A stretch of DNA of 64,000 nt from Pedobacter yonginensis (GTDB lineage Bacteria; Bacteroidota; Bacteroidia; Sphingobacteriales; Sphingobacteriaceae): positions 186,001 to 250,000 of the forward strand of contig NZ_QGNZ01000004.1 in the NCBI RefSeq assembly GCF_003173595.1, given 5' to 3'. Each line of letters opens with the position of its first letter. The stretch's first letter is position 1. The position numbers were made by a program, and so were the translations under genes. Positions 1 through 64,000 of the stretch are shown piece by piece. The notes below the pieces were generated by a model, which was not told the origin of the DNA, did no database searches, and was given only the letters and a program-made list of their open reading frames with translations.

Positions 1-353
1 TCTTTGAAATCCTTTAGGAAAAAGTGTCCGTTGTTAACTTGAATGGTATTAATGTCAATTATCTTTTTATCTATGGATAACTGATTAATGTCAACCATAA
101 ATTGTGGGGTGCTTAGCAAGGTATCTTTCTGTAAATCGAGTACGAGTAAATCTTCGAGCACGATGGATTTGAAAGGCTTAATGTATAAGCTTTTAATTTT
201 AATAGTGGTATTAAGCTCCTTTGATAAATATGCGGCTGCTTTTTGTGCAACATAAGTTTGAACTGGCTTAAATTGTAGGGAAAATATAATTAGCGCAAGC
301 AGCAAAATTATTGATGCAATTACCCAAAGGAGTATTTTAAATAGTTTTTTAAT
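1..353 (-). CDS. TamB/AsmA-like protein, N-terminal part (runs off the window)
   Basis: Only the first ~117 codons are in the window. The translation begins KKLFKILLW, continues through one hydrophobic helix (about residues 5-25), and then has a segment rich in short hydrophobic strands (LEDLLVLDLQKDTLL). The helix and what follows resemble the N-terminus of the tamB gene at 36-41 kb (shared LKILLWVIASII-like stretch), so this is probably a second TamB/AsmA-type inner-membrane-anchored protein of the periplasmic lipid-transport superfamily. The start is unclear: the frame is open back to a stop at 372-374 but holds no ATG, GTG or TTG before the helix. ATT at 353 or 356 is the best candidate; the first TTG (303-305) would cut the helix in half. 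It is divergent from tsaD. Confidence 0.65.
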   Translation of the reverse strand, partial: MKKLFKILLWVIASIILLLALIIFSLQFKPVQTYVAQKAAAYLSKELNTTIKIKSLYIKPFKSIVLEDLLVLDLQKDTLLSTPQFMVDINQLSIDKKIIDINTIQVNNGHFFLKDFK

Positions 354-360
354 AATTTTG
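353..360 (+). promoter_or_regulatory. -7 promoter element of tsaD
   Basis: TAATTTTG matches the Bacteroidota primary-sigma -7 motif TAnnTTTG and lies 19 bases before the tsaD start. No clear -33 element is visible. The element overlaps the 5' end of the divergent TamB-like gene. Confidence 0.5.
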
Positions 361-379
361 CAGCTTAAATATTAATAAT

Positions 380-1381
380 TTGTCTGTTATACTTGCTATA
401 GAGTCCTCTTGCGACGATACTTCGGTTGCCATATGTAACAACGGCAAAATTACTGCCAATGTTATTGCAAACCAAACAATTCATCAAAATTATGGTGGTG
501 TAATCCCCGAATTGGCTTCGAGGGTACATCAACAAAATATTGTGCCTGCTGTGCACCAAGCTCTATTAAATGCTAAAGTTACAAAACAGGACATTAACGC
601 CGTAGCTTTTACACGTGGCCCGGGTTTATTAGGTTCGCTTTTGGTTGGTGTTTCTTTCGCCAAATCTTTTGCTTTAGCCTTAAATATACCTTTAATTTCT
701 GTCAATCATATGCATGCGCACATCCTGGCGCACTTTATTGACGATCCGAAACCCAATTTTCCATTTTTATGCCTAACGGTATCGGGTGGGCATACTCAAA
801 TTGTTTTGGTTAAAGATTACTTTGATATGGAAATTGTTGGCGAAACTTTAGACGATGCAGCGGGGGAGGCCTTTGATAAAACGGCCAAAATTTTGCAATT
901 GCCTTATCCAGGTGGACCATTAATTGACAAGTATGCTCAATTAGGCGATCCACAGAAATTCAAATTTGCTGTTCCGCAAATTCCAGACTTGAATTTTAGT
1001 TTCAGTGGTTTTAAAACCTCCATTTTATATTTTATCAGAAAACAGGAACAGGAGCATCCAAACTTTATTGCCGAAAATTTAAATGATATTTGTGCATCCG
1101 TGCAATACAGCATCGTACAGATTTTATTGAATAAGTTAAAAAAAGCTGCTAAACTATATGGCATTAATGAAATTGCCATAGCGGGTGGTGTGTCTGCCAA
1201 CTCTGGTTTAAGAAATAAACTGCAAGATGTTGCTGTTACAGAGGGTTGGAAAGTTTATATCCCTGCTTTTCAGTATTGCACAGATAATGCGGGGATGATT
1301 GCAATTGCGGGCTACCAAAAGTTTCTTAAGGGAGATTTTGTTGGGCAAGAGGTTTCTCCAATGGCCAGAATGGAGTTCTAG
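380..1381 (+). CDS. tsaD: tRNA N6-adenosine threonylcarbamoyltransferase TsaD
   Basis: TsaD transfers the threonylcarbamoyl group from threonylcarbamoyl-AMP to A37 of tRNAs that read ANN codons, working with TsaB and TsaE in the cytoplasm. The 333-residue length fits the family. The ASKHA-fold start LAIESSCDDTSVA is at residues 5-17. The metal-binding HxxxH motif is NHMHAH, with His110 and His114. GEAFDKTAKIL, PYPGGP and the C-terminal CTDNAGM motif are all present. The start is TTG at 380: no ATG or GTG gives the conserved N-terminus, and a -7 element lies just upstream. Identification is firm; the start codon is very likely. Confidence 0.97.
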   Translation: MSVILAIESSCDDTSVAICNNGKITANVIANQTIHQNYGGVIPELASRVHQQNIVPAVHQALLNAKVTKQDINAVAFTRGPGLLGSLLVGVSFAKSFALALNIPLISVNHMHAHILAHFIDDPKPNFPFLCLTVSGGHTQIVLVKDYFDMEIVGETLDDAAGEAFDKTAKILQLPYPGGPLIDKYAQLGDPQKFKFAVPQIPDLNFSFSGFKTSILYFIRKQEQEHPNFIAENLNDICASVQYSIVQILLNKLKKAAKLYGINEIAIAGGVSANSGLRNKLQDVAVTEGWKVYIPAFQYCTDNAGMIAIAGYQKFLKGDFVGQEVSPMARMEF

Positions 1382-1432
1382 TTGATTATAGATCTGGCTT
1401 TTTACATGAATTAATAATAGATTTTTTTACAT

Positions 1433-1633
1433 ATGAGTGGAGCATCGTTAGTATTTTGGATTGTTTGTGCCATCCCCCTAACAGGAATTTTATATTGGCT
1501 AATTAGAAAAGACAAAAACAAGCTCAAAGGAAGCTGGGGTATTATTGTACTCGGAGTACTGCTCGTTGCTGCACTGCTGGTGATTGTATTTGTGACTAAA
1601 GATTTTGATGCTGTATTCAGTCAAGATAAATAA
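1433..1633 (+). CDS. small two-helix membrane protein, function unknown
   Basis: A 66-residue protein with two predicted membrane helices (about residues 5-24 and 35-55) separated by a short basic loop (RKDKNKLKGSW). It starts with ATG 51 bases after tsaD in the same direction and may be read through from it. The overall shape resembles the short PLDc_N-type membrane proteins, but no diagnostic motif lets me assign a family. A strong terminator hairpin follows at 1731-1768. Confidence 0.6.
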   Translation: MSGASLVFWIVCAIPLTGILYWLIRKDKNKLKGSWGIIVLGVLLVAALLVIVFVTKDFDAVFSQDK

Positions 1634-1730
1634 TCAGGCGTTTAATCTGATTGACGTTTCGAAAATCTATCGAAATATGGCTTAACGGACTGAAATTTAA
1701 ATTTTAAATCATCAGAAGAAATTAAATACC

Positions 1731-1768
1731 AAAAAAGGCAATTTTCGTTATTGAAAATTGCCTTTTTT
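1731..1768. terminator. bidirectional intrinsic terminator between the small membrane gene and recA
   Basis: Perfect 16-bp inverted repeat (1731-1746 with 1753-1768) with a 6-base loop. The stem starts with six A and ends with six T, so it can terminate transcripts from both sides. It lies between two convergent genes. Confidence 0.85.
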
Positions 1769-1857
1769 GATTCTAAACATGTACGCGGCAAATCTAGTCT
1801 GCTTGCCTCAAAGGCCGATGAATTTCATTCACAGTCCTTTCGTATGCTTTTGGAAAT

Positions 1858-2883
1858 CTATTTTTCTTCTAATTTATCGCCTGTAACTTCGGCTTTAATT
1901 TTAACTTCTAATTCATCAGCTAATTCGGGGTTATCACTTAGCAGTTGTTTTACAGCATCTCTACCTTGCCCTAATTTAGTGTCTCCGTAAGAGTACCATG
2001 AACCTGCTTTTTTGATAATTCCAAAATCTACACCTAAATCTACAATCTCTCCATTTTTAGAGATTCCTTCTCCAAACATCACGTCAAATTCCGCAATTCT
2101 GAAAGGTGGAGCAACTTTGTTCTTAACAATTTTTACCTTAACGCGGTTACCAGACACTTCGTCAGAATCTTTAATTTGAGAAATACGACGAATATCTAAA
2201 CGAACTGACGCATAAAACTTTAAGGCATTACCACCAGTTGTTGTTTCAGGATTACCAAACATCACACCAATTTTATCACGTAATTGGTTAATGAAGATAC
2301 AGCAACATCCGGTTTTAGAGATTGTACCGGTTAATTTACGTAAAGCCTGACTCATTAATCGCGCATGTAAACCCATTTTACTGTCGCCCATTTCACCTTC
2401 AATTTCACTCTTAGGTACCAATGCGGCAACGGAGTCAATCACAATCACATCAATTGCACCAGAGCGAATTAAGTTATCTGCAATTTCTAAAGCCTGCTCC
2501 CCGTTATCTGGTTGAGAGATTAAAAGGTTATCGGTATCTACACCTAATTTCTTTGCATAGAACTGGTCGAAAGCATGTTCCGCATCAATAAATGCAGCAA
2601 TTCCTCCTTTTTTCTGTGCTTCTGCAATAATATGAGTTGCTAAGGTGGTTTTACCTGATGATTCAGGGCCATAAATTTCAATCACCCTACCTTTCGGAAC
2701 ACCACCAATGCCCAAGGCTATATCTAAACTAATAGAACCTGTAGATATAAAATCTATAGGATCGATAGCGGTATCACCCAATTTCATTATGGTGCCTTTA
2801 CCGTAAGATTTTTCTAACTTATCTAATGTTAATTGTAGGGCTTTCAGTTTGTCAGGATTCGCAGTACTCATTTCTTTTTTCAT
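1858..2883 (-). CDS. recA: recombinase RecA
   Basis: RecA forms ATP-dependent filaments on single-stranded DNA, catalyses strand exchange and triggers LexA cleavage where LexA exists. The 341 residues match the family. Walker A GPESSGKT is at residues 72-79, followed by the conserved [10 protein letters not shown] segment, the Walker B region [10 protein letters not shown], the [15 protein letters not shown] helix and the [17 protein letters not shown] core. The C-terminal tail is acidic and lysine-rich. The ATG at 2883 lies 10 bases from a good -7 element. No LexA-type operator was recognised in the 120-base upstream region. Confidence 0.98.
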
Positions 2884-2893
2884 TTTGATTGCG

Positions 2894-2901
2894 CAAATAT
2901 A
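2894..2901 (-). promoter_or_regulatory. -7 promoter element of recA
   Basis: TATATTTG on the minus strand, 10 bases before the recA ATG, implies a very short 5' leader. Confidence 0.55.
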
Positions 2902-3005
2902 ATTGATTATCGGCTAATATGCTTTTATGTTTATAAGTATAATACTAAAATATTTAGCTAAGTTAATGGTTTTTTAACTAATGTCAATAGCAAAACGAAA
3001 ATAAT

Positions 3006-3671
3006 TTAAGCCGTGTGTTTATCTCGTTCATTTTGAGCTCTTAGCCGTTCAAAATATCTGCAAATATGGGTGATTTCGCAAACCGCACATTTCGGACTCC
3101 TAGCCACGCACACGTATCTGCCATGAAGAATAAGCCAATGATGTGCAATATGAATATCCTGCTGTGGCAAATGTTTAACCAAATCTTTCTCCACAGCCAA
3201 AGGTGTTTTTCCATTGGTTAAGCCTAAACGGTTGGCTACCCTAAAAACATGTGTATCTACCGCCATAGCAGGGGCATTGTAAATTACTGAGGCAATAACA
3301 TTGGCTGTTTTGCGTCCAACGCCAGGCATTTTTTGCAAGTCATCAACATCCGATGGCACCACATCATTAAATTCGTTAATTAAAATATTCGCCATCCCCA
3401 CTAAATGCTTGGCTTTATTGTTCGGATAACTGATGCTTTTTATATAATCAAAAACAATATCTGGCGTTACCTCTGCCAGTGCCTTTGCATTCGGGAAACG
3501 TTGGAACAAAGCAGGTGTAACCATATTTACACGCTTATCGGTACACTGAGCCGAAAGAATAACCGATACTAAAAGCTGATAGGGGTTATTGTAATGCAAT
3601 TCGGTTTCCGCATCTGGCTGCTTGGCCGAAAAATGTTCTACAAAAAGTTTATAGCGTTCTTTTTTAAGCAT
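3006..3671 (-). CDS. nth: endonuclease III (DNA glycosylase / AP lyase)
   Basis: Nth removes oxidised pyrimidines and nicks the resulting abasic site in base-excision repair. Counting from the ATG at 3671 (221 residues), the helix-hairpin-helix MPGVGRKTA carries the catalytic lysine (Lys121), and VDTHVFR carries the catalytic aspartate (Asp139). Four cysteines with spacing 6-2-5 (Cys188, 195, 198, 204) form the 4Fe-4S site. An in-frame ATG at 3686 lies upstream of the likely -7 promoter element (3675-3682) and is therefore rejected as the start. The gene is a single unit read away from the repeat array. Confidence 0.96.
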   Translation of the reverse strand: MLKKERYKLFVEHFSAKQPDAETELHYNNPYQLLVSVILSAQCTDKRVNMVTPALFQRFPNAKALAEVTPDIVFDYIKSISYPNNKAKHLVGMANILINEFNDVVPSDVDDLQKMPGVGRKTANVIASVIYNAPAMAVDTHVFRVANRLGLTNGKTPLAVEKDLVKHLPQQDIHIAHHWLILHGRYVCVARSPKCAVCEITHICRYFERLRAQNERDKHTA

Positions 3672-3674
3672 TGG

Positions 3675-3682
3675 CAAATATA
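3675..3682 (-). promoter_or_regulatory. -7 promoter element of nth (decides the start)
   Basis: TATATTTG on the minus strand ends only 3 bases before the ATG at 3671, so the transcript should be leaderless or nearly so. The longer reading frame would have its start inside or before the promoter. Confidence 0.5.
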
Positions 3683-3788
3683 GCAAGCAAAAAGAAATCT
3701 GTTCGTTTTTTATTAGTCTGTGCTTTGTTGGTACCCCCCCGTTCTTTAGATGGTGATTGCTGGACTAAAATCAAATCAAATTTTATCA

Positions 3789-4020
3789 TTTGGAAATGAA
3801 CGTTCAGTAATTCTTTTGAAAATGCAGTCCCGCGCTCCGCTATATCCCCAATAAAAATTGGGGGATGCCGCTATGCTCTGGTTTAATAACAAAGGTAAGC
3901 CTTACACCAACCGTGAATAATAAACGCGATTGAAATGAAAAGCGCCCGATTCTTCATCGGGCCTTGTAATGAAAAGCGGGACAGCCGTAGCCGATGAAAC
4001 ACAAAACGTTCATTTCCAAA
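3789..4020. repeat. repeat core, copy 1 (perfect 16-bp terminal inverted repeats)
   Basis: Its ends, 3789-3804 and 4005-4020, are perfect inverted complements (TTTGGAAATGAACGTT). Internal hairpins lie at 3846-3863 and 3944-3962. This is the best-preserved copy. Confidence 0.85.
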
Positions 4021-4093
4021 AATTTAAACGCTTAGCGCTCCGGTCGATTGCTGATCCACGAAAGCCGATACCCCTTGTAAATCTATTTTTTTA

Positions 4094-4319
4094 GGAAATG
4101 AACGTTCAGTAATTCATTTGAAAATGCAGTCCCGCGCTCCGCTATGTCCCCAATAAAAATTGCGGGATGCGGCTATGCTCGGGTTTAATAACAACGGTAA
4201 GCCCAGCACCAACCGTGAATAATAAACGCGATTGAAATGAAAAGCGCCCGATTCTTCATCGGGCCTTGTAATGAAAAGCGGGACAACCGTAGCCGATGAA
4301 ACGCAAAACGTTCAGTTCC
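4094..4319. repeat. repeat core, copy 2
   Basis: Same layout as copy 1. The right end has one change (CAGTTCC for CATTTCC), and the first hairpin has one mismatch. Confidence 0.85.
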
Positions 4320-4391
4320 AAAAATTTAAACGCTTAGGCCTCAGTTGGTGGCTGACCCGCCAAATCCAATACCCTAGTAAATCTATTTTTT

Positions 4392-4617
4392 GAAAATGAA
4401 CGTTCAGTAATTCTTTTGAAAATGCAGTCCCACGCTCCGCTATATCCCCAATAAAAATTGGGGGATGCCGCTATGCTCGGGTTTAATAACAACGGTAAGC
4501 CCAGCACCAACCGTTAATAATAAACGCGATTGAAATGAAAAGCGCCCGATTCTTCATCGGGCCTTGTAATGAAAAGCGGGACAACCGTAGCCGATGAAAC
4601 GCAAAACGTTCATTTCC
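4392..4617. repeat. repeat core, copy 3
   Basis: Same layout as copy 1, with one change in the left end (GAAAATG for GGAAATG). The spacer after it matches the copy 2 spacer for about 45 bases and then stops before the MFS gene. Confidence 0.85.
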
Positions 4618-4681
4618 AAAAATTTAAACGCTTAGGCCTCAGTTGGTGGCTGACCCACCAAATCTTGACTTGATAAGACTT

Positions 4682-5881
4682 TTAATGTATGCCTACATAC
4701 TCAGATTTTACAACAGAGGGATTGTTTTGTAAAGCTTTTGAACCATTTGTTTTAATTAACCATAATGCAAACATCGACCCAACAAGTGCCATAGCTGCAC
4801 CTACATAAGCAGGAGATGTGTAGTCAAAACCATAAACTAGTGGCAGGCCACCAAAAAATGCACCTAACGCGTTGCCGATGTTAAAACTGGCCTGACTGGC
4901 AGATGCAGCGAGCATTTCTGAGCCTTTTGCAGTTTGGATCATTAACATTTGGATGGGCGCGGCGAGGGCAAATGCAACTGCACCTGTAATGAATGTCATT
5001 ACGAGTGCCAATACCTGATTACCCGAAACAAAGTGTACAATGGTTAAGGTAATCACCATCACAATTAGTAGCGAAGCAGAAGCTTTTGCGGGGGAGTATT
5101 TATCGGCGAGGATTCCACCGATAAAATTACCCACCATCATGCCCAAGCCAGCCAACATTAAAATATAGGTTACATTTGATGCAGAAAAACCTGCAACATC
5201 TGTCATTAGTGGTGCGATATAACTATACCAGGTGAACAATCCGCCTGTGCCAATGGAAATCATGGCGATGATGATCCACGCTTCTTTCTTTTTAAAAAAG
5301 CTGAGTTCTGCTTTTAAATCGCGATTTTTTGTGGCCTCTAGTGCAGGAAGCCATAATTTTAAACTTAATAAAGTAATTAGGCCTACAAGAACGACAACAG
5401 CAAATGAGATTCTCCAAGAAAAATTGTGTCCGATAAATGTTCCTAAAGGTACGCCCACTACGTTTGCAATGGTTAAGCCCATAAACATGAGCGAAACTGC
5501 TTGTGCTTCTTTACCTTTTTTGGCAATGCGACTGGCAACTACAGAACCAACGCCGAAGAATGCGCCATGAGGTAAACCGGAAAGTAACCTGGCGATAAAT
5601 AAGGTATCGAAAGTTGGAGCAAAGGCAGAAAACGCATTAAACACAGTAAACATAACCATAAGGGCAATCAAAATCTTTTTTGGAGGGTATTTCCCAGCGA
5701 TCATGATGAGCAAAGGTGCGCCAATTACCACGCCAAGCGCATAGGCAGATATCAAGTGACCCGCTTGTGGGATGCTTACCTTCAAATCTTTAGCAATATC
5801 AGGAAGTAAGCCCATCATAACAAATTCTGTTATTCCGATGCCTAAACCTCCTAAAGTTAGTGGGATTAAATTTTTATTCAT
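4682..5881 (-). CDS. MFS transporter, AraJ-like (sugar or drug efflux type)
   Basis: A 399-residue inner-membrane protein with about 12 hydrophobic helices, of the major facilitator superfamily. The N-terminus (LTLGGLGIGITEFVMMGLLPDIA) and the loop LLSGLPHGAFFGVGSVVASR are typical of the AraJ/YdhP-like drug:H+ antiporter-1 group, which exports sugars or small toxic compounds. The substrate cannot be read from sequence. ATG at 5881 is chosen over the longer frame (to 5923) because the extra residues do not fit the conserved start MNKNLIPLTLGG. It stands alone, with repeats downstream and a 220-base gap upstream. Confidence 0.88.
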   Translation of the reverse strand: MNKNLIPLTLGGLGIGITEFVMMGLLPDIAKDLKVSIPQAGHLISAYALGVVIGAPLLIMIAGKYPPKKILIALMVMFTVFNAFSAFAPTFDTLFIARLLSGLPHGAFFGVGSVVASRIAKKGKEAQAVSLMFMGLTIANVVGVPLGTFIGHNFSWRISFAVVVLVGLITLLSLKLWLPALEATKNRDLKAELSFFKKKEAWIIIAMISIGTGGLFTWYSYIAPLMTDVAGFSASNVTYILMLAGLGMMVGNFIGGILADKYSPAKASASLLIVMVITLTIVHFVSGNQVLALVMTFITGAVAFALAAPIQMLMIQTAKGSEMLAASASQASFNIGNALGAFFGGLPLVYGFDYTSPAYVGAAMALVGSMFALWLIKTNGSKALQNNPSVVKSEYVGIH

Positions 5882-6097
5882 AGGGATGCTTAGTGTTAAA
5901 AATACACTATGTAAAGGTAACACTTTCTGAGCCCAAGAATTGTAAAATTCAAGCCATTTTGAGAATTGAGATATCTTTGGCTAAATCTGAAGGCCAAGCA
6001 AGATTTATTGGAGGAGCGTTGAGGTGTAGTTCATCTCCATGATAATAATCGTGATGGGTATAGGATGTTTTGGGACGATTGAGTGGGCATGGGGCAT

Positions 6098-6130
6098 AAA
6101 AAAAGCTGTCTCACTTTGTAAGACAGCTTT
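6098..6130 (-). terminator. intrinsic terminator of the sigma-factor operon
   Basis: Perfect 10-bp stem (6102-6111 with 6121-6130) with a 9-base loop. On the minus strand it is followed by seven T. It lies just after the small gene at 6146-6340. Confidence 0.85.
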
Positions 6131-6145
6131 GTAGCTCTTGTAAAA

Positions 6146-6340
6146 TTACTTCGATTTGCTGTAAGCTAAAATCCTATTGATGGTTTCATCTTGAGGATTT
6201 GTTAACAGCCCATCTAACTTACTTTTGATTTGGTCGTAAAATAAGTCGATATCCGCATCAGATTCATTATCAGTTGTTGACTGAAACATGTTTTGGGTTG
6301 GTAAGTTTACATTTGTTTTTGATGTAGAGGTTTTTGTCAT
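6146..6340 (-). CDS. small hydrophilic protein downstream of the ECF sigma factor
   Basis: A 64-residue protein counted from the ATG at 6340; a TTG two codons upstream is also possible. It has a Ser/Thr/Asn-rich first half and a C-terminal amphipathic part (DIDLFYDQIKSKLDGLL...INRILAYSKSK). There is no membrane helix, signal peptide or zinc-binding motif. It lies 87 bases after the sigma-factor gene in the same direction and before a shared terminator. This is where an anti-sigma factor is often found, but the protein does not look like a typical one. No family is recognised. Confidence 0.6.
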   Translation of the reverse strand: MTKTSTSKTNVNLPTQNMFQSTTDNESDADIDLFYDQIKSKLDGLLTNPQDETINRILAYSKSK

Positions 6341-6427
6341 AAGCAACTAAATGTTTTTGTTTTATAAACTTAACGATAGTTGCTATGCTTTATTTCAATC
6401 GCAAAAACATTTTTTGTAACTTTTTTA

Positions 6428-7012
6428 TTACCCCTTGTATGTCATTTCCTTAGTCTTGAGCATTTTGCGCAAGTTGCTCAATGCATAACGCATACGGCCC
6501 AAAGCGGTATTAATGCTTACCTCAGTTAAATCGGCTATTTCTTTAAAGCTTAAATCGGCGTAATGACGCATCAGAAGCACTTCTTTTTGCTCATCAGGCA
6601 ATAAATGAATCATTGCTTTTAAATCTTTATGGGTTTGATCTCGGAGCATTTTTTCTTCTGCACTCTCATCATAAAAGTGTAGCATATTAAATACATCCAT
6701 TCCATCAGAACTCGTAATTATTGGAGTTCTTTTCTCCTTCCTGAAATAGTCGATAACTAAGTTGTGCGCAATACGCATTACCCAAGGTAAGAATTTGCCT
6801 TCCTCGTTATATCTTCCTGATCGCAACGTATTAATTACCTTGATAAAAGCATCCTGAAAAATGTCCTCCGCCAAATATTGGTCTTTAACCAATAAGTAGA
6901 TAGAAGTATAAATTTTGCTTTTATGTCTTCGTAAAAGTTCCTGCAATCCATTCTCGTCACCGGTAATGTATAACTTTACCAGGTCCTGATCATTATATGA
7001 TTGTAAATTCAT
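6428..7012 (-). CDS. RNA polymerase sigma factor, ECF/RpoE type
   Basis: A 194-residue sigma-70 family protein with the two-domain ECF layout. Region 2 (about residues 25-97) includes AEDIFQDAFIKV and FLPWVMRIAHNLVIDYFRKEKR. Region 4 (about 138-187) includes the helix-turn-helix LSFKEIADLTEVSINTALGRMRYALSNLRKML. A small hydrophilic gene follows in the same operon instead of a recognisable anti-sigma factor. The genes it controls cannot be read from the sequence. No TAnnTTTG element was seen directly upstream of its own start. Confidence 0.93.
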   Translation of the reverse strand: MNLQSYNDQDLVKLYITGDENGLQELLRRHKSKIYTSIYLLVKDQYLAEDIFQDAFIKVINTLRSGRYNEEGKFLPWVMRIAHNLVIDYFRKEKRTPIITSSDGMDVFNMLHFYDESAEEKMLRDQTHKDLKAMIHLLPDEQKEVLLMRHYADLSFKEIADLTEVSINTALGRMRYALSNLRKMLKTKEMTYKG

Positions 7013-7205
7013 AGGTTTACCTACACTAAATCCCGTACTATTTGCTAAAAATTAATTTGTAGATGTTTAATTTCTATAGCTGATCTCCTATGTTTTTGAA
7101 TGTTGTTAGTTTGGTTCTGAGGTTGTTAATATTCAAAGAAAGTGTTTTTTTTATCAAAAAACAAAAAATAAAATGTTAAAAAATAAATTAACCGTCTCAG
7201 TACCC

Positions 7206-7213
7206 TATTTTTG
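7206..7213 (+). promoter_or_regulatory. possible -7 promoter element of uvrA
   Basis: TATTTTTG fits TAnnTTTG and lies 57 bases before the uvrA ATG, in a 258-base AT-rich intergenic region. Confidence 0.35.
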
Positions 7214-7270
7214 TATGTTTTTAAAACCCTTGTAAATCACTGGGGTTTATATTTATATTCTTGATAATAC

Positions 7271-10084
7271 ATGAGCAAAAACGAAGCCGAAAAAGATCCG
7301 CATAAAAATATAATCATAAAAGGTGCCCGCGTACATAACCTAAAAAATATTGATGTTGCCATTCCAAAAAATAAATTGGTGGTTATTACTGGCATGTCGG
7401 GTTCGGGTAAATCATCTCTTGCATTCGATACTCTATATGCTGAAGGTCAGCGTCGTTATGTGGAAAGTTTATCGTCTTATGCGCGCCAATTTATGGGGCG
7501 AATGAACAAACCAGATGTAGATTACATTAAAGGTATTGCACCTGCCATTGCGATTGAACAGAAGGTAATTACTTCCAATCCACGATCAACTGTTGGTACT
7601 TCTACAGAAATATACGATTACTTAAAACTTTTATTCTCCCGAATCGGGAAAACGATTTCACCCATCTCAGGAAAAGAAGTTAGAAAAGATTCGGTAAGTA
7701 CGGTTGTTGATTATGTGGGTGCAATGCCCGAAGATACAACGGTTACCATTTTTTGCCCATTATATCCGCATAACAATCGAACAATTAAAGAGGAGCTGGC
7801 CATCTTATTACAGAAAGGTTTTTTAAGGGTTCTGATTGAGAATAAAATTGAGAAAATAGAAACGGTTTTAGATGATTCTGATTTTAAAGATGCTGAATTA
7901 ACTGACGATAAAACGGTTCAAATACTAATCGATCGAATTGTAACTAATAAAGAAGAGGAAACTTTAAGCCGATTGGCGGATTCTACACAAACTGCATTTT
8001 TTGAGGGCAAAGGAGATTGTTATGTTGAAGCTGAAGGGGTTACGAAGCACTTTAGCGATCGGTTTGAATTGGATGGTATGCGCTTTGAAGAGCCTACGCC
8101 AAACTTTTTCTCCTTTAACAATCCATATGGTGCCTGTAAGCGTTGTGAAGGTTATGGAAACGTAATTGGAATTGATGAGGATTTAGTTATCCCAGATAAA
8201 AGCAAAAGTGTTTATGATAATGCCATAGCACCTTGGCGAGGAGAGAAAATGGGCGTTTGGTTGCAGAATTTTATTAAAGCTGCACCAAAATTCGATTTTC
8301 CCATACATAGGGCCTATAGTGCTTTAACGGAGAAGGAACAGCAGTTACTTTGGAGCGGAAATAAATACTTTGTTGGACTAGATGCTTTTTTCAAAGAACT
8401 GGAAGAGCAAACTTACAAAATACAATACCGTGTTATGTTATCGCGCTACCGCGGAAAGACCACTTGCCCAGATTGCAAGGGATCTCGATTGCGCAAGGAT
8501 GCCTCATACGTAAAAATTGCGGAGAAATCTATCATAGATGTGGTGTTGATGCCTTTGGCAAAAGCGTTAATTTTCTTTAATGAGTTGCAACTGAATGAGA
8601 ACGATGCGAAAATAGCTAAGCGATTATTAGCCGAAATTAACAATCGTTTCTTGTATTTGAATAATGTGGGCTTAGGCTACTTAACACTTAATAGATTATC
8701 AAACACGCTATCTGGTGGAGAATCGCAGCGGATTAATCTGGCAACTTCGCTGGGAAGTAGTTTGGTTGGTTCTATTTATGTATTAGATGAGCCTAGTATA
8801 GGCCTGCATCCTCGCGATACCAATAAGCTAATTGAGGTTTTGGTTTCGTTAAGAAATGTAGGAAATACAGTGATTGTGGTAGAGCATGAGGAAGAAATGA
8901 TGCGTGCAGCCGATCACATCATTGATATTGGGCCAGAGGCAGGTACGCATGGTGGTAACTTGGTATTTAGTGGCAATTACGAAGCAATTTTAACAGATAA
9001 AAAGAGCTTAACTGGCAGGTACTTAGCTGGTATAGAGCATATTGCCATCCCAGAAAAACGAAGAAAATGGAAAGACCATATCTTAATAAAAGGCGCTAGG
9101 GAGAATAACCTAAAAAATGTAGATGTGAAGTTTCCTTTAGGGGTTTTCACGGCAGTGAGCGGGGTTTCTGGTTCTGGTAAAACCAGTTTGGTTAAAAAGA
9201 TTTTATATCCGGCTTTGCAAAAGGCCATTGGCAATTACGCTGGGGAACAAACGGGTGCTTATGATGGCATCTTCGGTAATTATGATTTGGTGAGTGCTGT
9301 AGAAATGGTCGATCAAAATCCCATCGGTCGTTCTAGTCGATCTAACCCAGTAACTTATGTTAAAGCCTGGGATGATATTCGTGCATTATTTTCTAATCTA
9401 GCCTCTGCCAAAGCCGCGGGCTTAAAACCTGCTGCGTTTTCTTTTAATGTAGAGGGGGGACGTTGCGATGTTTGCCAAGGTGAAGGAGAGGTTAAAATCG
9501 AAATGCAGTTTATGGCTGATATTTATTTGCCTTGCGAAGCTTGTGGTGGCAAACGCTTTAAACAGCAGGTTTTGGATGTTACCTACAAAGAAAAAAATGT
9601 ATCTGAAATTTTAGACATGACCATTGATGAGGCTGTTGATTTCTTTAAGGATGAACAAAAAATTCTGAATAAATTAAATCCGCTTGTTGATGTTGGTTTG
9701 GGCTATGTGCATTTAGGGCAATCGTCCAATACGCTATCAGGCGGTGAAGCGCAGCGGATTAAATTGGCCTCATTCTTAATTAAAGGGAACAACGCCAACA
9801 AAACGGTGTTCATTTTTGATGAGCCTACAACGGGTTTACACTTTCACGATATTAAGAAGCTCCTTAAAGCTTTAAACACTCTAATTGAGCAAGGCAATAC
9901 CATTTTGGTTATCGAACACAATATGGATATGATAAAATGTGCGGATTGGGTAATTGATATTGGTCCGGAAGGTGGTGATGGGGGCGGTCATGTCGTTTTT
10001 GAAGGCGTTCCAGAAGACCTGGCAAAGGAAAAAAAATCTTACACAGGCAAATATTTAGCAACCCATTTGAATTTTAATCCATAA
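7271..10084 (+). CDS. uvrA: excinuclease ABC subunit A (UvrA) lacking the first zinc-site CxxC
   Basis: UvrA dimers scan DNA for bulky lesions and load UvrB in nucleotide excision repair. The 937 residues carry two ABC ATPase modules: Walker A GMSGSGKS at 41-48 and GVSGSGKT at 631-638, with LSGGESQRINLA and LSGGEAQRIKLA signatures. The second zinc module is complete (Cys732, 735, 755, 758), and a CPDC pair is at 399-402. The first zinc module of classical UvrA needs two CxxC pairs. Only CKRC (289-292) is present, and residues ~260-275 hold FELDGMRFEEP where the other pair should be. It may therefore be one of two UvrA paralogues in this genome. LysE follows after 8 bases. Confidence 0.92.
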   Translation: MSKNEAEKDPHKNIIIKGARVHNLKNIDVAIPKNKLVVITGMSGSGKSSLAFDTLYAEGQRRYVESLSSYARQFMGRMNKPDVDYIKGIAPAIAIEQKVITSNPRSTVGTSTEIYDYLKLLFSRIGKTISPISGKEVRKDSVSTVVDYVGAMPEDTTVTIFCPLYPHNNRTIKEELAILLQKGFLRVLIENKIEKIETVLDDSDFKDAELTDDKTVQILIDRIVTNKEEETLSRLADSTQTAFFEGKGDCYVEAEGVTKHFSDRFELDGMRFEEPTPNFFSFNNPYGACKRCEGYGNVIGIDEDLVIPDKSKSVYDNAIAPWRGEKMGVWLQNFIKAAPKFDFPIHRAYSALTEKEQQLLWSGNKYFVGLDAFFKELEEQTYKIQYRVMLSRYRGKTTCPDCKGSRLRKDASYVKIAEKSIIDVVLMPLAKALIFFNELQLNENDAKIAKRLLAEINNRFLYLNNVGLGYLTLNRLSNTLSGGESQRINLATSLGSSLVGSIYVLDEPSIGLHPRDTNKLIEVLVSLRNVGNTVIVVEHEEEMMRAADHIIDIGPEAGTHGGNLVFSGNYEAILTDKKSLTGRYLAGIEHIAIPEKRRKWKDHILIKGARENNLKNVDVKFPLGVFTAVSGVSGSGKTSLVKKILYPALQKAIGNYAGEQTGAYDGIFGNYDLVSAVEMVDQNPIGRSSRSNPVTYVKAWDDIRALFSNLASAKAAGLKPAAFSFNVEGGRCDVCQGEGEVKIEMQFMADIYLPCEACGGKRFKQQVLDVTYKEKNVSEILDMTIDEAVDFFKDEQKILNKLNPLVDVGLGYVHLGQSSNTLSGGEAQRIKLASFLIKGNNANKTVFIFDEPTTGLHFHDIKKLLKALNTLIEQGNTILVIEHNMDMIKCADWVIDIGPEGGDGGGHVVFEGVPEDLAKEKKSYTGKYLATHLNFNP

Positions 10085-10092
10085 TTTCGGCA

Positions 10093-10746
10093 ATGCTTTT
10101 TTTAACGTTTTTCATAGGCATCATGCTCAATGCCATGGGCTACATCCCCCCAGGCAACATTAACTTAACCGTTGCACAACTTGCCATTAATAAAGGCATG
10201 CGCCAGGTATGGTATTTTATTCTGTCGTTTTCGTGCGTGGAAGTGTGTTTTACTTTCGGCATGATGCGGTTTGCCCGTTGGGCGATGAGTGATATTAATC
10301 CGAATGAGGCGGTGAGCGAAGTGCGATTGGGTACTTTGGTTGATTGCTTTATGATTTTGATGTTCTTGGTTATGGGAACCATTACCTGGCGCAATAGAAA
10401 AAAGGTGCCTAAAACGAGTAGCAAAAAGGAAGATAAGCGTAGTGGAAGTGTTTTATATGGATTGATTTTGGGGGTTTTAAATCCTGTTCAAATTCCTTTC
10501 TGGTTATTTTTTGGCAATTACGTCATCCTTCATCAATGGATTGAAACGGATTATCTATCGCTGGTTGTGTTCGCTTTAGGTTCGGGTTTTGGTTCTGCTG
10601 GTGCATTGTATTTATATGCTCATTTTGCAACCTACATACAAGAGAAATTTGCTTTAAGCAGCACATTGGTAAACAAATCGATAGCCATTTTCCTATTTGT
10701 TTTGGCTGCTTATTTGGTTGTAAAGCAGTTAATCATCATTTTGTAA
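10093..10746 (+). CDS. LysE-family exporter
   Basis: A 217-residue membrane protein with about six hydrophobic helices. The N-terminal pattern GYIPPGNINLTVAQLAINKGMRQ is the LysE/RhtB-type signature (usually PGP, here PPGN) found in amino-acid and small-metabolite exporters. The central loop is very basic (RNRKKVPKTSSKKEDKRS). It starts 8 bases after uvrA and is probably co-transcribed with it, though no functional link is evident. The substrate is unknown. Confidence 0.8.
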   Translation: MLFLTFFIGIMLNAMGYIPPGNINLTVAQLAINKGMRQVWYFILSFSCVEVCFTFGMMRFARWAMSDINPNEAVSEVRLGTLVDCFMILMFLVMGTITWRNRKKVPKTSSKKEDKRSGSVLYGLILGVLNPVQIPFWLFFGNYVILHQWIETDYLSLVVFALGSGFGSAGALYLYAHFATYIQEKFALSSTLVNKSIAIFLFVLAAYLVVKQLIIIL

Positions 10747-10809
10747 CGAGCGCTAAATTTCCAACGTGTTGATGTAGTTGGCGAGCTAACAATCCTAAAT
10801 TACCTAACA

Positions 10810-11844
10810 TCATTTCAGAAACTCTACATTCCATATTTTTTCAGCTTTTCTGCCAATGAGCCAAAAAGATGCGGCCAATACAGAGAAGAATAAAGCCTTA
10901 TGCCAGCTGTCCCAAAAATATTCGAAATAGCGGGTGTACAGATTAATGAAAAGAAAAGTAATCCCGAATTCACGGGCAACATCGTCGTGATATTTTAACC
11001 CGAAAACGGTACTGATTACACAAATTGCTGCAGATAGCAAAGCCCAATAAAATAGGCTCAACTGCCTAACGTTGTACCATTCTTCTAAACTAGCAAAATT
11101 GCCAAAAACCGATAATGCCCAAAGGGATACAAATAGGTAAACCATCCCTGCCATATAGGTAACCTGAAAAAAATGTTGCGTTTTCGGCAGCAACTTCATA
11201 ATAAAAGATGCGGCGGTTAAAATGGCGCCAAAAATTACAAATCGCAAAGGGTAGTTCATACCAAGGAAGTAGTAATTCCACCTACTTAAATATCCAGTTT
11301 CTGTGCCAAACCAAGCTCCCAGCGAAATCAGCGCGAAGATCCAAATCAATCTGGAGTTATAGAGATAGCCTAGGCCGCCATAGATAAATACAGAAATTAA
11401 AATCAATATGGAGAAATTGCCTGATCCATTATCCAAAACCTTTCCAAAGTAGGCTATTGCATTGGCTGTAAGCAGTATTGCAGAAAAGATAATGGCTTCG
11501 TTGCTCAATTTTAATTGTGCTAATTTTTTCTTTCTTCTAAAGCCAAGAATGTATAGCCAGGCAGCTAAGCATCCAGAAACGATTGCAATTACAATATTTG
11601 GTGTATTGTACACTCTTTTCAAATAATTCAAAATTGAATTATCAATCAGAAGTGAACCTAAAGCAATAAATCCGCAGGCCAGCGCCACCCAAAATGCATA
11701 TTGTGCAAGACGAAGCCAGTCAAAATTTTTCGCCTCATAACTCTTTCGAAGCTTGCTGCTCGTTTCTTCATTAATTAAGCCATCATTTTGCCATTGCTCA
11801 ATCATGTCATCAAGAAACTCACTCTTCTCTCTATCTATTCTCAT
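10810..11844 (-). CDS. DUF2157 domain membrane protein
   Basis: A 344-residue protein. The hydrophilic N-terminal helix pair (residues ~8-45, MIEQWQNDGLINEETSSKLR) is the start of the DUF2157 family. It is followed by about ten hydrophobic segments in paired arrangement (ALACGFIALGSLLI, IVIAIVSGCLAAWLYIL and others). The family is of unknown function and is common as an inner-membrane protein in Bacteroidota and Proteobacteria. It is a single gene, convergent with lysE and separated from the antiporter upstream by 105 bases. Confidence 0.8.
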   Translation of the reverse strand: MRIDREKSEFLDDMIEQWQNDGLINEETSSKLRKSYEAKNFDWLRLAQYAFWVALACGFIALGSLLIDNSILNYLKRVYNTPNIVIAIVSGCLAAWLYILGFRRKKKLAQLKLSNEAIIFSAILLTANAIAYFGKVLDNGSGNFSILILISVFIYGGLGYLYNSRLIWIFALISLGAWFGTETGYLSRWNYYFLGMNYPLRFVIFGAILTAASFIMKLLPKTQHFFQVTYMAGMVYLFVSLWALSVFGNFASLEEWYNVRQLSLFYWALLSAAICVISTVFGLKYHDDVAREFGITFLFINLYTRYFEYFWDSWHKALFFSVLAASFWLIGRKAEKIWNVEFLK

Positions 11845-11949
11845 AGCTTGTGTTATAAACGAAGATATAAATTTAGTTCCAAGATTAAAGCTTTCAATAT
11901 TCTGCTATAGTTTGATTGAAATTTAATTTTACTGCTGCTATTGAGCACA

Positions 11950-14163
11950 TTAAATAACGCTTTTGATTTTTTTGTTATTTCCAACAATCCAAATGATGTC
12001 GCCATTATCAAATACGAAATCGGACGAAGGATTCAGAATTTTATCGGTGCCACGCTCAATGCCAACAATCAGGGCTTGAGCCTGTTCTCTAATCCCTGCG
12101 TTTCTGATGCTTAAACCATATACTGGCGATTCTGTATTAACAACGACTTTTTGTAGCGTCATTTCCTTATCAGGGAAGCTTTTTTCAGATTCTGTTTCAG
12201 GGATATCTACCTCCAACAGGTTTTTTACCGATGCAAGCTGATCATCAGCCCCAATTAAAAGCAGTTTATCGTTAGGGTACAATCGCTCGTCTCTTCCTGG
12301 CGTTGGAATGTTATTTCTTCCACGCTCGATTAGGGCGATGTTTACCCCATATTTTTCTCGAATCATCAATTCAGCTAACGTTTTACCAACCACTTCAGAT
12401 TCTGGAGAGACCGTTAATTCGGCCAAATGTGTATCCCAAGGCAATATCGCTGGCTTTTGATTTTCTCTGGCGTTTAAATTTAGCATGAAACGTTTCTCTA
12501 GCTTATCGTAAAACGATTGGAGTTTTCTAGAAAAAATAATCATTCCCAAGACAATGAGTCCGAGTGCAATTACCGCGGCAACCCAGGTATCGAAGAATTC
12601 GTACATTAAAAACCCTACAAAAAAGATTCCCAAGGCTATTCTAAAAAACTCGATTGCAATTAGTGGTCCACGGGTATATTTCTTATTTAACCACAAGTGT
12701 GAGTAGGCTGTTTTCTGAATTCGCCTAATGGATAAAGCCCATAAAAATGGCGACATCAGGATAAATGACACCACTACGCTGATGATGATTGAAGTTAGAC
12801 TATTCGCAATGTTTTTAACGATGAATGGCTGTACATACCTGTAAGCCAAAAAGATAATGGCTATAATAATTACGGAATGAATAATGGTATTGGAGATGTA
12901 AGCGCGTAAAAGTATTTTCCAGTCGCTCAAAGTAGTAATTCCTTCTGTACTAGAACTGTATCGATCTATACCATCCAACCAACGTTGCGGAAGTTTTCTT
13001 TTCAAGAATTGATAAAATGGCTCGGATAATTTAATCAAATAAGGCGTAGTAAAGGTCGTAATGGCGGCTACCGCTACGGCGATTGGGTATAAGAAATCGC
13101 TGGTTACTTTTAATGTTAAGCCTAAGGAGGCGATAATGAAAGAGAACTCACCAATCTGCGCTAAACTCATACCCGATTGTACCGAAGTTTTTAGGGGCTG
13201 ACCAGACAATAATGCACCCAGTATGGTGAAAATAATTTTACCCAAAATAACCACTAACGATGCCACTAGAATTGGAACGGCATATTTCACCAGCATGGCA
13301 GGGTCGATAAGCATACCTACAGATACAAAAAATACAGCGGCAAATAAATCCTTAACCGATTTTGTTAAGTGCTCTATTCGCTCTGCCTGAGTGGTTTCTG
13401 CAAGGATAGAGCCCATAATAAAAGCGCCCAAAGCAGGTGAAAAACCTACTTTATCTGCCAGTAAAACCATTACCAAACACAAGGCTAGTGATACGACAAG
13501 CATAGTTTCATCATTCATTAATTTTTTGGTGGCCTTTAAAAAAGAAGGCACCAAGAAAATCCCGCCTAAAAACCATAGCACCAGAAAAAATGCCAGCTTT
13601 AAAATGGAGTAAAGCATTTCGGTACCTGCAGATTGCTGACTAACAGCAAGCGTAGAGAACAAAACCAGTAACAAGATGGCAACTAAATCCTCAACAATTA
13701 AAACGCCAAACACTAAACCTGCAAATTTTTTATGCTTAAGACCAAGCTCTTCAAATGCTTTAATGGTTATCATGGTTGATGATATAGACAAAATACCACC
13801 TAAAAACAAACTATCCATATCTTTCCAGCCCATGCCCTTACCCACTAAATAACCGGCTAGGATAATGAATAGAACCTTTACAATGGCTGTAATGGAAGCA
13901 GAACCCCCAACTTTAACTAATTTTTTAAAACTGAATTCTAAACCCAGGCTAAACAAAAGAAAAATTACTCCAATTTCCCCCCAAATATTAATGCTCTTGG
14001 TATCGGTAACGGATGGAAAAAAGCTTAAATGTGAACCCACCAAAAGGCCGGCTAAAATATAGCCCAACACGAGCGGTTGTTTAATTTTTTTGAATATAAG
14101 TGTAGTGATTCCTGCTGCGGCAAGTATTAATCCTAAATCGGCTATTAAGTCTGGTAAATGCAT
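11950..14163 (-). CDS. CPA2 cation:proton antiporter with C-terminal TrkA_C domains (KefB/YbaL-like)
   Basis: A 737-residue membrane protein. Residues ~5-385 form the Na+/H+ exchanger fold (GYILAGLLVGSHL, FLLFSLGLEFSFKKL, VEDLVAILLL, GFSPALGAFIMGSILAET). A second hydrophobic region at ~415-545 has four or so helices. Two cytoplasmic TrkA_C-type regulatory domains follow (about 572-645 and 658-735, each beginning with E/SxVxGxxL-like pattern). A nucleotide-binding TrkA_N domain is not evident. Members exchange K+ or Na+ for H+ and help set cytoplasmic pH and potassium. Transport direction and ion cannot be read from sequence. Confidence 0.88.
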   Translation of the reverse strand: MHLPDLIADLGLILAAAGITTLIFKKIKQPLVLGYILAGLLVGSHLSFFPSVTDTKSINIWGEIGVIFLLFSLGLEFSFKKLVKVGGSASITAIVKVLFIILAGYLVGKGMGWKDMDSLFLGGILSISSTMITIKAFEELGLKHKKFAGLVFGVLIVEDLVAILLLVLFSTLAVSQQSAGTEMLYSILKLAFFLVLWFLGGIFLVPSFLKATKKLMNDETMLVVSLALCLVMVLLADKVGFSPALGAFIMGSILAETTQAERIEHLTKSVKDLFAAVFFVSVGMLIDPAMLVKYAVPILVASLVVILGKIIFTILGALLSGQPLKTSVQSGMSLAQIGEFSFIIASLGLTLKVTSDFLYPIAVAVAAITTFTTPYLIKLSEPFYQFLKRKLPQRWLDGIDRYSSSTEGITTLSDWKILLRAYISNTIIHSVIIIAIIFLAYRYVQPFIVKNIANSLTSIIISVVVSFILMSPFLWALSIRRIQKTAYSHLWLNKKYTRGPLIAIEFFRIALGIFFVGFLMYEFFDTWVAAVIALGLIVLGMIIFSRKLQSFYDKLEKRFMLNLNARENQKPAILPWDTHLAELTVSPESEVVGKTLAELMIREKYGVNIALIERGRNNIPTPGRDERLYPNDKLLLIGADDQLASVKNLLEVDIPETESEKSFPDKEMTLQKVVVNTESPVYGLSIRNAGIREQAQALIVGIERGTDKILNPSSDFVFDNGDIIWIVGNNKKIKSVI

Positions 14164-14269
14164 TTATAAAAAATAATATTGTTAAGTAAATAATAGGGCG
14201 CAAGCTACAAATGGGCTTGTGTTTGTTTTGAAAAAATAAGACTGTGTTACAGTTTAAAAATCAAATTAA

Positions 14270-14623
14270 TTACCAAAAAACATGCTTCGGATAAAGCATT
14301 TTGAATAAACACCAATAATTATATTTTAATCTTTTTATGATAATTTTCGGGTCGATTTTTCTTTTGATTATAAATAGAAAAACTAAACCCAATAAAACAA
14401 GAATGGATCCTTTAGAAATTTTTAATGGGCTATTGGAACTGAAATCTCTCTGCAACGACTCATTATCTTGCTGATTATTCAGATGAAATTTTGCAATTGA
14501 TTTGGTGGAAAGGAAGCTTTCTTTATAACCTTTATTTAGGGCTGTAAGCTCTTTTTTCTGCATTGCTAAACTTGCAGAATTGAATGAAAAAAGAAAAAAA
14601 AGTAAAAAGTAAAAAAGCCTCAT
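14270..14623 (-). CDS. small exported or membrane protein, unknown; start inside the ribF terminator
   Basis: A 117-residue protein. The N-terminal signal-like helix (residues 1-20) ends in SASLA. A hydrophilic stretch (22-73) precedes a second helix (KGSILVLLGLVFLFII) and a basic, aromatic C-terminus. No family is recognised. The ATG and next codons (M-R-L-F) are encoded by the descending arm of the perfect terminator hairpin behind ribF. A -7-like element (TATATTTA) sits in the hairpin loop, so the mRNA could begin at or near the ATG. A later Met (residue 21) would lose the signal helix. Confidence 0.5.
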   Translation of the reverse strand: MRLFYFLLFFLFSFNSASLAMQKKELTALNKGYKESFLSTKSIAKFHLNNQQDNESLQRDFSSNSPLKISKGSILVLLGLVFLFIIKRKIDPKIIIKRLKYNYWCLFKMLYPKHVFW

Positions 14624-14655
14624 TGCCGTAAATATAACGAAAATGAGGCTTTTTT
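14611..14655 (-). terminator. ribF terminator hairpin that contains the next gene's start codon
   Basis: Perfect 14-bp stem (14611-14624 with 14642-14655) with a 17-base loop, followed on the minus strand by a T-rich tract. It lies 22 bases after the ribF stop. Confidence 0.8.
14629..14636 (-). promoter_or_regulatory. -7-like element in the terminator loop
   Basis: TATATTTA on the minus strand is one base off TAnnTTTG and ends 5 bases before the ATG at 14623. It could drive a leaderless transcript of the small exported protein. Confidence 0.35.
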
Positions 14656-14677
14656 AAAAGGAAAAGGTGGTTTAAGT

Positions 14678-15661
14678 TTAGTTGGAAACCGAATCGAAGT
14701 AGTTTAACGTGGCAACCTTATCTTTTTGTAATTGGAGGGTTAGTGCTTCTAAGCCTGTAAATTTTACGTCGTGACGGAGAAACTTTAAAAAGTTCATTTT
14801 AATATCTTGCCCATAAATTTCTTGATTAAAATCGAAGATGTTAACTTCGATATTTCTAGTCATTCCGTTTATGGTTGGGCGTTGCCCGATGTATGCCATG
14901 CCTTTAAAGGTTGACGTTTTTTGACTGCCTTTGGGCAACTCTAGGGTCGAATTTGCTTCCATGTTCATTTCAACGGTAACCGCGTAAATGCCATCGCCAG
15001 GAATCAGCTTATAAGTTTCCTCTACAAAGATATTTGCTGTAGGGAAACCAATGGTACGTCCAATTTTATCACCCTTAATTACGCGTCCGAAAATGGAGAA
15101 AGGATAACCCAAATAATCGTTTGCTAAACTTACATCGCCTTCTAAAAGTGCTTGGCGAATTTTAGTTGAACTTACGGCAACATCGTGGATGTCTTGTTCC
15201 ATAATTTCTTCTACGGTGAAGCCAAAATGTTGGCCTGCGTTTTTTAAATCAGCTAAGTTGCCAGATCGATCTTTTCCGAAACGATGATCGTAACCGATGA
15301 TGATGTGTTTAGTGCCAATATTATCTACAAGGGTATTCTTGATGTAGTCTTCTGGTAACTGATTTGAGAAATCTCTTGTAAATGGGGTTATAATCAAATG
15401 ATCGACACCCAAGTGCTCTAAAACTTTGGCTTTTTCGTTAATGGTATTGATCATTTTTAAATCCTGATTTTCAGGATCAATAATCAATCTTGGATGAGGA
15501 AAAAAGGTTAATATTACGCTTTCGCCGTGGTTGGCTTTAGCTTTTGCAACCAGCTGTTTGATTATTTTTTGGTGTCCGAAGTGTACGCCATCAAATGTAC
15601 CAATGGTTACAATGGCGTTGTTTAGCTTCTTAAAATCGGAAAGGTTATTGTATATTTTCAA
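14678..15661 (-). CDS. ribF: bifunctional riboflavin kinase / FAD synthetase
   Basis: RibF phosphorylates riboflavin to FMN and adenylates FMN to FAD. The 327 residues contain both parts. The N-terminal nucleotidyltransferase has GTFDGVHFGH at 21-30 and GYDHRFGKDRSG near 145. The C-terminal flavokinase has GRVIKGDKIGRTIGFPTANI near 190-210 and the metal and ATP site region ending in LRHDVKF. It is the last gene of the minus-strand run truB, yitT-like, ribF and is separated from yitT by a 143-base gap with its own hairpin. A strong terminator follows. No FMN riboswitch was seen. Confidence 0.96.
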   Translation of the reverse strand: MKIYNNLSDFKKLNNAIVTIGTFDGVHFGHQKIIKQLVAKAKANHGESVILTFFPHPRLIIDPENQDLKMINTINEKAKVLEHLGVDHLIITPFTRDFSNQLPEDYIKNTLVDNIGTKHIIIGYDHRFGKDRSGNLADLKNAGQHFGFTVEEIMEQDIHDVAVSSTKIRQALLEGDVSLANDYLGYPFSIFGRVIKGDKIGRTIGFPTANIFVEETYKLIPGDGIYAVTVEMNMEANSTLELPKGSQKTSTFKGMAYIGQRPTINGMTRNIEVNIFDFNQEIYGQDIKMNFLKFLRHDVKFTGLEALTLQLQKDKVATLNYFDSVSN

Positions 15662-15716
15662 TGGTGAATGTTATTTTAATGAATGGGTTTTCGCATGAGG
15701 GATGGTAGCGGTATCC

Positions 15717-15739
15717 TTTTTTGTTATTTCAACAAAAAA
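15717..15739. terminator. hairpin between the yitT-like gene and ribF
   Basis: TTTTTTGTT (15717-15725) pairs with AACAAAAAA (15731-15739) over a 5-base loop. The stem is A/T-only and so weak, but it has a terminator-like layout after the yitT-like stop. Confidence 0.4.
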
Positions 15740-15804
15740 GATTTAGCGTACAGCCCGACCCCTTGCGTAGCTTGGGGGCATGCCCAAATTATAATGTTCT
15801 TTTT

Positions 15805-16665
15805 TTAATGTAATGCATGGCGCTTTACTACACCACCTTTTAAATCGGCTATTTGTTGTTGAATTACAAAGGCATCGGCATCTATTTGCCTTATTGCGGT
15901 TTGTAACTTGCTCATTTCTAATTTTGTAACTACTGTAAATATAATATCGATGTCTTTTTTCTCTCCATAGCCACCTTCGCCTTTATAAATGGTAACACCG
16001 CGTTTCATATCGTTTATGATAAACGCTTTTATATCGTCTTGGTGCTCGGAAATTATTGTAACGCCTGTATATTGTTCTATACCATTTACGATAAAATCGA
16101 TGGTGCTGGATGCGGATAAATAGGTTAAAATTGCATACAGCGCGGTTTCGATGTTTAGGAAATAGGCTGCAAAAGCAAATATGATGATGTTGAGGATTAA
16201 AATGATATTTCCAACCGTTAAAACACTGTTTTTACTGATGTACAAGGCTAAAACCTCCGTTCCATCGATAACACAGCCCCCACGCATGGCCAGGCCAATG
16301 CCACCCCCTAGAAACAAGCCGCCAAAGAAGGCAATTAATAATTTATCATGTGTAATGGGCTGGAAGGGAAGCACTATTAGTGCAATTGATAAGGCTGCAA
16401 TGGCCACTGCTGTTTTTATTGCAAAACCTTTCCCAATTTGCCTGTAGCCTAAAATTACAAAAGGAATATTAATGATTACGATTAAGTATGATAGTTTAAA
16501 GCCGGTTAATGTGCTAATTAAAAGAGAAATACCGGTTACGCCTCCATCTATAAAATGACTTGGCATTAAAAAGCTTTTTAAGCCAAAACATGCTGAAGTA
16601 ACGCCAGCAATGATTAGAAAGAGTTCTTTTAGAAATCTGGCATTTCTGTTTTTAATGTGATTCAT
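15805..16665 (-). CDS. YitT-family membrane protein with DUF2179 domain
   Basis: A 286-residue protein with five to six hydrophobic helices in the first ~200 residues (FGLKSFLMPSHFIDGGVTGISLLI is the characteristic YitT start, and GGIGLAMRGGCVIDGTEVLAL is the central signature). A cytoplasmic DUF2179 domain follows (about 205-285, RGVTIYKGEGGYGEKKDIDIIF). YitT-type proteins are widespread; their biochemical role is not established. The start overlaps the truB stop by 4 bases, so the two are translationally coupled. Confidence 0.88.
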   Translation of the reverse strand: MNHIKNRNARFLKELFLIIAGVTSACFGLKSFLMPSHFIDGGVTGISLLISTLTGFKLSYLIVIINIPFVILGYRQIGKGFAIKTAVAIAALSIALIVLPFQPITHDKLLIAFFGGLFLGGGIGLAMRGGCVIDGTEVLALYISKNSVLTVGNIILILNIIIFAFAAYFLNIETALYAILTYLSASSTIDFIVNGIEQYTGVTIISEHQDDIKAFIINDMKRGVTIYKGEGGYGEKKDIDIIFTVVTKLEMSKLQTAIRQIDADAFVIQQQIADLKGGVVKRHALH

Positions 16666-17393
16666 ACTTGGGCTTGATTTTTAGCTTCTTCTTTCTTACT
16701 GCGAATATAATTAACGAGTTCTAAAACCTCAAACGCATTACTGAGCAAAAAGTTTCCGCTTCGTGTGCGAACGAGCTTGGAAAGATAGGCCCCATTGTTT
16801 AATGCTTTCCCAAAATCGGATATTAATGAGCGGATGTAAGTGCCTTTGCTACACACAATTCGGAAATCGATTTCTGGTAAAGCGATGCGTGTAATTTCGA
16901 AAGCTGGAACGGTTACAAAACGCTTACGCAGTTCTACTTCTTCGCCCAAACGGGCCTTAACATATAAGCGTTCGCCATTTACTTTTACCGCTGAATGTGC
17001 GGGTGGATATTGTTCTATATCGCCCGTAAATTGATTTGTTGCGGCGTAAATTTGGGCTTCGGTAATTTGGCTGATATCGAAAGTGGTATCCACTTCGGTT
17101 TCCAGATCGAAAGATGGGGTTGTTGCCCCCAAAATCATGGTGCCTGTGTATTCTTTTTCTTCTGCCTGAAAGGTATCTATTTGCTTGGTAAGCTTGCCAG
17201 TGCAAATAATGAGCAGGCCGGTTGCCAGCGGATCGAGCGTGCCAGCATGGCCAACTTTTAATTTTAGGGGTTTTAAAGAATTACGAATTTTGCCAACCAC
17301 ATCAAAGGATGTCCATTGGTAGGGTTTATTAATTAAAAGCAGTTCGCCTTCGGCAAAATTGAAATCTTTAAACTTTGAATTTTCTGTACTCAC
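16662..17393 (-). CDS. truB: tRNA pseudouridine(55) synthase TruB
   Basis: TruB makes pseudouridine 55 in the T-loop of tRNAs. The 243 residues include LLINKPYQWTSFDVV and the catalytic motif GHAGTLDPLATG with the nucleophile Asp54. The RNA-contacting motif QYPPAHSAVKVNGERLY and SKGTYIRSL follow. The start is GTG at 17393, supported by a -7 element 14 bases upstream. It overlaps the yitT-like gene and follows uppP in the same direction, the order usually seen in Bacteroidota (ftsX, DUF3098, uppP, truB). Confidence 0.96.
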   Translation of the reverse strand: MSTENSKFKDFNFAEGELLLINKPYQWTSFDVVGKIRNSLKPLKLKVGHAGTLDPLATGLLIICTGKLTKQIDTFQAEEKEYTGTMILGATTPSFDLETEVDTTFDISQITEAQIYAATNQFTGDIEQYPPAHSAVKVNGERLYVKARLGEEVELRKRFVTVPAFEITRIALPEIDFRIVCSKGTYIRSLISDFGKALNNGAYLSKLVRTRSGNFLLSNAFEVLELVNYIRSKKEEAKNQAQV

Positions 17394-17407
17394 AAATCTT
17401 TTTTGCG

Positions 17408-17415
17408 CAAAGATA
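17408..17415 (-). promoter_or_regulatory. -7 promoter element of truB
   Basis: TATCTTTG on the minus strand lies 14 bases before the truB GTG and suggests an internal promoter within the ftsX-uppP-truB run. Confidence 0.5.
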
Positions 17416-17419
17416 CAGA

Positions 17420-18214
17420 TTATATAATTTGTAAGTTATGGCCGGTGAGCAATAGGATAATAATGGCTAAGCCTGCTATAATTCTATACCAACCAAAAAC
17501 TCTAAAACCATGTTTGTTTAAGTAGCCGATGAAACTCTTAATGGCAAGCAAAGCGACGATAAATGCAATTACGTTACCAATGATGAGCAAGTTAGTTTGT
17601 TCGTGGGTGATGGTATGCCCTTCTTTGTAGAAATCGAATAGTTTCTTGGCTGTTGCGGCAAACATGGTTGGAACGGCCAAGAAGAAAGAAAATTCTGCGG
17701 CTACTTTTCTACTTAATTTTTGGCTCATGCCTCCAACAATTGTTGCTCCTGAACGGGAAACACCTGGAATCATGGCTATGCATTGGAAAAAGCCAATTTT
17801 TAAGGCAGTTAAATAGGTTACATCTTCCTCTTCATTAATGGTTGGTTTGTTGAACCATTTATCAACAAATAATAAAATTATTCCGCCTACGAGCAATGAG
17901 ATTCCAACGGCCATAGGGCTTTCTAACAGTTCATCTATTTTTTTGCTTAATAATAAACCAAATACGGCTGCGGGTATAAATGCGACAATGAGTTTAAAAT
18001 AGAAATTGATGGATTTGAAGAATCGTTTGAAGTAGAGTACCAAAACAGAAAGGATAGCGCCTAGCTGGATGGCGATAGTGAATAGTTTTACAAATGGCTC
18101 ACTTGCTATCCCCATGAAAGAAGATGCTATAATCATGTGCCCAGTACTGGATACGGGTAGGAATTCCGTTAATCCTTCTACAATAGCGAGGACAATGGCT
18201 TCAAGGTAGTTCAT
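17420..18214 (-). CDS. uppP: undecaprenyl-diphosphatase UppP (BacA)
   Basis: UppP recycles the lipid carrier undecaprenyl pyrophosphate to undecaprenyl phosphate for peptidoglycan and other wall polymers, and its overproduction confers bacitracin resistance. The 264 residues have about eight membrane helices. Both catalytic motifs are present: [14 protein letters not shown] at 13-26 and PGVSRSG at 150-156. It lies 26 bases upstream of truB and 17 bases after the decayed toxin gene, which interrupts the otherwise usual adjacency to DUF3098. Confidence 0.96.
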
Positions 18215-18231
18215 AGGTTAATTGGCTGGGA

Positions 18232-18494
18232 CTAATCCCATTTTATCTTTATTTTATAGTTTTTTAATTTTTTATCTCGAGAGACTAAAACTAAGTTCTC
18301 TGCTATTGCTTGCGAAACAATGATTCTATCAAAAGGGTCACTATTGATGAATTCGAGATTTAGTTGCCAAGCGAGACTATGCTTAAAAAACAGGAATTGT
18401 TAATGTTTGAAATTTCCTTTTTGATAGAGTTTGGTAGTTGTATGTTTCCATCAATAAACCATAAGAAGGCGTGTGTATCTAAAAAGAAAGCCAT
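18232..18494 (-). pseudogene. VapC-type PIN-domain toxin, disrupted by an internal deletion
   Basis: The first 44 codons read MAFFLDTHAFLWFIDGN... and end in SIVSLGN followed by a stop. A different frame then gives the C-terminal half, with FINSDPFDRIIVSQAI and LVLVSRDKKLKNY, ending at a stop at 18232-18234. Together they make the start and end of a PIN-domain protein with its first Asp (LDTHAFLW) and the late DPFDR and SRD motifs. About 40 middle residues are missing, including the usual WE-containing helix. The junction lies near 18365-18380. The start overlaps the antitoxin stop (TAATG). It is almost certainly inactive. Confidence 0.8.
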
Positions 18495-18697
18495 TAGATA
18501 TATGCTGAAAACATTTCTAAAGGTTCGTCAAAATCGTCAGACAGCTTAATTTTTCCTTTAGCGTAACCGAACTCTCTAGATTTTACTTTTTGCGTATTTT
18601 GATGTTTTATTTTTAAAAATTCAACAAAATCAGCAACTCCTTGCCTAAGTGCTATAGGTAAGGAGTTTATTTCTATCTGTAAGTTTGTTGTTGTCAT
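18494..18697 (-). CDS. DUF2281-type antitoxin (VapB-like)
   Basis: A 67-residue protein. The N-terminal half (LQIEINSLPIALRQGVADFVEFLKIKH) matches the DUF2281 family, short proteins found as antitoxin partners of PIN-domain toxins. The C-terminal half (FGYAKGKIKLSDDFDEPLEMF) has the short motif such antitoxins use to hold the toxin. The stop overlaps the toxin's ATG by one base. The antitoxin is intact while the toxin is broken. The pair sits within the ftsX-DUF3098-uppP run. Confidence 0.75.
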   Translation of the reverse strand: MTTTNLQIEINSLPIALRQGVADFVEFLKIKHQNTQKVKSREFGYAKGKIKLSDDFDEPLEMFSAYI

Positions 18698-18732
18698 TCT
18701 TAAAGTTAAAAAAATGCTTTAGTTGATGCAAT

Positions 18733-18963
18733 TTATTTTTTCAGCACTGCATAAATACCAAAAGCAAAACCGAAAAGTACAACAAGAGGTGCCAACAGGG
18801 TTCTTCTGAAATCGTATATATCTCCAGTTGTACCCATCATTAAAATAAAACCAAGGGCTACAATTGCAATACTGATTAGTAATAACTGGTAGTTTTTTTT
18901 GGTAAAAACCAATTCGCCTTGTTTGCTGTCCTTAATAATCGGACTTGCTTTTTTTTCTGCCAT
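18733..18963 (-). CDS. DUF3098 small membrane protein
   Basis: A 76-residue protein with two membrane helices (about 28-45 and 55-73) and the pattern FTKKNYQLLLISIAIVALGFILMMG typical of DUF3098, a Bacteroidota family of unknown role. Its ATG overlaps the ftsX stop, so it is translationally coupled to ftsX. The same arrangement is usual in the phylum and hints at a link with cell division or wall turnover, but no function is established. Confidence 0.85.
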   Translation of the reverse strand: MAEKKASPIIKDSKQGELVFTKKNYQLLLISIAIVALGFILMMGTTGDIYDFRRTLLAPLVVLFGFAFGIYAVLKK

Positions 18964-19841
18964 TATCTGTAAAGATGATAAGATTTTAAACGTAAATATC
19001 TGCTCACTGCAAACCAGGTACTAATGCCTGTAATGAAAATCCCGATAATAATTAACCCTACAAACACAAATCCAAATTCTTTGTAATTGTTTAGGATAAT
19101 AATTTCGGGCACTTCTTTGCGTGCGTAAATTAATGTTGCCAATAAAATAATAATTGCAATAAAGGCTGCAATTAAACCATGCAGCGCAGCAAATAATAAG
19201 AAAGGACGTCGGATAAAATTTTTCGTTGCACCAACAAGCTGCATGCTTTTGATTAAAAAACGCTGAGAGTAAATGGCTAGTCGTATGGTGTTGTTAATCA
19301 GCGCAATAGAAATAACCAAAAGCAGCAATGCAAAAGCTAAAATAATTAATCCGATGGTGTTGATGTTTTTGTTTACCATATCAATTAATGAGCTTTGGTA
19401 AACCACTTCTTTAACCACTGGATTTTTAGAAATGCTGGCTTTTAATGCATCAATACTTTTGTTATTGGCATATTCTGCTTTCAAATACACATCAAACGTG
19501 GATGTAAGTGGATTGTAACCTAAGAAGTTAACAAAATCTTCGCCTAAATCTTGCGTTAAATTTCTGGCGGCCAACTCTTTATTTACATATTGGGTTTGCT
19601 TAACGGCAGGGTTAGAATTGAGTTCTTTCTGGAAAGCCAAAACATCTGTTTCTTTGGCACCTTCATCCACAATGATATTTAAAACGATGTTTTCTTTAAC
19701 GTAGTTAGATAGGTTTTTGGCATGTACAAGTACCAACCCAAGTAGCCCGAGCATTAATAAAACCAATGCAATACTAATAATAGTAGAGATGTAAACTGTT
19801 TTGGTTTTCTTAGATGCATCACTTACTTCGAATTCTTCCAT
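18963..19841 (-). CDS. ftsX: cell-division ABC transporter permease FtsX
   Basis: FtsX pairs with FtsE and controls peptidoglycan hydrolases at the septum. The 292 residues have the FtsX layout: N-terminal helix (about 17-40), an extracytoplasmic domain (about 40-165, including VNKELAARNLTQDLGEDFVNFLGYNPL), then three helices with the conserved RLAIYSQRFLIKSMQLVGATKNFIRRPFL loop. ATG at 19841 is preferred to TTG at 19850. ftsE is not adjacent, as is usual in Bacteroidota. It heads the run ftsX, DUF3098, antitoxin, broken toxin, uppP, truB. Confidence 0.93.
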   Translation of the reverse strand: MEEFEVSDASKKTKTVYISTIISIALVLLMLGLLGLVLVHAKNLSNYVKENIVLNIIVDEGAKETDVLAFQKELNSNPAVKQTQYVNKELAARNLTQDLGEDFVNFLGYNPLTSTFDVYLKAEYANNKSIDALKASISKNPVVKEVVYQSSLIDMVNKNINTIGLIILAFALLLLVISIALINNTIRLAIYSQRFLIKSMQLVGATKNFIRRPFLLFAALHGLIAAFIAIIILLATLIYARKEVPEIIILNNYKEFGFVFVGLIIIGIFITGISTWFAVSRYLRLKSYHLYR

Positions 19842-20040
19842 GTATTTCAATTTTGTTTCTGCGAAAATATAAATTATACCTGATAAACACCAATTTAATG
19901 CGGGGTTAAATCAACACTAACGCCCAAGTTGAAGTTTTAGTTTGAACGGAAATCCAAATCAAAATTGGTCTTTTTTTTAAAATCGGTACGAAATTTGGTT
20001 AAAGGCCGTTATTAATTATATCTAATCCCTAAAATTTATC

Positions 20041-20448
20041 ATGAAAAGACAAATTACATTTCTAAGCTTATTATTTTTAGTCACGACGGCCTTTTTATCT
20101 TGTAAGAAGGATACCGAATCCACCAAGGCTCGAATTATGGGCAAGTGGTCTGTAAACAAAATTGTTATCACGGGCAATACTTCTGACGCTGCAAATGGCA
20201 CTTTCACTTATGGCAAAACTACTGATTATATGGATTTTAAATCTAATGAAGACGATCAGGTTGAGTTGGGTTTATCTGGACAGCGAACCATTGGTACGTA
20301 TGAAGGAACTATTGACAGCTTTAATATGGCTTTCCCAGAAGAGGGCTCATCGTATTGCACCATCAACACCTTAACAGAAAACGTGTTGCAATTTACAGCA
20401 AAGGTTGATAAAACGAACATCGTGAAAGTATATTACTTGTCGCGTTAA
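20041..20448 (+). CDS. lipocalin-like lipoprotein
   Basis: A 135-residue exported lipoprotein. The signal peptide ends in the lipobox FLSC with Cys21. After it come IMGKWSVNKIVI and alternating strands ending FTAKVDKTNIVKVYYLSR. The start GKW plus short beta-strand segments is typical of the lipocalin-like domain proteins of Bacteroidota. The ligand is unknown. It is monocistronic, with a strong terminator at 20474-20510. Confidence 0.7.
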   Translation: MKRQITFLSLLFLVTTAFLSCKKDTESTKARIMGKWSVNKIVITGNTSDAANGTFTYGKTTDYMDFKSNEDDQVELGLSGQRTIGTYEGTIDSFNMAFPEEGSSYCTINTLTENVLQFTAKVDKTNIVKVYYLSR

Positions 20449-20473
20449 AAATCTAATCCCCCGATTATTTGCT

Positions 20474-20510
20474 TGCGCCATTGGTTTTTACATCAATGGC
20501 GCATTTTTTT
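20474..20510 (+). terminator. intrinsic terminator of the lipocalin-like gene
   Basis: Perfect 10-bp stem (20474-20483 with 20494-20503), a 10-base loop and seven T after it. Confidence 0.9.
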
Positions 20511-20591
20511 GAGCAAGTTTTTAAAGTGATGGGCCATTTGTTCTGTATTAATCTCATAAAATTTATGTTTCACTAAACCCCTTAATTTGCG

Positions 20592-20599
20592 TAATTTCG
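20592..20599 (+). promoter_or_regulatory. -7-like promoter element of leuS
   Basis: TAATTTCG, one base off TAnnTTTG, lies 25 bases before the leuS ATG. Confidence 0.45.
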
Positions 20600-20624
20600 C
20601 CCCTTTAAAAAATTAATACTTGCA

Positions 20625-23411
20625 ATGGATTACCAATTCAAAGAAATAGAACAAAAGTGGCAGAAGTTTTGGGCTGACAATCAAACATTTAAAGCCGAAA
20701 GCAATTCTGAAAAACCAAAATATTATGTGTTAGATATGTTTCCTTACCCGTCGGGAGCAGGTTTGCACGTTGGTCACCCACTGGGTTACATTGCTTCAGA
20801 TATTTTTTCGAGATACAAACGCCTTAAAGGTTTTAACGTTCTGCATCCAATGGGTTACGATTCATTTGGCTTACCCGCAGAACAATATGCGATACAAACG
20901 GGCCAACATCCAGCCATTACAACCGAAGCGAATATTGCAACCTATCGCCGCCAATTGGATCAGATTGGTTTTTCTTTCGATTGGAACAGAGAGGTGCGCA
21001 CCAGTGAACCATCTTACTATAAATGGACGCAATGGATTTTTATGCAGCTGTTCAATTCGTGGTACAACATTGAAAACGATAGGGCAGAAGACATTACCAC
21101 GCTAATTGAAAAATTTAATTCATCTGGCACAGCTGATGTTAAAGCGGTTTGCGATGAAGATGTAAAATCTTTTATGCCTAGCGATTGGGCAACATTTAGC
21201 GATGAAGAAAAACAGTTAGAGTTGTTAAAATACCGCATGACTTACCTAAGGGAAAGCACGGTAAACTGGTGCCCGGCTTTGGGTACGGTTTTGGCAAATG
21301 ATGAGGTAAAAGATGGTTTCTCCGAACGTGGTGGATATCCGGTTGAGCAAAAGAAAATGATGCAGTGGAGCATGAGAATTACGGCTTATGCAGATCGATT
21401 GTTGCAGGGTTTAGATACCATTGATTGGCCTGAGCCGATTAAAGAAATGCAACGCAATTGGATTGGGAAGAGTGTTGGTGCAAGTGTGAAATTCCAAGTA
21501 GAGGGAAGCGATAAAAAAATAGAAGTATTTACTACTCGTGTAGATACAATTTTCGGTGTTTCTTACTTGGTTTTGGCACCAGAACATGAGTGGGTTGCTG
21601 AATTGACCACATCAACTCAAAAACAAGATGTAGAAAATTATATTGCTCAAACTAAAAAGAAATCAGAATTAGACCGCATGGCGGATACTAAAACTGTTTC
21701 TGGTGCTTTTACAGGTAGTTATGTGATTAATCCAGTAAATGGTGAACGTGTTCAACTGTGGATTGCAGATTACGTGCTGGCAGGTTATGGAACCGGTGCT
21801 GTAATGGGTGTGCCAAGTGGCGATCAACGCGATTGGCTGTTTGCAACGCATTTTAATTTACCGATTATTCAGATTTTGGATGGACAGAAAGATATCGATT
21901 TACAGGCAGATCATACAAAAGAAGGTAAATACATCAATTCTGGTTTCATTAATGGCTTAACTTACCAAGAAGCTATTCCTTTATTAAACAATTGGTTAGA
22001 GGAGAATAAGGTTGGAAAGGCAAAGGTTAACTTCCGTCAACGAGATGCAATTTTTGGTCGCCAACGCTATTGGGGTGAGCCAATTCCGGTTTACTTTAAA
22101 GATGGGTTACCCTATTTAATCGATGAAAAAGAATTGCCTTTACTTTTGCCAGAAATTGATAAATATTTACCGACAGAAACAGGAGAACCGCCTTTAGCGA
22201 GAGCAGAAGGTTGGGTTCCTCCAGGGGGCGGGGAGTACGAATTAAGCACGATGCCAGGATGGGCAGGAAGTAGCTGGTATTGGTACAGATATATGGATGC
22301 CAATAATGATAGTGCCTTTGCCTCTGAAGAAGCGATTGGGTATTGGAAAGATGTCGATTTATATATTGGAGGTTCTGAACATGCAACAGGCCACTTGCTA
22401 TACAGTCGTTTCTGGAACAAATTTTTGAAAGATTTAGGTTATACTAAAGAGGAAGAGCCTTTCAAAAAATTAATTAACCAAGGGATGATTCAAGGCAGAA
22501 GTAATTTTGTTTATCGCGTGATTGACGAAAATGGTAAGCCCACAAATACCTTTGTTTCTGCCGGATTAAGAAAAGATTATAAAACCTCTGCATTACACGT
22601 GGATGTAAATATTGTAGAGAACGACACCCTTGATCTAAATAAATTTAAGGCTTGGAGGGAAGAATATGCAAATGCAGAATTTATTCTTGAAGGTGGAAAG
22701 TACGTGTGCGGAGTCGAAGTGGAAAAAATGTCGAAATCGAAATTCAATGTGGTTAACCCCGATGATTTGATTGAGCGTTACGGAGCGGATACCTTGCGTA
22801 TGTACGAAATGTTTTTAGGTCCATTAGAGCAAAGCAAGCCTTGGAATACGAATGGGATTGAGGGCGTGTTTAAATTCTTACGTAAGTTTTGGAGGCTATT
22901 CCACAATGAGGCATGGGCGTTTAATGTGTCTGATGAAGCACCAACAAAGGCTGAGCTAAAGACCCTACATAAAATCATTAAAAAAGTTCAGGACGATATA
23001 GAGCGTTTTTCATTCAATACTTCTGTTTCTAGTTTCATGATTGCAGTTAATGAGTTAACAGATGTGAAATGCAACAAACGTAGCATCTTGCAAGATATGG
23101 TGATCATTTTATCGCCTTATGCGCCACACATTTGTGAAGAACTTTGGGTTCAATTGGGTAATAAGGCAGGAAGTTTATCTTATACGGCTTTCCCAACTTT
23201 TAATCCAGAACATTTAGTTGAGGATGAATTTGCTTACCCTGTTTCTATCAATGGCAAAATGAAGATGAATTTGAATTTGGCTTTAACACTCGCTCAACCA
23301 GAGGTGGAAACCATTTTATTTGCGGATGAGCAATTTCAGAAATATCTGGAAGGCAAAACACCAAAGAAAATCATCTTTGTTAAAGGAAAAATTATTAATG
23401 TAGTGGTTTAA
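20625..23411 (+). CDS. leuS: leucyl-tRNA synthetase
   Basis: LeuRS charges tRNA-Leu and edits mischarged amino acids. The 928 residues are of class I type. The HIGH-type motif is HVGH near 48-51 ([14 protein letters not shown]). The CP1 editing domain contains [38 protein letters not shown], and the KMSKS loop is at 701-705. The C-terminal domain ends [17 protein letters not shown]. Residues ~165-195 ([16 protein letters not shown]-like acidic insert) extend the region before the zinc-domain position. ATG at 20625 is supported by the upstream -7 element. It is a single gene. Confidence 0.97.
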
Positions 23412-23540
23412 AAGATAAAAGACTAAAGCTGAAAGACTAAAGACCAAAGCTAAAAGACCAAAGCTAAAAGACCGAATTTGGAAGACCAAAGTTCAAGCCC
23501 GAAGTTGGAAGACCGAAAGCTTAAAGACCAAATTTTGTGT
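23412..23540 (+). repeat. degenerate short repeats after leuS
   Basis: About ten imperfect repeats of a 10-13-base purine-rich word (AAAGACCAAAGCT-like, with variants AAAGACTAAAG and GAAGACC). The rest of the 426-base gap to the helicase gene holds no further gene that I can see, only the helicase terminator at 23760-23786. Confidence 0.7.
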
Positions 23541-23759
23541 TCTTTTGTTTCTTTTGTGGTGAAAACCGAAAGATAGAAAGTGAAAACCATAAAGTTTAGG
23601 TCGCCGGCAACTCAAAATAAGCATCTGTTTTGCTGAATTTATTTCAACATCTTAATAAATATTAATTTGCCTTGATGTTAGTTCTTAGACCTTTACCATA
23701 AGTGAGGCTGTTCATTCTCATCTCCAAAAAAAGCGCAAATAGCGAACAGATTACAAAAA

Positions 23760-23786
23760 AACCGAGTTGCATTTAACAACTCGGTT
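23760..23786 (-). terminator. intrinsic terminator of the DEAD-box helicase gene
   Basis: Perfect 10-bp stem (23760-23769 with 23777-23786) with a 7-base loop. On the minus strand it runs into a T-rich tract. Confidence 0.8.
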
Positions 23787-23837
23787 GTTTATACCGTTAA
23801 AGCATTGATTTCTTCAAGCCTCAATCGTTTACTAGTT

Positions 23838-25133
23838 TTATGATACTTTTCTTCTATTTCCGCCAAATTTTCTCTGTGAACTTCCGTTGCGAGGCTTTCC
23901 ACTCATGTTTCCATCACTGCGTTTAGCACCGCCTCCACCTTTTGATGGCGTTTGTGGCTTACGTTTAACCTGATTTTTAGCCATCATATTTTGCCACGAT
24001 AATGGGTAAGGATGATCGTCAACAATTGGAAGCGTAATTTTAATCAGCTTTTGTATATCTAACAAATATTCATTTTCTTCGGCATCGCAAAACGAAATGG
24101 CAATTCCATTTGCACCAGCACGACCGGTACGACCAATTCTATGCACGTAAGATTCTGGGATATTCGGTAATTCATAATTGAAAACGTGCGATAACTGATC
24201 AATGTCAATTCCACGTGCTGCAATATCAGTTGCAACCAAAACGCGTATTTTGCGATCTTTAAAATCGGTTAAAGCTCTTTGTCTCGCATTTTGAGATTTA
24301 TTGCCATGGATAGCAGCGGCTTTAATTCCAGCAAAACCTAAATCCTTAACAATGCGATCTGCCCCATGTTTGGTACGGGTAAACACCAAAGCGGTTTCTA
24401 TTGCTTTATCCTCCAAAAGGTGAATCAACAATTTCTTTTTATCAGGCTTATCAACAAAATAGATAGATTGATTTATGGTTTCGGCAGTTGAAGATACTGG
24501 TGTAACTTCTACTTTGGTGGGGCTAGATAAAATGGTATTGGCTAACTTTTGGATTTCATCTGGCATGGTAGCCGAGAAAAACAAGGTTTGTCGTTTTGCA
24601 GGCAGCTTGGCCACAACTCTTTTCACATCGTGAATAAAGCCCATGTCCAACATACGATCGGCCTCATCTAAAACGAAAAGTTCAATAGAATTTAAACTGA
24701 TAAAACCTTGGTTCATTAAATCCAATAATCGGCCGGGGGTGGCAACCAAAATATCCACACCTTTTCTAAGTGCTTCTACCTGGGAATGCTGATTTACACC
24801 ACCAAAAATTACCAATCTACGTAAGTTCAAATTGCTTCCATAAGCTTTAAAACTTTCTTCAATTTGTATGGCAAGCTCACGGGTGGGTGTTAAAACCAAA
24901 GCTTTAATGTTTTTTGTTGCTTTAGTGTTGATGTGTTTTTCGTGCAGTAATTGCAACATCGGAATGGCAAAGGCTGCGGTTTTTCCGGTTCCGGTTTGTG
25001 CGCAACCTAATAAATCTTTTCCTTTTAATATTGTTGGGATGGATTGCTCCTGTATAGGCGTGGGTTGTGTGTAACCTTCTTTCTCAAGGGCCTTTAAAAT
25101 TGGCTCAATGAGGTTTAATTCTTTGAATAACAT
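23838..25133 (-). CDS. DEAD-box RNA helicase, RhlE-like
   Basis: A 431-residue ATP-dependent RNA helicase. The Q motif GYTQPTPIQEQSI is at 20-32 and motif I AQTGTGKT at 45-52, followed by PTRELAIQ, DEAD, SAT, ARGIDI and HRIGRTGRAG in order. The C-terminal ~45 residues are basic and glycine-rich (KRKPQTPSKGGGG...), an RNA-binding tail typical of RhlE. Such proteins remodel rRNA during ribosome assembly and RNA decay, often at low temperature. A -7 element about 100 bases upstream would give a long 5' leader. Confidence 0.95.
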   Translation of the reverse strand: MLFKELNLIEPILKALEKEGYTQPTPIQEQSIPTILKGKDLLGCAQTGTGKTAAFAIPMLQLLHEKHINTKATKNIKALVLTPTRELAIQIEESFKAYGSNLNLRRLVIFGGVNQHSQVEALRKGVDILVATPGRLLDLMNQGFISLNSIELFVLDEADRMLDMGFIHDVKRVVAKLPAKRQTLFFSATMPDEIQKLANTILSSPTKVEVTPVSSTAETINQSIYFVDKPDKKKLLIHLLEDKAIETALVFTRTKHGADRIVKDLGFAGIKAAAIHGNKSQNARQRALTDFKDRKIRVLVATDIAARGIDIDQLSHVFNYELPNIPESYVHRIGRTGRAGANGIAISFCDAEENEYLLDIQKLIKITLPIVDDHPYPLSWQNMMAKNQVKRKPQTPSKGGGGAKRSDGNMSGKPRNGSSQRKFGGNRRKVS

Positions 25134-25235
25134 GTATTTTTTTGTGTAATATTTATCGAAGAAGCTAGAACAATCATTTGTTGAAGGACTAACTTGCGGA
25201 TTGCTTTAAATGATAAAGAAATTCTGCTTCGGTGG

Positions 25236-25243
25236 CAAAGATA
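25236..25243 (-). promoter_or_regulatory. -7 promoter element of the helicase gene
   Basis: TATCTTTG on the minus strand implies a leader of roughly 95 bases before the ATG at 25133. Confidence 0.4.
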
Positions 25244-25391
25244 TGTAAATTAATTGTTTTTTGCTAAAAAACCAGTTGGTGTGCTTCAAAGTATATTGAA
25301 AATCAGTTCTTTAGATAAGTGAACAAATGGCTTTTGAGGATGCACTAAAGGCAATCACCATTCTGCGTAGTAACCGAAAAACTACACCATA

Positions 25392-26729
25392 TTATTCTTT
25401 GTTTTCTTTAAATCTGCTGAAAAAGAGAAGTGCGATTAAACAAAGACCAAAGCCTACAACACCGTTTAACCTCAGCCCAAAATCGTTTCCTGGGTCTTTC
25501 CCATAAATGGTTAACATGGCGAAAATGGCAATACCTAAGGTTTGCCCAAGCTTAACAAAAAGGTATTTCACGGCGAAGAACATTCCTTCATGATTTTCTC
25601 CCGTTTCGATTGTGTCTTTTTGGGCAATATCTGCTAAAATTGCCGTCGGTAAAATACCCAATGCGGCTAATGGAAAGGAGGCAGAAAGTACCAATAGATA
25701 AATTTGCGTGTAAGGGCCAAATGGTAATTTGCCGAGGAAGAATATCGTTACAAATATTAAGCATAGCACCCCGAAGGCAGCCAACACAAATGGTTTTTTT
25801 CCAATTTTGGCCGATCCAAAATTGACAATCGGGTAAAACAGCAAAGAGGCCATCACCATTGCGCCCATAAATTTTCCACCTTCTGATTCTGGTAAGCCCA
25901 GCAGTACGGTGCAAAAAAACAATAATCCACTTGAGATGATGCTGAGCGCCGTGTAAAAGGCAAAATCAGAAATCAGGTAATATTTAAAATTACTGTTTTT
26001 AAAGGTACTCTTAATGGCAGGCCACAGGGGAACATGAGTAGGTTTGGCAACAGAAAATTGCTTCTCATCTATGAAAAATATTGGCAAAAGCATCACCAAT
26101 CCCGATAATATGCACAAAGCCCAAATGGCAATTTGCACAGCCTCACTGCGATTGGCAACGTGAAAGTTATGCTGAACCAAATCGGCAAAATTGTTTGTAC
26201 ATGCCGATAAGATAATACCAATTACAAAGCCAACCTGCTGATAGCTTGATAATTTAACCTTCTGCCTGGGCGTGTTTGTAACTTCAGCGAGTAAAGCATT
26301 GTAGGGTATAATGTAAGTGGTTACCGAAACAAAAAACAAGCAAAGTGTAAGCGTTAACCACCAGGCATTATGCAAGCTTTCTCCTTTTTGTATGGGATAG
26401 AAAACCAAAGCACAAAATAGCATGGCAGGTAAAATCGCCACCTTCATAAAAGGCATCCTTCGGCCGTTAGGATTTGTACTGGCGTCGCTTTTAGATGCAA
26501 TAAATGGGTCGAAGATAGCATCTACCAACCTGCCTGAGGCAGCAATAATCGAAAGGATGTTAAAGGCACCCAAAAAAACAAGTTGTGGTACTAGTGGAGG
26601 CAAGCCCGCGTTACTTGGCGGAAGATAAAAATAAGGCAGCATTACGATGATGATGTTGGTCATCGTACTCCAGCCAATCATACCAGCCGCGTAAGCAATT
26701 TCTTGTTTTAAGGAGAGTGTTTTATTCAT
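25392..26729 (-). CDS. MFS transporter, GPH (MelB-like) type
   Basis: A 445-residue membrane protein with about 12 helices. The N-terminus (LSLKQEIAYAAGMIGWSTMTNI) and the loop GRLVDAIFDPFIASKSDASTNPNGRRMPFM are the hallmark of glycoside-pentoside-hexuronide:cation symporters of the MelB group. PYNALLAEVTNTPRQKVKLSSY is the second conserved loop. It probably takes up a sugar or related compound with Na+ or H+; the substrate is unknown. ATG at 26729 is preferred to the TTG one codon earlier. The APC permease is upstream with a 46-base gap, so the two may share a transcript. Confidence 0.87.
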   Translation of the reverse strand: MNKTLSLKQEIAYAAGMIGWSTMTNIIIVMLPYFYLPPSNAGLPPLVPQLVFLGAFNILSIIAASGRLVDAIFDPFIASKSDASTNPNGRRMPFMKVAILPAMLFCALVFYPIQKGESLHNAWWLTLTLCLFFVSVTTYIIPYNALLAEVTNTPRQKVKLSSYQQVGFVIGIILSACTNNFADLVQHNFHVANRSEAVQIAIWALCILSGLVMLLPIFFIDEKQFSVAKPTHVPLWPAIKSTFKNSNFKYYLISDFAFYTALSIISSGLLFFCTVLLGLPESEGGKFMGAMVMASLLFYPIVNFGSAKIGKKPFVLAAFGVLCLIFVTIFFLGKLPFGPYTQIYLLVLSASFPLAALGILPTAILADIAQKDTIETGENHEGMFFAVKYLFVKLGQTLGIAIFAMLTIYGKDPGNDFGLRLNGVVGFGLCLIALLFFSRFKENKE

Positions 26730-26775
26730 CAATAAGATTAATGTTAGACTGTATTTATAAGGCTATAGTAATTTT

Positions 26776-28116
26776 TTATTCTTTTCTATTCATCAACCTC
26801 GAAATGAAATAAATGAATAAAAAGCCAATAAAGATATAAAGCCCATTCAACGCTGCATTAGGATCGTCTGCATAAATACTAAAAGCCACGAAAGTATATG
26901 CTGCTATAAATATTATTGGCAATATAGGATATAAAGGAACAGTATAAATGGTTTTTTTATCTAGATGCTGAGTCCGCTTTCTTAAAATGAAAAGTGTTGC
27001 TGCCGAACTGGCCATGCTAATACTTTCTAAAAAAATGGTGTAGTTTAAAATCTTATCAAAGGTTTTGGCAAAGAAGATGATTACAATAGCTACCACTGTA
27101 AAAACGGTTAGGCTTAAAGTCATTACTTCAGTTTTTTTATTGATTTTGCTGAATATTTTAGGAAGCGCCCCTTCTTCGCCCATAGCAAACATAGCCCTTG
27201 GGTTGCTGAGTAAATTAACATTTACGTAGCCCATTACTGAAATGAAAATGATTATCGAAAGCATGTTGAAGCCAACAGACCCGAATATTTTGGAGGCCAA
27301 TATCGCAGCAATACTCTCTGCCGATTTTAATTCTTCGAAACCAATAACTTTAACGTAAACGTAATTTATGGCCAAATATAAGCTCACGATGATGGTAAGT
27401 CCGATAATAATAGCGCGTGGGATTACTTTTTTGGCTTCTTTAACTTCTCCGCCAAAATTTATGGTTTGAGCATAGCCTGCATAAGAAAAGGAAACGGCAA
27501 TTAAGCAGAGCCCTAAGGCTTTGCCATAATCAGACCAAGTGGGTAGCCCACCATTTAAGGTTTTAAAAATCGGTGTTACAGTTTCGGCTGTTCCACCGAA
27601 AAATATGGCACATATTAGTATAAGTACCATTCCAATTTTGATAATCGTTAATACATTTTGGGTTTTGGCACTGGCTTTTAAGCCTAAAAGATTAATCAGA
27701 TAAAAAATTAGAATGGTTGTAATGGCAATGGCAACACGATAGGTTTCGTTTTGTTTATCTATTGGGAGAATAATTTTGCTTAAATACTCCGCTCCAATAA
27801 TGGAAATGGCTGCTACAGATGCGGCGCTGGAAATGAGTACAATACAATTGATTGCAAATGCAATTGAGGGGTGGTAAGCAATTGAAAATATCTTGTAATA
27901 ACCACCCGTAACCGGATAGCGAGCGCCAATTTCGGCGTAAGTTAGTGCGCCACAAAAAGCAACAAAGCCGCCAATTACCCATGCCAAGTAAAATAATTCG
28001 GGTATTTGTGCCTTCGCCGCAACATTAACTGGTGTGCGAAAAATACCCATGCCAATAACCAGGCTTACTACAATCATGGATAAATCGAAGAGTGAAAGTT
28101 GCTTTTTTTGTTGCAT
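26776..28116 (-). CDS. APC-superfamily amino-acid permease
   Basis: A 446-residue membrane protein with about 12 helices of the amino acid-polyamine-organocation superfamily. VSLVIGMGIFRTPVNVAA in helix 1 carries the unwound GxGIF motif of the substrate site. TYAEIGARYPVTGGYYKIF is the conserved second loop, and SYAGYAQTINFGGEVKEAKKVIPRAI the later signature. The pattern suggests the LAT-like or YfnA-like amino-acid transporter branch; the substrate is not evident. ATG at 28116. The gene probably leads a two-gene unit with the GPH transporter. Confidence 0.87.
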   Translation of the reverse strand: MQQKKQLSLFDLSMIVVSLVIGMGIFRTPVNVAAKAQIPELFYLAWVIGGFVAFCGALTYAEIGARYPVTGGYYKIFSIAYHPSIAFAINCIVLISSAASVAAISIIGAEYLSKIILPIDKQNETYRVAIAITTILIFYLINLLGLKASAKTQNVLTIIKIGMVLILICAIFFGGTAETVTPIFKTLNGGLPTWSDYGKALGLCLIAVSFSYAGYAQTINFGGEVKEAKKVIPRAIIIGLTIIVSLYLAINYVYVKVIGFEELKSAESIAAILASKIFGSVGFNMLSIIIFISVMGYVNVNLLSNPRAMFAMGEEGALPKIFSKINKKTEVMTLSLTVFTVVAIVIIFFAKTFDKILNYTIFLESISMASSAATLFILRKRTQHLDKKTIYTVPLYPILPIIFIAAYTFVAFSIYADDPNAALNGLYIFIGFLFIYFISRLMNRKE

Positions 28117-28543
28117 TTAAGGATGTACTAAAGGTGGGATGAAGATAAGTAATTTATGAAGATAGCAGAGGTAACAGACTTGTAAAATGTTGTTTAAAAA
28201 TTCGATATTAATGTTGTAATTTTTAGATGTAAACTAGGTTGCAATTTAGTTTGGAGCATTTGCAACCCCATTCGACATCGCAATTTCTAAGTATTTTGTC
28301 GATACATATTGTTTGTATGTTGAAATTTTATTTTGCTACCCTCAAAGAATAAAACTATTATTGTATAATAATTTTTGCTATTTGAGATTTGCGGCGTTAA
28401 TTCCCCATTTCTCAGTATCAAATCATCTCTAAATACTTGTCATGTTGAACGTTAAAGCTTTCTGCGACCATCCTACGGCAGGGCTGCTTTGTTTTCGGAA
28501 AAAAACCAAAGTTCGATCAATCTGATAAAAACAAATAAAATTT
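28117..28543. other. 427-base intergenic region with no gene recognised
   Basis: AT-rich region between the divergent permease and parE genes. It must hold promoters for both, but no convincing TAnnTTTG element stands out. A short GC-richer stretch near 28440-28495 looks like a fragment of a dispersed repeat. No tRNA or structured RNA was recognised. Confidence 0.5.
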
Positions 28544-30412
28544 ATGGCAGAAGTAATTTATAACGACGACAGTATTCGCTCATTAGACTGGAAAGAACAC
28601 ATCAGACTACGCCCCGGTATGTATATCGGTAAGTTAGGTGACGGCTCTGCGCAAGACGATGGAATTTATGTTTTGTTAAAGGAAATTGTAGATAACTCTA
28701 TCGATGAGTTTGTGATGGGTACCGGAAAAACCATCGAAATTACACTTTCAGAACAAAAAGTAAATATTCGCGATTATGGCCGTGGGATTCCACTCGGTAA
28801 AGTTATAGATTGTGTAAGTAAAATTAACACGGGTGGTAAATATGACAGCAATGCCTTTCAAAAGTCGGTAGGCTTAAATGGAGTAGGTACGAAAGCTGTA
28901 AATGCGCTATCAACAAATTTTGTAGTGCAATCTTACCGAGATGGTAAAACCAAAAAGGTTGAGTTTTCTAAAGGAGAGATTGTAAGCGAACAGCCTATAA
29001 TTGATACCACCCAAAGAAACGGAACTGCCATTACTTTTTACCCTGATGAAAGCATCTTTAGGAATTACCACTACATTCCTGATTTTGTGGAAAGCATGGT
29101 TTGGAACTACGTTTTCTTAAATACGGGTTTAACCATCAATTTTAACAATCAAAAGTATTTCTCTGAAAGAGGTTTATACGATTTACTATCTAAGTTTAAC
29201 AAGCCTGAAGAAATTCGTTATCCAATTATACACATGATTGGGAACGACATCGAAATTGCCATGACCCACGGTCAGCAATATGGAGAAGACTATCACTCTT
29301 TTGTTAACGGACAGCATACCACGCAAGGCGGGACACACCAAGCGGCATTTCGTGAGGCGGTGGTAAAAACCGTTCGAGAATTTTATAAAAAAGAATTTGA
29401 AGCGTCTGATGTTCGTTCGTCAATCATAGCCGCGATTTCTGTAAGGGTGCAAGAACCTGTTTTTGAATCGCAAACGAAAACCAAATTGGGTTCTCAAAAT
29501 ATGGGTCCTGAGGGGCCATCGGTTAGAACGTTCATCATGGATTTTGTAAAGAAAGAACTGGATGACTACTTACACAAACATGCTGATGTTGCCGATGCGC
29601 TTTTAAAAAGGATTCTGCAATCAGAAAGAGAAAGAAAAGATATTGCGGGCATTAAAAAATTGGCGAACGATAGGGCAAAAAAAGCTTCGCTACATAATAA
29701 AAAACTTCGCGATTGTAAAGTTCATTTTAATACCACGCATGAAAAGCGTTACGAAACCACTTTATTTATTACAGAGGGTGATTCTGCGTCAGGATCGATT
29801 ACGAAATCTCGTGATGTAGATTGTCAGGCTGTATTCAGTTTAAAGGGGAAGCCATTAAATTGTTATGAGCTTACCAAAAAAGTGGTTTACGAAAACGAGG
29901 AGTTTAATTTATTGCAACATGCTTTAAATATTGAAGATGGCTTAGAGGGCTTGCATTATAATAATATTGTAATTGCTACGGATGCCGATGTGGATGGAAT
30001 GCACATCAGATTGCTGATGATGACTTTCTTTCTTCAGTTTTTTCCTGATTTAGTAAAAGCAGGACACGTTTACATTTTGCAAACTCCGCTTTTTAGAGTT
30101 CGAAATAAAAAAGAAACCATTTATTGTTACAGTGATGAAGAGCGCCGAAATGCGATCGAGAAATTAGGGAATAAACCAGAAATTACACGTTTTAAAGGAT
30201 TGGGAGAAATATCTCCGGATGAATTTGGACTGTTTATTGGGAAAGATATCAGGCTAGATCCTGTTATCTTAAAGGATCAAACCATTAAAAGTCTTTTGGA
30301 ATATTATATGGGTAAAAACACCCCAGATAGGCAACAGCACATCATCAAAAATCTGCGTGTAGAAAAAGACGAGGTGGAAGAGGAACCCAAAATTATTGAT
30401 GAAGTAGCATAA
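28544..30412 (+). CDS. parE: DNA topoisomerase IV subunit B
   Basis: ParE is the ATPase subunit of topoisomerase IV, which separates linked daughter chromosomes. The 622 residues start with the GHKL ATPase ([31 protein letters not shown]). The transducer domain follows (QTKTKLGS), then the Toprim domain with EGDSASGS and [10 protein letters not shown] and the C-terminal [12 protein letters not shown]. GyrB has the same fold. The assignment to ParE rests on length, divergence of the N-terminal motif, and the parC gene 11 kb away. It is upstream of the hybrid kinase by 40 bases. Confidence 0.9.
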
Positions 30413-30452
30413 AATTCGGCGTTGATGTAATCTAAAATTAAATCAACGCATT

Positions 30453-32594
30453 TTGAAACCCACAAAAAGTTCTGCAACCAAGTATTTACTAGTTGTATTT
30501 TTAATTCTCATAATTTTCGGTATCACCGTTGGATTATTTGTGAATTTCTCCAAGATCCCGCTGTTAAAATCGGCGTCTAAAATTGTTCAGGTGCAGAGCG
30601 ATTTTACGAAATTGGATAGCTGTATTTTCAAGCTTTATAATGCTGAAAACAGTTGCAGAATGTATATTGTAAGCGGAGAAAGGGTTTATTACAATCAGTT
30701 TGCTGGTGAGATTAAAGAAATTTCTTTAATCATGGATACCATCGAAAGGCAAAGTCAAAATGAAAAGGCATTTTCCGTGGAAGCCTTTGACAATCTGATT
30801 AAGCAGAAAAAAATAAGAACTGCTCAATTTATACAACTCCGTAAACTTTCGGATAGCTTGATTAATTTTTCGATTTCGGTAGATCAGGATGTAGAAAATA
30901 TCAATCCAAAAAGTAAGCTTTTCACAGCAAGGCAATTTAAAAGTATTCTAAAAGTGGATACCATTAGGCCGGCAGTTGCGGCTAAACTGAAGAAGAAATT
31001 TTTTGGTAGAATATTCGATGCCATAGGCGATAAAGGTAAAAAGGCAATTGATAGTTCTAAATCTACCTACGTTAGAACGGTGATATCTGCTGACACATCC
31101 TCTTTAAATGTTGCCTATAATAAGAAACAACTAAGAGCCATTAACGATTATTATTTAAAACTGTATCGAATCAATCAGAGGCTAAAAGATAAAGAAAGAG
31201 AGCTTTTGGATGTTAATCATCAGTTAATCAATAGTATTGTTAATGGGTTAAAAGCATACAAAGTAAATGAAAGTAATTACTATAGTACGGTTCAAAGTTT
31301 ACTGGGTAGCTCTACCATGAGCACTTTACAAAATTTGGATCTTTTCACTGTGATTCTTTTATGTTTAGCAGCAGGGCTTTTGGTTTTCGTTCTCTTTACG
31401 ATTTACAACTTTTATAAAAACGAAAGGGCCTTGATTAATTATAGCAACAAGGCTTCCCTCTATGCGCTATCAAAAAGTAGGTTTTTAGCCAATATGAGTC
31501 ACGAAATTAGAACACCCCTCAATTCTATCGTTGGTTTTTCGGAGCAATTGCAACAGGTACATCTCGAATCTGAACAAAAAGAGCAAATTAAAGCCATAAG
31601 AAATTCTTCTGTGATGTTGCTTGATGTGGTTAACGATATCTTAGATTTTTCCAAATATGAAACTGGAAAAGTATCTATGGAGCGAATTCCATTTTCTCCC
31701 AATTTAGCCATTCAAGAGGTTTTTGATAGCATGCAAATTCAAGCCAGCAAAAAGAAGATTGGTTTTAAAATTGACATGCCCATTGATAAAGACCTTTATA
31801 TTTTAGGCGATCCGCTGCGGTTGAAACAAGTTGTAATGAATCTTTTAAGTAATGCCATTAAATTTACCACTAATGGTGGTGTTACGCTGAATGCAAGTCT
31901 TGTAAAAAACCAAGGCGGCAATTCCACATTAAAGGTTAGCATTTCAGATACCGGGAAGGGTATAAATCCAGTGGATCAGAAGATCATATTTGACGAGTTC
32001 GCACAGGTTTATTACTCATCCACCAAAGAAAAACAGCAGGGTACAGGCTTAGGATTGGCAATTTGCAAAAAAATTGTGGAGTTTCAGGGCGGCAAAATTA
32101 GGGTGAAAAGTGAGGTAGGCAAGGGCTCCACCTTCTCTTTTGCGCTCCCTTATGAAACAACGAGCAAACCTAAAGCCAGCGAACTTCCTGTTGATAAACT
32201 AAGTGGAGAGACCAAGAGATTAGAAGGTAAAAAGATTTTATTGGCTGATGACAATACCCTTAACATTTTATTGGCCACTACTATTTTAAAGAAGTATAAA
32301 ATTGTTTTCGATACAGCGTACAATGGCATGGAGGCATTGGAGCTCTTTAACGATAATCAATACGATTTGATTTTAACGGACATTCAAATGCCTGAAATGG
32401 GCGGCATTGAATTGACAAACAAAATTAGGAATGGTGAAGATCTTGCAAAAAGGAAAATCCCAATTCTAGGTATAACGGCAAATGTGTTGCAAGAAGATCG
32501 GGAGCGTTACCTTGCTTCTGGAATGGACGAATTGGTGCTAAAACCTTTCCTGGAAAAGGAACTGCTGGAGAAGATTTTGAGGTTTGTTAAATAA
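30453..32594 (+). CDS. hybrid sensor histidine kinase / response regulator
   Basis: A 713-residue membrane-bound signalling protein. TM1 is at about 11-32, an extracytoplasmic helical domain at ~33-292, TM2 at ~297-320. The HisKA domain has SHEIRTPLNS with the phospho-acceptor His350. The HATPase_c domain has VMNLLSNAIKFT, DTGKGI and GTGLGLAICKK. The C-terminal receiver domain (about 590-712) has Asp643 in LILTDIQMPEMGG. The stimulus and output are unknown, and there is no output domain or regulator gene next to it. The start is TTG at 30453; no ATG precedes TM1. It may be co-transcribed with parE. Confidence 0.92.
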   Translation: MKPTKSSATKYLLVVFLILIIFGITVGLFVNFSKIPLLKSASKIVQVQSDFTKLDSCIFKLYNAENSCRMYIVSGERVYYNQFAGEIKEISLIMDTIERQSQNEKAFSVEAFDNLIKQKKIRTAQFIQLRKLSDSLINFSISVDQDVENINPKSKLFTARQFKSILKVDTIRPAVAAKLKKKFFGRIFDAIGDKGKKAIDSSKSTYVRTVISADTSSLNVAYNKKQLRAINDYYLKLYRINQRLKDKERELLDVNHQLINSIVNGLKAYKVNESNYYSTVQSLLGSSTMSTLQNLDLFTVILLCLAAGLLVFVLFTIYNFYKNERALINYSNKASLYALSKSRFLANMSHEIRTPLNSIVGFSEQLQQVHLESEQKEQIKAIRNSSVMLLDVVNDILDFSKYETGKVSMERIPFSPNLAIQEVFDSMQIQASKKKIGFKIDMPIDKDLYILGDPLRLKQVVMNLLSNAIKFTTNGGVTLNASLVKNQGGNSTLKVSISDTGKGINPVDQKIIFDEFAQVYYSSTKEKQQGTGLGLAICKKIVEFQGGKIRVKSEVGKGSTFSFALPYETTSKPKASELPVDKLSGETKRLEGKKILLADDNTLNILLATTILKKYKIVFDTAYNGMEALELFNDNQYDLILTDIQMPEMGGIELTNKIRNGEDLAKRKIPILGITANVLQEDRERYLASGMDELVLKPFLEKELLEKILRFVK

Positions 32595-32727
32595 CGGGAT
32601 TCTTGTCTTTTTGCTCGGTGTTGGGCACATATTTGGTGCCGCAGATTCAAAAATAATTCGCTAATTTTTTTCCTTGACGCAAAACTTATTGAGCTTAATG
32701 TTTTGCACGTTGATGTTATTATTAACT

Positions 32728-33753
32728 TCAATCAATCTTAGGAGCGTTTACTGTATCTTCTGGATGTTGAGGCGGCAGTACATCCACCTTTTTTTCAACT
32801 ATTGTAATTTTAGTGAACACGGCATATTTGCTTGGCATAATCCCGCCATCATATTTTTCGGCATAGGCCTGCGTAAATTCTGCGCCAAAATATAAGATGA
32901 TCGAAGTGTAGTAAATCCAAAGCAGAATCACAATGATGGAACTAGCTGCACCAAATGCAGAGCCTGGATTTCCTTTTTCGATATAAATCCCAATTAGATA
33001 TTTTCCTAAGCTAAATAAAACAGCCGTAAACAAAGCCCCTATAATGGCTGATTTCCATTTAATAATCACATCTGGAAGAACTTTAAAGATCACAGTAAAT
33101 ACGGCTGTAACCGCGGCTAGTGTAATTACATTATTCAAAATGTAAATAATTAACGCCATTGTATCATCTGCAACAGGAACAACTTTATCAATTTGGCTTC
33201 TCGAAAGCAATGAAATCAGCTTATCTCCTAAACCAACAACAATACTGTTAATCACTAATGAAACCAAGAGCAAAAAGCCCATAGAAACAATAAGCGAGAA
33301 AGAAAGCAATCTATTGGTTAGCATTTTTAACCAACCCTTTTTAGGGATTGCCTTTACCTTCCAAATGATGTTAATGCTGTCTTGAATTTCGATGAATATG
33401 GCCGTTGAACCAATTATTAGTGTAGCTACGCCGATGATTAATCCAATTGTTGATTGGCCAGATTTATTAGCATGTTCTACAAAACCCTGGATTTGAGTTG
33501 CCGCATCCTTTCCAACCATTTCATTTACCTGAACAAAAAACTTATTTCTGGTGTCCGTATTCATCTTATCGCCAAAAAATAGGGTAGCGGCAGATAAAAT
33601 GATGATAATCAGTGGTGTTAAGGAGAAGATTGTATAGTAAGCCAATGATGCGCTCAGCTTGGTAATTCTGTCTTCAGCAAAGCCTTTCCCTGCCGCTATA
33701 AAAAGATGGTACAGTGCAATAAAAAAATTCTTGATCTTGTTTATTATTTTCAT
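32728..33753 (-). CDS. YihY/BrkB-family membrane protein
   Basis: A 341-residue protein with six hydrophobic helices. The family marks are ITKLSASLAYYTIFSLTPLIIIILS near the N-terminus and FGAASSIIVILLWIYYTSIILYFGAEFTQAYA near the C-terminus. The family was once called ribonuclease BN; that assignment is wrong, and its function is unclear. The gene starts 8 bases after the tamL stop, so it is probably the last gene of the tamB-tamL-yihY unit. It converges on the hybrid kinase gene with 133 bases between them. Confidence 0.9.
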   Translation of the reverse strand: MKIINKIKNFFIALYHLFIAAGKGFAEDRITKLSASLAYYTIFSLTPLIIIILSAATLFFGDKMNTDTRNKFFVQVNEMVGKDAATQIQGFVEHANKSGQSTIGLIIGVATLIIGSTAIFIEIQDSINIIWKVKAIPKKGWLKMLTNRLLSFSLIVSMGFLLLVSLVINSIVVGLGDKLISLLSRSQIDKVVPVADDTMALIIYILNNVITLAAVTAVFTVIFKVLPDVIIKWKSAIIGALFTAVLFSLGKYLIGIYIEKGNPGSAFGAASSIIVILLWIYYTSIILYFGAEFTQAYAEKYDGGIMPSKYAVFTKITIVEKKVDVLPPQHPEDTVNAPKID

Positions 33754-33761
33754 TTGAAAAT

Positions 33762-36074
33762 TTAAAATGGATAGCCAATCCCAATATTAAAGATTAAGTT
33801 TTGTTTTCGCCAATCTTTATTTCCGAAAGCAACTTGGTCGAGTACCCAGCGTTGTCCATCAGGCAGGTAAGGTTTGCGCACTGGAAAGGCAACATCTAAC
33901 CGAATCACAAAAATGGTTGCATCTACGCGTACGCCTGCGCCAGTACCCACGGCCAATTCGTTAAGTGCGTTGCTTAGTTTAAAGCCCGATCCTGGTCTAC
34001 CAAGATTTGTGGTTCCTGGTACACCCAAATCTTCTTTTCTCAACCAAATGTTTCCTGCATCTACAAAGAGTGCTCCATAAAGAATACTTACAATTTTAAA
34101 TCTAAGTTCGGAGTTTAACATTAGTTTTATGTCTCCACCCTGATCCGAAAATATTGCATCATCTGGCACTTTATATGTTCCGGGACCTAGTGTTCTCGCA
34201 GCGAAAGCGCGGATGTCGTTACTACCACCTGCAAAAAACTGTCTGACAAAAGGTAGCGAGGTACTGTTTCCATAAGCATAGCCGTATCCCAAATTCAAGC
34301 GGTTGGCCCAAATGAGGTTCCGGTTAATTTTATAATAATCTCTAAAATCAAGCTCTGTTCTTATAAATTGAGAAAGTGGAACGTTAAAGAGTGTGCGTTT
34401 GCCCACTTCATTTTTTGGAACAAATGCACCCCAAACATTGCCACCAGTTTCTAAACCGCCATAGAAATACATATTATTTCTGCGGCTATTTTCCATTTGG
34501 TTGGTGTAAGTAAAATTATAATTGCTGCCGATGATAAACTGATTTTCTAGGGTAGTTCTTAGCAGAGGATTTTCTGCATAGAGTCTCTCTTGTGTATCCA
34601 CATCTGGAAAGCTTGTAGAAATGTAGCTTACTGAAATTGGATTGAAATTATGTTCTTTGTAAATGTTTTCCTTAAAATTATAACCAAATTCTGCTTTGAA
34701 TGCATTTAGCGTATATTCCGAGCCACGATTTAGCATCTGATAGGAGAGGGATGCAATGGTTTTTGGAATAAATGCGTTGGTGCTATTTGGCTTGTAAAAA
34801 GGAACGATAAATCTTGGAAAGGTTAATTTTCCTTCCGCTGTTAGCGACAAGGAATTTTTGCCTAATGAGGTACCCGAAGTTTGTGTTTCAAATCCACCAC
34901 TTACGCTCACATCAAGTTGCTCTGCACCCCTAAAAAGGTTTCGGGTAGTTTGCGTTAATTTCACTTCTGATCCCACAAAATTGTTTGATTTGCTCGTGCC
35001 TGTAACGGAGAATGTTAATGAATTTTTCTTCAGTGGGGTTAAATAAATATTAAGATCGAGTTCTGCATTTTTAGAACTGTCTGGCAGAAATTCGGCCCTC
35101 ACATCTTGAAAAGCGCCAATGTTTACCATCCTATTTAACGATTGATTGTGATCTCTACGATTATAGGGCTCACCTTTTTGGAAAAAAACCAAGCGATCGA
35201 AAAGCCTTGGCTTAAAGGTATTTTTATCGTCGTAAATGTTAAAGTCGTTATATTGAAGCGGCTTTAAATTTCTTAAAAGGCTATCTCGTCTCAAGGAATA
35301 GTTGGGATAGATGTTGATGTTTTTAATGGTATAGGGTTTTAAGCCAGCATCTGGAGCGATATCTTTAATCTTTACTGAAATATTAACTAGATTTTTTCCG
35401 ATTGTGCTATCAACTTGCATGATCAAATAATCGGGGCTGAAATAGAAGTAACCTTGTTCTTTAAGGTCGTTATCAATTCTAATTCGTTCATTTTTATACA
35501 CATCGAGATCGTAAAAATCGCCCGTTTTTAAGAGCGTTTTATCTTTGTTGGCATTGATGATTTTTGTTAACACCCCTGTATCTGGTGGAAAATTAATCTT
35601 GTTAATTTTATATCTATCACCCGTAACTGCCGTGTAAATTGCCTTACCCTTTTTATCCTTCACAACGGTATCGCCCGTAACTTCAGCCTGTAAATAGCCT
35701 TCACTTAATAAATAGCTTGTTAAAACATCATTATTGTATTTTAACTTCACTTCGCTAAGCAAAACAGGTGGTTCGCCTTGTTTTCTCAACCAGTTTTTAA
35801 ATCCTTTTGGTTTTTTAGGTTCTCCAGCAAGATTGTAAATGCCTAATTTGTATTTAATGCCTAAGATGGATTTGTTAGGGCGTGGCCTAGTTTTACTTTC
35901 CAAATCAGATTTAACTTGTTTCTCATCATCAATTTTGCCAGAAGAATCTGGATTAATTTTCACTTCGGCACCTGTATATAAAATTTGCCCAGGTTTTAGG
36001 GATTTCGTACTGCTACAGCTTGCCCAAACTAAACAGGCCAATAAAAATAAAAAAGGTCTAGTTAGTTGTCTCAT
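33762..36074 (-). CDS. tamL: Omp85-family outer-membrane lipoprotein TamL (TamA-like)
   Basis: A 770-residue protein. The signal peptide ends in the lipobox WASC with Cys20, followed by periplasmic POTRA-like domains (about 25-330). A 16-strand-type beta-barrel region ends in the outer-membrane signature phenylalanine (NIGIGYPF). The barrel contains the Omp85 motif region (FRDYYKINRNLIWANRLNLGYGYAYG, FFAGGSNDIRAF). A lipid-anchored TamA variant paired with TamB is known in Bacteroidota as TamL. ATG at 36074 is chosen over TTG at 36092. Its start overlaps the tamB stop by 17 bases. It probably works with the TamB encoded upstream. Confidence 0.9.
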   Translation of the reverse strand: MRQLTRPFLFLLACLVWASCSSTKSLKPGQILYTGAEVKINPDSSGKIDDEKQVKSDLESKTRPRPNKSILGIKYKLGIYNLAGEPKKPKGFKNWLRKQGEPPVLLSEVKLKYNNDVLTSYLLSEGYLQAEVTGDTVVKDKKGKAIYTAVTGDRYKINKINFPPDTGVLTKIINANKDKTLLKTGDFYDLDVYKNERIRIDNDLKEQGYFYFSPDYLIMQVDSTIGKNLVNISVKIKDIAPDAGLKPYTIKNINIYPNYSLRRDSLLRNLKPLQYNDFNIYDDKNTFKPRLFDRLVFFQKGEPYNRRDHNQSLNRMVNIGAFQDVRAEFLPDSSKNAELDLNIYLTPLKKNSLTFSVTGTSKSNNFVGSEVKLTQTTRNLFRGAEQLDVSVSGGFETQTSGTSLGKNSLSLTAEGKLTFPRFIVPFYKPNSTNAFIPKTIASLSYQMLNRGSEYTLNAFKAEFGYNFKENIYKEHNFNPISVSYISTSFPDVDTQERLYAENPLLRTTLENQFIIGSNYNFTYTNQMENSRRNNMYFYGGLETGGNVWGAFVPKNEVGKRTLFNVPLSQFIRTELDFRDYYKINRNLIWANRLNLGYGYAYGNSTSLPFVRQFFAGGSNDIRAFAARTLGPGTYKVPDDAIFSDQGGDIKLMLNSELRFKIVSILYGALFVDAGNIWLRKEDLGVPGTTNLGRPGSGFKLSNALNELAVGTGAGVRVDATIFVIRLDVAFPVRKPYLPDGQRWVLDQVAFGNKDWRKQNLIFNIGIGYPF

Positions 36075-39000
36075 TTTGTGCTTTTTGTTCAAGGTTTCTG
36101 ATTCTTCTTATTCTTTTTTTCTGGAAAATTTCTTTGAATTTATTGTAATCGACAACGAGTGTAAAGCCCAAGCCAGTTTCTATAATTTGGCCCTGAACAA
36201 TTACGTCGTTTTGATTTCTGCGATAGGCTCTTAATCGATACCTACCATCGGCAGAAAGTGCATATTCAACATTAACGTTTCCAGCAATGTTTGTCGATTT
36301 CTCTCCCGGTGCCTGTGGCCCTTCTAAGGCGAAAGAACTTCCAACGGTTACGGTTAACCGATCATTTAAAAGTTTTTTAGATAGTCCAACTTCTAAGTCG
36401 GTTTTTTGTTGCAACGAGCCGGTAGAGTAATCTTCGGATGAATTTACGCCAAAGTTTAGGTCGACACCCTGAATTAAATCAGATGTTAAATTATTCAACT
36501 GCTCAGTTAAGAGTTTGCTTACACTTGCACGTGCCAGGGTAGATACTCCACCACCGCCACCAGCTAAACTTTGAAACGGATTATTGGCTATAAATCTATT
36601 CAATGCCAATAGTGCAAAAACTTGTTTGTTAAGCTCGCTTTCATCGCGATTTACATTGAGCAATTTGGTGTACACAATGCCCTGTAATGCATTTCGCTCG
36701 TTTTCAGGTAAATCCAATTTAAAGGAAATGATTGGCTTCAAAAGCTCGCCTTTCATCATTAAATAAACTTGGAAAGGAAGTTTAGTTTTCGCCTGAACGT
36801 TAGTCGGATCATTAATCAAATCGATAGGCGCTGCATTAACTTCGTAAAGTGCGCTTAAATTCACATTTGCTGTAGTGGGTTCGCCAGTCCAAATAATGGT
36901 GCTTCCTTTTACCAGTTTGAAGGCTTTTTTACCTAAGGGGCCAACGGATAAATTGTACGATCCATCAACAATTTCATAACGACCTGTTAAGCTAATTTTT
37001 CCGCTAGGATCCACTGTAGCATTTAAGTTTGCATCGCCTTTAACATTTAGAGCATCGCCATTTGCAGGATCAACTACCACATTCAATTCGGCTTCAGGGT
37101 CTATAGTGATCGCGGCCACTAAGTTTATGCCCTTAATAGGCGACTTACTTACACTATCTACCTTTAAAGCTCTTTGTCCGTTAAAAGGAGGTGCATCAGC
37201 ATCTATAAACTGAACAATTCCATCTTGATCGATGACAGAAGGATCGCTTGAAGGTAAAGCGAAAAAGAATTTTGTTCCCTTGTTGACCTTGATGTTCATG
37301 TTAACGCTTGGCTGGTTCAAATCTCCACGAACTTTAATGTTACTCGTGATAAAGACTGTTCCATAAATCATGTCGTTATCTGCCGCGGTCGAGTTAATCG
37401 CCCTGAAGTTGTTCATATTTACATCTAAACCGAAACGATAATTTTTATAATCGGTGGTAAATACGTTCCCATTGATGGTTGCTTTTTGATTCAAGGAATC
37501 TATCAAAGTAAAATTGTTAAAACGTATTCCTTCATTGGTAAACGAAATTTTCTCGTTAGGCATGCGGAAATAGGAATTTACGTACGCCACTTTAATGCCA
37601 GCATTGTTGAAGGTTAAATCGCCCAATATCCTAGGCGCGGTTAATGCACCTTTAACAGATAAGGCTCCAGTTAGGGTACCTGTTCCATTTTTTAACTGAC
37701 CTTGCGATAGACTTTCGATGTTTTTCATTTCGATTTTATCGATGTTAACCGTTAAATCCAATGCACTTTGCGGCGCGGTGTAATAGAAACCATTTACCCT
37801 TAATTCGTGCACGCCCGTTAAGGCTACGTTAACTTCAAAAGCGTTTTGGGTATTGTTGTTTACCGCAACACGTAATGTTCCTAGTTGATCTTTTTGATAA
37901 CGCAATTGATCTATCGTTAAGTTGGCTTCGAATTTTGGATTAGAGGCCAGATCTTTAACATTTGCCGTTCCATTTAATTTGCCACCAACTAAAGTAGTAT
38001 CGGTTTCTGCAAACTTGGTTAAGGTTTCCAATTGGAAATCTTTAAATTCAACAGTTAGGGGTGCATTCGGCGTAGTTGGATTGCTATTTATGGATAATGA
38101 TTGCCCACTATTGCTGATTTGAAATTGATTGACCAAAATTCCCGATTGCCCAAATTGGATATAGTTGTCAGGCGAAACCACCCATTTCTGATAGTCTAAA
38201 AGCAGTTTCTGAGGGTCTAAACTGAATTTGAAATCTTTGTTGATGGACTGGAAAATACCACCAATTCTATATTTATCTTTCAGCTGTCTATCTCTTAAAA
38301 ATATGTTCACCCCTAGGTTGTTGTTGGCCGCATCCCCACTTACTTCTGTATTAAATAGGGCAATGGAAGGACTTTGCAAGCTTTTAACGGTTAGGGCATA
38401 AGCAAGTTTGTTATTATCATTGTTGATGTTTAAAACCGTTGTATCAACCTTAAAATCGCCATAAACAACCTGCGGAAAATTGGCTTTAATTTGCAAGCTG
38501 TCTTTCTGGGTATCAATTAGGCCATAAAACTGCGATTGCTTAAACACTGTGAGTTCGGGTACAAAATTTTTCAATAACTTAGAATCGTACACTTGTACAA
38601 AAAACCGCAAGCGTTGATCGGGGATTTTAGTTACCTGGCCAAAAGCATAATATTTATTAATTTCATTGATGATGGCGTTGCTAACTTTCGTTAGCTGATA
38701 TTTTCCATCAATTTTAGCAGATAAAATTTCTGATTTAAGTGTGAGTTGGTTTTCTGTAGCGGTAGATTTTGCTCGAACAGAAATGGTATCAACATTAATT
38801 CGCTGTGCATCTTTTACCAGTTGTAAGCCAGTAACATCAACCGATCCATTTAAGTAATCTGCATCAGCCGTGCTTAAATCAACTTTTATTAATCCAGCGG
38901 CGCTTAAAACCGTTGGGCTAAAATTTAAAGCCTGAAGATTGAGCTGTTTTAAGTTTAAATTGGCTTTTACCGCAGGGTATTTCCCCGCAAGATTTACTTT

Positions 39001-41052
39001 TGCATCCAAAGCAAAATTTGCATTGCTATCTGGCATGCTGCTTTTTATATTGATGTTTTGTCCGCTGTAATTTCCGGCTACGTTTAAATTGCGATAGGTG
39101 TATTTGTTATAGTAGGCGCTTAAAACTTTCGCATTAAATTTTGCATTGATTTTTTTAGGGTCCAGTCCCGTTCCAACCACATCAGCTTTTGCAGAAACAC
39201 GGCCCAATTTAGGTTGCATTTTCAACAATCTGCCCACGTTAAAATTATTTAAACTTACATTGGCCTTGTAACTTTCTCTGCCCTTCGGTCCATTCATACC
39301 AGCCACAACAACTGCACCACCCATATCCGTTTGAATATTCAGGTTGGTGTTAAAATCCGTTATCGAACCTTTGAAATTACCTTTTGCTTGTATCACGTAG
39401 GGCAGTTCAATACTTGGGGGCAAAGATTTTTTCGGTACGGCAACTAAAATATCGCTTTTGGTTATGTAGAATTTTTTAATGTTTAAGTCTAGAAAGGTTT
39501 TCTTAATATCTGGCAAGCCTTTGGCTTTTCCACTAATGTCAATTTGGGTGTTTCTTAATCCACTAATTTGCAAGCGCGGGATATTCAAATCATTTAAATA
39601 TCCGTTTACGTCTGCGTTGAGCTTAATTTTTTGATTGCGATAATTGGCCGGAATAGCATCACTAAAATAACCGGCATCCTTTAAGCCAATTGTGGTGTTT
39701 TTAAAGTTGAGGCTTAGCTTAACACGTTCAGGATGCTTGGTGAGGTCATCCATAGAAGTAAAGTTGAGCTCGGTTGCATTTTCTATCGTTGTATTTGGTG
39801 TTTTTAAAACAAAGTTGCTGAGCTTAATCAATTTATCGTTGTAAATTGCATTACCCCTTAACTCATTTAAAGCAAAACCACTTTTCTCTGTTAACGAACC
39901 ATTTTTAACATTGGCTTTTATTCCGGCAGCGCTATAGTTTACATCACTCGCACCCAAGGTTAAGCCTTTAATGTTTAGGTGATTAAAATCCATACCTTTC
40001 GGCGCAGGCTTTGCTCCAAGGTTATCGAATTTTACGTTGTTTCGATTTAAACTGATGTTTTTGATGACTAGTGCAAGCGGCGATTTCTCAGGCACGACTG
40101 TATCTTTTACTTTTTTTAAATCGTTAGATGGCGCAGGCTTAAAGGCAAATAAGATGTTAGATTGATTTAGCTTAGCATCATCAACCGTATATTTACTATT
40201 GGTTAAATCTACTTTCAAGTTTACCAAACCAAGTTCATTTACATCGGCAACGGCTTTTGTAGTCGAAATTTGATCATCGTAGTTTACCTTTACATTGTTG
40301 AAGGCAAAATTTTCCACTTCGATTAAAGGTAGTTTTCCTTTTTCTTTCTCACTACTATCTACGCTATTGGTAATGTGCTGAACCAATTGGGTAAGCGGTT
40401 TTTGCTGTAAATACTTTAAAGAAGTGTTGTTTAAACTTAATTCTTTAATTACGTAGTGTTGGTTGGCTAAATCGAAATCTTTGATTTTTGTTTTAAATGC
40501 ACCGAGATACAGTTTCACATCATTTCCAGCAACATCATCACGGTAGGTTATGCCAATATCCTCAAACGAAACCTTATCCACAGAAAATTTTAGTGTAGAA
40601 GTGGTATCCTGATCGACTTTCTCTTTTGGTTTCTTTTGGTCGCTCATAAAAGCATCCACCAAAAAAGAAAAGTTAAAAGTTGTATCGGGATTTATGCGCT
40701 TTACATTTGCGCGTATATTTTTTAGTTCAATGTTGTTAATCTCAACGGTGTTTTTTAATAATTTAAACAAGCTAATATCTACGGCTAGTTTCTCTGCATA
40801 TAATAGCGTATCACCTTTTTTATCTTCGATATAAAACTTATTTAAAACCACATCCTTTGGTAGTGCGATTTTAATGCTTTCTAAACTAACTTCTGTCTTC
40901 GTTTTGTTTTTCAGGTAGTTAATAGCCTTTCCCTTAACAAAATTCTGTACTGCTGGGATGTTTAAGGATAAGGCTATACCTACAACGAGGATGATGATTG
41001 AAGCAATTACCCAAAGTAAAATTTTGAGACTTTTACGTACGTATTTATTCAA
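36058..41052 (-). CDS. tamB: translocation and assembly module protein TamB
   Basis: A very large (about 1664-residue) periplasm-spanning protein. A single N-terminal inner-membrane helix (KSLKILLWVIASIIILVVGIA) precedes a long run of repeated beta-strand segments of AsmA/TamB type. The C-terminal TamB (DUF490) domain covers about the last 400 residues, with NLSALYEVNAAPIDL and LPFQVYLMMKGELLKPIISF. TamB proteins span the periplasm and help insert outer-membrane proteins or move phospholipids. The start is uncertain: TTG at 41052 gives NKYVRKSLK directly before the helix, GTG at 41115 gives 21 more residues. It overlaps tamL downstream. Confidence 0.92.
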   Translation of the reverse strand: MNKYVRKSLKILLWVIASIIILVVGIALSLNIPAVQNFVKGKAINYLKNKTKTEVSLESIKIALPKDVVLNKFYIEDKKGDTLLYAEKLAVDISLFKLLKNTVEINNIELKNIRANVKRINPDTTFNFSFLVDAFMSDQKKPKEKVDQDTTSTLKFSVDKVSFEDIGITYRDDVAGNDVKLYLGAFKTKIKDFDLANQHYVIKELSLNNTSLKYLQQKPLTQLVQHITNSVDSSEKEKGKLPLIEVENFAFNNVKVNYDDQISTTKAVADVNELGLVNLKVDLTNSKYTVDDAKLNQSNILFAFKPAPSNDLKKVKDTVVPEKSPLALVIKNISLNRNNVKFDNLGAKPAPKGMDFNHLNIKGLTLGASDVNYSAAGIKANVKNGSLTEKSGFALNELRGNAIYNDKLIKLSNFVLKTPNTTIENATELNFTSMDDLTKHPERVKLSLNFKNTTIGLKDAGYFSDAIPANYRNQKIKLNADVNGYLNDLNIPRLQISGLRNTQIDISGKAKGLPDIKKTFLDLNIKKFYITKSDILVAVPKKSLPPSIELPYVIQAKGNFKGSITDFNTNLNIQTDMGGAVVVAGMNGPKGRESYKANVSLNNFNVGRLLKMQPKLGRVSAKADVVGTGLDPKKINAKFNAKVLSAYYNKYTYRNLNVAGNYSGQNINIKSSMPDSNANFALDAKVNLAGKYPAVKANLNLKQLNLQALNFSPTVLSAAGLIKVDLSTADADYLNGSVDVTGLQLVKDAQRINVDTISVRAKSTATENQLTLKSEILSAKIDGKYQLTKVSNAIINEINKYYAFGQVTKIPDQRLRFFVQVYDSKLLKNFVPELTVFKQSQFYGLIDTQKDSLQIKANFPQVVYGDFKVDTTVLNINNDNNKLAYALTVKSLQSPSIALFNTEVSGDAANNNLGVNIFLRDRQLKDKYRIGGIFQSINKDFKFSLDPQKLLLDYQKWVVSPDNYIQFGQSGILVNQFQISNSGQSLSINSNPTTPNAPLTVEFKDFQLETLTKFAETDTTLVGGKLNGTANVKDLASNPKFEANLTIDQLRYQKDQLGTLRVAVNNNTQNAFEVNVALTGVHELRVNGFYYTAPQSALDLTVNIDKIEMKNIESLSQGQLKNGTGTLTGALSVKGALTAPRILGDLTFNNAGIKVAYVNSYFRMPNEKISFTNEGIRFNNFTLIDSLNQKATINGNVFTTDYKNYRFGLDVNMNNFRAINSTAADNDMIYGTVFITSNIKVRGDLNQPSVNMNIKVNKGTKFFFALPSSDPSVIDQDGIVQFIDADAPPFNGQRALKVDSVSKSPIKGINLVAAITIDPEAELNVVVDPANGDALNVKGDANLNATVDPSGKISLTGRYEIVDGSYNLSVGPLGKKAFKLVKGSTIIWTGEPTTANVNLSALYEVNAAPIDLINDPTNVQAKTKLPFQVYLMMKGELLKPIISFKLDLPENERNALQGIVYTKLLNVNRDESELNKQVFALLALNRFIANNPFQSLAGGGGGVSTLARASVSKLLTEQLNNLTSDLIQGVDLNFGVNSSEDYSTGSLQQKTDLEVGLSKKLLNDRLTVTVGSSFALEGPQAPGEKSTNIAGNVNVEYALSADGRYRLRAYRRNQNDVIVQGQIIETGLGFTLVVDYNKFKEIFQKKRIRRIRNLEQKAQNETTN

Positions 41053-41199
41053 AGCTATGCGAGTTTGGTGTTTTACAAAGGCTATAAGTATGCCATTAAA
41101 ATTAATTAACCGCACAATTTTATAATTAATACAAAAAATAACCTAAATTGTTCGCCCGCTATAAAAATTTAACAATGGCGGTTTTGTAATCCCTTAAAA

Positions 41200-41697
41200 A
41201 TGAAATCAGTAAACCTAAATATTAGTTTCGAAAAATACGATGGTATAGAAGAGTTGGACGAGCAGGATAGAGCATTGTGCCAACTTGCTGAACAGGCCCT
41301 AACAGGTTCGTATTCACCCTATTCCAAATTTAAAGTGGGTACGGCAATTCGTTTGGCATCTGGCGAAACGGTATTGGGCAGCAATCAAGAAAACTTAGCT
41401 TATCCATCTGGTTTGTGTGCAGAACGGGTAGCCCTTTTCACCATTGGTGCAACTTATCCCAAAGCTACGATTGAGCGCATGGCCATTACGGCACAAACCG
41501 ATGCCTTTGAAATTTTACAGCCCGTAACTTCCTGCGGAGGCTGTTTGCAGGTAATGGCAGAATTCGAGCGTAAACAAAACTCATCAATAGCCGTGATATT
41601 TTATTGTCTTAATGGTGAAATTATGAAAATACCAAGTGTGCAGAGTTTATTGCCTTTCGCCTTTGTAGAAGATCGATTAACTGGGGCTAAGGCTTAA
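41200..41697 (+). CDS. cdd: cytidine deaminase
   Basis: Cdd converts cytidine and deoxycytidine to uridine forms in pyrimidine salvage. The 165 residues show the zinc site: Cys73-Ala-Glu75 (CAERVALF, where Glu is the proton shuttle) and Cys112-Gly-Gly-Cys115. SPYSKFKVGTAI near 39-50 and NQENLAYPSGLCAE are typical. The second motif is SCGGCLQ where most family members have PCGxCRQ, so the Pro and Arg are replaced. About 25 extra residues precede the usual start. It is a single gene, divergent from tamB. Confidence 0.92.
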   Translation: MKSVNLNISFEKYDGIEELDEQDRALCQLAEQALTGSYSPYSKFKVGTAIRLASGETVLGSNQENLAYPSGLCAERVALFTIGATYPKATIERMAITAQTDAFEILQPVTSCGGCLQVMAEFERKQNSSIAVIFYCLNGEIMKIPSVQSLLPFAFVEDRLTGAKA

Positions 41698-41822
41698 CTT
41701 TATCGCTTAACGTTGATTTTAATGTAGCAATCTATATTTTTGGGTATTGAAATGTGAATAACCTCACTTCACACTGTGAAATCATTTTTATTATATTTAC
41801 AGCTGCCAATTTTTGTAAATAG

Positions 41823-44702
41823 ATGAGTGAAGAATCAGACCAAAACTTAAATCCAAACGAAGAACATAAGCATACCATAACACCAATTAACGGTTTATAC
41901 GAGAACTGGTTCCTCGATTACGCATCATACGTAATTTTGGATCGGGCTGTGCCGCATATTCATGACGGTTTAAAGCCGGTGCAGCGTCGTATCATGCACT
42001 CGTTAAAAGAGATGGACGATGGGCGTTTCAATAAAGCGGCTAATGTGATCGGTAATACGATGAAATATCATCCGCATGGCGATGCCTCTATTGGCGATGC
42101 TATGGTGCAAATTGGTCAAAAGGATTTACTGATTGACATGCAGGGAAACTGGGGCGATCCAGTTACTGGCGATAGTGCCGCTGCACCTCGTTATATTGAG
42201 GCCAGATTATCAAAATTCGCAAACGAAGTTGTTTTTAATGCCGATACCACGGTTTGGCAATTAAGTTACGATGGTAGAAATAATGAGCCTGTTACTTTAC
42301 CCGTTAAGTTTCCGTTGCTGTTGGCGCAAGGAGCGGAAGGTATTGCAGTAGGTTTGGCTACCAAAGTAATGCCTCATAATTTTATCGAGCTTTTAGATGC
42401 CTCTATTGAAGCCTTAAAGGGTGTGCGCCCTAATATTCTACCCGATTTCTTTACCGGTGGTATGGCCGATTTCACCAACTACAACGAAGGGCAAAGGGGT
42501 GGTAGAATTCGTGTCCGAGCCAAGATTACCGAAAAAGACAAAAAAACACTGGTGATTACCGAGGTGCCCTTTAGCACTACTACAGGTTCTGTAATTGATA
42601 GTATCTTATCGGCTAATGACAAGGGTAAAATCAAAATCAAAAAAATTGAAGATAATACCGCGGCCAATGTAGAAATTGTTGTCCACTTGGCTCCGGGTAT
42701 TTCACCTGACGTTACCATAGATGCGCTCTACGCTTTTACCGCTTGCGAGGTTTCGATATCGCCAAATACCTGTATCATTCAAGATGATAAACCACATTTT
42801 TTAAGTGTTAACGATATTCTGATTGAGAATACCAAGCATACTAAAAGCTTACTTAAAAAAGAACTGGAAATCCGCTTGCACGAGTTGCAAGAGAAAATTT
42901 TCTTCAGTTCGCTATTAAAAATATTTATTCAGGAGGGCATGTACAAAAATCCTGAATACGAAAATTCCAGTAATTTCGATACGGTTGTAGAAGTATTGCA
43001 CCTACTTTTCGAACCTTTTAAACCTTCTCTTTACCGCGAAATTTTGCCAGAGGATTTTAAAAAACTGATTGATAAGCCAATGAGTAGCATCACCCGTTTT
43101 GATGTGAAAAAGGCCGACGAACAGATGAAAAATCTGGAGGATGAAATTAAAGTGGTTAAAAATCACTTGAAACACCTAACCGATTACGCAATAGCTTGGT
43201 TTCAACGTTTGAAGGATAAATACGGTAAAGGACGTGAGCGTAAAACTGAGATTCGTTTATTTGATCGGGTAGAGGCATCTAAAGTGGCACTAGCTAACGT
43301 AAAACTGTACATGAACCGTGAAGATGGTTTCATCGGATCGGGCTTGCGTAAAGATGAATTTGTTGCAGATTGTTCTGACATCGACGAAATTATTGTTTTC
43401 CGTGAGGATGGTAAATGTATCATCACAAAAGTTGCAGATAAAACCTTCGTTGGCAAGGGAATTATTCATGCCCAAGTGTTTAAGAAAAACGATGAACGTA
43501 CCATTTATAATTTGATTTATAAAGATGGTGCAAGCGGTACCTCATACATCAAACGCTTTGCAGTGGTTGGCGTAACCCGCGATAAAGAATATGACTTAAC
43601 CAAAGGATCAAAAGGTTCAAAAATTCTATACTTCACTGCCAACCCTAACGGAGAGGCAGAAATTATCAATGTTGCTTTGAAACCGCATTCTAAATTGCGT
43701 AAGCTTCAGTTCGATCAAGATTTCGCAGAGGTTGCAATTAAAGGTCGTGGTTCGCAAGGAAACATCATTTCAAAATATCCAGTTAAAAAAATTACACTAA
43801 AAAGTAAGGGCGTTTCTACCTTATCGGGCTTAAAAATTTGGTACGATGATTTATTAAAACGCCTCAATGTGGACGGAAGAGGTAAGTACTTGGGCGAATT
43901 TGATGGAGACGATCGCATTTTGCAGGTGCATAAGGATGGCTACTACGAACTAAGTTCTTTTGAGTTGAGCAATCACTTTGATGATGGATTGATACTCATC
44001 CAAAAATTCGATCCGGAAAAAGTATTTGCTGCGGTTCATTTTGAGGGTAAGGCACAAAATTATTTCATTAAACGTTTTGTATTTGAGCTTCAGTCTATTG
44101 GGCGCAAAACCATTTTCATTAGTGAAGAACCAAAATCAAGGTTGTTGTATTTAACCGCAAATCCAGCATCAAAAGTTATTGTTGATGTTTTAAAAGGGAA
44201 AACTCAAATACCAGAAACCTTGGAGCTTACTTTATCTGAACTGATTGATGTGAAGGGTTTAAAAGCAAACGGAAATAGATTATCGCCGCATGATGTTCAA
44301 AAAGTAGTTTTGGAAGAGCCAGAGGCGGCTATTGAAGAATCTGAGGAACAGGAGTCTGGTGGAGCGGATAACTCGATAGACGAAAATATTGATACCGAGA
44401 GAGAGGCGGTAACTGCGGAATCCGTGGCAGAAGAAATTAAAACCGTAAAATCTGAAGAAGAGATTATTGAAACCATACCTGCGCCTGCTGTTGAGCCAGC
44501 AAAGACTAAGCAAGTTGTTGAGGATGACAAGCCGATTGCAAAGAAACCAGTGGAAACTTTAAAACCCGAACTTGTAAAAAAAGAGCAACCTCAAGCAGCC
44601 GAAAAGCCAGTTGAGGAGAAGCCAGCTAAAAAAGTAGATTTCGAGATTACCAATCCAGACGACATTGATATTGATGACAAAGGGCAATTGGGCTTGTTTT
44701 AG
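41823..44702 (+). CDS. parC: DNA topoisomerase IV subunit A
   Basis: ParC is the DNA-cleaving subunit of topoisomerase IV. The 959 residues contain the winged-helix active-site region (QRRIMHSLKEMDDGRFNKAANVIGNTMKYHPHGDASI) and the catalytic tyrosine Tyr124 in APRYIEARLS. A coiled-coil part (KNLEDEIKVVKNHLKHLTDYAI) and a beta-pinwheel-like C-terminal region (about 480-790) follow. The last ~150 residues are a low-complexity Glu/Lys/Pro tail (EEPEAAIEESEEQESGG..., AEKPVEEKPAKK) ending IDDKGQLGLF. Such tails are common in Bacteroidota ParC. It is a single gene 125 bases after cdd. Confidence 0.94.
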   Translation: MSEESDQNLNPNEEHKHTITPINGLYENWFLDYASYVILDRAVPHIHDGLKPVQRRIMHSLKEMDDGRFNKAANVIGNTMKYHPHGDASIGDAMVQIGQKDLLIDMQGNWGDPVTGDSAAAPRYIEARLSKFANEVVFNADTTVWQLSYDGRNNEPVTLPVKFPLLLAQGAEGIAVGLATKVMPHNFIELLDASIEALKGVRPNILPDFFTGGMADFTNYNEGQRGGRIRVRAKITEKDKKTLVITEVPFSTTTGSVIDSILSANDKGKIKIKKIEDNTAANVEIVVHLAPGISPDVTIDALYAFTACEVSISPNTCIIQDDKPHFLSVNDILIENTKHTKSLLKKELEIRLHELQEKIFFSSLLKIFIQEGMYKNPEYENSSNFDTVVEVLHLLFEPFKPSLYREILPEDFKKLIDKPMSSITRFDVKKADEQMKNLEDEIKVVKNHLKHLTDYAIAWFQRLKDKYGKGRERKTEIRLFDRVEASKVALANVKLYMNREDGFIGSGLRKDEFVADCSDIDEIIVFREDGKCIITKVADKTFVGKGIIHAQVFKKNDERTIYNLIYKDGASGTSYIKRFAVVGVTRDKEYDLTKGSKGSKILYFTANPNGEAEIINVALKPHSKLRKLQFDQDFAEVAIKGRGSQGNIISKYPVKKITLKSKGVSTLSGLKIWYDDLLKRLNVDGRGKYLGEFDGDDRILQVHKDGYYELSSFELSNHFDDGLILIQKFDPEKVFAAVHFEGKAQNYFIKRFVFELQSIGRKTIFISEEPKSRLLYLTANPASKVIVDVLKGKTQIPETLELTLSELIDVKGLKANGNRLSPHDVQKVVLEEPEAAIEESEEQESGGADNSIDENIDTEREAVTAESVAEEIKTVKSEEEIIETIPAPAVEPAKTKQVVEDDKPIAKKPVETLKPELVKKEQPQAAEKPVEEKPAKKVDFEITNPDDIDIDDKGQLGLF

Positions 44703-44724
44703 ATTGGAGCGCAGCTGCCTTAAT

Positions 44725-44822
44725 CCGTCATCCCGACTGCAGCGCGGCGGAATGGAGGGATCTTTGAACCAAAAACAGAAAACATCCTTTAAAAGATTTC
44801 TCAACTAAGGTCGAAATGGCGG
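44725..44822. repeat. dispersed palindromic repeat
   Basis: Imperfect inverted ends (44725-44737 with 44810-44822; 10 of 13 positions pair) enclose about 70 bases with inner words GGAGGGATCTTTGAA and AAGATTTCTCAACT. This is the pattern of the small intergenic palindromic repeats common in Pedobacter-like genomes. It lies just after parC and may act in transcript ending. Confidence 0.6.
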
Positions 44823-44989
44823 ATAAGGTATTTACATAAAGTTGTGATTTGCATGCGGGGAAAATCAAGGGTTGGTTTTTAGAGTCCCTTAAGCTTTAGA
44901 ACGCCCCAAATTTTAATCTCACCCAGCTCAATTAAGCGGAAGCAGAATAAAAATTCGAATCATTAAGTTAAAAAACTATATTTGCCTTA

Positions 44990-45170
44990 CTCAAAGGGGT
45001 GCTTTTTAAGCTTGCAATTTCTGTTGCACTTAATTGGCTGAGATTATACCCAAAAAGAGGTAGCTGTCTAATGGCTAAGGTGTGGAAGATTAATCTTTCT
45101 GCTTTTACGCAAATTAAACCACTACCTCATACGACCTGATTCGGATAATGCCGACGTAGGGAAGAGGTTA
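44990..45170 (+). promoter_or_regulatory. TPP (thiamine pyrophosphate) riboswitch, THI element
   Basis: The conserved parts are all present in order: GGGGTGC (44996-45002), GGCTGAGA (45036-45043), ACCC (45048-45051), CCTGAT (45135-45140), GGATAATGCC (45143-45152) and GTAGGGA (45156-45162). In this RNA class TPP binds between the CUGAGA arm and the GGAUAAUGCC arm. Unusually, 83 bases lie between ACCC and CCTGAT. The insertion can form an extra arm closed by GAGGTAG (45057-45063) and CTACCTC (45122-45128). It precedes the pnuT gene, so it should turn down thiamine uptake when TPP is plentiful. Confidence 0.95.
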
Positions 45171-45172
45171 AT

Positions 45173-45244
45173 TTTACAATGCTGTTTCGCCCTGAAAGCA
45201 GTTTCCAATTTTATGTATTGGCTTTTAGCAAAAACGATTGTAAA
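45173..45244 (+). promoter_or_regulatory. possible riboswitch expression platform over the pnuT start
   Basis: TTTACAAT (45173-45180) can pair with ATTGTAAA (45237-45244), which includes the first base of the pnuT ATG. The loop contains two small hairpins (near 45182-45201 and CCAAT/ATTGG near 45205-45221). There is no T-run terminator here, so control at the level of translation start is more likely. This is inferred from pairing only. Confidence 0.45.
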
Positions 45245-45906
45245 TGAATTTTCAAGATTGGATTAGGCTTTTTCAAGAGCAGATTTTAAACACCTCAATT
45301 ATCGAATGGTTGGCCGTAGGCTTTGGCGTATCTGAAGTATTATTGGCCAAAAAAAATAACATTTGGCTCTATCCAACCGGAATTGTCTCTATTTTATTGG
45401 GGATGTTTTTACTTTTTAAAGCCAATCTTTACGCAGAAATTATTCTTAATTTTTACTACCTCATTATGAGTGTGTATGGCTGGATGATTTGGAAAAATAA
45501 AGAGAACCATCATCACAAAGAGGTGTATGCTTCAACAAGGAAGGAATGGATTATTGCCATATCAATTTCCATCATTGGCTTTGCCGTGTTCTATACGCTA
45601 TTGATTAACCTGCCCGAACATTTTATCATCAATGGAACCGATATCTACTTTACAAAATCTGATGTGCCATTTGCTGATGCCTTTGTATCTGCCTTTGCAT
45701 GGGCAGGAATGTGGCTATTGGCAAAGCGAAAAATCGAAAATTGGATCTTTCTGAACATTTCCAATATTGTAGCCATACCCTTGTTGATTCACAAAAAATA
45801 CATCATGATGGGCTGCTTAACCACCTTTTTGTTTATCGTTGCCATTTTTGGATACCTAGATTGGAAGAAAATCATCAACAACAAAAAAATGGCAATCGCT
45901 AATTAA
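45244..45906 (+). CDS. pnuT: PnuC-type thiamine transporter PnuT
   Basis: A 220-residue membrane protein with about seven hydrophobic segments. The PnuC-family region NIWLYPTGIVSILLGMFLLFKANLYAEIILNFYYLIMSVYGWMIW spans about residues 36-80, and DAFVSAFAWAGMWLLAKRKIENWIF the later part. PnuC-type proteins carry vitamins by facilitated diffusion, trapped by phosphorylation; those behind TPP riboswitches are assigned to thiamine (PnuT). That context, not a residue, is why thiamine is named here instead of nicotinamide riboside. In many Bacteroidota it sits with a TonB receptor and a thiamine pyrophosphokinase gene; neither is next to it here. Confidence 0.9.
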   Translation: MNFQDWIRLFQEQILNTSIIEWLAVGFGVSEVLLAKKNNIWLYPTGIVSILLGMFLLFKANLYAEIILNFYYLIMSVYGWMIWKNKENHHHKEVYASTRKEWIIAISISIIGFAVFYTLLINLPEHFIINGTDIYFTKSDVPFADAFVSAFAWAGMWLLAKRKIENWIFLNISNIVAIPLLIHKKYIMMGCLTTFLFIVAIFGYLDWKKIINNKKMAIAN

Positions 45907-45961
45907 GTTTTCCAAATTCAGTTAATCGGAACCTAAATTGAAATTATTCCCTAAATCGAAT

Positions 45962-47050
45962 ATGCAAAAAACCATCGCTCAATCTTGGCAAGAAAAGGTA
46001 AAAGAATTTGCAGCAGCCTCAGAAGAACTGGGGCAACTTCATCCCGAAATTTTAGAGGTGGCCTATCAACAGCAATGGTTCAAATTATTTGTGCCCAAAA
46101 TTTATGGTGGACCGGGGAAGAAATTACCCGAAATTTTAAGACTTGAGGAAGCACTGGCAGAAGCCGATGGCAGTTTGGGTTGGACAGTTACCCTTTGTGC
46201 TGGCGCGGGTTGGTTTGCAGGATTTCTTGATGCCGACTTGGCCAAAGAAATTTTTGCCGATAGGACCGTTTGTTTCGCAGGAAGCGGGGCAATTGGAGGT
46301 ACAGCAACTAAAACCGCCAATGGATATTTAATCAATGGACATTGGAAATATGCGAGTGGAGCCTTACATGCTACGATTTTTACCGCCAACTGCACATTGC
46401 AAAATGAGGATGGCTCAGAGCTATTAGATGAAGCGGGAAATCCAGAGGTAAAATCATTCATCTTAAAGAAAGATGAGATAAATATTTTGCCTGGCTGGTC
46501 TTATTTTGGGCTTATTGCTACAGGTAGCCATGCCTTTGATGTGATTGACGTGGAAGTTCCGAGCAATAGAACCTTCAAAATAAACAACACTATCGAGGTT
46601 GCCGATGAAGGTTTTGATTATCCATTTTTACAATTGGCAGAAACTACGCTCGCTGTTAATAATCTTGGTATGGCAAACCACTTCATTAGCTTGGTAGAAA
46701 GTGCTTTTTATGCCAGATCGGGTTTGAAACGCTATACCGAAGCCCAGATTGCTTTTTTCGATCGCGAGTTGAAAGCAAGCAAACAAAATTTGGCAAAGGC
46801 CAAAGCAGCATTTTACGCCGTATTTGATGAGTCTTGGGCGGAATTGACGAGTAATAGAATTGTTCGAGAAAGCCAGTTAAAGAAGGTTAGTTTATCAAGT
46901 AGGCAATTGGCACATCTTTGCAGAAAAATTGCCGATTCTTTATTTATTTATGGTGGTTTGGAAGCTGCAAGAAAGGAAACCGAAATCAATAGAGTTTGGA
47001 GAGATTTACACACATCGAGTCAACATGCCTTACTCACTTTTGAGTCTTAA
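45962..47050 (+). CDS. acyl-CoA dehydrogenase-like flavoprotein
   Basis: A 362-residue protein with the acyl-CoA dehydrogenase fold. The N-terminal helical domain is at about 1-100 (FVPKIYGGPGKKLPEILRLEEALAEADGSLGW). The middle beta domain follows (AGSGAIGGTATKTANGYLINGHWKYASGA), then the C-terminal helical domain (about 215-355). The GGxA and W-K-Y-x-S-G patterns fit the branch that includes flavin-dependent monooxygenases of the HsaA/DszC type as well as true dehydrogenases. The usual catalytic glutamate is not evident. ATG at 45962 is preferred to TTG at 45938. It lies about 55 bases after pnuT and may share its TPP-controlled transcript. Confidence 0.75.
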   Translation: MQKTIAQSWQEKVKEFAAASEELGQLHPEILEVAYQQQWFKLFVPKIYGGPGKKLPEILRLEEALAEADGSLGWTVTLCAGAGWFAGFLDADLAKEIFADRTVCFAGSGAIGGTATKTANGYLINGHWKYASGALHATIFTANCTLQNEDGSELLDEAGNPEVKSFILKKDEINILPGWSYFGLIATGSHAFDVIDVEVPSNRTFKINNTIEVADEGFDYPFLQLAETTLAVNNLGMANHFISLVESAFYARSGLKRYTEAQIAFFDRELKASKQNLAKAKAAFYAVFDESWAELTSNRIVRESQLKKVSLSSRQLAHLCRKIADSLFIYGGLEAARKETEINRVWRDLHTSSQHALLTFES

Positions 47051-47052
47051 AT

Positions 47053-47595
47053 TTATTCAGAATCATCAGGCTTAACCATATCTTTAAAATCTGATATAAA
47101 TTTATTCAGTTTTGGCTGGATTACAAATGCGCAATAAGGCTTTCCCTGGTTTTGGAGGAAATAGTTTTGATGGTAATCTTCAGCTTCATAAAAATCAGAA
47201 ATCGGGCAAACTTCAGTAATAATGGCTTTTTCGTAAACCTTTTCTCTGGTCAACTCGTCAATCATTTTTTCAGCTTGTTCCTTCTGCTCTTGATTTGCAT
47301 AAAAAATAATCGACCGATATTGCGTTCCAGTATCATTTCCTTGTCTATTCAGCGTGGTTGGGTTATGTGTTTTGAAGAAGATTAGCAACAGTTCGTTAAA
47401 AGAAATTACTTTCTCATCAAATTGTACTTGAATTACTTCTGCGTGTCCGGTGTCTCCATTACAAATTTCCATATATGTGGGATGTTTTAGTTCCCCACCC
47501 ATATACCCAGAAACCACTTGTTTTACGCCTTTTACGGTTTGAAATACCGCCTCAGTGCACCAAAAGCACCCTCCCCCAAAAATTGCTGTTTGCAT
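47053..47595 (-). CDS. msrA: peptide methionine sulfoxide reductase MsrA
   Basis: MsrA reduces methionine-S-sulfoxide in proteins and as free amino acid. The 180 residues begin with GGGCFWCTEAVF, whose Cys10 is the catalytic nucleophile. VVSGYMGG, HAEVIQVQFDE and the DTGTQYRSIIF motif follow. A possible resolving cysteine is in KPYCAFV. It stands alone and is convergent with the acyl-CoA dehydrogenase-like gene, with only 2 bases between the two stops. Confidence 0.96.
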   Translation of the reverse strand: MQTAIFGGGCFWCTEAVFQTVKGVKQVVSGYMGGELKHPTYMEICNGDTGHAEVIQVQFDEKVISFNELLLIFFKTHNPTTLNRQGNDTGTQYRSIIFYANQEQKEQAEKMIDELTREKVYEKAIITEVCPISDFYEAEDYHQNYFLQNQGKPYCAFVIQPKLNKFISDFKDMVKPDDSE

Positions 47596-47641
47596 ATACT
47601 AAGTTAACGAAAACCATGCCATTTCAGTTTTTTTAAAACCC

Positions 47642-47676
47642 AAAAAAACCTCGCAAAACTAAATTCACGAGGTTTT
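47642..47676 (-). terminator. intrinsic terminator after the unknown lipoprotein gene
   Basis: 9-bp stem AAAACCTCG (47645-47653) with CGAGGTTTT (47668-47676), followed on the minus strand by a T-run. It separates the lipoprotein gene from msrA. Confidence 0.8.
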
Positions 47677-47698
47677 CAAATTGGCCTAAACCAAAATG

Positions 47699-48742
47699 TT
47701 ATTGATATTGAATGTAAATTGGCTTAGGCGTTAGTTTTAATAATTCTTCTGGAGTCATTAAACGCTTAGGCTCTTTTTTCAAATCATTTTTATAGAATAA
47801 TTTAAAGCCTGTAAATTGAACAGGTTCTCCATAAATGAAATGGCGATAAGTTCCTTTTTTCAATTCAGGTTCTCCCCATCCATCCATGTGCATAACCACC
47901 TGAACTTCAGGGCGTAATTTGATATTTTGATAATTGGTTACCATCTTTCTGGTGAAGCGGTGTAAAGTAAAAACCTTTGGAGGTAAGTTGTGCTTTTTAA
48001 CAATATCAGCTAAATATCCAGTTACATAGTTAATGTCTGCCGCATCGTAAGTTCCAATTTTTTTGCCCGGAAGTGTTCCGTCTTTCATCGAAAATTCAGG
48101 ATCAATACCTAAATGAACATAAGGTAGCTCTAAATATTTTTCAATGTGTGGCAATTCTGCCTTTATCGTACTCAATGCAACTTGCAAGTCTAAAAATACA
48201 ATCGTTCCAGGTTGCATTTTCGCGATTTTTAGTACCGAGTCGATTTGTTTGTTGCCCATTCTGTTTATGTACTTACCATCTTTTCCAGGAGTACCGCTCG
48301 CTACTGCAGCGATATAATGTAAGCCTGGCTGTACTGGGGTAGATGGATCTGCCTTTTCCCAATGTTTCACCTCAGCATTTAAGCGTTGCCACATCTCTTT
48401 TGGCGCATATTCTCCTAAGGCACCCATTTTTTTTGAGTGCAGGTTGCCATAATAAACTACAATACGTTTAAATGGTAAAATTGCACCAGCCAATGGGTAT
48501 GGTTGTTTTTTTACTGGCCATTTTCCTGTTGTATCTCCATTAGCCAATTTGAGCACTAAAGAATCGTAAAGTTTAGGATCTACAGGCTTCATTACATTGG
48601 CTGTAGAATCTGTTTTCTTCTTTGTGGTGTCGGAAGAGAAGATTTTGCTCACGCCGCCTTTACCATCCGAATTGCAGTTGGCAAATAAGCTAATTGCAGC
48701 AAAACCAAGCATTAGTGTGCCCGCTAATTGAGGTATTTTCAT
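47699..48742 (-). CDS. lipoprotein of unknown function
   Basis: A 347-residue protein. The signal peptide has a lipobox-like FANC with Cys23, then a Ser/Thr/Lys-rich linker (about 24-60). The large globular part contains KRIVVYYGNLHSKKMGALGEY, GTIVFLDLQVALSTIKAELPHIEKYLELPYVHLGIDPEF and KVFTLHRFTRKMV. Alternating strands and helices with conserved-looking Asp/Glu/His (LDLQ, IDPEF, MHMDGWG) suggest a TIM-barrel-like enzyme fold, perhaps a glycoside hydrolase relative. I do not recognise the family and infer no reaction. It is monocistronic, with its own terminator. Confidence 0.75.
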   Translation of the reverse strand: MKIPQLAGTLMLGFAAISLFANCNSDGKGGVSKIFSSDTTKKKTDSTANVMKPVDPKLYDSLVLKLANGDTTGKWPVKKQPYPLAGAILPFKRIVVYYGNLHSKKMGALGEYAPKEMWQRLNAEVKHWEKADPSTPVQPGLHYIAAVASGTPGKDGKYINRMGNKQIDSVLKIAKMQPGTIVFLDLQVALSTIKAELPHIEKYLELPYVHLGIDPEFSMKDGTLPGKKIGTYDAADINYVTGYLADIVKKHNLPPKVFTLHRFTRKMVTNYQNIKLRPEVQVVMHMDGWGEPELKKGTYRHFIYGEPVQFTGFKLFYKNDLKKEPKRLMTPEELLKLTPKPIYIQYQ

Positions 48743-48839
48743 AGATTATTATAGATTATAGTTTTAAACAGGTTTTCCGAATCTGTAGGGTATTAAAGTA
48801 GGCTGGAAAACTGGTAGCGCAAAATAAAGTATTCAACAT

Positions 48840-49721
48840 TTAAACATTGCAAAACTTACCAAAAACACCCAGTGGAAGTTTAATGCCAGCAGTGGCTTGT
48901 AAATACAATTCTCCAGTTTCTAAATTTTTAACATTTGGGAAAGATGTTCGAATTAAGTTCTCCACAATAACAGAAGAGAAGCCTAAAGAATAGGTGTTGA
49001 GTATTAAAAAATGCTCTTTTTCATCTAAAAGTTGAACAACATCCTGCATCATTTCTTGAATGTGATCTTCAAGTTTCCATTTTTCGCCATTTGGTCCGTG
49101 GCCATAAGCGGGTGGGTCTAAGATAATCCCATTGTATTTTTTACCCCTTTTTAATTCTTTTTTTACAAACTTTAAGGCATCTTCAACCATCCAACGGGTA
49201 TTTTTCAATCCCGAAAGTTCTTGGTTTTCATTCGCCCAAGTCACCACTTGTTTAATAGAATCAACGTGAGTGGTTTCTGCACCCGCTGCATTTGCAATTA
49301 AAGACGCAGCTCCGGTGTAGGCAAAGAGATTTAAAACTTTTGGATTGGGTGTAGTAAACTTTTTAATTGATGATGATATAAAATCCCAGTTAACAGCTTG
49401 TTCGGGAAAAACCCCAACGTGCTTAAAAGAAGTTAATCCTAAGCGAAGTTTAATGGCTACTTCGTTATTTTTATATTCAACATGCCAACGGTCTGGTGTG
49501 CTTTGGTTTTTCTTTACCCATTCGCCAGAAGTTGCCGAACGACCTCTAAAGGTAATCGTGGCCGTTTTTTTCCATTCTTGTTCGGATAATGTTTTTTTCC
49601 ATACCGCCTGAGGTTCCGGTCTGATTAAAATAACATTTCCAAAACGTTCTAATTTTTCGAAATCCCCGCAATCAATTAGTTCGTAATCTTTCCAATGGGT
49701 TGGGGTAAGTAATTGTATCAT
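48840..49721 (-). CDS. class I SAM-dependent methyltransferase, RlmI/RlmK-like
   Basis: A 293-residue protein. An N-terminal strand-rich part (about 1-100) is followed by a Rossmann-type methyltransferase domain. Motif I is LNLFAYTGAASLIANAAGA, the acidic residue of motif II lies in THVDSIKQVV, and the catalytic loop is LDPPAYGHGPNGEKW. The layout is that of 23S rRNA (cytosine-5 or guanine-N2) methyltransferases such as RlmI and RlmK, but without an obvious PUA domain. The exact RNA target is unknown. It is a single gene 67 bases downstream of the MlaF-like ATPase gene. Confidence 0.85.
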   Translation of the reverse strand: MIQLLTPTHWKDYELIDCGDFEKLERFGNVILIRPEPQAVWKKTLSEQEWKKTATITFRGRSATSGEWVKKNQSTPDRWHVEYKNNEVAIKLRLGLTSFKHVGVFPEQAVNWDFISSSIKKFTTPNPKVLNLFAYTGAASLIANAAGAETTHVDSIKQVVTWANENQELSGLKNTRWMVEDALKFVKKELKRGKKYNGIILDPPAYGHGPNGEKWKLEDHIQEMMQDVVQLLDEKEHFLILNTYSLGFSSVIVENLIRTSFPNVKNLETGELYLQATAGIKLPLGVFGKFCNV

Positions 49722-49788
49722 TTATTATAAATATTACTCGCAATTACCTAGCTAGGTGCCAATTTAAAGCGAGCGTTGTTATGGTTGC

Positions 49789-50541
49789 TTAAAATTTATC
49801 TTTCGCGGCTTTCATAAAGCGGCTGGCAAAAACAAAGTCGTTAAGCTCTTGAATATCAGTATGGGCAATTTCTTTATTGCTGCCTTCCCAGAATTTTTTT
49901 CCTTCGTGCAAAAATAGAATATAATCGCCAATTCCCATTACCGAGTTCATATCGTGGGTAACCACAATGGTAGTGGTTTTGTATTCCTCGGTTAATTCTT
50001 TAATCAATTCATCAATTACGATGGATGTTTTTGGATCTAAGCCCGAGTTTGGTTCATCACAGAACAAATACTTCGGATTCATGGCAATTGCACGGGCAAT
50101 ACCAACCCTTTTTTTCATCCCTCCCGATAATTCTGATGGAAACAATTTGTTTTTGCCTTCCAGGTTAACGCGTTCTAAGCAAAAGTTTACGCGATCAAGT
50201 TTTTCGCTTCGCGTTTGTGTAGTAAACATGTTTAAAGGAAACATGATGTTTTCTTCAACCGTCATACTGTCAAAAAGTGCAGAGCCTTGAAAAAGCATAC
50301 CGATTTCTTTACGGACATCAATACGTTCTTCGTAACTCATTGGTGTAAAGTCTCTTCCATCATAAAGCACCGAGCCCGAATCGGGTTGGTGTAAACCCAC
50401 CATACATTTCAACAATGTTGTTTTTCCTGATCCGGAACCTCCAATAATTAAATTGGTTACCCCTTCTTGAAATAATCCTGAAATGCCTTTTAAAACTTCA
50501 TTTCCCGAAAATGATTTATAAATATCTTTTATTTCAATCAT
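49789..50541 (-). CDS. ABC transporter ATP-binding protein, MlaF-like
   Basis: A 250-residue ABC ATPase: Walker A GGSGSGKTT at 34-42, the Q-loop region, signature LSGGMKKRVGIARAIAMNPK, Walker B LFCDEP and the switch histidine in VVTHDM. The GGMKKR form of the signature is typical of the Mla/Ttg2 phospholipid-transport ATPases. ATG at 50541 is used: the longer frame to 50574 adds residues inside the permease gene. The start overlaps the MlaE-like stop by one base (TAATG), so the two proteins are made together. Confidence 0.92.
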   Translation of the reverse strand: MIEIKDIYKSFSGNEVLKGISGLFQEGVTNLIIGGSGSGKTTLLKCMVGLHQPDSGSVLYDGRDFTPMSYEERIDVRKEIGMLFQGSALFDSMTVEENIMFPLNMFTTQTRSEKLDRVNFCLERVNLEGKNKLFPSELSGGMKKRVGIARAIAMNPKYLFCDEPNSGLDPKTSIVIDELIKELTEEYKTTTIVVTHDMNSVMGIGDYILFLHEGKKFWEGSNKEIAHTDIQELNDFVFASRFMKAAKDKF

Positions 50542-51275
50542 TATAATAACAGTTGAGTAACCAAATAATCGCAAACAAGGATAGAGATACAGCTAATTAC
50601 AACTGCTCTTGTACTTGCCAGAGAAACTTCTAATGCACCGCCTTTAACATAAAAGCCTTCGTAAGCCGGTACAGAGGTAATGATGAAACCAAATACAAAA
50701 GCTTTAACCAAAGCAACTGTAATGGTATATGGATTAAAATCAGTTGTAATCCCTTGAATGTATTCTGCCGGAGTAACTGCACCAGAGATTGATCCACCAA
50801 TGTATCCGCCAGTAATACTTAAAAACATAGAAATAATAACCAACATCGGTACCATTGTGATGCCCGAAATAATTTTCGGTAAAATAAGATAGCCAGGCGC
50901 GTTGATACCCATAATTTCTAAGGCATCTATTTGCTCGGTAACCCGCATCGATCCAATTTCTGATGAAATGGCAGATCCAATTTTACCCGCAAGTACAATT
51001 GCACTAATGGTGGGACTCAGTTCTAAAATACTCGAATCGCGATTTACTGAACCAATAATTGTTTTTGGGATAAAATCACTTACCAACTGGAAAGCAATTT
51101 GTAAGGTCATTACCGCGCCAATAAAGGTAGAAATGATTGCGATAAGCCCTAATGAGCCTACACCTACATAATCCATCTGTTTGGCAATTTCCTTAAGATA
51201 TATCTTGAGTTTTTCCGGCCGTCTGAATACAGATTTGAGTAGCAGGATGTATCTGCCGAAATTGGTAAAATTCAT
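50541..51275 (-). CDS. ABC transporter permease, MlaE-like
   Basis: A 244-residue inner-membrane permease of the MlaE family, with about five hydrophobic segments. The family marks are GVGSLGLIAIISTFIGAVMTLQIAFQL, SSEIGSMRVTEQIDALEIMGINAPGYLILPKI and the C-terminal GALEVSLASTRAVVISCISILVCDYLVTQLLL. With MlaF and an MCE-domain protein (MlaD) it moves phospholipids between inner and outer membranes. No mlaD gene follows in this window; methyltransferase and lipoprotein genes come next. Confidence 0.93.
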   Translation of the reverse strand: MNFTNFGRYILLLKSVFRRPEKLKIYLKEIAKQMDYVGVGSLGLIAIISTFIGAVMTLQIAFQLVSDFIPKTIIGSVNRDSSILELSPTISAIVLAGKIGSAISSEIGSMRVTEQIDALEIMGINAPGYLILPKIISGITMVPMLVIISMFLSITGGYIGGSISGAVTPAEYIQGITTDFNPYTITVALVKAFVFGFIITSVPAYEGFYVKGGALEVSLASTRAVVISCISILVCDYLVTQLLL

Positions 51276-51423
51276 TCCGTATGTTTTTGCTTAATTTAAA
51301 TGATCATTCTATAATACTACAAAGAAACAATAAAAAAGTTGTAGCCTTTGGTTAATTGCAGAAATATTCGTGGTTTTAAATATAAATATGGTTTTTTGCT
51401 TACAAAAATTAAACCACAAAAAT

Positions 51424-52113
51424 ATGAAAGCGGTAATAACAGGAGCAACAAAAGGAATTGGTAGGGCAATAGCCATTAAACTTTTCAATGAAGGTTATCA
51501 CCTAGCGCTTGTAGCCCGAAATTTAACAGAACTTGAACAACTTAGGGATGAACTTTTTTTAATTGGTCGCACAATTTTAATTTATTCGGTTGATTGTGCA
51601 GTAAAGGAAGAAGTGTATCGTTTTTTACATACTGTTGAAAAAGATTTTGGTGATGTGGATGTGTTGGTAAACAATGTAGGAGCCTTTTTGCCAGGTTCTA
51701 TGCTCGATGAAGAGGATGAAATCTTTGAAAAACAGCAAAATATAAATGTAAATGCAGCCTATTACATTGGTAAATTTTATGGTAAAAAAATGCGCTCGCA
51801 GAAGCATGGTCATATTTTCAATATCTGTTCGGTTGCCAGTAATGCGCCAGTAAAAAATGGCGGAAGTTATAGTGTAACAAAAGCAGCGATGCTCAGTCTT
51901 AATCATGTATTGCGGCAAGAGTTAGCACCCCATCAAGTTAAAGTAACTGCTTTTTTGCCGGGTTCAACAAAAACCTCATCATGGGAAGGCACAAGCATTC
52001 CAGATGACAAATTTGTACAACCCCAAGATATTGCAGATACGCTATTTACCATTTTAAACTTAAGTAAAGGGGTAAATGTTGATGAGGTTTTAATTACTCC
52101 GCTCGATTTTTAA
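51424..52113 (+). CDS. short-chain dehydrogenase/reductase (SDR)
   Basis: A 229-residue classical SDR. The NAD(P)-binding motif TGATKGIG is at 6-13. VNNVG stands where NNAG is usual, the catalytic serine lies in the ICSVAS region, and Tyr149-x3-Lys153 is in YSVTK. The basic residue after the first strand region (VARN) suggests NADP preference. The substrate is not readable. ATG at 51424 is preferred to the frame start at 51370, which adds 18 residues before the nucleotide fold. PspC follows after 7 bases. Confidence 0.9.
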   Translation: MKAVITGATKGIGRAIAIKLFNEGYHLALVARNLTELEQLRDELFLIGRTILIYSVDCAVKEEVYRFLHTVEKDFGDVDVLVNNVGAFLPGSMLDEEDEIFEKQQNINVNAAYYIGKFYGKKMRSQKHGHIFNICSVASNAPVKNGGSYSVTKAAMLSLNHVLRQELAPHQVKVTAFLPGSTKTSSWEGTSIPDDKFVQPQDIADTLFTILNLSKGVNVDEVLITPLDF

Positions 52114-52120
52114 ACACAAA

Positions 52121-52825
52121 ATGAACACGATTATGGAAAGGAAGCTTTTTAGAAATGAACACGATAAGATGATTGCCGGTGTAGCTTCGGGCCTTGCAGA
52201 TTACATGCAAGTGGAGGTTACCATAATTAGATTATTGTTTGTATTATCGGCTATTTTTATGGCTGGCGGAGGCTTACTGGCCTATATCATCATGTGGATT
52301 ATTGTTCCAGTGAATAATGATCCGGCATCTAAATTTTCAAAATTTAACGATTACTTTAACAAAAACAATCCAAACACACCTCCTTTTGGCATGGCCGATC
52401 CATTTGCAAATACAAATCCGAACTGGAGTCAGCCAGTTAACGAAGGGTTAGGAAAGAAACCATTTGAAACGCAACCCGACTTTAGCAAGTTTAACAAACC
52501 GAATGATACTGGGCGTACCGTTGGGGGCCTACTATTATTGGTAATTGGCTGTTTCTTTTTGATGCGCGAATTGGATTTTATCCCTGATTGGTTCAGTTTT
52601 AGAAACCTGTTTAAGTTTATGTGGCCTTTGTTATTTATTGCTTTGGGTATAAGCATTATCGCTAAATCGAAACGTAAAAACGAATGGAATGCTTTTCAAA
52701 ATCAACAAGCAAACACGGAAGAGGAAGCTAAAAAGCCAACCGATTTCTCTGAAGCCATTGTTGTGGAAGATCAACCAGTACCAAAAGATGAAAACAATCA
52801 GTCCCCTACAAACCCTCAAGCATAA
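52121..52825 (+). CDS. PspC-domain membrane protein
   Basis: A 234-residue protein. The N-terminal PspC domain is at about 5-65 (RKLFRNEHDKMIAGVASGLADYMQVEVTIIRLLFVL...GLLAYIIMWIIVP). A Pro/Asn-rich linker leads to two further hydrophobic stretches (GGLLLLVIGCFFLM and LFKFMWPLLFIALGISII) of the LiaI/LiaF-like kind, and then an acidic C-terminus. PspC domains occur in phage-shock and envelope-stress proteins. ATG at 52133 (MERKLFR) is an equally good start. It lies between the SDR and LiaF-like genes with 6-7-base gaps, so the genes form one operon. Confidence 0.85.
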   Translation: MNTIMERKLFRNEHDKMIAGVASGLADYMQVEVTIIRLLFVLSAIFMAGGGLLAYIIMWIIVPVNNDPASKFSKFNDYFNKNNPNTPPFGMADPFANTNPNWSQPVNEGLGKKPFETQPDFSKFNKPNDTGRTVGGLLLLVIGCFFLMRELDFIPDWFSFRNLFKFMWPLLFIALGISIIAKSKRKNEWNAFQNQQANTEEEAKKPTDFSEAIVVEDQPVPKDENNQSPTNPQA

Positions 52826-52831
52826 AATATT

Positions 52832-53815
52832 ATGAAATTAGATAGATTAATTTGGGGTATTATCTTGCTTTTTATAGGCGGAGTACTCTTACTCGAAAAC
52901 TTTGGCGTAATTGATTTTTATTGGCGTAACGTATGGAGCTTTTGGCCACTATTGCTCATCATTTTTGGCCTTAACATGCTGTTCAATAGAAATAATTCTC
53001 AAACCGGCAGCATGATTTCAATTGGTGTTTTGGTGGTGGGATTAGCGTTTCTTTTCTACCGTGGGCAGCAGCCACCAGAACATGGATGGTGGGGAAACAA
53101 TCGCTTCAACAAAGATATTGATATTAATTTGGGCGACGAGGATAACAATGATGGCGACGATAATAACGATCGGGATAGCACATACAGCAATCTGAATCTT
53201 ACTCAACCCTTTGTATCAACAGAAAATGCTAAAAAAACAGTTTTAAATATTTCTGGGGGTGGTATATCTTTCAATTTAGATGGCGAAACAAGCGAGTTGA
53301 TTAATGCAGATGTTCATAAAAAACATGGTAATTTCTCCTTAAATAAAGTAGTTACAGATAGCGCAACCGTGTTAACCTTTAAAATGGATAATAAGAAAGG
53401 CAGATATAATTTCGGCGATGGAGGCAACGATGTGAACTTTAAGTTAAATAAGGCGCCAAATTGGGATGTGATTATGAAGTTAGGTGCAGGTGAAGCCGAT
53501 TTCGATTTTGCTGATTATAAAGTGCGCACTTTCCGTTTTGATGGTGGAGCGGCTGCGCTGGACATTAAGTTTGGCGATTTATTGCCGATTACAGATGTGG
53601 TTGTAAAATCGGGCGTAGCCGATGTGAAAATCCAAATTCCAACCACTTCGGGCTGTAGAATAAATACAAAAACAGGTTTATCTGCAAAAGATTTCGAAGG
53701 CTTTGACAAAATAAGTGATGGCGTTTATGAAACTTCAAACTATAAAACCTCAGCAAAAAAAATCTTTATCAATTTGGATGGGGGATTAAGTAACTTTGAA
53801 GTGAGCAGATACTAA
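52832..53815 (+). CDS. LiaF-like membrane protein with C-terminal beta domain
   Basis: A 327-residue protein. Residues 1-80 form three helices (LIWGIILLFIGGVLLLENFG, WSFWPLLLIIFGLNMLF, MISIGVLVVGLAFLFY), the LiaI/LiaF transmembrane pattern. An Asp/Asn-rich stretch (about 95-118) links to a beta-strand-rich C-terminal domain (about 135-325, GGGISFNLDGE, AGEADFDFADYKVRTFRFDGGAAALDIKFGD), the 'toast-rack'-like fold seen in LiaF-type proteins. Such proteins sense envelope stress in Gram-positive bacteria; the role in Bacteroidota is not established. It follows the PspC gene. Confidence 0.82.
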   Translation: MKLDRLIWGIILLFIGGVLLLENFGVIDFYWRNVWSFWPLLLIIFGLNMLFNRNNSQTGSMISIGVLVVGLAFLFYRGQQPPEHGWWGNNRFNKDIDINLGDEDNNDGDDNNDRDSTYSNLNLTQPFVSTENAKKTVLNISGGGISFNLDGETSELINADVHKKHGNFSLNKVVTDSATVLTFKMDNKKGRYNFGDGGNDVNFKLNKAPNWDVIMKLGAGEADFDFADYKVRTFRFDGGAAALDIKFGDLLPITDVVVKSGVADVKIQIPTTSGCRINTKTGLSAKDFEGFDKISDGVYETSNYKTSAKKIFINLDGGLSNFEVSRY

Positions 53816-53871
53816 AAGGAATAAGGTTGAAAGCTTAAAAACCTCCTGTTCGCTTTAATCTTAAATACCCA

Positions 53872-54483
53872 ATGAATCTCGATCAATATACAGTAGTTAT
53901 AAATGGTAAACCTAAAGGGCCTTATAATTTATCCGAGCTTAAAGATTTAAACCTAACGCCGAATACATTTATACGAAAACCCGGAATGGACGATTATAAA
54001 GAAGCTCATGCAATTCCCGAATTGCGTGAGCTTTTGGGTTTTAGCTTTCAAAAAACGGCCCCTCAATATTTTGCAGCTTTTGATCAACGATTATTGGCTT
54101 CGGTAATTGATCATTTTATCATCTTCGGCATATATATCTTCATCATTTTAATCAGCTTTATGTTTATAGAAGGCAAAGATCAAAGAATAATGGCCTTTGC
54201 TGTTCCGCTTCCGTCTATTTTTATCTTTAAATTATTGTACGGAACATTTGCAGAATCATCTGTAAAACAAGCGACTATTGGCAAAAGGTTAATTGGTATA
54301 AAAGTTAGTGATTTGGAGGGGAGCAGGGTTTCTACCGGGGTTTCTTTTGTTCGGAATTTTTCTAAAGTCCTATCGGTGCTGCCCGTTTTTTTCGGCTATT
54401 TCTATAGCTTTTTAAACAAGAAACATCAATGCTGGCACGATATAGCCGCAAACACATTGGTGATTAAAGATAGATTGATATAA
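53872..54483 (+). CDS. GYF_2 and RDD domain membrane protein
   Basis: A 203-residue protein. The N-terminal GYF_2-type domain is at about 1-55 (YTVVINGKPKGPYNLSELKDLNLTPNTFIRKPGMDDYKEA). An RDD domain (about 65-200) starts with AAFDQRLLASVIDHFIIFGIYIFIILI and continues through a second helix, the ATIGKRLIGIKVSDLEGSR loop and a C-terminal HQCWHDIAANTLV. RDD proteins are membrane proteins with proposed transport or Na+/H+ exchange activity; the function is mostly unknown. It lies 56 bases after the LiaF-like gene. Confidence 0.88.
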   Translation: MNLDQYTVVINGKPKGPYNLSELKDLNLTPNTFIRKPGMDDYKEAHAIPELRELLGFSFQKTAPQYFAAFDQRLLASVIDHFIIFGIYIFIILISFMFIEGKDQRIMAFAVPLPSIFIFKLLYGTFAESSVKQATIGKRLIGIKVSDLEGSRVSTGVSFVRNFSKVLSVLPVFFGYFYSFLNKKHQCWHDIAANTLVIKDRLI

Positions 54484-54531
54484 TTTACAGCATTCCAACA
54501 TTCAAATTCACGCATTCAAAATTCAATATTG

Positions 54532-54539
54532 TATCTTTG
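54532..54539 (+). promoter_or_regulatory. -7 promoter element of ispG (decides the start)
   Basis: TATCTTTG fits TAnnTTTG and ends 7 bases before the ATG at 54547, so the transcript is probably leaderless. The TTG at 54529 would lie in the promoter itself and is rejected. Confidence 0.55.
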
Positions 54540-54546
54540 CATTCGC

Positions 54547-56529
54547 ATGGAAAATTTATCGGTAAAGCATGATTTAGATGGCGGATATTGCAACAGTTTA
54601 ACGCGATATTCAAGGTTTTTAACCCGCGAAGTTAAAATTGGAGATATAGCATTGGGTGCTCATAACCCCATCCGCATTCAGTCTATGACCACCACTGATA
54701 CCATGAACACCTTGGCAACGGTTGAGCAAACCATCCGCATGGTAGAATCGGGAAGCGAATACGTTCGCATTACTGCCCCGAGCATTAAAGAAGCAGAAAA
54801 CCTGGCCAATATTAAGAAAGAACTTCGTTTTAGGGGTTACGATGTGCCATTAATTGCCGATATTCATTTTACGCCCAATGCCGCTGAAATGGCTGCACGG
54901 ATTGTAGAAAAGGTGAGGGTAAATCCCGGTAATTATGCCGATAAAAAGAAATTCGAAAATATAGAATATACACAAGATACGTATGATGCAGAGTTGGAAA
55001 GGATTTATAAAAAGTTTATTCCGCTCGTAAAAATCTGTAAAGAGTACGGCACGGCCATGCGCATTGGTACCAATCACGGTTCGCTTTCTGATCGGATTAT
55101 GAGCCATTATGGCGATACTCCTAGAGGAATGGTAGAATCCGCAATGGAATTTATTCGCATGTGCGAAGACCAAAACTACTACAATTTGGTTATTTCCATG
55201 AAAGCCAGCAACACGCAAGTGATGGTTCAGGCCTATCGCTTATTGGTAGAAACTATGACCAAAGAGGGGATGAATTATCCTTTACATTTAGGCGTAACGG
55301 AAGCAGGTGATGGAGAAGATGGACGAATAAAATCTGCCGTCGGCATCGGCACTTTGCTCGAAGACGGACTCGGCGATACCATTCGCGTTTCTTTAACAGA
55401 AGACCCTGAGTTTGAAGCACCTGTAGCTAAAGCACTTGCAGATCGATATGTATTGAGGAGTAAAGAGGCTAAAAATGATACTCAGGTTTCTGAAGATGCC
55501 GTATCTGTTTTTCATCATTCAACTGGTATTAAAACCTATTCACCGTATTCATATTCTAGAAGAAATACGGAAACCATTCAACACATTGGTGGGCATCACC
55601 ATCCAGTAGTGATGATTGATGTATCTAAGGAAAACTTAAAAGACCCTTATTTCTTGAGTGCTGTGGGCTATAATTACAGTGCTGGTTTAGATAAGTATAA
55701 CTTGGCAGATCAGGCTTGTGATTTGGCTTATTTGGGTGATAGTTTACCCTCGTTTTCTTTTCCAGGAAACTTAAAGCAGGTTTATAATTTTAAAACTTGG
55801 TTCGGTTTAACGGATAAAAATAATTGCCACCCTCTGTTTTCTTTTGATGAATTTAGAACCTCAGATGTTCGCGACGACTTATTGAAGTTTGTACAGATTG
55901 ATGCCAAGCAATTTGATGCATTAAACATCGAGCAATATAAAAACACGGTACTAATTTTAGAAACTTCTGCGAGTCATGGAATGGCCGAACAAAGAGCGTT
56001 TTTTGTTGCCTTGCAAGAGAAGCAGTTGCAAATTCCTGTAATTATTAAGCGCAGCTATACAGATTTGGATGCAGATACTTTAATGCTTTATTCTGCAACC
56101 GACCTTGGCGCGTTGTTTACAGATGGCTTTGGTGATGGAACTTGGATTGATGCACCTGCTCAGAATTTGGCGCTAATCAATTCTACCAGCTTTGGTATTT
56201 TGCAGGCAACCCGAACACGAATTAGTAAAACCGAATATATTTCTTGCCCAAGTTGTGGCAGAACGCTTTTCGATTTGCAAGAAACCACTCAACTTATTCG
56301 TTCGCGTACCGATCATTTAAAAGGCCTAAAAATCGGCATTATGGGTTGCATTGTAAATGGTCCAGGCGAAATGGCTGATGCCGACTATGGCTACGTTGGA
56401 ACCGGCCCAGATAAAATTACACTCTACCGTGGGCAGGAAGTCGTAAAGAAGAACGTAAATACTGCTTTTGCTTTGGATGAGTTGATTGATATTATAAAGG
56501 GAGATGGAAATTGGGTGGAGAAAGCCTAG
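54547..56529 (+). CDS. ispG: 4-hydroxy-3-methylbut-2-enyl diphosphate synthase, long form
   Basis: IspG (GcpE) converts MEcPP to HMBPP in the MEP isoprenoid pathway using a 4Fe-4S cluster. The 660 residues begin with a TIM-barrel domain (IRIQSMTTTDT, VPLIADIHF, RIGTNHGSLSD). An additional middle domain (about 300-560) follows, which is the mark of the long form found in Bacteroidota, Chlorobi, Chlamydiae and plants. The C-terminal cluster domain has YISCPSCGRTLFDLQ and GIMGCIVNGPGEMADADYGYVG, giving the three cysteine ligands. It has its own promoter. Confidence 0.96.
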   Translation: MENLSVKHDLDGGYCNSLTRYSRFLTREVKIGDIALGAHNPIRIQSMTTTDTMNTLATVEQTIRMVESGSEYVRITAPSIKEAENLANIKKELRFRGYDVPLIADIHFTPNAAEMAARIVEKVRVNPGNYADKKKFENIEYTQDTYDAELERIYKKFIPLVKICKEYGTAMRIGTNHGSLSDRIMSHYGDTPRGMVESAMEFIRMCEDQNYYNLVISMKASNTQVMVQAYRLLVETMTKEGMNYPLHLGVTEAGDGEDGRIKSAVGIGTLLEDGLGDTIRVSLTEDPEFEAPVAKALADRYVLRSKEAKNDTQVSEDAVSVFHHSTGIKTYSPYSYSRRNTETIQHIGGHHHPVVMIDVSKENLKDPYFLSAVGYNYSAGLDKYNLADQACDLAYLGDSLPSFSFPGNLKQVYNFKTWFGLTDKNNCHPLFSFDEFRTSDVRDDLLKFVQIDAKQFDALNIEQYKNTVLILETSASHGMAEQRAFFVALQEKQLQIPVIIKRSYTDLDADTLMLYSATDLGALFTDGFGDGTWIDAPAQNLALINSTSFGILQATRTRISKTEYISCPSCGRTLFDLQETTQLIRSRTDHLKGLKIGIMGCIVNGPGEMADADYGYVGTGPDKITLYRGQEVVKKNVNTAFALDELIDIIKGDGNWVEKA

Positions 56530-56973
56530 TTCCTTTTATTTAGGAGTGATAAGCCTTAAAAATTTAAATACCATGAGTTCGGGCTAACAAAAATAGCTTT
56601 GAATCAAAAAGGCAGGTTGAATGATTAGTCCAAATTCACAATAGCGAACAAAATCTTATTTTGAAACACCTGTGATGCAAAAGGTGGCAAAGGATGCAAA
56701 CGGAAATTCACAGGCAAAAATTGAATTTAAAATCATTTTGCTTTTTGTTGCAAACTGTTATTTGGCAATTTAAGGCGTAAATTGAGTGAAGAAACAGCCT
56801 CGATTTGTTATAAAATCTTTTAAAACTCGTCCGGCCTGTTGAATGTATTTCAGCACCTTAATCTGTTTGAATCGCTTTAGTCCTTATCTATTAGGACTTA
56901 AATGTAACTCAGGTTAAACTCAATCTTTGTAAATCACTCATTTTTTCTAACTAATAATTCTTAAATTACCTCT
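56530..56973. other. 444-base intergenic region with no gene recognised
   Basis: AT-rich region between ispG and the mechanosensitive channel gene. I see no reading frame, tRNA or clear hairpin. Two Gly/Ala-rich words near 56680-56720 (GGTGGCAAAGGATGCAAA) look random. It presumably holds the channel promoter just before 56974. Confidence 0.5.
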
Positions 56974-58248
56974 ATGAAGATTCCAGAATTCCAATCCATA
57001 TTTAATGCGCTTAGAAACTGGCTAATTTGCAAAGATCTTACAGGTAGCGAACTTGTATATGCCTACTTTTTTATAGGCCTAATTGGGGTAACCTTGTTTC
57101 TGTTTGTAACCATATTTTTAACCAGACAAGTTTTTATTGTTGCCGTAAAAGGGGCGAAAACCAAATCCAATTGGCAAACGGCCCTTTTCGAGTTTAGGGT
57201 TTTTAGGGCTTTTGCTTTAATTTTTGGTGCTTACATCATTTATAATGCCGTGCCTTTTGTGTTTATAGATTTTAAAAACTGGTTGTTTTATGCCTTAATT
57301 TTTTCTAAAATCTACATTGTTTTGGCGGTTATGTTTGCGGTAAACGCATTTCTTAACGCTTTGGTTTCCATTATGGAAGCCTCGAAGAAATATGCCGATA
57401 AGCCCATCAGAAGTTACAAGCAGGTTGCGAAGATTGTATTTTATATTGTTGGTTTCGTTCTGATTCTTTCCATTATTTTAAACGAATCGCCTTTGTATAT
57501 TTTTGGTGGATTTGGGGCGGTGACAGCGGTTTTTATTTTGGTATTCCGAGATCCTATTTTGGGTTTCGTAGCTTCCGTGCAGATGAGCGCCATTGATTTG
57601 GTTCGGGTTGGCGATTGGATTACGGTAGAAAAGTATGGTGCTGATGGGGAAGTGACTGAAATAAACTTAACCACCATTAAGGTTCGAAATTGGGATAAAA
57701 CTGTTACCATTGTGCCGAGTTATGCCATTGTTAGCGAGTCGTTTAAGAATTGGCGGGCAATGGAAGAAAGTGAAGGTAGAAGAATAAAACGCCACATCAA
57801 TATCAAAATCTCAAGCATCAAATTTTGCGATGAAGAATTAATTAACCGCTTAAAGAATATTGATTTTTTAAAGGATTATTTAAGAGAAACCCAATTGCAA
57901 ATTGAAAAATTTAATGCCGAAAATACGGTAAACCCCAATAGTTTGGTTAACGGAAGGCACATGACCAACATTGGTACATTTCGAGTTTATGCAGAGAAGT
58001 ACTTGGAGAGCAACCCTTACATCAATACCGATTTAACTTTTATGGTACGGCAGCTACAGGCTACTGAAAACGGACTTCCGATAGAGATTTATGTATTCTC
58101 TAAAGAAAAAGGATTAAAGAAATTTGAAGAGGTTGCCGCCGATATTTTCGACCATCTTCTGGCTACGGTACCTTATTTCGATTTGGAGATATTCCAGAGT
58201 CCAAGTGGTAGCGATATGCGAAGTTTTGTGCAAAGGGGTATTGATTAG
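56974..58248 (+). CDS. MscS-family mechanosensitive ion channel (YbdG-like)
   Basis: A 424-residue membrane protein with five hydrophobic helices in the first ~200 residues. The MscS pore helix and beta domain follow (GGFGAVTAVFILVFRDPILGFVASVQMSAIDLVRVGDWITVEKYGADGEVTEINLTTIKVRNWDKTVTIVPSYAIV spans about 175-255), then a cytoplasmic alpha/beta domain. The WRAMEESEGRRIKRHINI stretch and the C-terminal insert are typical of the YbdG/MscM branch. Such channels open under membrane tension and release solutes at osmotic downshock. It is a single gene, convergent with the hydrolase. Confidence 0.9.
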   Translation: MKIPEFQSIFNALRNWLICKDLTGSELVYAYFFIGLIGVTLFLFVTIFLTRQVFIVAVKGAKTKSNWQTALFEFRVFRAFALIFGAYIIYNAVPFVFIDFKNWLFYALIFSKIYIVLAVMFAVNAFLNALVSIMEASKKYADKPIRSYKQVAKIVFYIVGFVLILSIILNESPLYIFGGFGAVTAVFILVFRDPILGFVASVQMSAIDLVRVGDWITVEKYGADGEVTEINLTTIKVRNWDKTVTIVPSYAIVSESFKNWRAMEESEGRRIKRHINIKISSIKFCDEELINRLKNIDFLKDYLRETQLQIEKFNAENTVNPNSLVNGRHMTNIGTFRVYAEKYLESNPYINTDLTFMVRQLQATENGLPIEIYVFSKEKGLKKFEEVAADIFDHLLATVPYFDLEIFQSPSGSDMRSFVQRGID

Positions 58249-58318
58249 GTCAACTTCTTTCTAAGACAATCCAACGCCGTGCATTCGGTAATTCCAAAGC
58301 AATCTGCTTATTTTGTTT

Positions 58319-58374
58319 TGCCATTGAAACACGGAATTCTTGGAAGACAATCCAGTTCCGTGCGTCCGTGGCAA
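58319..58374. repeat. palindromic repeat between two convergent genes
   Basis: 19-base arms (58319-58337 with 58356-58374; most positions pair, with a perfect TTGCCA/TGGCAA outer and CACGGAA/TTCCGTG inner part) flank an 18-base loop. A diverged partial copy of the AAGACAATCCA...CCGTGC word lies at about 58264-58300. It resembles a small dispersed repeat and may also act as a terminator for both genes. Confidence 0.6.
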
Positions 58375-58399
58375 TTTTATTTCCTATAATAACTGAATG

Positions 58400-59227
58400 T
58401 TATCCTTCACCCAAAAACAGCAAGCATTTCTCGCATACTTTAAATAAAAGTGGGGGTAGGGTTTCATTTTGATAGGGTTGAGTTGCGCCATAAACATGAT
58501 TTGCGCCCTCAATTTTAATCAACCTGCTGTTTGAATTTGCATCGGCTAATTTTTGTGCATGTTCAAACGGAACGTTTACATCATCATCGCCCTGAACAAT
58601 AAGCCAGGGAATATTAATCTGTTTAGCGGCCTTCAAAATATTGAATGTTTCTGCATTATCTTCAAAATCTTGCAGTAAAGTAACGTTTAAAGGCATCTCC
58701 TCTTTAGTCCTGGCATTGGTAACGGAGATTTTCCCTGTCCTCTTCCATTCACTTTCTTGTTCTTTTTTCCAAAGGCTGTTAAAACTCGAAATGGCACTCC
58801 AAGTTATTAATTTGTTGATTCTTACATCGTTAGAGGCCTCTATTATTGCTAATCCGCCTCCTCTACTGTGTCCAATTAAATTTATTTTGGTTTCTTTCCC
58901 GTAGGCTTTTTCGATAAAATCGAGTACAGCATTAACGTCAAAAAGTTCTTTCGAGATGGTATTGCTGGCGAAGGCTTCCATGTCAGTCACATCCTTTGGA
59001 TCATTGGCAGGGACGCCACTGTGCGATAAATTAAATTTAATGTATCGGTAGCCGTTGCTTGCAAAATGCCTTGCTACTAGATTGTGAGCGCCCCAATCTT
59101 TGAAGCCCTTAAAGCCGTGAATGAAAAGGACGATTGGCGTGTTTGGGTTTTTCTCATCAAATGTAATATCGCCTACAATGATTTTTCCATCTGCACCGGT
59201 TAGGCTAAATTCACTTTGTGTAATCAT
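58400..59227 (-). CDS. alpha/beta hydrolase
   Basis: A 275-residue cytoplasmic protein of the alpha/beta-hydrolase fold. The oxyanion loop is in FIHGFKGFKDWG (36-47). The nucleophile elbow GHSRGG has Ser121. The acid is likely in GDDDVNVPF, and the histidine in EGANHVYG. The pattern resembles dienelactone-hydrolase-like or acyl-peptidase-like esterases; the substrate is unknown. It stands alone between the palindromic repeat and the long repeat block. Confidence 0.87.
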   Translation of the reverse strand: MITQSEFSLTGADGKIIVGDITFDEKNPNTPIVLFIHGFKGFKDWGAHNLVARHFASNGYRYIKFNLSHSGVPANDPKDVTDMEAFASNTISKELFDVNAVLDFIEKAYGKETKINLIGHSRGGGLAIIEASNDVRINKLITWSAISSFNSLWKKEQESEWKRTGKISVTNARTKEEMPLNVTLLQDFEDNAETFNILKAAKQINIPWLIVQGDDDVNVPFEHAQKLADANSNSRLIKIEGANHVYGATQPYQNETLPPLLFKVCEKCLLFLGEG

Positions 59228-59332
59228 AATTTAAGGAATTGGTTCAAATTATAAACCTACAAAATTCAAATTTGTTGTGTTGGAGGGTTTTGGGATGGCA
59301 TATGTGGCGGTTTCAGCCACCATTCAATTAAA

Positions 59333-60950
59333 CGATAAAGATTTCGCTCGGCTCGCCGCCGCCGAGGGGTTCGTTCTTTTGACAACAAAAGAAACAAAAT
59401 TGCCAGCTGAAAATTTTTCTATTAAAGTTTGGAGCAGGGCTCGAACGGTGCTTCCCGAAAAATTTGTTAGGCTGGGGATTACGGTAACGGAGAAATAGTG
59501 CTGTGGCCTAGCTGGGTGGAAAAGCTAAACTGAAATTAAGCGCAAATAATGGTTCTGGGTTATGGATACATGCCTTAGGTTTTTTAGCAGCGGCTTGAGT
59601 GCTTCAAACCCGATTGAACGGAAAGCCACAATTTTTCATTGTGCTTGGAGGTAAAGCGGGACTGAAATAACAAAAATGCACAGAACCCTGCTTTCCCAAA
59701 CATTTGTGACTTTAGGAAATAGATTTAGGTGATAGATTTGTCTAAAGATCTTGCTCGGCTCGCCGCCGCCGAAGGGCTCATTCTTTTGACAACAAACCTG
59801 CGAAGCAAGCATGAACGCCAAAAAACAAATAACAGCGCGTGAAAAACACCAAAATTGCCAGCTGAAAATTTTTCTATTAAAGTCTGTAGCAGGGCTCGGA
59901 CGGTGCTTCCCGAAAAATTTGTTAGGCTGGGGATTACGGTAACGGAGAAATAGTGCTCTGGCCTAGCTGGGTGGAGAAGCTAAAGTGAAATTAAGCGCAA
60001 ATAATGGTTTTGGGTTATGGATACATGCCTTAGGTTTTTTTTGCAGCGGCTTGAGTGCTTCAAACCCGATTGAACGGAAAGCCACAATTTTTCATTGTGC
60101 TTGGAGGTAAAGCGGGACTGAAATAACAAAAATGCACAGAACCCTGCTTTCCCAAACATTTGTGACTTTAGGAAATAGATTTAGGTGATAGATTTGTCTA
60201 AAGATCTTGCTCGGCTCGCCGCCGCCGAGGGGCTCGAGTTATGCATCTCGAAAAATTTGTTAGGCTGGGGATTAGTGAAACGTGGATTAAGTGCTCGGGC
60301 TTAACCGGGTGGAGAAGCGCATTGTCCAACCATTTTGTGGCTCAATATCCTATGATTAGTTACTCATTAACCAATTAATGAAACGATTAAGATTTCGCTC
60401 GGCTCGCCGCCGCCGAAGGGCTCGTTCTTTTGACAACAAAAGAACCAAAATTGCCAGCTGAAAATTTTTCTATTAAAGTTTGGAGTAGGGCTCGGACGGT
60501 GCTCCCCGAAAAATTTGTTAGGCTGGGGATTACGGTAACGGAGAAATAGTGCTTTGGCCTAGCTGGGTGAAGAAGCTAAACTGAAATTAAGCGCAAATAA
60601 TGGTTCCGGGTTATGATACATGCCTTAGGTTTGTTAGCAGCGGCTTGAGTGCTTCAAACCCGATTGAACGGAAAGCCACAATTTTTCATTGTGCTTGGAG
60701 GTAAAGCGGGACTGAAATAACAAAAATGCACAGAACCCTGCTTTCCCAAACATTTGTGACTTTAGGAAATATATGCATGTGATAGATTTGTCTAAAGATC
60801 TTGCTTGGCTCGCCGCCGCCGAAGGGCTCGGAAGGTGCATCCCGAAAAATTTGTTAGGCTGGGGATTACTGTGACGGAGAAATAGTGCTTTGGCCTAGCT
60901 GGGTGGAGAAGCGCATGACCCAAACATTTGTGCCTTTAGAAAATAGATTT
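59333..60950. repeat. left block of a long modular repeat (five units)
   Basis: The GC-rich core GCTCGGCTCGCCGCCGCCGA occurs at 59346, 59753, 60209, 60397 and (with one change) 60803, giving unit lengths of 407, 456, 188 and 406 bases and a truncated last unit. Full units hold the same modules in order: the core, a hairpin word GTTCTTTTGACAACAAAAGAAC-like, an AT-rich stretch, AATTTGTTAGGCTGGGGATTA, a module with the CACAAT/ATTGTG hairpin, and AAATAGATTTAGG. The second unit carries an alternative module instead of part of the hairpin word. No real gene was found in this ~1.7-kb gap; the short frames are repeat-borne. Confidence 0.9.
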
Positions 60951-60971
60951 AGGGCCCAGCCATTTAGTGGC

Positions 60972-61391
60972 TTAATATCCCTTGGTTGGTTGCTTACTAA
61001 CATTAAAGTAAAATTTCTGTTTAGGGTTTTTGAAGTAATACCAGGCCCAACCCATAAAAAGTAGTTGAAAAGGTAACCTAGCCCAGGCAATTAGCGGAGT
61101 AACCAATATTTTTCCGAGCATAAAGGGCGCCATTTGAATCATATAAATATGAGCCGGCATAAAGGCAAGCAGCATTAAAATAATGCATAAAGCAGATTGC
61201 TTTCTGGTTTTTGGAAATAACAATAAAACGCCTAAAATTATTTCTATTACGCCCGATAAATAAATTAAAAATTGGTGTGCGGGCAACCAATTCGGCATTA
61301 TTGCGTAGTACCCTTCAGTAGAGAGAAAGTGATTACAGCCCGCAAGGATGTAGAAAACGGCATAAATGATTAGAAATATTTTATAGGGCAT
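60972..61391 (-). CDS. DoxX-like small membrane protein
   Basis: A 139-residue protein with four hydrophobic helices. FYILAGCNHFLSTEGYYAIMPNWLPAHQFLIYLSGVIEIILGVLLLFPKTRKQSA spans about residues 13-68 and is the DoxX-like layout (helix, loop with NHF, P-x-LP motif, G-x-x-E in helix 2). The biochemical role of this branch is not known; relatives are membrane subunits or partners of redox enzymes. It lies between the left repeat block and the divergent hemA. Confidence 0.82.
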   Translation of the reverse strand: MPYKIFLIIYAVFYILAGCNHFLSTEGYYAIMPNWLPAHQFLIYLSGVIEIILGVLLLFPKTRKQSALCIILMLLAFMPAHIYMIQMAPFMLGKILVTPLIAWARLPFQLLFMGWAWYYFKNPKQKFYFNVSKQPTKGY

Positions 61392-61480
61392 GAAGATTTG
61401 TTATAGAATTCTATTTATTTAAAACCGTTCTAAATTGATGTAAATTACAGGTTAATGACAGTCACATGCCCTAGCCATGT

Positions 61481-61488
61481 TACTTTTG
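61481..61488 (+). promoter_or_regulatory. -7 promoter element of hemA
   Basis: TACTTTTG fits TAnnTTTG and lies 30 bases before the hemA start. Confidence 0.5.
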
Positions 61489-61518
61489 TATCCCGACAAT
61501 AGTTAATAACGGAAGCAC

Positions 61519-62745
61519 TTGGAATATTTAAAAGTAATCGCTTTTACACATCACCACATCGACCTAAAATCTTTAGGGAAGTTAGTTATTTGTGATGAAA
61601 GTTTGGACAACAGATTGAAGAATATTCAAACCGTGTTACCTGTTAGCGAGATTTTTTACATTGGTACCTGTAACCGTGTAGAGTTCGTTTTCCTTACCAA
61701 AGAAAAAACAGATAAAGAATTTGTAACCAAGTTTCTTACCGTTTTGGACATGGGCTTACCTCCAGAATTTATGGAGCGTTTCTTAGAAAACGTAACCGTT
61801 TACGAAAACGAAGAGGCTTTTAATCACCTACTCAGAACATCTTGCTCTTTAGAAAGTTTAGTTGTTGGCGAGAAAGAAATTTTAGCTCAAATACGTAAAG
61901 CTTACGAAAATTGTAGAGATGCGGGTTTTACTGGCGATTACATGCGTATGATTATGGATAGGGTGGTGAAAACGGCTAAAGAAGTTTATACGCACACCAA
62001 TATCTCAAAAAATCCAGTTTCTGTTGTTTCTTTGGCTTATCGCAAACTCAAAGAATTAAACATGTGTGGTAACTCACGCATTTTAATTATTGGTGCAGGA
62101 GAAACCAATCAAAACATTGCAAAATACCTCAACAAGCATAAATATTCTAACTTCTCAATCTTTAATCGTACACTCTCTAAAGCAGAGAGCCTTGCTAGCG
62201 AATTGAATGGAAAAGCCTATCCGTTAGAAGCCTTGGAAAACTTTAACGAGGGTTTTGATGTAATCATCACTTGTACAGGGTCTACAGAGCCTATTATTAC
62301 TGAAGCGCTCTACGCTAAATTGCTTCATGGCGATACAGGCAAAAAGGTAATTGTTGATTTAGCCATTCCGAACGATGTAGCACCCGCGGTTGTTCACAAT
62401 AATCCAATCCATTATATTGAGGTAGAATCGCTCAAAGAAGTTGCCCGGAAAAACATTCAGGAGCGTTACAACGAACTCGTTCATGCTGAAGACATTATCA
62501 GCGCAAACATCACCGAGTTTTTTACCGTACTCAAACAGCGTCGAATTGAATTGGCCATGCAAGATGTACCCAGAAAGATTAAAGAAATCAAAAATACAGC
62601 TATAAATGGTGTATTTGCAGAAGAAATTAGTCAGATGGATGAAGCCTCTCGCGAAGTGTTAGAACGTGTAATGAACTACATGGAGAAAAAATACATCAGC
62701 GTTCCAATGATTATGGCCAAAGAGATTTTGGTAAAGCAATCTTAG
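61519..62745 (+). CDS. hemA: glutamyl-tRNA reductase
   Basis: HemA reduces glutamyl-tRNA-Glu to glutamate-1-semialdehyde, the first step of C5-pathway haem synthesis. The 408 residues contain the catalytic Cys51 in GTCNRVEF, SLVVGEKEILAQIRKAYE, and the NADPH-binding stretch ILIIGAGETNQNIAKYL. The C-terminal dimerisation helix region includes ISANITEFFTVLKQRR. The start is TTG at 61519, with no ATG giving the conserved N-terminus (LKVIAFTHHHIDLKSLG). In relatives hemA is typically close to hemC; here about 1 kb of repeat DNA lies between them. Confidence 0.97.
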   Translation: MEYLKVIAFTHHHIDLKSLGKLVICDESLDNRLKNIQTVLPVSEIFYIGTCNRVEFVFLTKEKTDKEFVTKFLTVLDMGLPPEFMERFLENVTVYENEEAFNHLLRTSCSLESLVVGEKEILAQIRKAYENCRDAGFTGDYMRMIMDRVVKTAKEVYTHTNISKNPVSVVSLAYRKLKELNMCGNSRILIIGAGETNQNIAKYLNKHKYSNFSIFNRTLSKAESLASELNGKAYPLEALENFNEGFDVIITCTGSTEPIITEALYAKLLHGDTGKKVIVDLAIPNDVAPAVVHNNPIHYIEVESLKEVARKNIQERYNELVHAEDIISANITEFFTVLKQRRIELAMQDVPRKIKEIKNTAINGVFAEEISQMDEASREVLERVMNYMEKKYISVPMIMAKEILVKQS

Positions 62746-62829
62746 AATCTTCTTGATATTTGCTTATCCACAAAGCTAAGCCACAGCATTTGGCTATCGC
62801 TTTTCTTAAATCGTAAATAATTATGTAAA

Positions 62830-63560
62830 GCAGGTTTCTGTGCTTTTTTGTTATTACAGTCCCGCTTTACCTCCAAACACAATGAAAAATTGTGGCTTTC
62901 CGTTCAATCGGGTTTGAAACACTCAAGCCGGTGCCAACAAAGCTAAAACCCGTATCCATAACCCGGAAGCATTATTTGCCCGTAGTTCCGGTTTTTGCTT
63001 TTCCACGCAGCCAGGTCACAGTGCTATATTTTATTTACAGAAATCAAGTTTGGTGTTTTTCACGTGCTGCTATTTGTTTTTGGCGTTCAAGCTTGCTTCG
63101 CAGGTTTGTTGTCAAAAGAACGAGCCCTTCGGCGGCGGCGAGCCGAGCAAGATCTTTAGACAAATCTATCACCTAAATCTATTTCCTAAAGTCACAAATG
63201 TTTGGGAAAGCAGGGTTCTGTGCATTTTTGTTATTTCAGTCCCGCTTTACCTCCAAGCACAATGAAAAATTGTGGCTTTCCGTTCAATCGGGTTTGAAGC
63301 ACTCAAGCCGCTGCTAACAAACCTAAAGCCTGTATCCATAACCAGAAGCATTATTTGCGCTTAGTTTCAGTTTTGCTTCTCCACCCAGCTAGGCCAGAGC
63401 ACTATTTCTCCGTTACCGTAATCCCCAGCCTAACAAATTTTTCGGGAAGCACCGTCCGAGCCCTACTCCAAACTTTAATAGAAAAATTTTCAGCTGGCAA
63501 TTTTGGTTCTTTTGTTGTCAAAAGAACGAGCCCTTTCGGCGGCGGCGAGCCGAGAGAGAT
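62830..63560. repeat. right block of the long modular repeat, inverted
   Basis: About 730 bases of the same repeat family as 59333-60950, in opposite orientation: the GC-rich core appears as its complement near 63130-63148 and 63536-63556, again about 407 bases apart. One unit carries the alternative module seen in left unit 2 (complement of the stretch near 59784-59855). The two blocks bracket DoxX and hemA as inverted repeats. Short frames here are repeat-borne and not called as genes. Confidence 0.9.
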
Positions 63561-63747
63561 CATTTAAACCGATAGGTTAGTTGGCCATTAACCAATATTA
63601 AAAACTCTAAATTTTTTCGTCAGGCACTCTCCGTTCTATTGACCGCTGCAAGCCTAAAGCAATATCCGTTCTAACACCATACAATACCCACTCTGTAACC
63701 TCACTGTCTCATTTTTAAACATTTTACCAGATAAAGCCGTATTTAGT

Positions 63748-63755
63748 TAGATTTG
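63748..63755 (+). promoter_or_regulatory. -7 promoter element of hemC
   Basis: TAGATTTG fits TAnnTTTG and lies 19 bases before the hemC GTG, giving hemC its own promoter downstream of the repeat block. Confidence 0.5.
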
Positions 63756-63774
63756 CAAATCATTTAAAAACACA

Positions 63775-64000
63775 GTGAAGAAATTAACCATCGGAACACG
63801 CGGTAGCGACTTAGCTTTATGGCAAGCCAATCATACAAAGGATGAATTGGCTGCAATTGGAATAGAAGCTGAAATTAAAATTATCAAAACGCAGGGCGAT
63901 AAAATCCTGAATTTACGTTTAGATAAGCTAGAAGGTAAAGGCTTTTTTACCAAAGAGTTGGAAGAAGAGTTGTTGGGTGGTACAATTGATTTGGCGGTTC
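63775..64000 (+). CDS. hemC: hydroxymethylbilane synthase (porphobilinogen deaminase), N-terminal part
   Basis: HemC links four porphobilinogen units into hydroxymethylbilane in haem synthesis. Only the first 75 codons are in the window. The translation [24 protein letters not shown] and later [11 protein letters not shown] and [18 protein letters not shown] are the hallmark N-terminal motifs, including the substrate-binding TRGSxLALWQ. The start is GTG at 63775, supported by the upstream -7 element. The active-site cysteine lies beyond the window edge. Confidence 0.95.

What the first reader, a model, noticed from the sequence alone, without database searches (positions are those of the whole stretch)
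59346..60950. Modular repeat: fixed GC-rich core with modules gained, lost and swapped
Units of 407, 456, 188 and 406 bases share the core GCTCGGCTCGCCGCCGCCGA but differ by whole modules. One unit lacks the central module, another has an alternative module that is also present in the inverted right block. A near-perfect hairpin (GTTCTTTTG/CAAAAGAAC) follows the core, and a second (CACAAT/ATTGTG) lies in the central module. The GC-rich core in an AT-rich genome stands out. This is more like a mosaic of cassettes than simple tandem duplication.
Basis: seen in the sequence. Interest (0 to 1): 0.6.

Follow-up and report, generated by a model that had tools for sequence, protein, structure and literature searches.

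The report
Piled-up structured mobile repeats around hemA
The puzzling modular repeat is a local pile-up of two kinds of short, folded, genome-hopping DNA repeats (the known but unexplained Flavo-1 motif and a second family that is not in Rfam) on both sides of a haem-synthesis gene; it matters mainly because it gives a testable lead on what Flavo-1 is.

Summary
In detail: cores at 59346, 59753, 60209, 60397 and 60803 give spacings of 407, 456, 188 and 406, with two inverted copies right of hemA. The modules belong to two separate, dispersed repeat families. Module A (about 185 nt: GC-rich head hairpin = the "core", AT hairpin with a covarying loop pseudoknot, long second stem) is found in 77 of 147 genomes of the genus (Pedobacter, judged from named relatives), up to dozens per genome, and in weaker form in nine of 22 genera sampled in the order. 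It has no Rfam match. Module B is Flavo-1 (RF01705), found in 90 of 147 genomes. Flavo-1 in opposite orientations flanks hemA in related species; A was added in this genome.

In relatives A is the body of a roughly 295-bp element without a gene, inserted at one fixed position inside REP palindromes; an empty sister REP lies beside a filled one. Short units in the window look like deletions between AGGGCTCG repeats. So "mosaic" is right, but there is no evidence of cassette machinery. A is not coding, shows no clear strand bias towards neighbouring genes and no G-U excess, so a function as RNA is unproven. The mobilising enzyme is unknown: TnpB, IS110 and RAYT were tested without support.

The parts
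59345..59514 (+). Module A copy 1 (full)
   Evidence: R1 covariance model 159.6 bits
59602..59703 (+). Flavo-1-like module B copy 1
   Evidence: CCCGATTGAACGG at 59609, ACCCTGCTTT ends 59694; same sequence as the scored copy 3
59752..59969 (+). Module A copy 2, with the alternative internal module (about 59791-59852) in place of the 3' arm of the first AT hairpin
   Evidence: R1 143.8 bits; module coordinates; unit alignment
60058..60159 (+). Flavo-1-like module B copy 2
   Evidence: profile match; motif at 60065
60208..60307 (+). Module A copy 3, internally deleted; no Flavo-1 follows
   Evidence: R1 39.4 bits; unit alignment
60396..60565 (+). Module A copy 4 (full)
   Evidence: R1 165.4 bits
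60652..60744 (+). Flavo-1-like module B copy 3
   Evidence: RF01705 33.6 bits, E 7e-6, below the gathering score of 42
60802..60901 (+). Module A copy 5, internally deleted, consistent with loss between AGGGCTCG repeats
   Evidence: R1 43.6 bits; repeats at 60417/60487 in copy 4 and a single one at 60823
63386..63556 (-). Module A, right array, full
   Evidence: R1 167.2 bits
63196..63307 (-). Flavo-1-like module B, right array, inner copy
   Evidence: profile match at L194:3178-3289
63008..63149 (-). Module A head (63105-63150) followed by the alternative module (63052-63104), right array
   Evidence: R1 31.1 bits
62816..62936 (-). Flavo-1-like module B, right array, copy next to hemA
   Evidence: profile match at L194:2798-2918
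61519..62745 (+). hemA (glutamyl-tRNA reductase), between the two inverted arrays
   Evidence: Pfam GlutR_N, Shikimate_DH, GlutR_dimer

Best explanation
The locus is a pile-up of two families of short, structured, intergenic repeats without genes of their own. Module A (new, about 185 nt) is the body of a non-autonomous mobile element. In related species a roughly 295-bp form of it has recently multiplied by insertion at one fixed position inside REP palindromes. Module B is Flavo-1. Flavo-1 copies in opposite orientation were already on both sides of hemA in the ancestors. In this genome A became joined to Flavo-1; the A+Flavo-1 unit was duplicated in tandem; units were shortened by deletion between short direct repeats; and left and right arrays were kept alike by recombination between the inverted copies. 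Shown: the module identity, the dispersal, the base-pair covariation, the REP insertion with an empty site, and the older Flavo-1 at hemA. Inferred: the order of events here, the inverted-repeat homogenisation, an enzyme acting in trans, and that the folded form matters as DNA during movement rather than as an RNA.
For: A: 77/147 genomes of the genus, 15 matches in the own genome at two loci, 23-32 copies in some relatives, 59 right ends in one 5.1-Mb genome, many close to contig ends. Structure: H2 and H3 paired in 97.8% of cells, 35 double changes against 7.3 shuffled; pseudoknot pairs all covary, and across genera 3.30 bp against 2.29 shuffled, 0/1000. Mobility: about 18 near-identical copies in G139 with unrelated outer flanks; element of 294 nt (291-305) between CTG-AG and AG-NN of a REP in the 13 parsed rows (L152 and L221 are the same insertion); REP halves at most of 30 right ends inspected; a filled REP next to an empty sister REP and empty REPs in the same spacer of relatives. 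Flavo-1: RF01705 match, 90/147 genomes, '+' upstream and '-' downstream of hemA in relatives. Deletion repeats and shared alternative module. Left/right arms 96-98% alike.
Against: No insertion junction or REP target is seen in the window itself, and the A end known from G139 is absent from this genome (0 matches), so how A arrived here is inferred. The mobilising enzyme was not found. Flavo-1 at hemA keeps position and orientation in about 20 of 30 genomes, which could mean a local function rather than a relic. The conserved unpaired stretch AACGGAG suggests a role for the A body that mobility alone does not explain.
Confidence: 0.8

Rival explanations
1. The arrays are functional RNAs (cis-acting or small RNAs), for example controlling hemA/hemC.
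For: Strong covariation including a pseudoknot. Flavo-1 is filed in Rfam as an sRNA and keeps position and orientation at hemA in many species.
Against: A lies between genes without clear strand preference (tandem spacers: 15 sense, 11 antisense; 16 convergent, 4 divergent). G-U pairs are no commoner than A-C mismatches (4:8, 19:12, 4:14), which does not look like one-strand RNA. In F. psychrophilum Flavo-1 hits were indifferent to strand and many were outside transcripts (PMC9723704). MFE z-scores of the window copies are only about -1.
Confidence: 0.2
2. Plain tandem duplication with a few deletions; the mosaic is only apparent.
For: Units 3 and 5 fit deletions between AGGGCTCG repeats; much of the remaining sequence is 90-96% alike between units.
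Against: A and Flavo-1 occur separately in many genomes; the alternative module is shared only by unit 2 and the right array.
Confidence: 0.12
3. A is a non-autonomous IS110/IS1111-type element and its structured stretch is a bridge RNA/seekRNA.
For: REP target, CT (AG) dinucleotide at both junctions, subterminal ATTGACGTT/AACGTCAAT a few bp from one end, as in IS621/IS1111 (PMC11208160, PMC11187229).
Against: The other inverted repeat is about 30 bp from its end, not 6-7. IS110 transposase (PF02371) gave no match in A-rich genomes G109, G114, G119 and G048, and in the 30 IS110 loci examined only one had an A copy in its flank, as a separate REP insertion. Loops of A are conserved, not variable guides; matches to target or donor are short.
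Confidence: 0.07
4. A is mobilised by a Y1 transposase (IS200/RAYT type) as a REP-like passenger.
For: Y1 genes in 73 of 77 A-genomes against 10 of 70 others; 22 of 24 against 9 of 67 outside the window's clade. No long target duplication; palindromic ends.
Against: RAYT and IS200-like genes carry other REPs next to them; no A in the 30 Y1 loci and 20 Y1/RAYT regions examined. Co-occurrence may be shared ancestry; four A-genomes lack a hit.
Confidence: 0.2
5. A is a conserved short protein-coding repeat.
For: One frame (PAENFS..PEKFVRPDLSRTEI) is open in 29 of 47 distinct copies.
Against: No codon-position signal (0.181, 0.163, 0.162) and stops in 18 of 47.
Confidence: 0.02

Closest known systems
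Flavo-1 RNA motif (RF01705, Weinberg et al. 2010, PMC2864571)
   Same: Module B aligns to it over its whole length; multi-copy in Bacteroidetes
   Different: Window copies fall below the gathering score (33.6 against 42); module A does not match it
Pneumococcal BOX elements (boxA-boxB(n)-boxC) with RUP and SPRITE (PMC3049150)
   Same: Short, gene-less, interspersed, strongly folded, composed of modules in varying number and combination; different families cluster and insert into each other
   Different: No sequence relation shown; A ends lack the terminal inverted repeats and target duplications reported for BOX; a REP is the target
REP palindromes as IS targets (Tobes and Pareja 2006, PMC1525189) and IS621/IS110 (PMC11208160)
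   Same: Insertion at one point inside a REP palindrome with a CT dinucleotide at both junctions
   Different: About 295 bp, no transposase, subterminal repeats not at the IS1111 distances
STAXI motif (PMC2864571)
   Same: Pseudoknots repeated in tandem, proposed there to act as single-stranded DNA
   Different: Not linked to DNA-handling genes here; not compared at sequence level

Membership tests
Flavo-1 (RF01705) | Covariance-model match over the full model | tested here: met
   Positions 1-76 of 76, E 7e-6 for a 171-base stretch
Flavo-1 (RF01705) | Score at or above Rfam's gathering score | tested here: not met
   33.6 against 42 bits; a Flavo-1 copy at the same hemA locus in G044 reaches 49.5. 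Filed as Flavo-1-like
Any Rfam family (module A) | Match in Rfam 15 | tested here: not met
   No match on A
MITE / BOX-like small interspersed repeat | Short, gene-less, multi-copy, intergenic | tested here: met
MITE / BOX-like small interspersed repeat | Precise insertion shown by an empty site | tested here: met
   in G139, not in the window
MITE / BOX-like small interspersed repeat | Terminal inverted repeats shared with a resident transposon | tested here: not met
   Inverted repeat is subterminal and asymmetric; no autonomous partner found
IS110/IS1111 | DEDD transposase in or next to the element | tested here: not met
IS110/IS1111 | Subterminal inverted repeats 7 and 3 bp from the ends (IS1111 group) | tested here: not met
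   A few bp at one end, about 30 bp at the other (element printed)
IS110/IS1111 | Guide loops complementary to target and donor | tested here: inconclusive
   Best target match 8 nt, reached in 23 of 500 shuffles
TnpB omega-RNA element | TnpB-type nuclease in the genome | tested here: not met
   No PF07282 match over cut-off in 16 genomes; IscB not tested
RAYT/REP system | Repeat flanks the cognate transposase gene | tested here: not met
Integron cassette array | Integrase, attC sites and genes between them | not tested
   No gene lies inside any unit; no search for integrases was made

The most novel reading that the evidence does not exclude
Module A and Flavo-1 belong to a class of Bacteroidetes mobile elements without genes whose conserved fold (including a pseudoknot) is used as single-stranded DNA by an enzyme acting in trans, with loops of older palindromes as landing sites; Flavo-1 would then be a mobile DNA structure, not an sRNA.
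Probability: 0.25. Interest if true: 0.72.

Novelty: new variant of a known kind. Interest (0 to 1): 0.5.

Why it matters
Flavo-1 was described in 2010 and still has no function that I know of. Here a second structured family not in Rfam, with a well supported fold, is caught moving into REP palindromes and is found fused to Flavo-1. This makes it directly testable whether such "RNA motifs" of Bacteroidetes are mobile DNA structures. It also supplies a covariance model for intergenic repeats that no Rfam family covers, and it may explain broken assemblies (many contig ends in genome G132 lie in this element).

Tried and rejected
Coding potential: no codon periodicity, 18 of 47 copies with stops. 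Omega-RNA of TnpB: TnpB not found over cut-off. Bridge RNA/seekRNA: see rivals. RAYT/IS200: co-occurs but is not adjacent. Plasmids and phages: no match. Exact core in genome contigs: 52 stretches, most in GC-rich bacteria and probably chance, two in Pedobacter. Autonomous partner with the same ends: the end pattern found nothing but A elements. tRNA control for G-U content: only one tRNA in the held loci, so no control was made. A Flavo-1 alignment for a G-U test was made but not pursued; the copies are too unlike.

Full report
Observation. The core and its spacings are as reported, and the core occurs nowhere else in this genome at up to two mismatches. The unit alignment and repeat search show three nearly full units (59346, 59753, 60397), two shortened ones (60209, 60803), and an inverted pair right of hemA (core at 63536-63555 in a full unit, 63129-63148 in one carrying the alternative module). 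Arms on the two sides of hemA are 96% alike over 415 nt and 98% over 267 nt. Flanking genes: an alpha/beta hydrolase (58400-59227, -), a DoxX-like gene (60972-61391, -), hemA (61519-62745, +), and then, by reading the sequence, hemC.

Two families, not one. A DNA search of the genus with one stretch of the array (72 of 147 genomes match) split it. One part (window about 60397-60580, "module A") matches mostly at 74-81% identity. Another (about 60650-60755, "module B") matches at other loci with up to 92% identity. The record titles of two exact-core hits (L037, L055) name Pedobacter. Module B is Flavo-1-like: full-length match to RF01705 with 33.6 bits, E 7e-6 on a short stretch, below the gathering score; the Flavo-1 copy at the same spacer of genome G044 scores 49.5.

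Module A. A covariance model (R1) from 41 copies finds 15 matches in this genome: seven here, and eight in a second tandem array (C11:383864-386361, period 313) that shares the head and first hairpin but has another body. In the genus 77 of 147 genomes match. In a sample of the order, nine of 22 genera match, with lower scores outside the genus, and single genomes hold up to 32 matches. No Rfam family matches A. The structure is well supported. The first AT hairpin and the long stem are paired in 97.8% of cells, with 35 double changes against 7.3 in shuffles and 1-3 in slid controls. The loop of the hairpin pairs with three bases downstream, and all three pairs covary, one with all four Watson-Crick types. 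Among 37 distinct loops from several genera the longest loop-partner match averages 3.30 against 2.29 when partners are shuffled, 0 of 1000, although a few lineages do not show it.

Mobility. In genome G139 about eighteen nearly identical copies lie in unrelated surroundings, many at contig ends. They share a body of about 294 nt between a left flank, GTCAT(C/T)CTG-AG, and AG followed by the other half of a REP palindrome. Downstream of hemA in G139 a filled REP stands beside a tandem empty copy of the same REP, and relatives have the empty REP in the same spacer. The right-end pattern occurs 59 times in G132 and 23 times in G139 but never in this genome. All 30 right ends inspected belong to A, one of them cut off by a contig end, and most are followed by a REP half.

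History at hemA. Among 30 hemA loci, about 20 carry Flavo-1 on the + strand upstream and eight on the - strand downstream; apart from a partial match in G080, A occurs only here and in G132 and G139. So inverted Flavo-1 copies are older than the A units. My reading, inferred, is that A joined Flavo-1 here, that the unit was then duplicated in tandem, and that the inverted homology allowed exchange across hemA. Units 3 and 5 fit deletions between AGGGCTCG repeats; the alternative module is shared by unit 2 and the right array.

What it does. A lies between genes: of the spacers whose neighbours could be called, 16 were convergent, 4 divergent, 15 tandem-sense and 11 tandem-antisense, against 28 convergent, 49 divergent and 95 tandem spacers without an element (gene calls by a simple open-frame rule). 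That is avoidance of promoter regions with no clear strand bias. G-U pairs are about as frequent as A-C mismatches, unlike what one expects of a one-strand RNA. A published Flavobacterium transcriptome found Flavo-1 indifferent to strand (PMC9723704). I therefore prefer a mobile, structured DNA repeat, without excluding RNA functions. The A copies tested are not coding.

The enzyme. TnpB is not found. IS110 transposase is missing in several A-rich genomes; where A lies near such a gene it is a separate REP insertion. Y1 transposases co-occur strongly (73/77 against 10/70) but RAYT genes bear other REPs and no A nearby. The question is open.

Known or new. The kind is known: modular, gene-less, folded repeats such as pneumococcal BOX, which cluster and insert into one another (PMC3049150), and REPs as insertion targets (PMC1525189). 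Family A with its pseudoknot, its REP-targeted insertion and its fusion to Flavo-1 is new as far as the searches made here can show.

Noticed in passing
L145 (G000:C11:379000-391000), 4865-7362, minus strand: Second tandem array in the same genome: eight copies, period 313 bp, near a dnaK-like gene; same head hairpin and a 6-bp loop pairing (CTTGAT/ATCAAG) but a different body.
   Followed up: partly
L188 1501-1596 and L097 5890-5988: REP-like palindromes (GTCATCCTGAGCGTAGTCGAAG, GTCTTCGACAGGCTCAC) sit in the terminal loop of Flavo-1 copies, so REPs, Flavo-1 and A appear nested in one another.
   Followed up: no
Genome G132 (e.g. L337, L345, L349, L355): Many contig ends lie about 110-160 bp from the right end of the A element, which seems to have broken the assembly.
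   Followed up: no
L226-L235, L317: An IS200-like TnpA gene keeps its place upstream of an acyltransferase-like gene (product MSKLFGYILSP..) in many species of the genus, with its own GTTCCGTAGGAAC repeats.
   Followed up: no
L340, L344, L351, L352, L356, L082: Long forms of A with about 45 extra bases between the pseudoknot and the long stem in several genomes, comparable to the alternative module of window unit 2.
   Followed up: no
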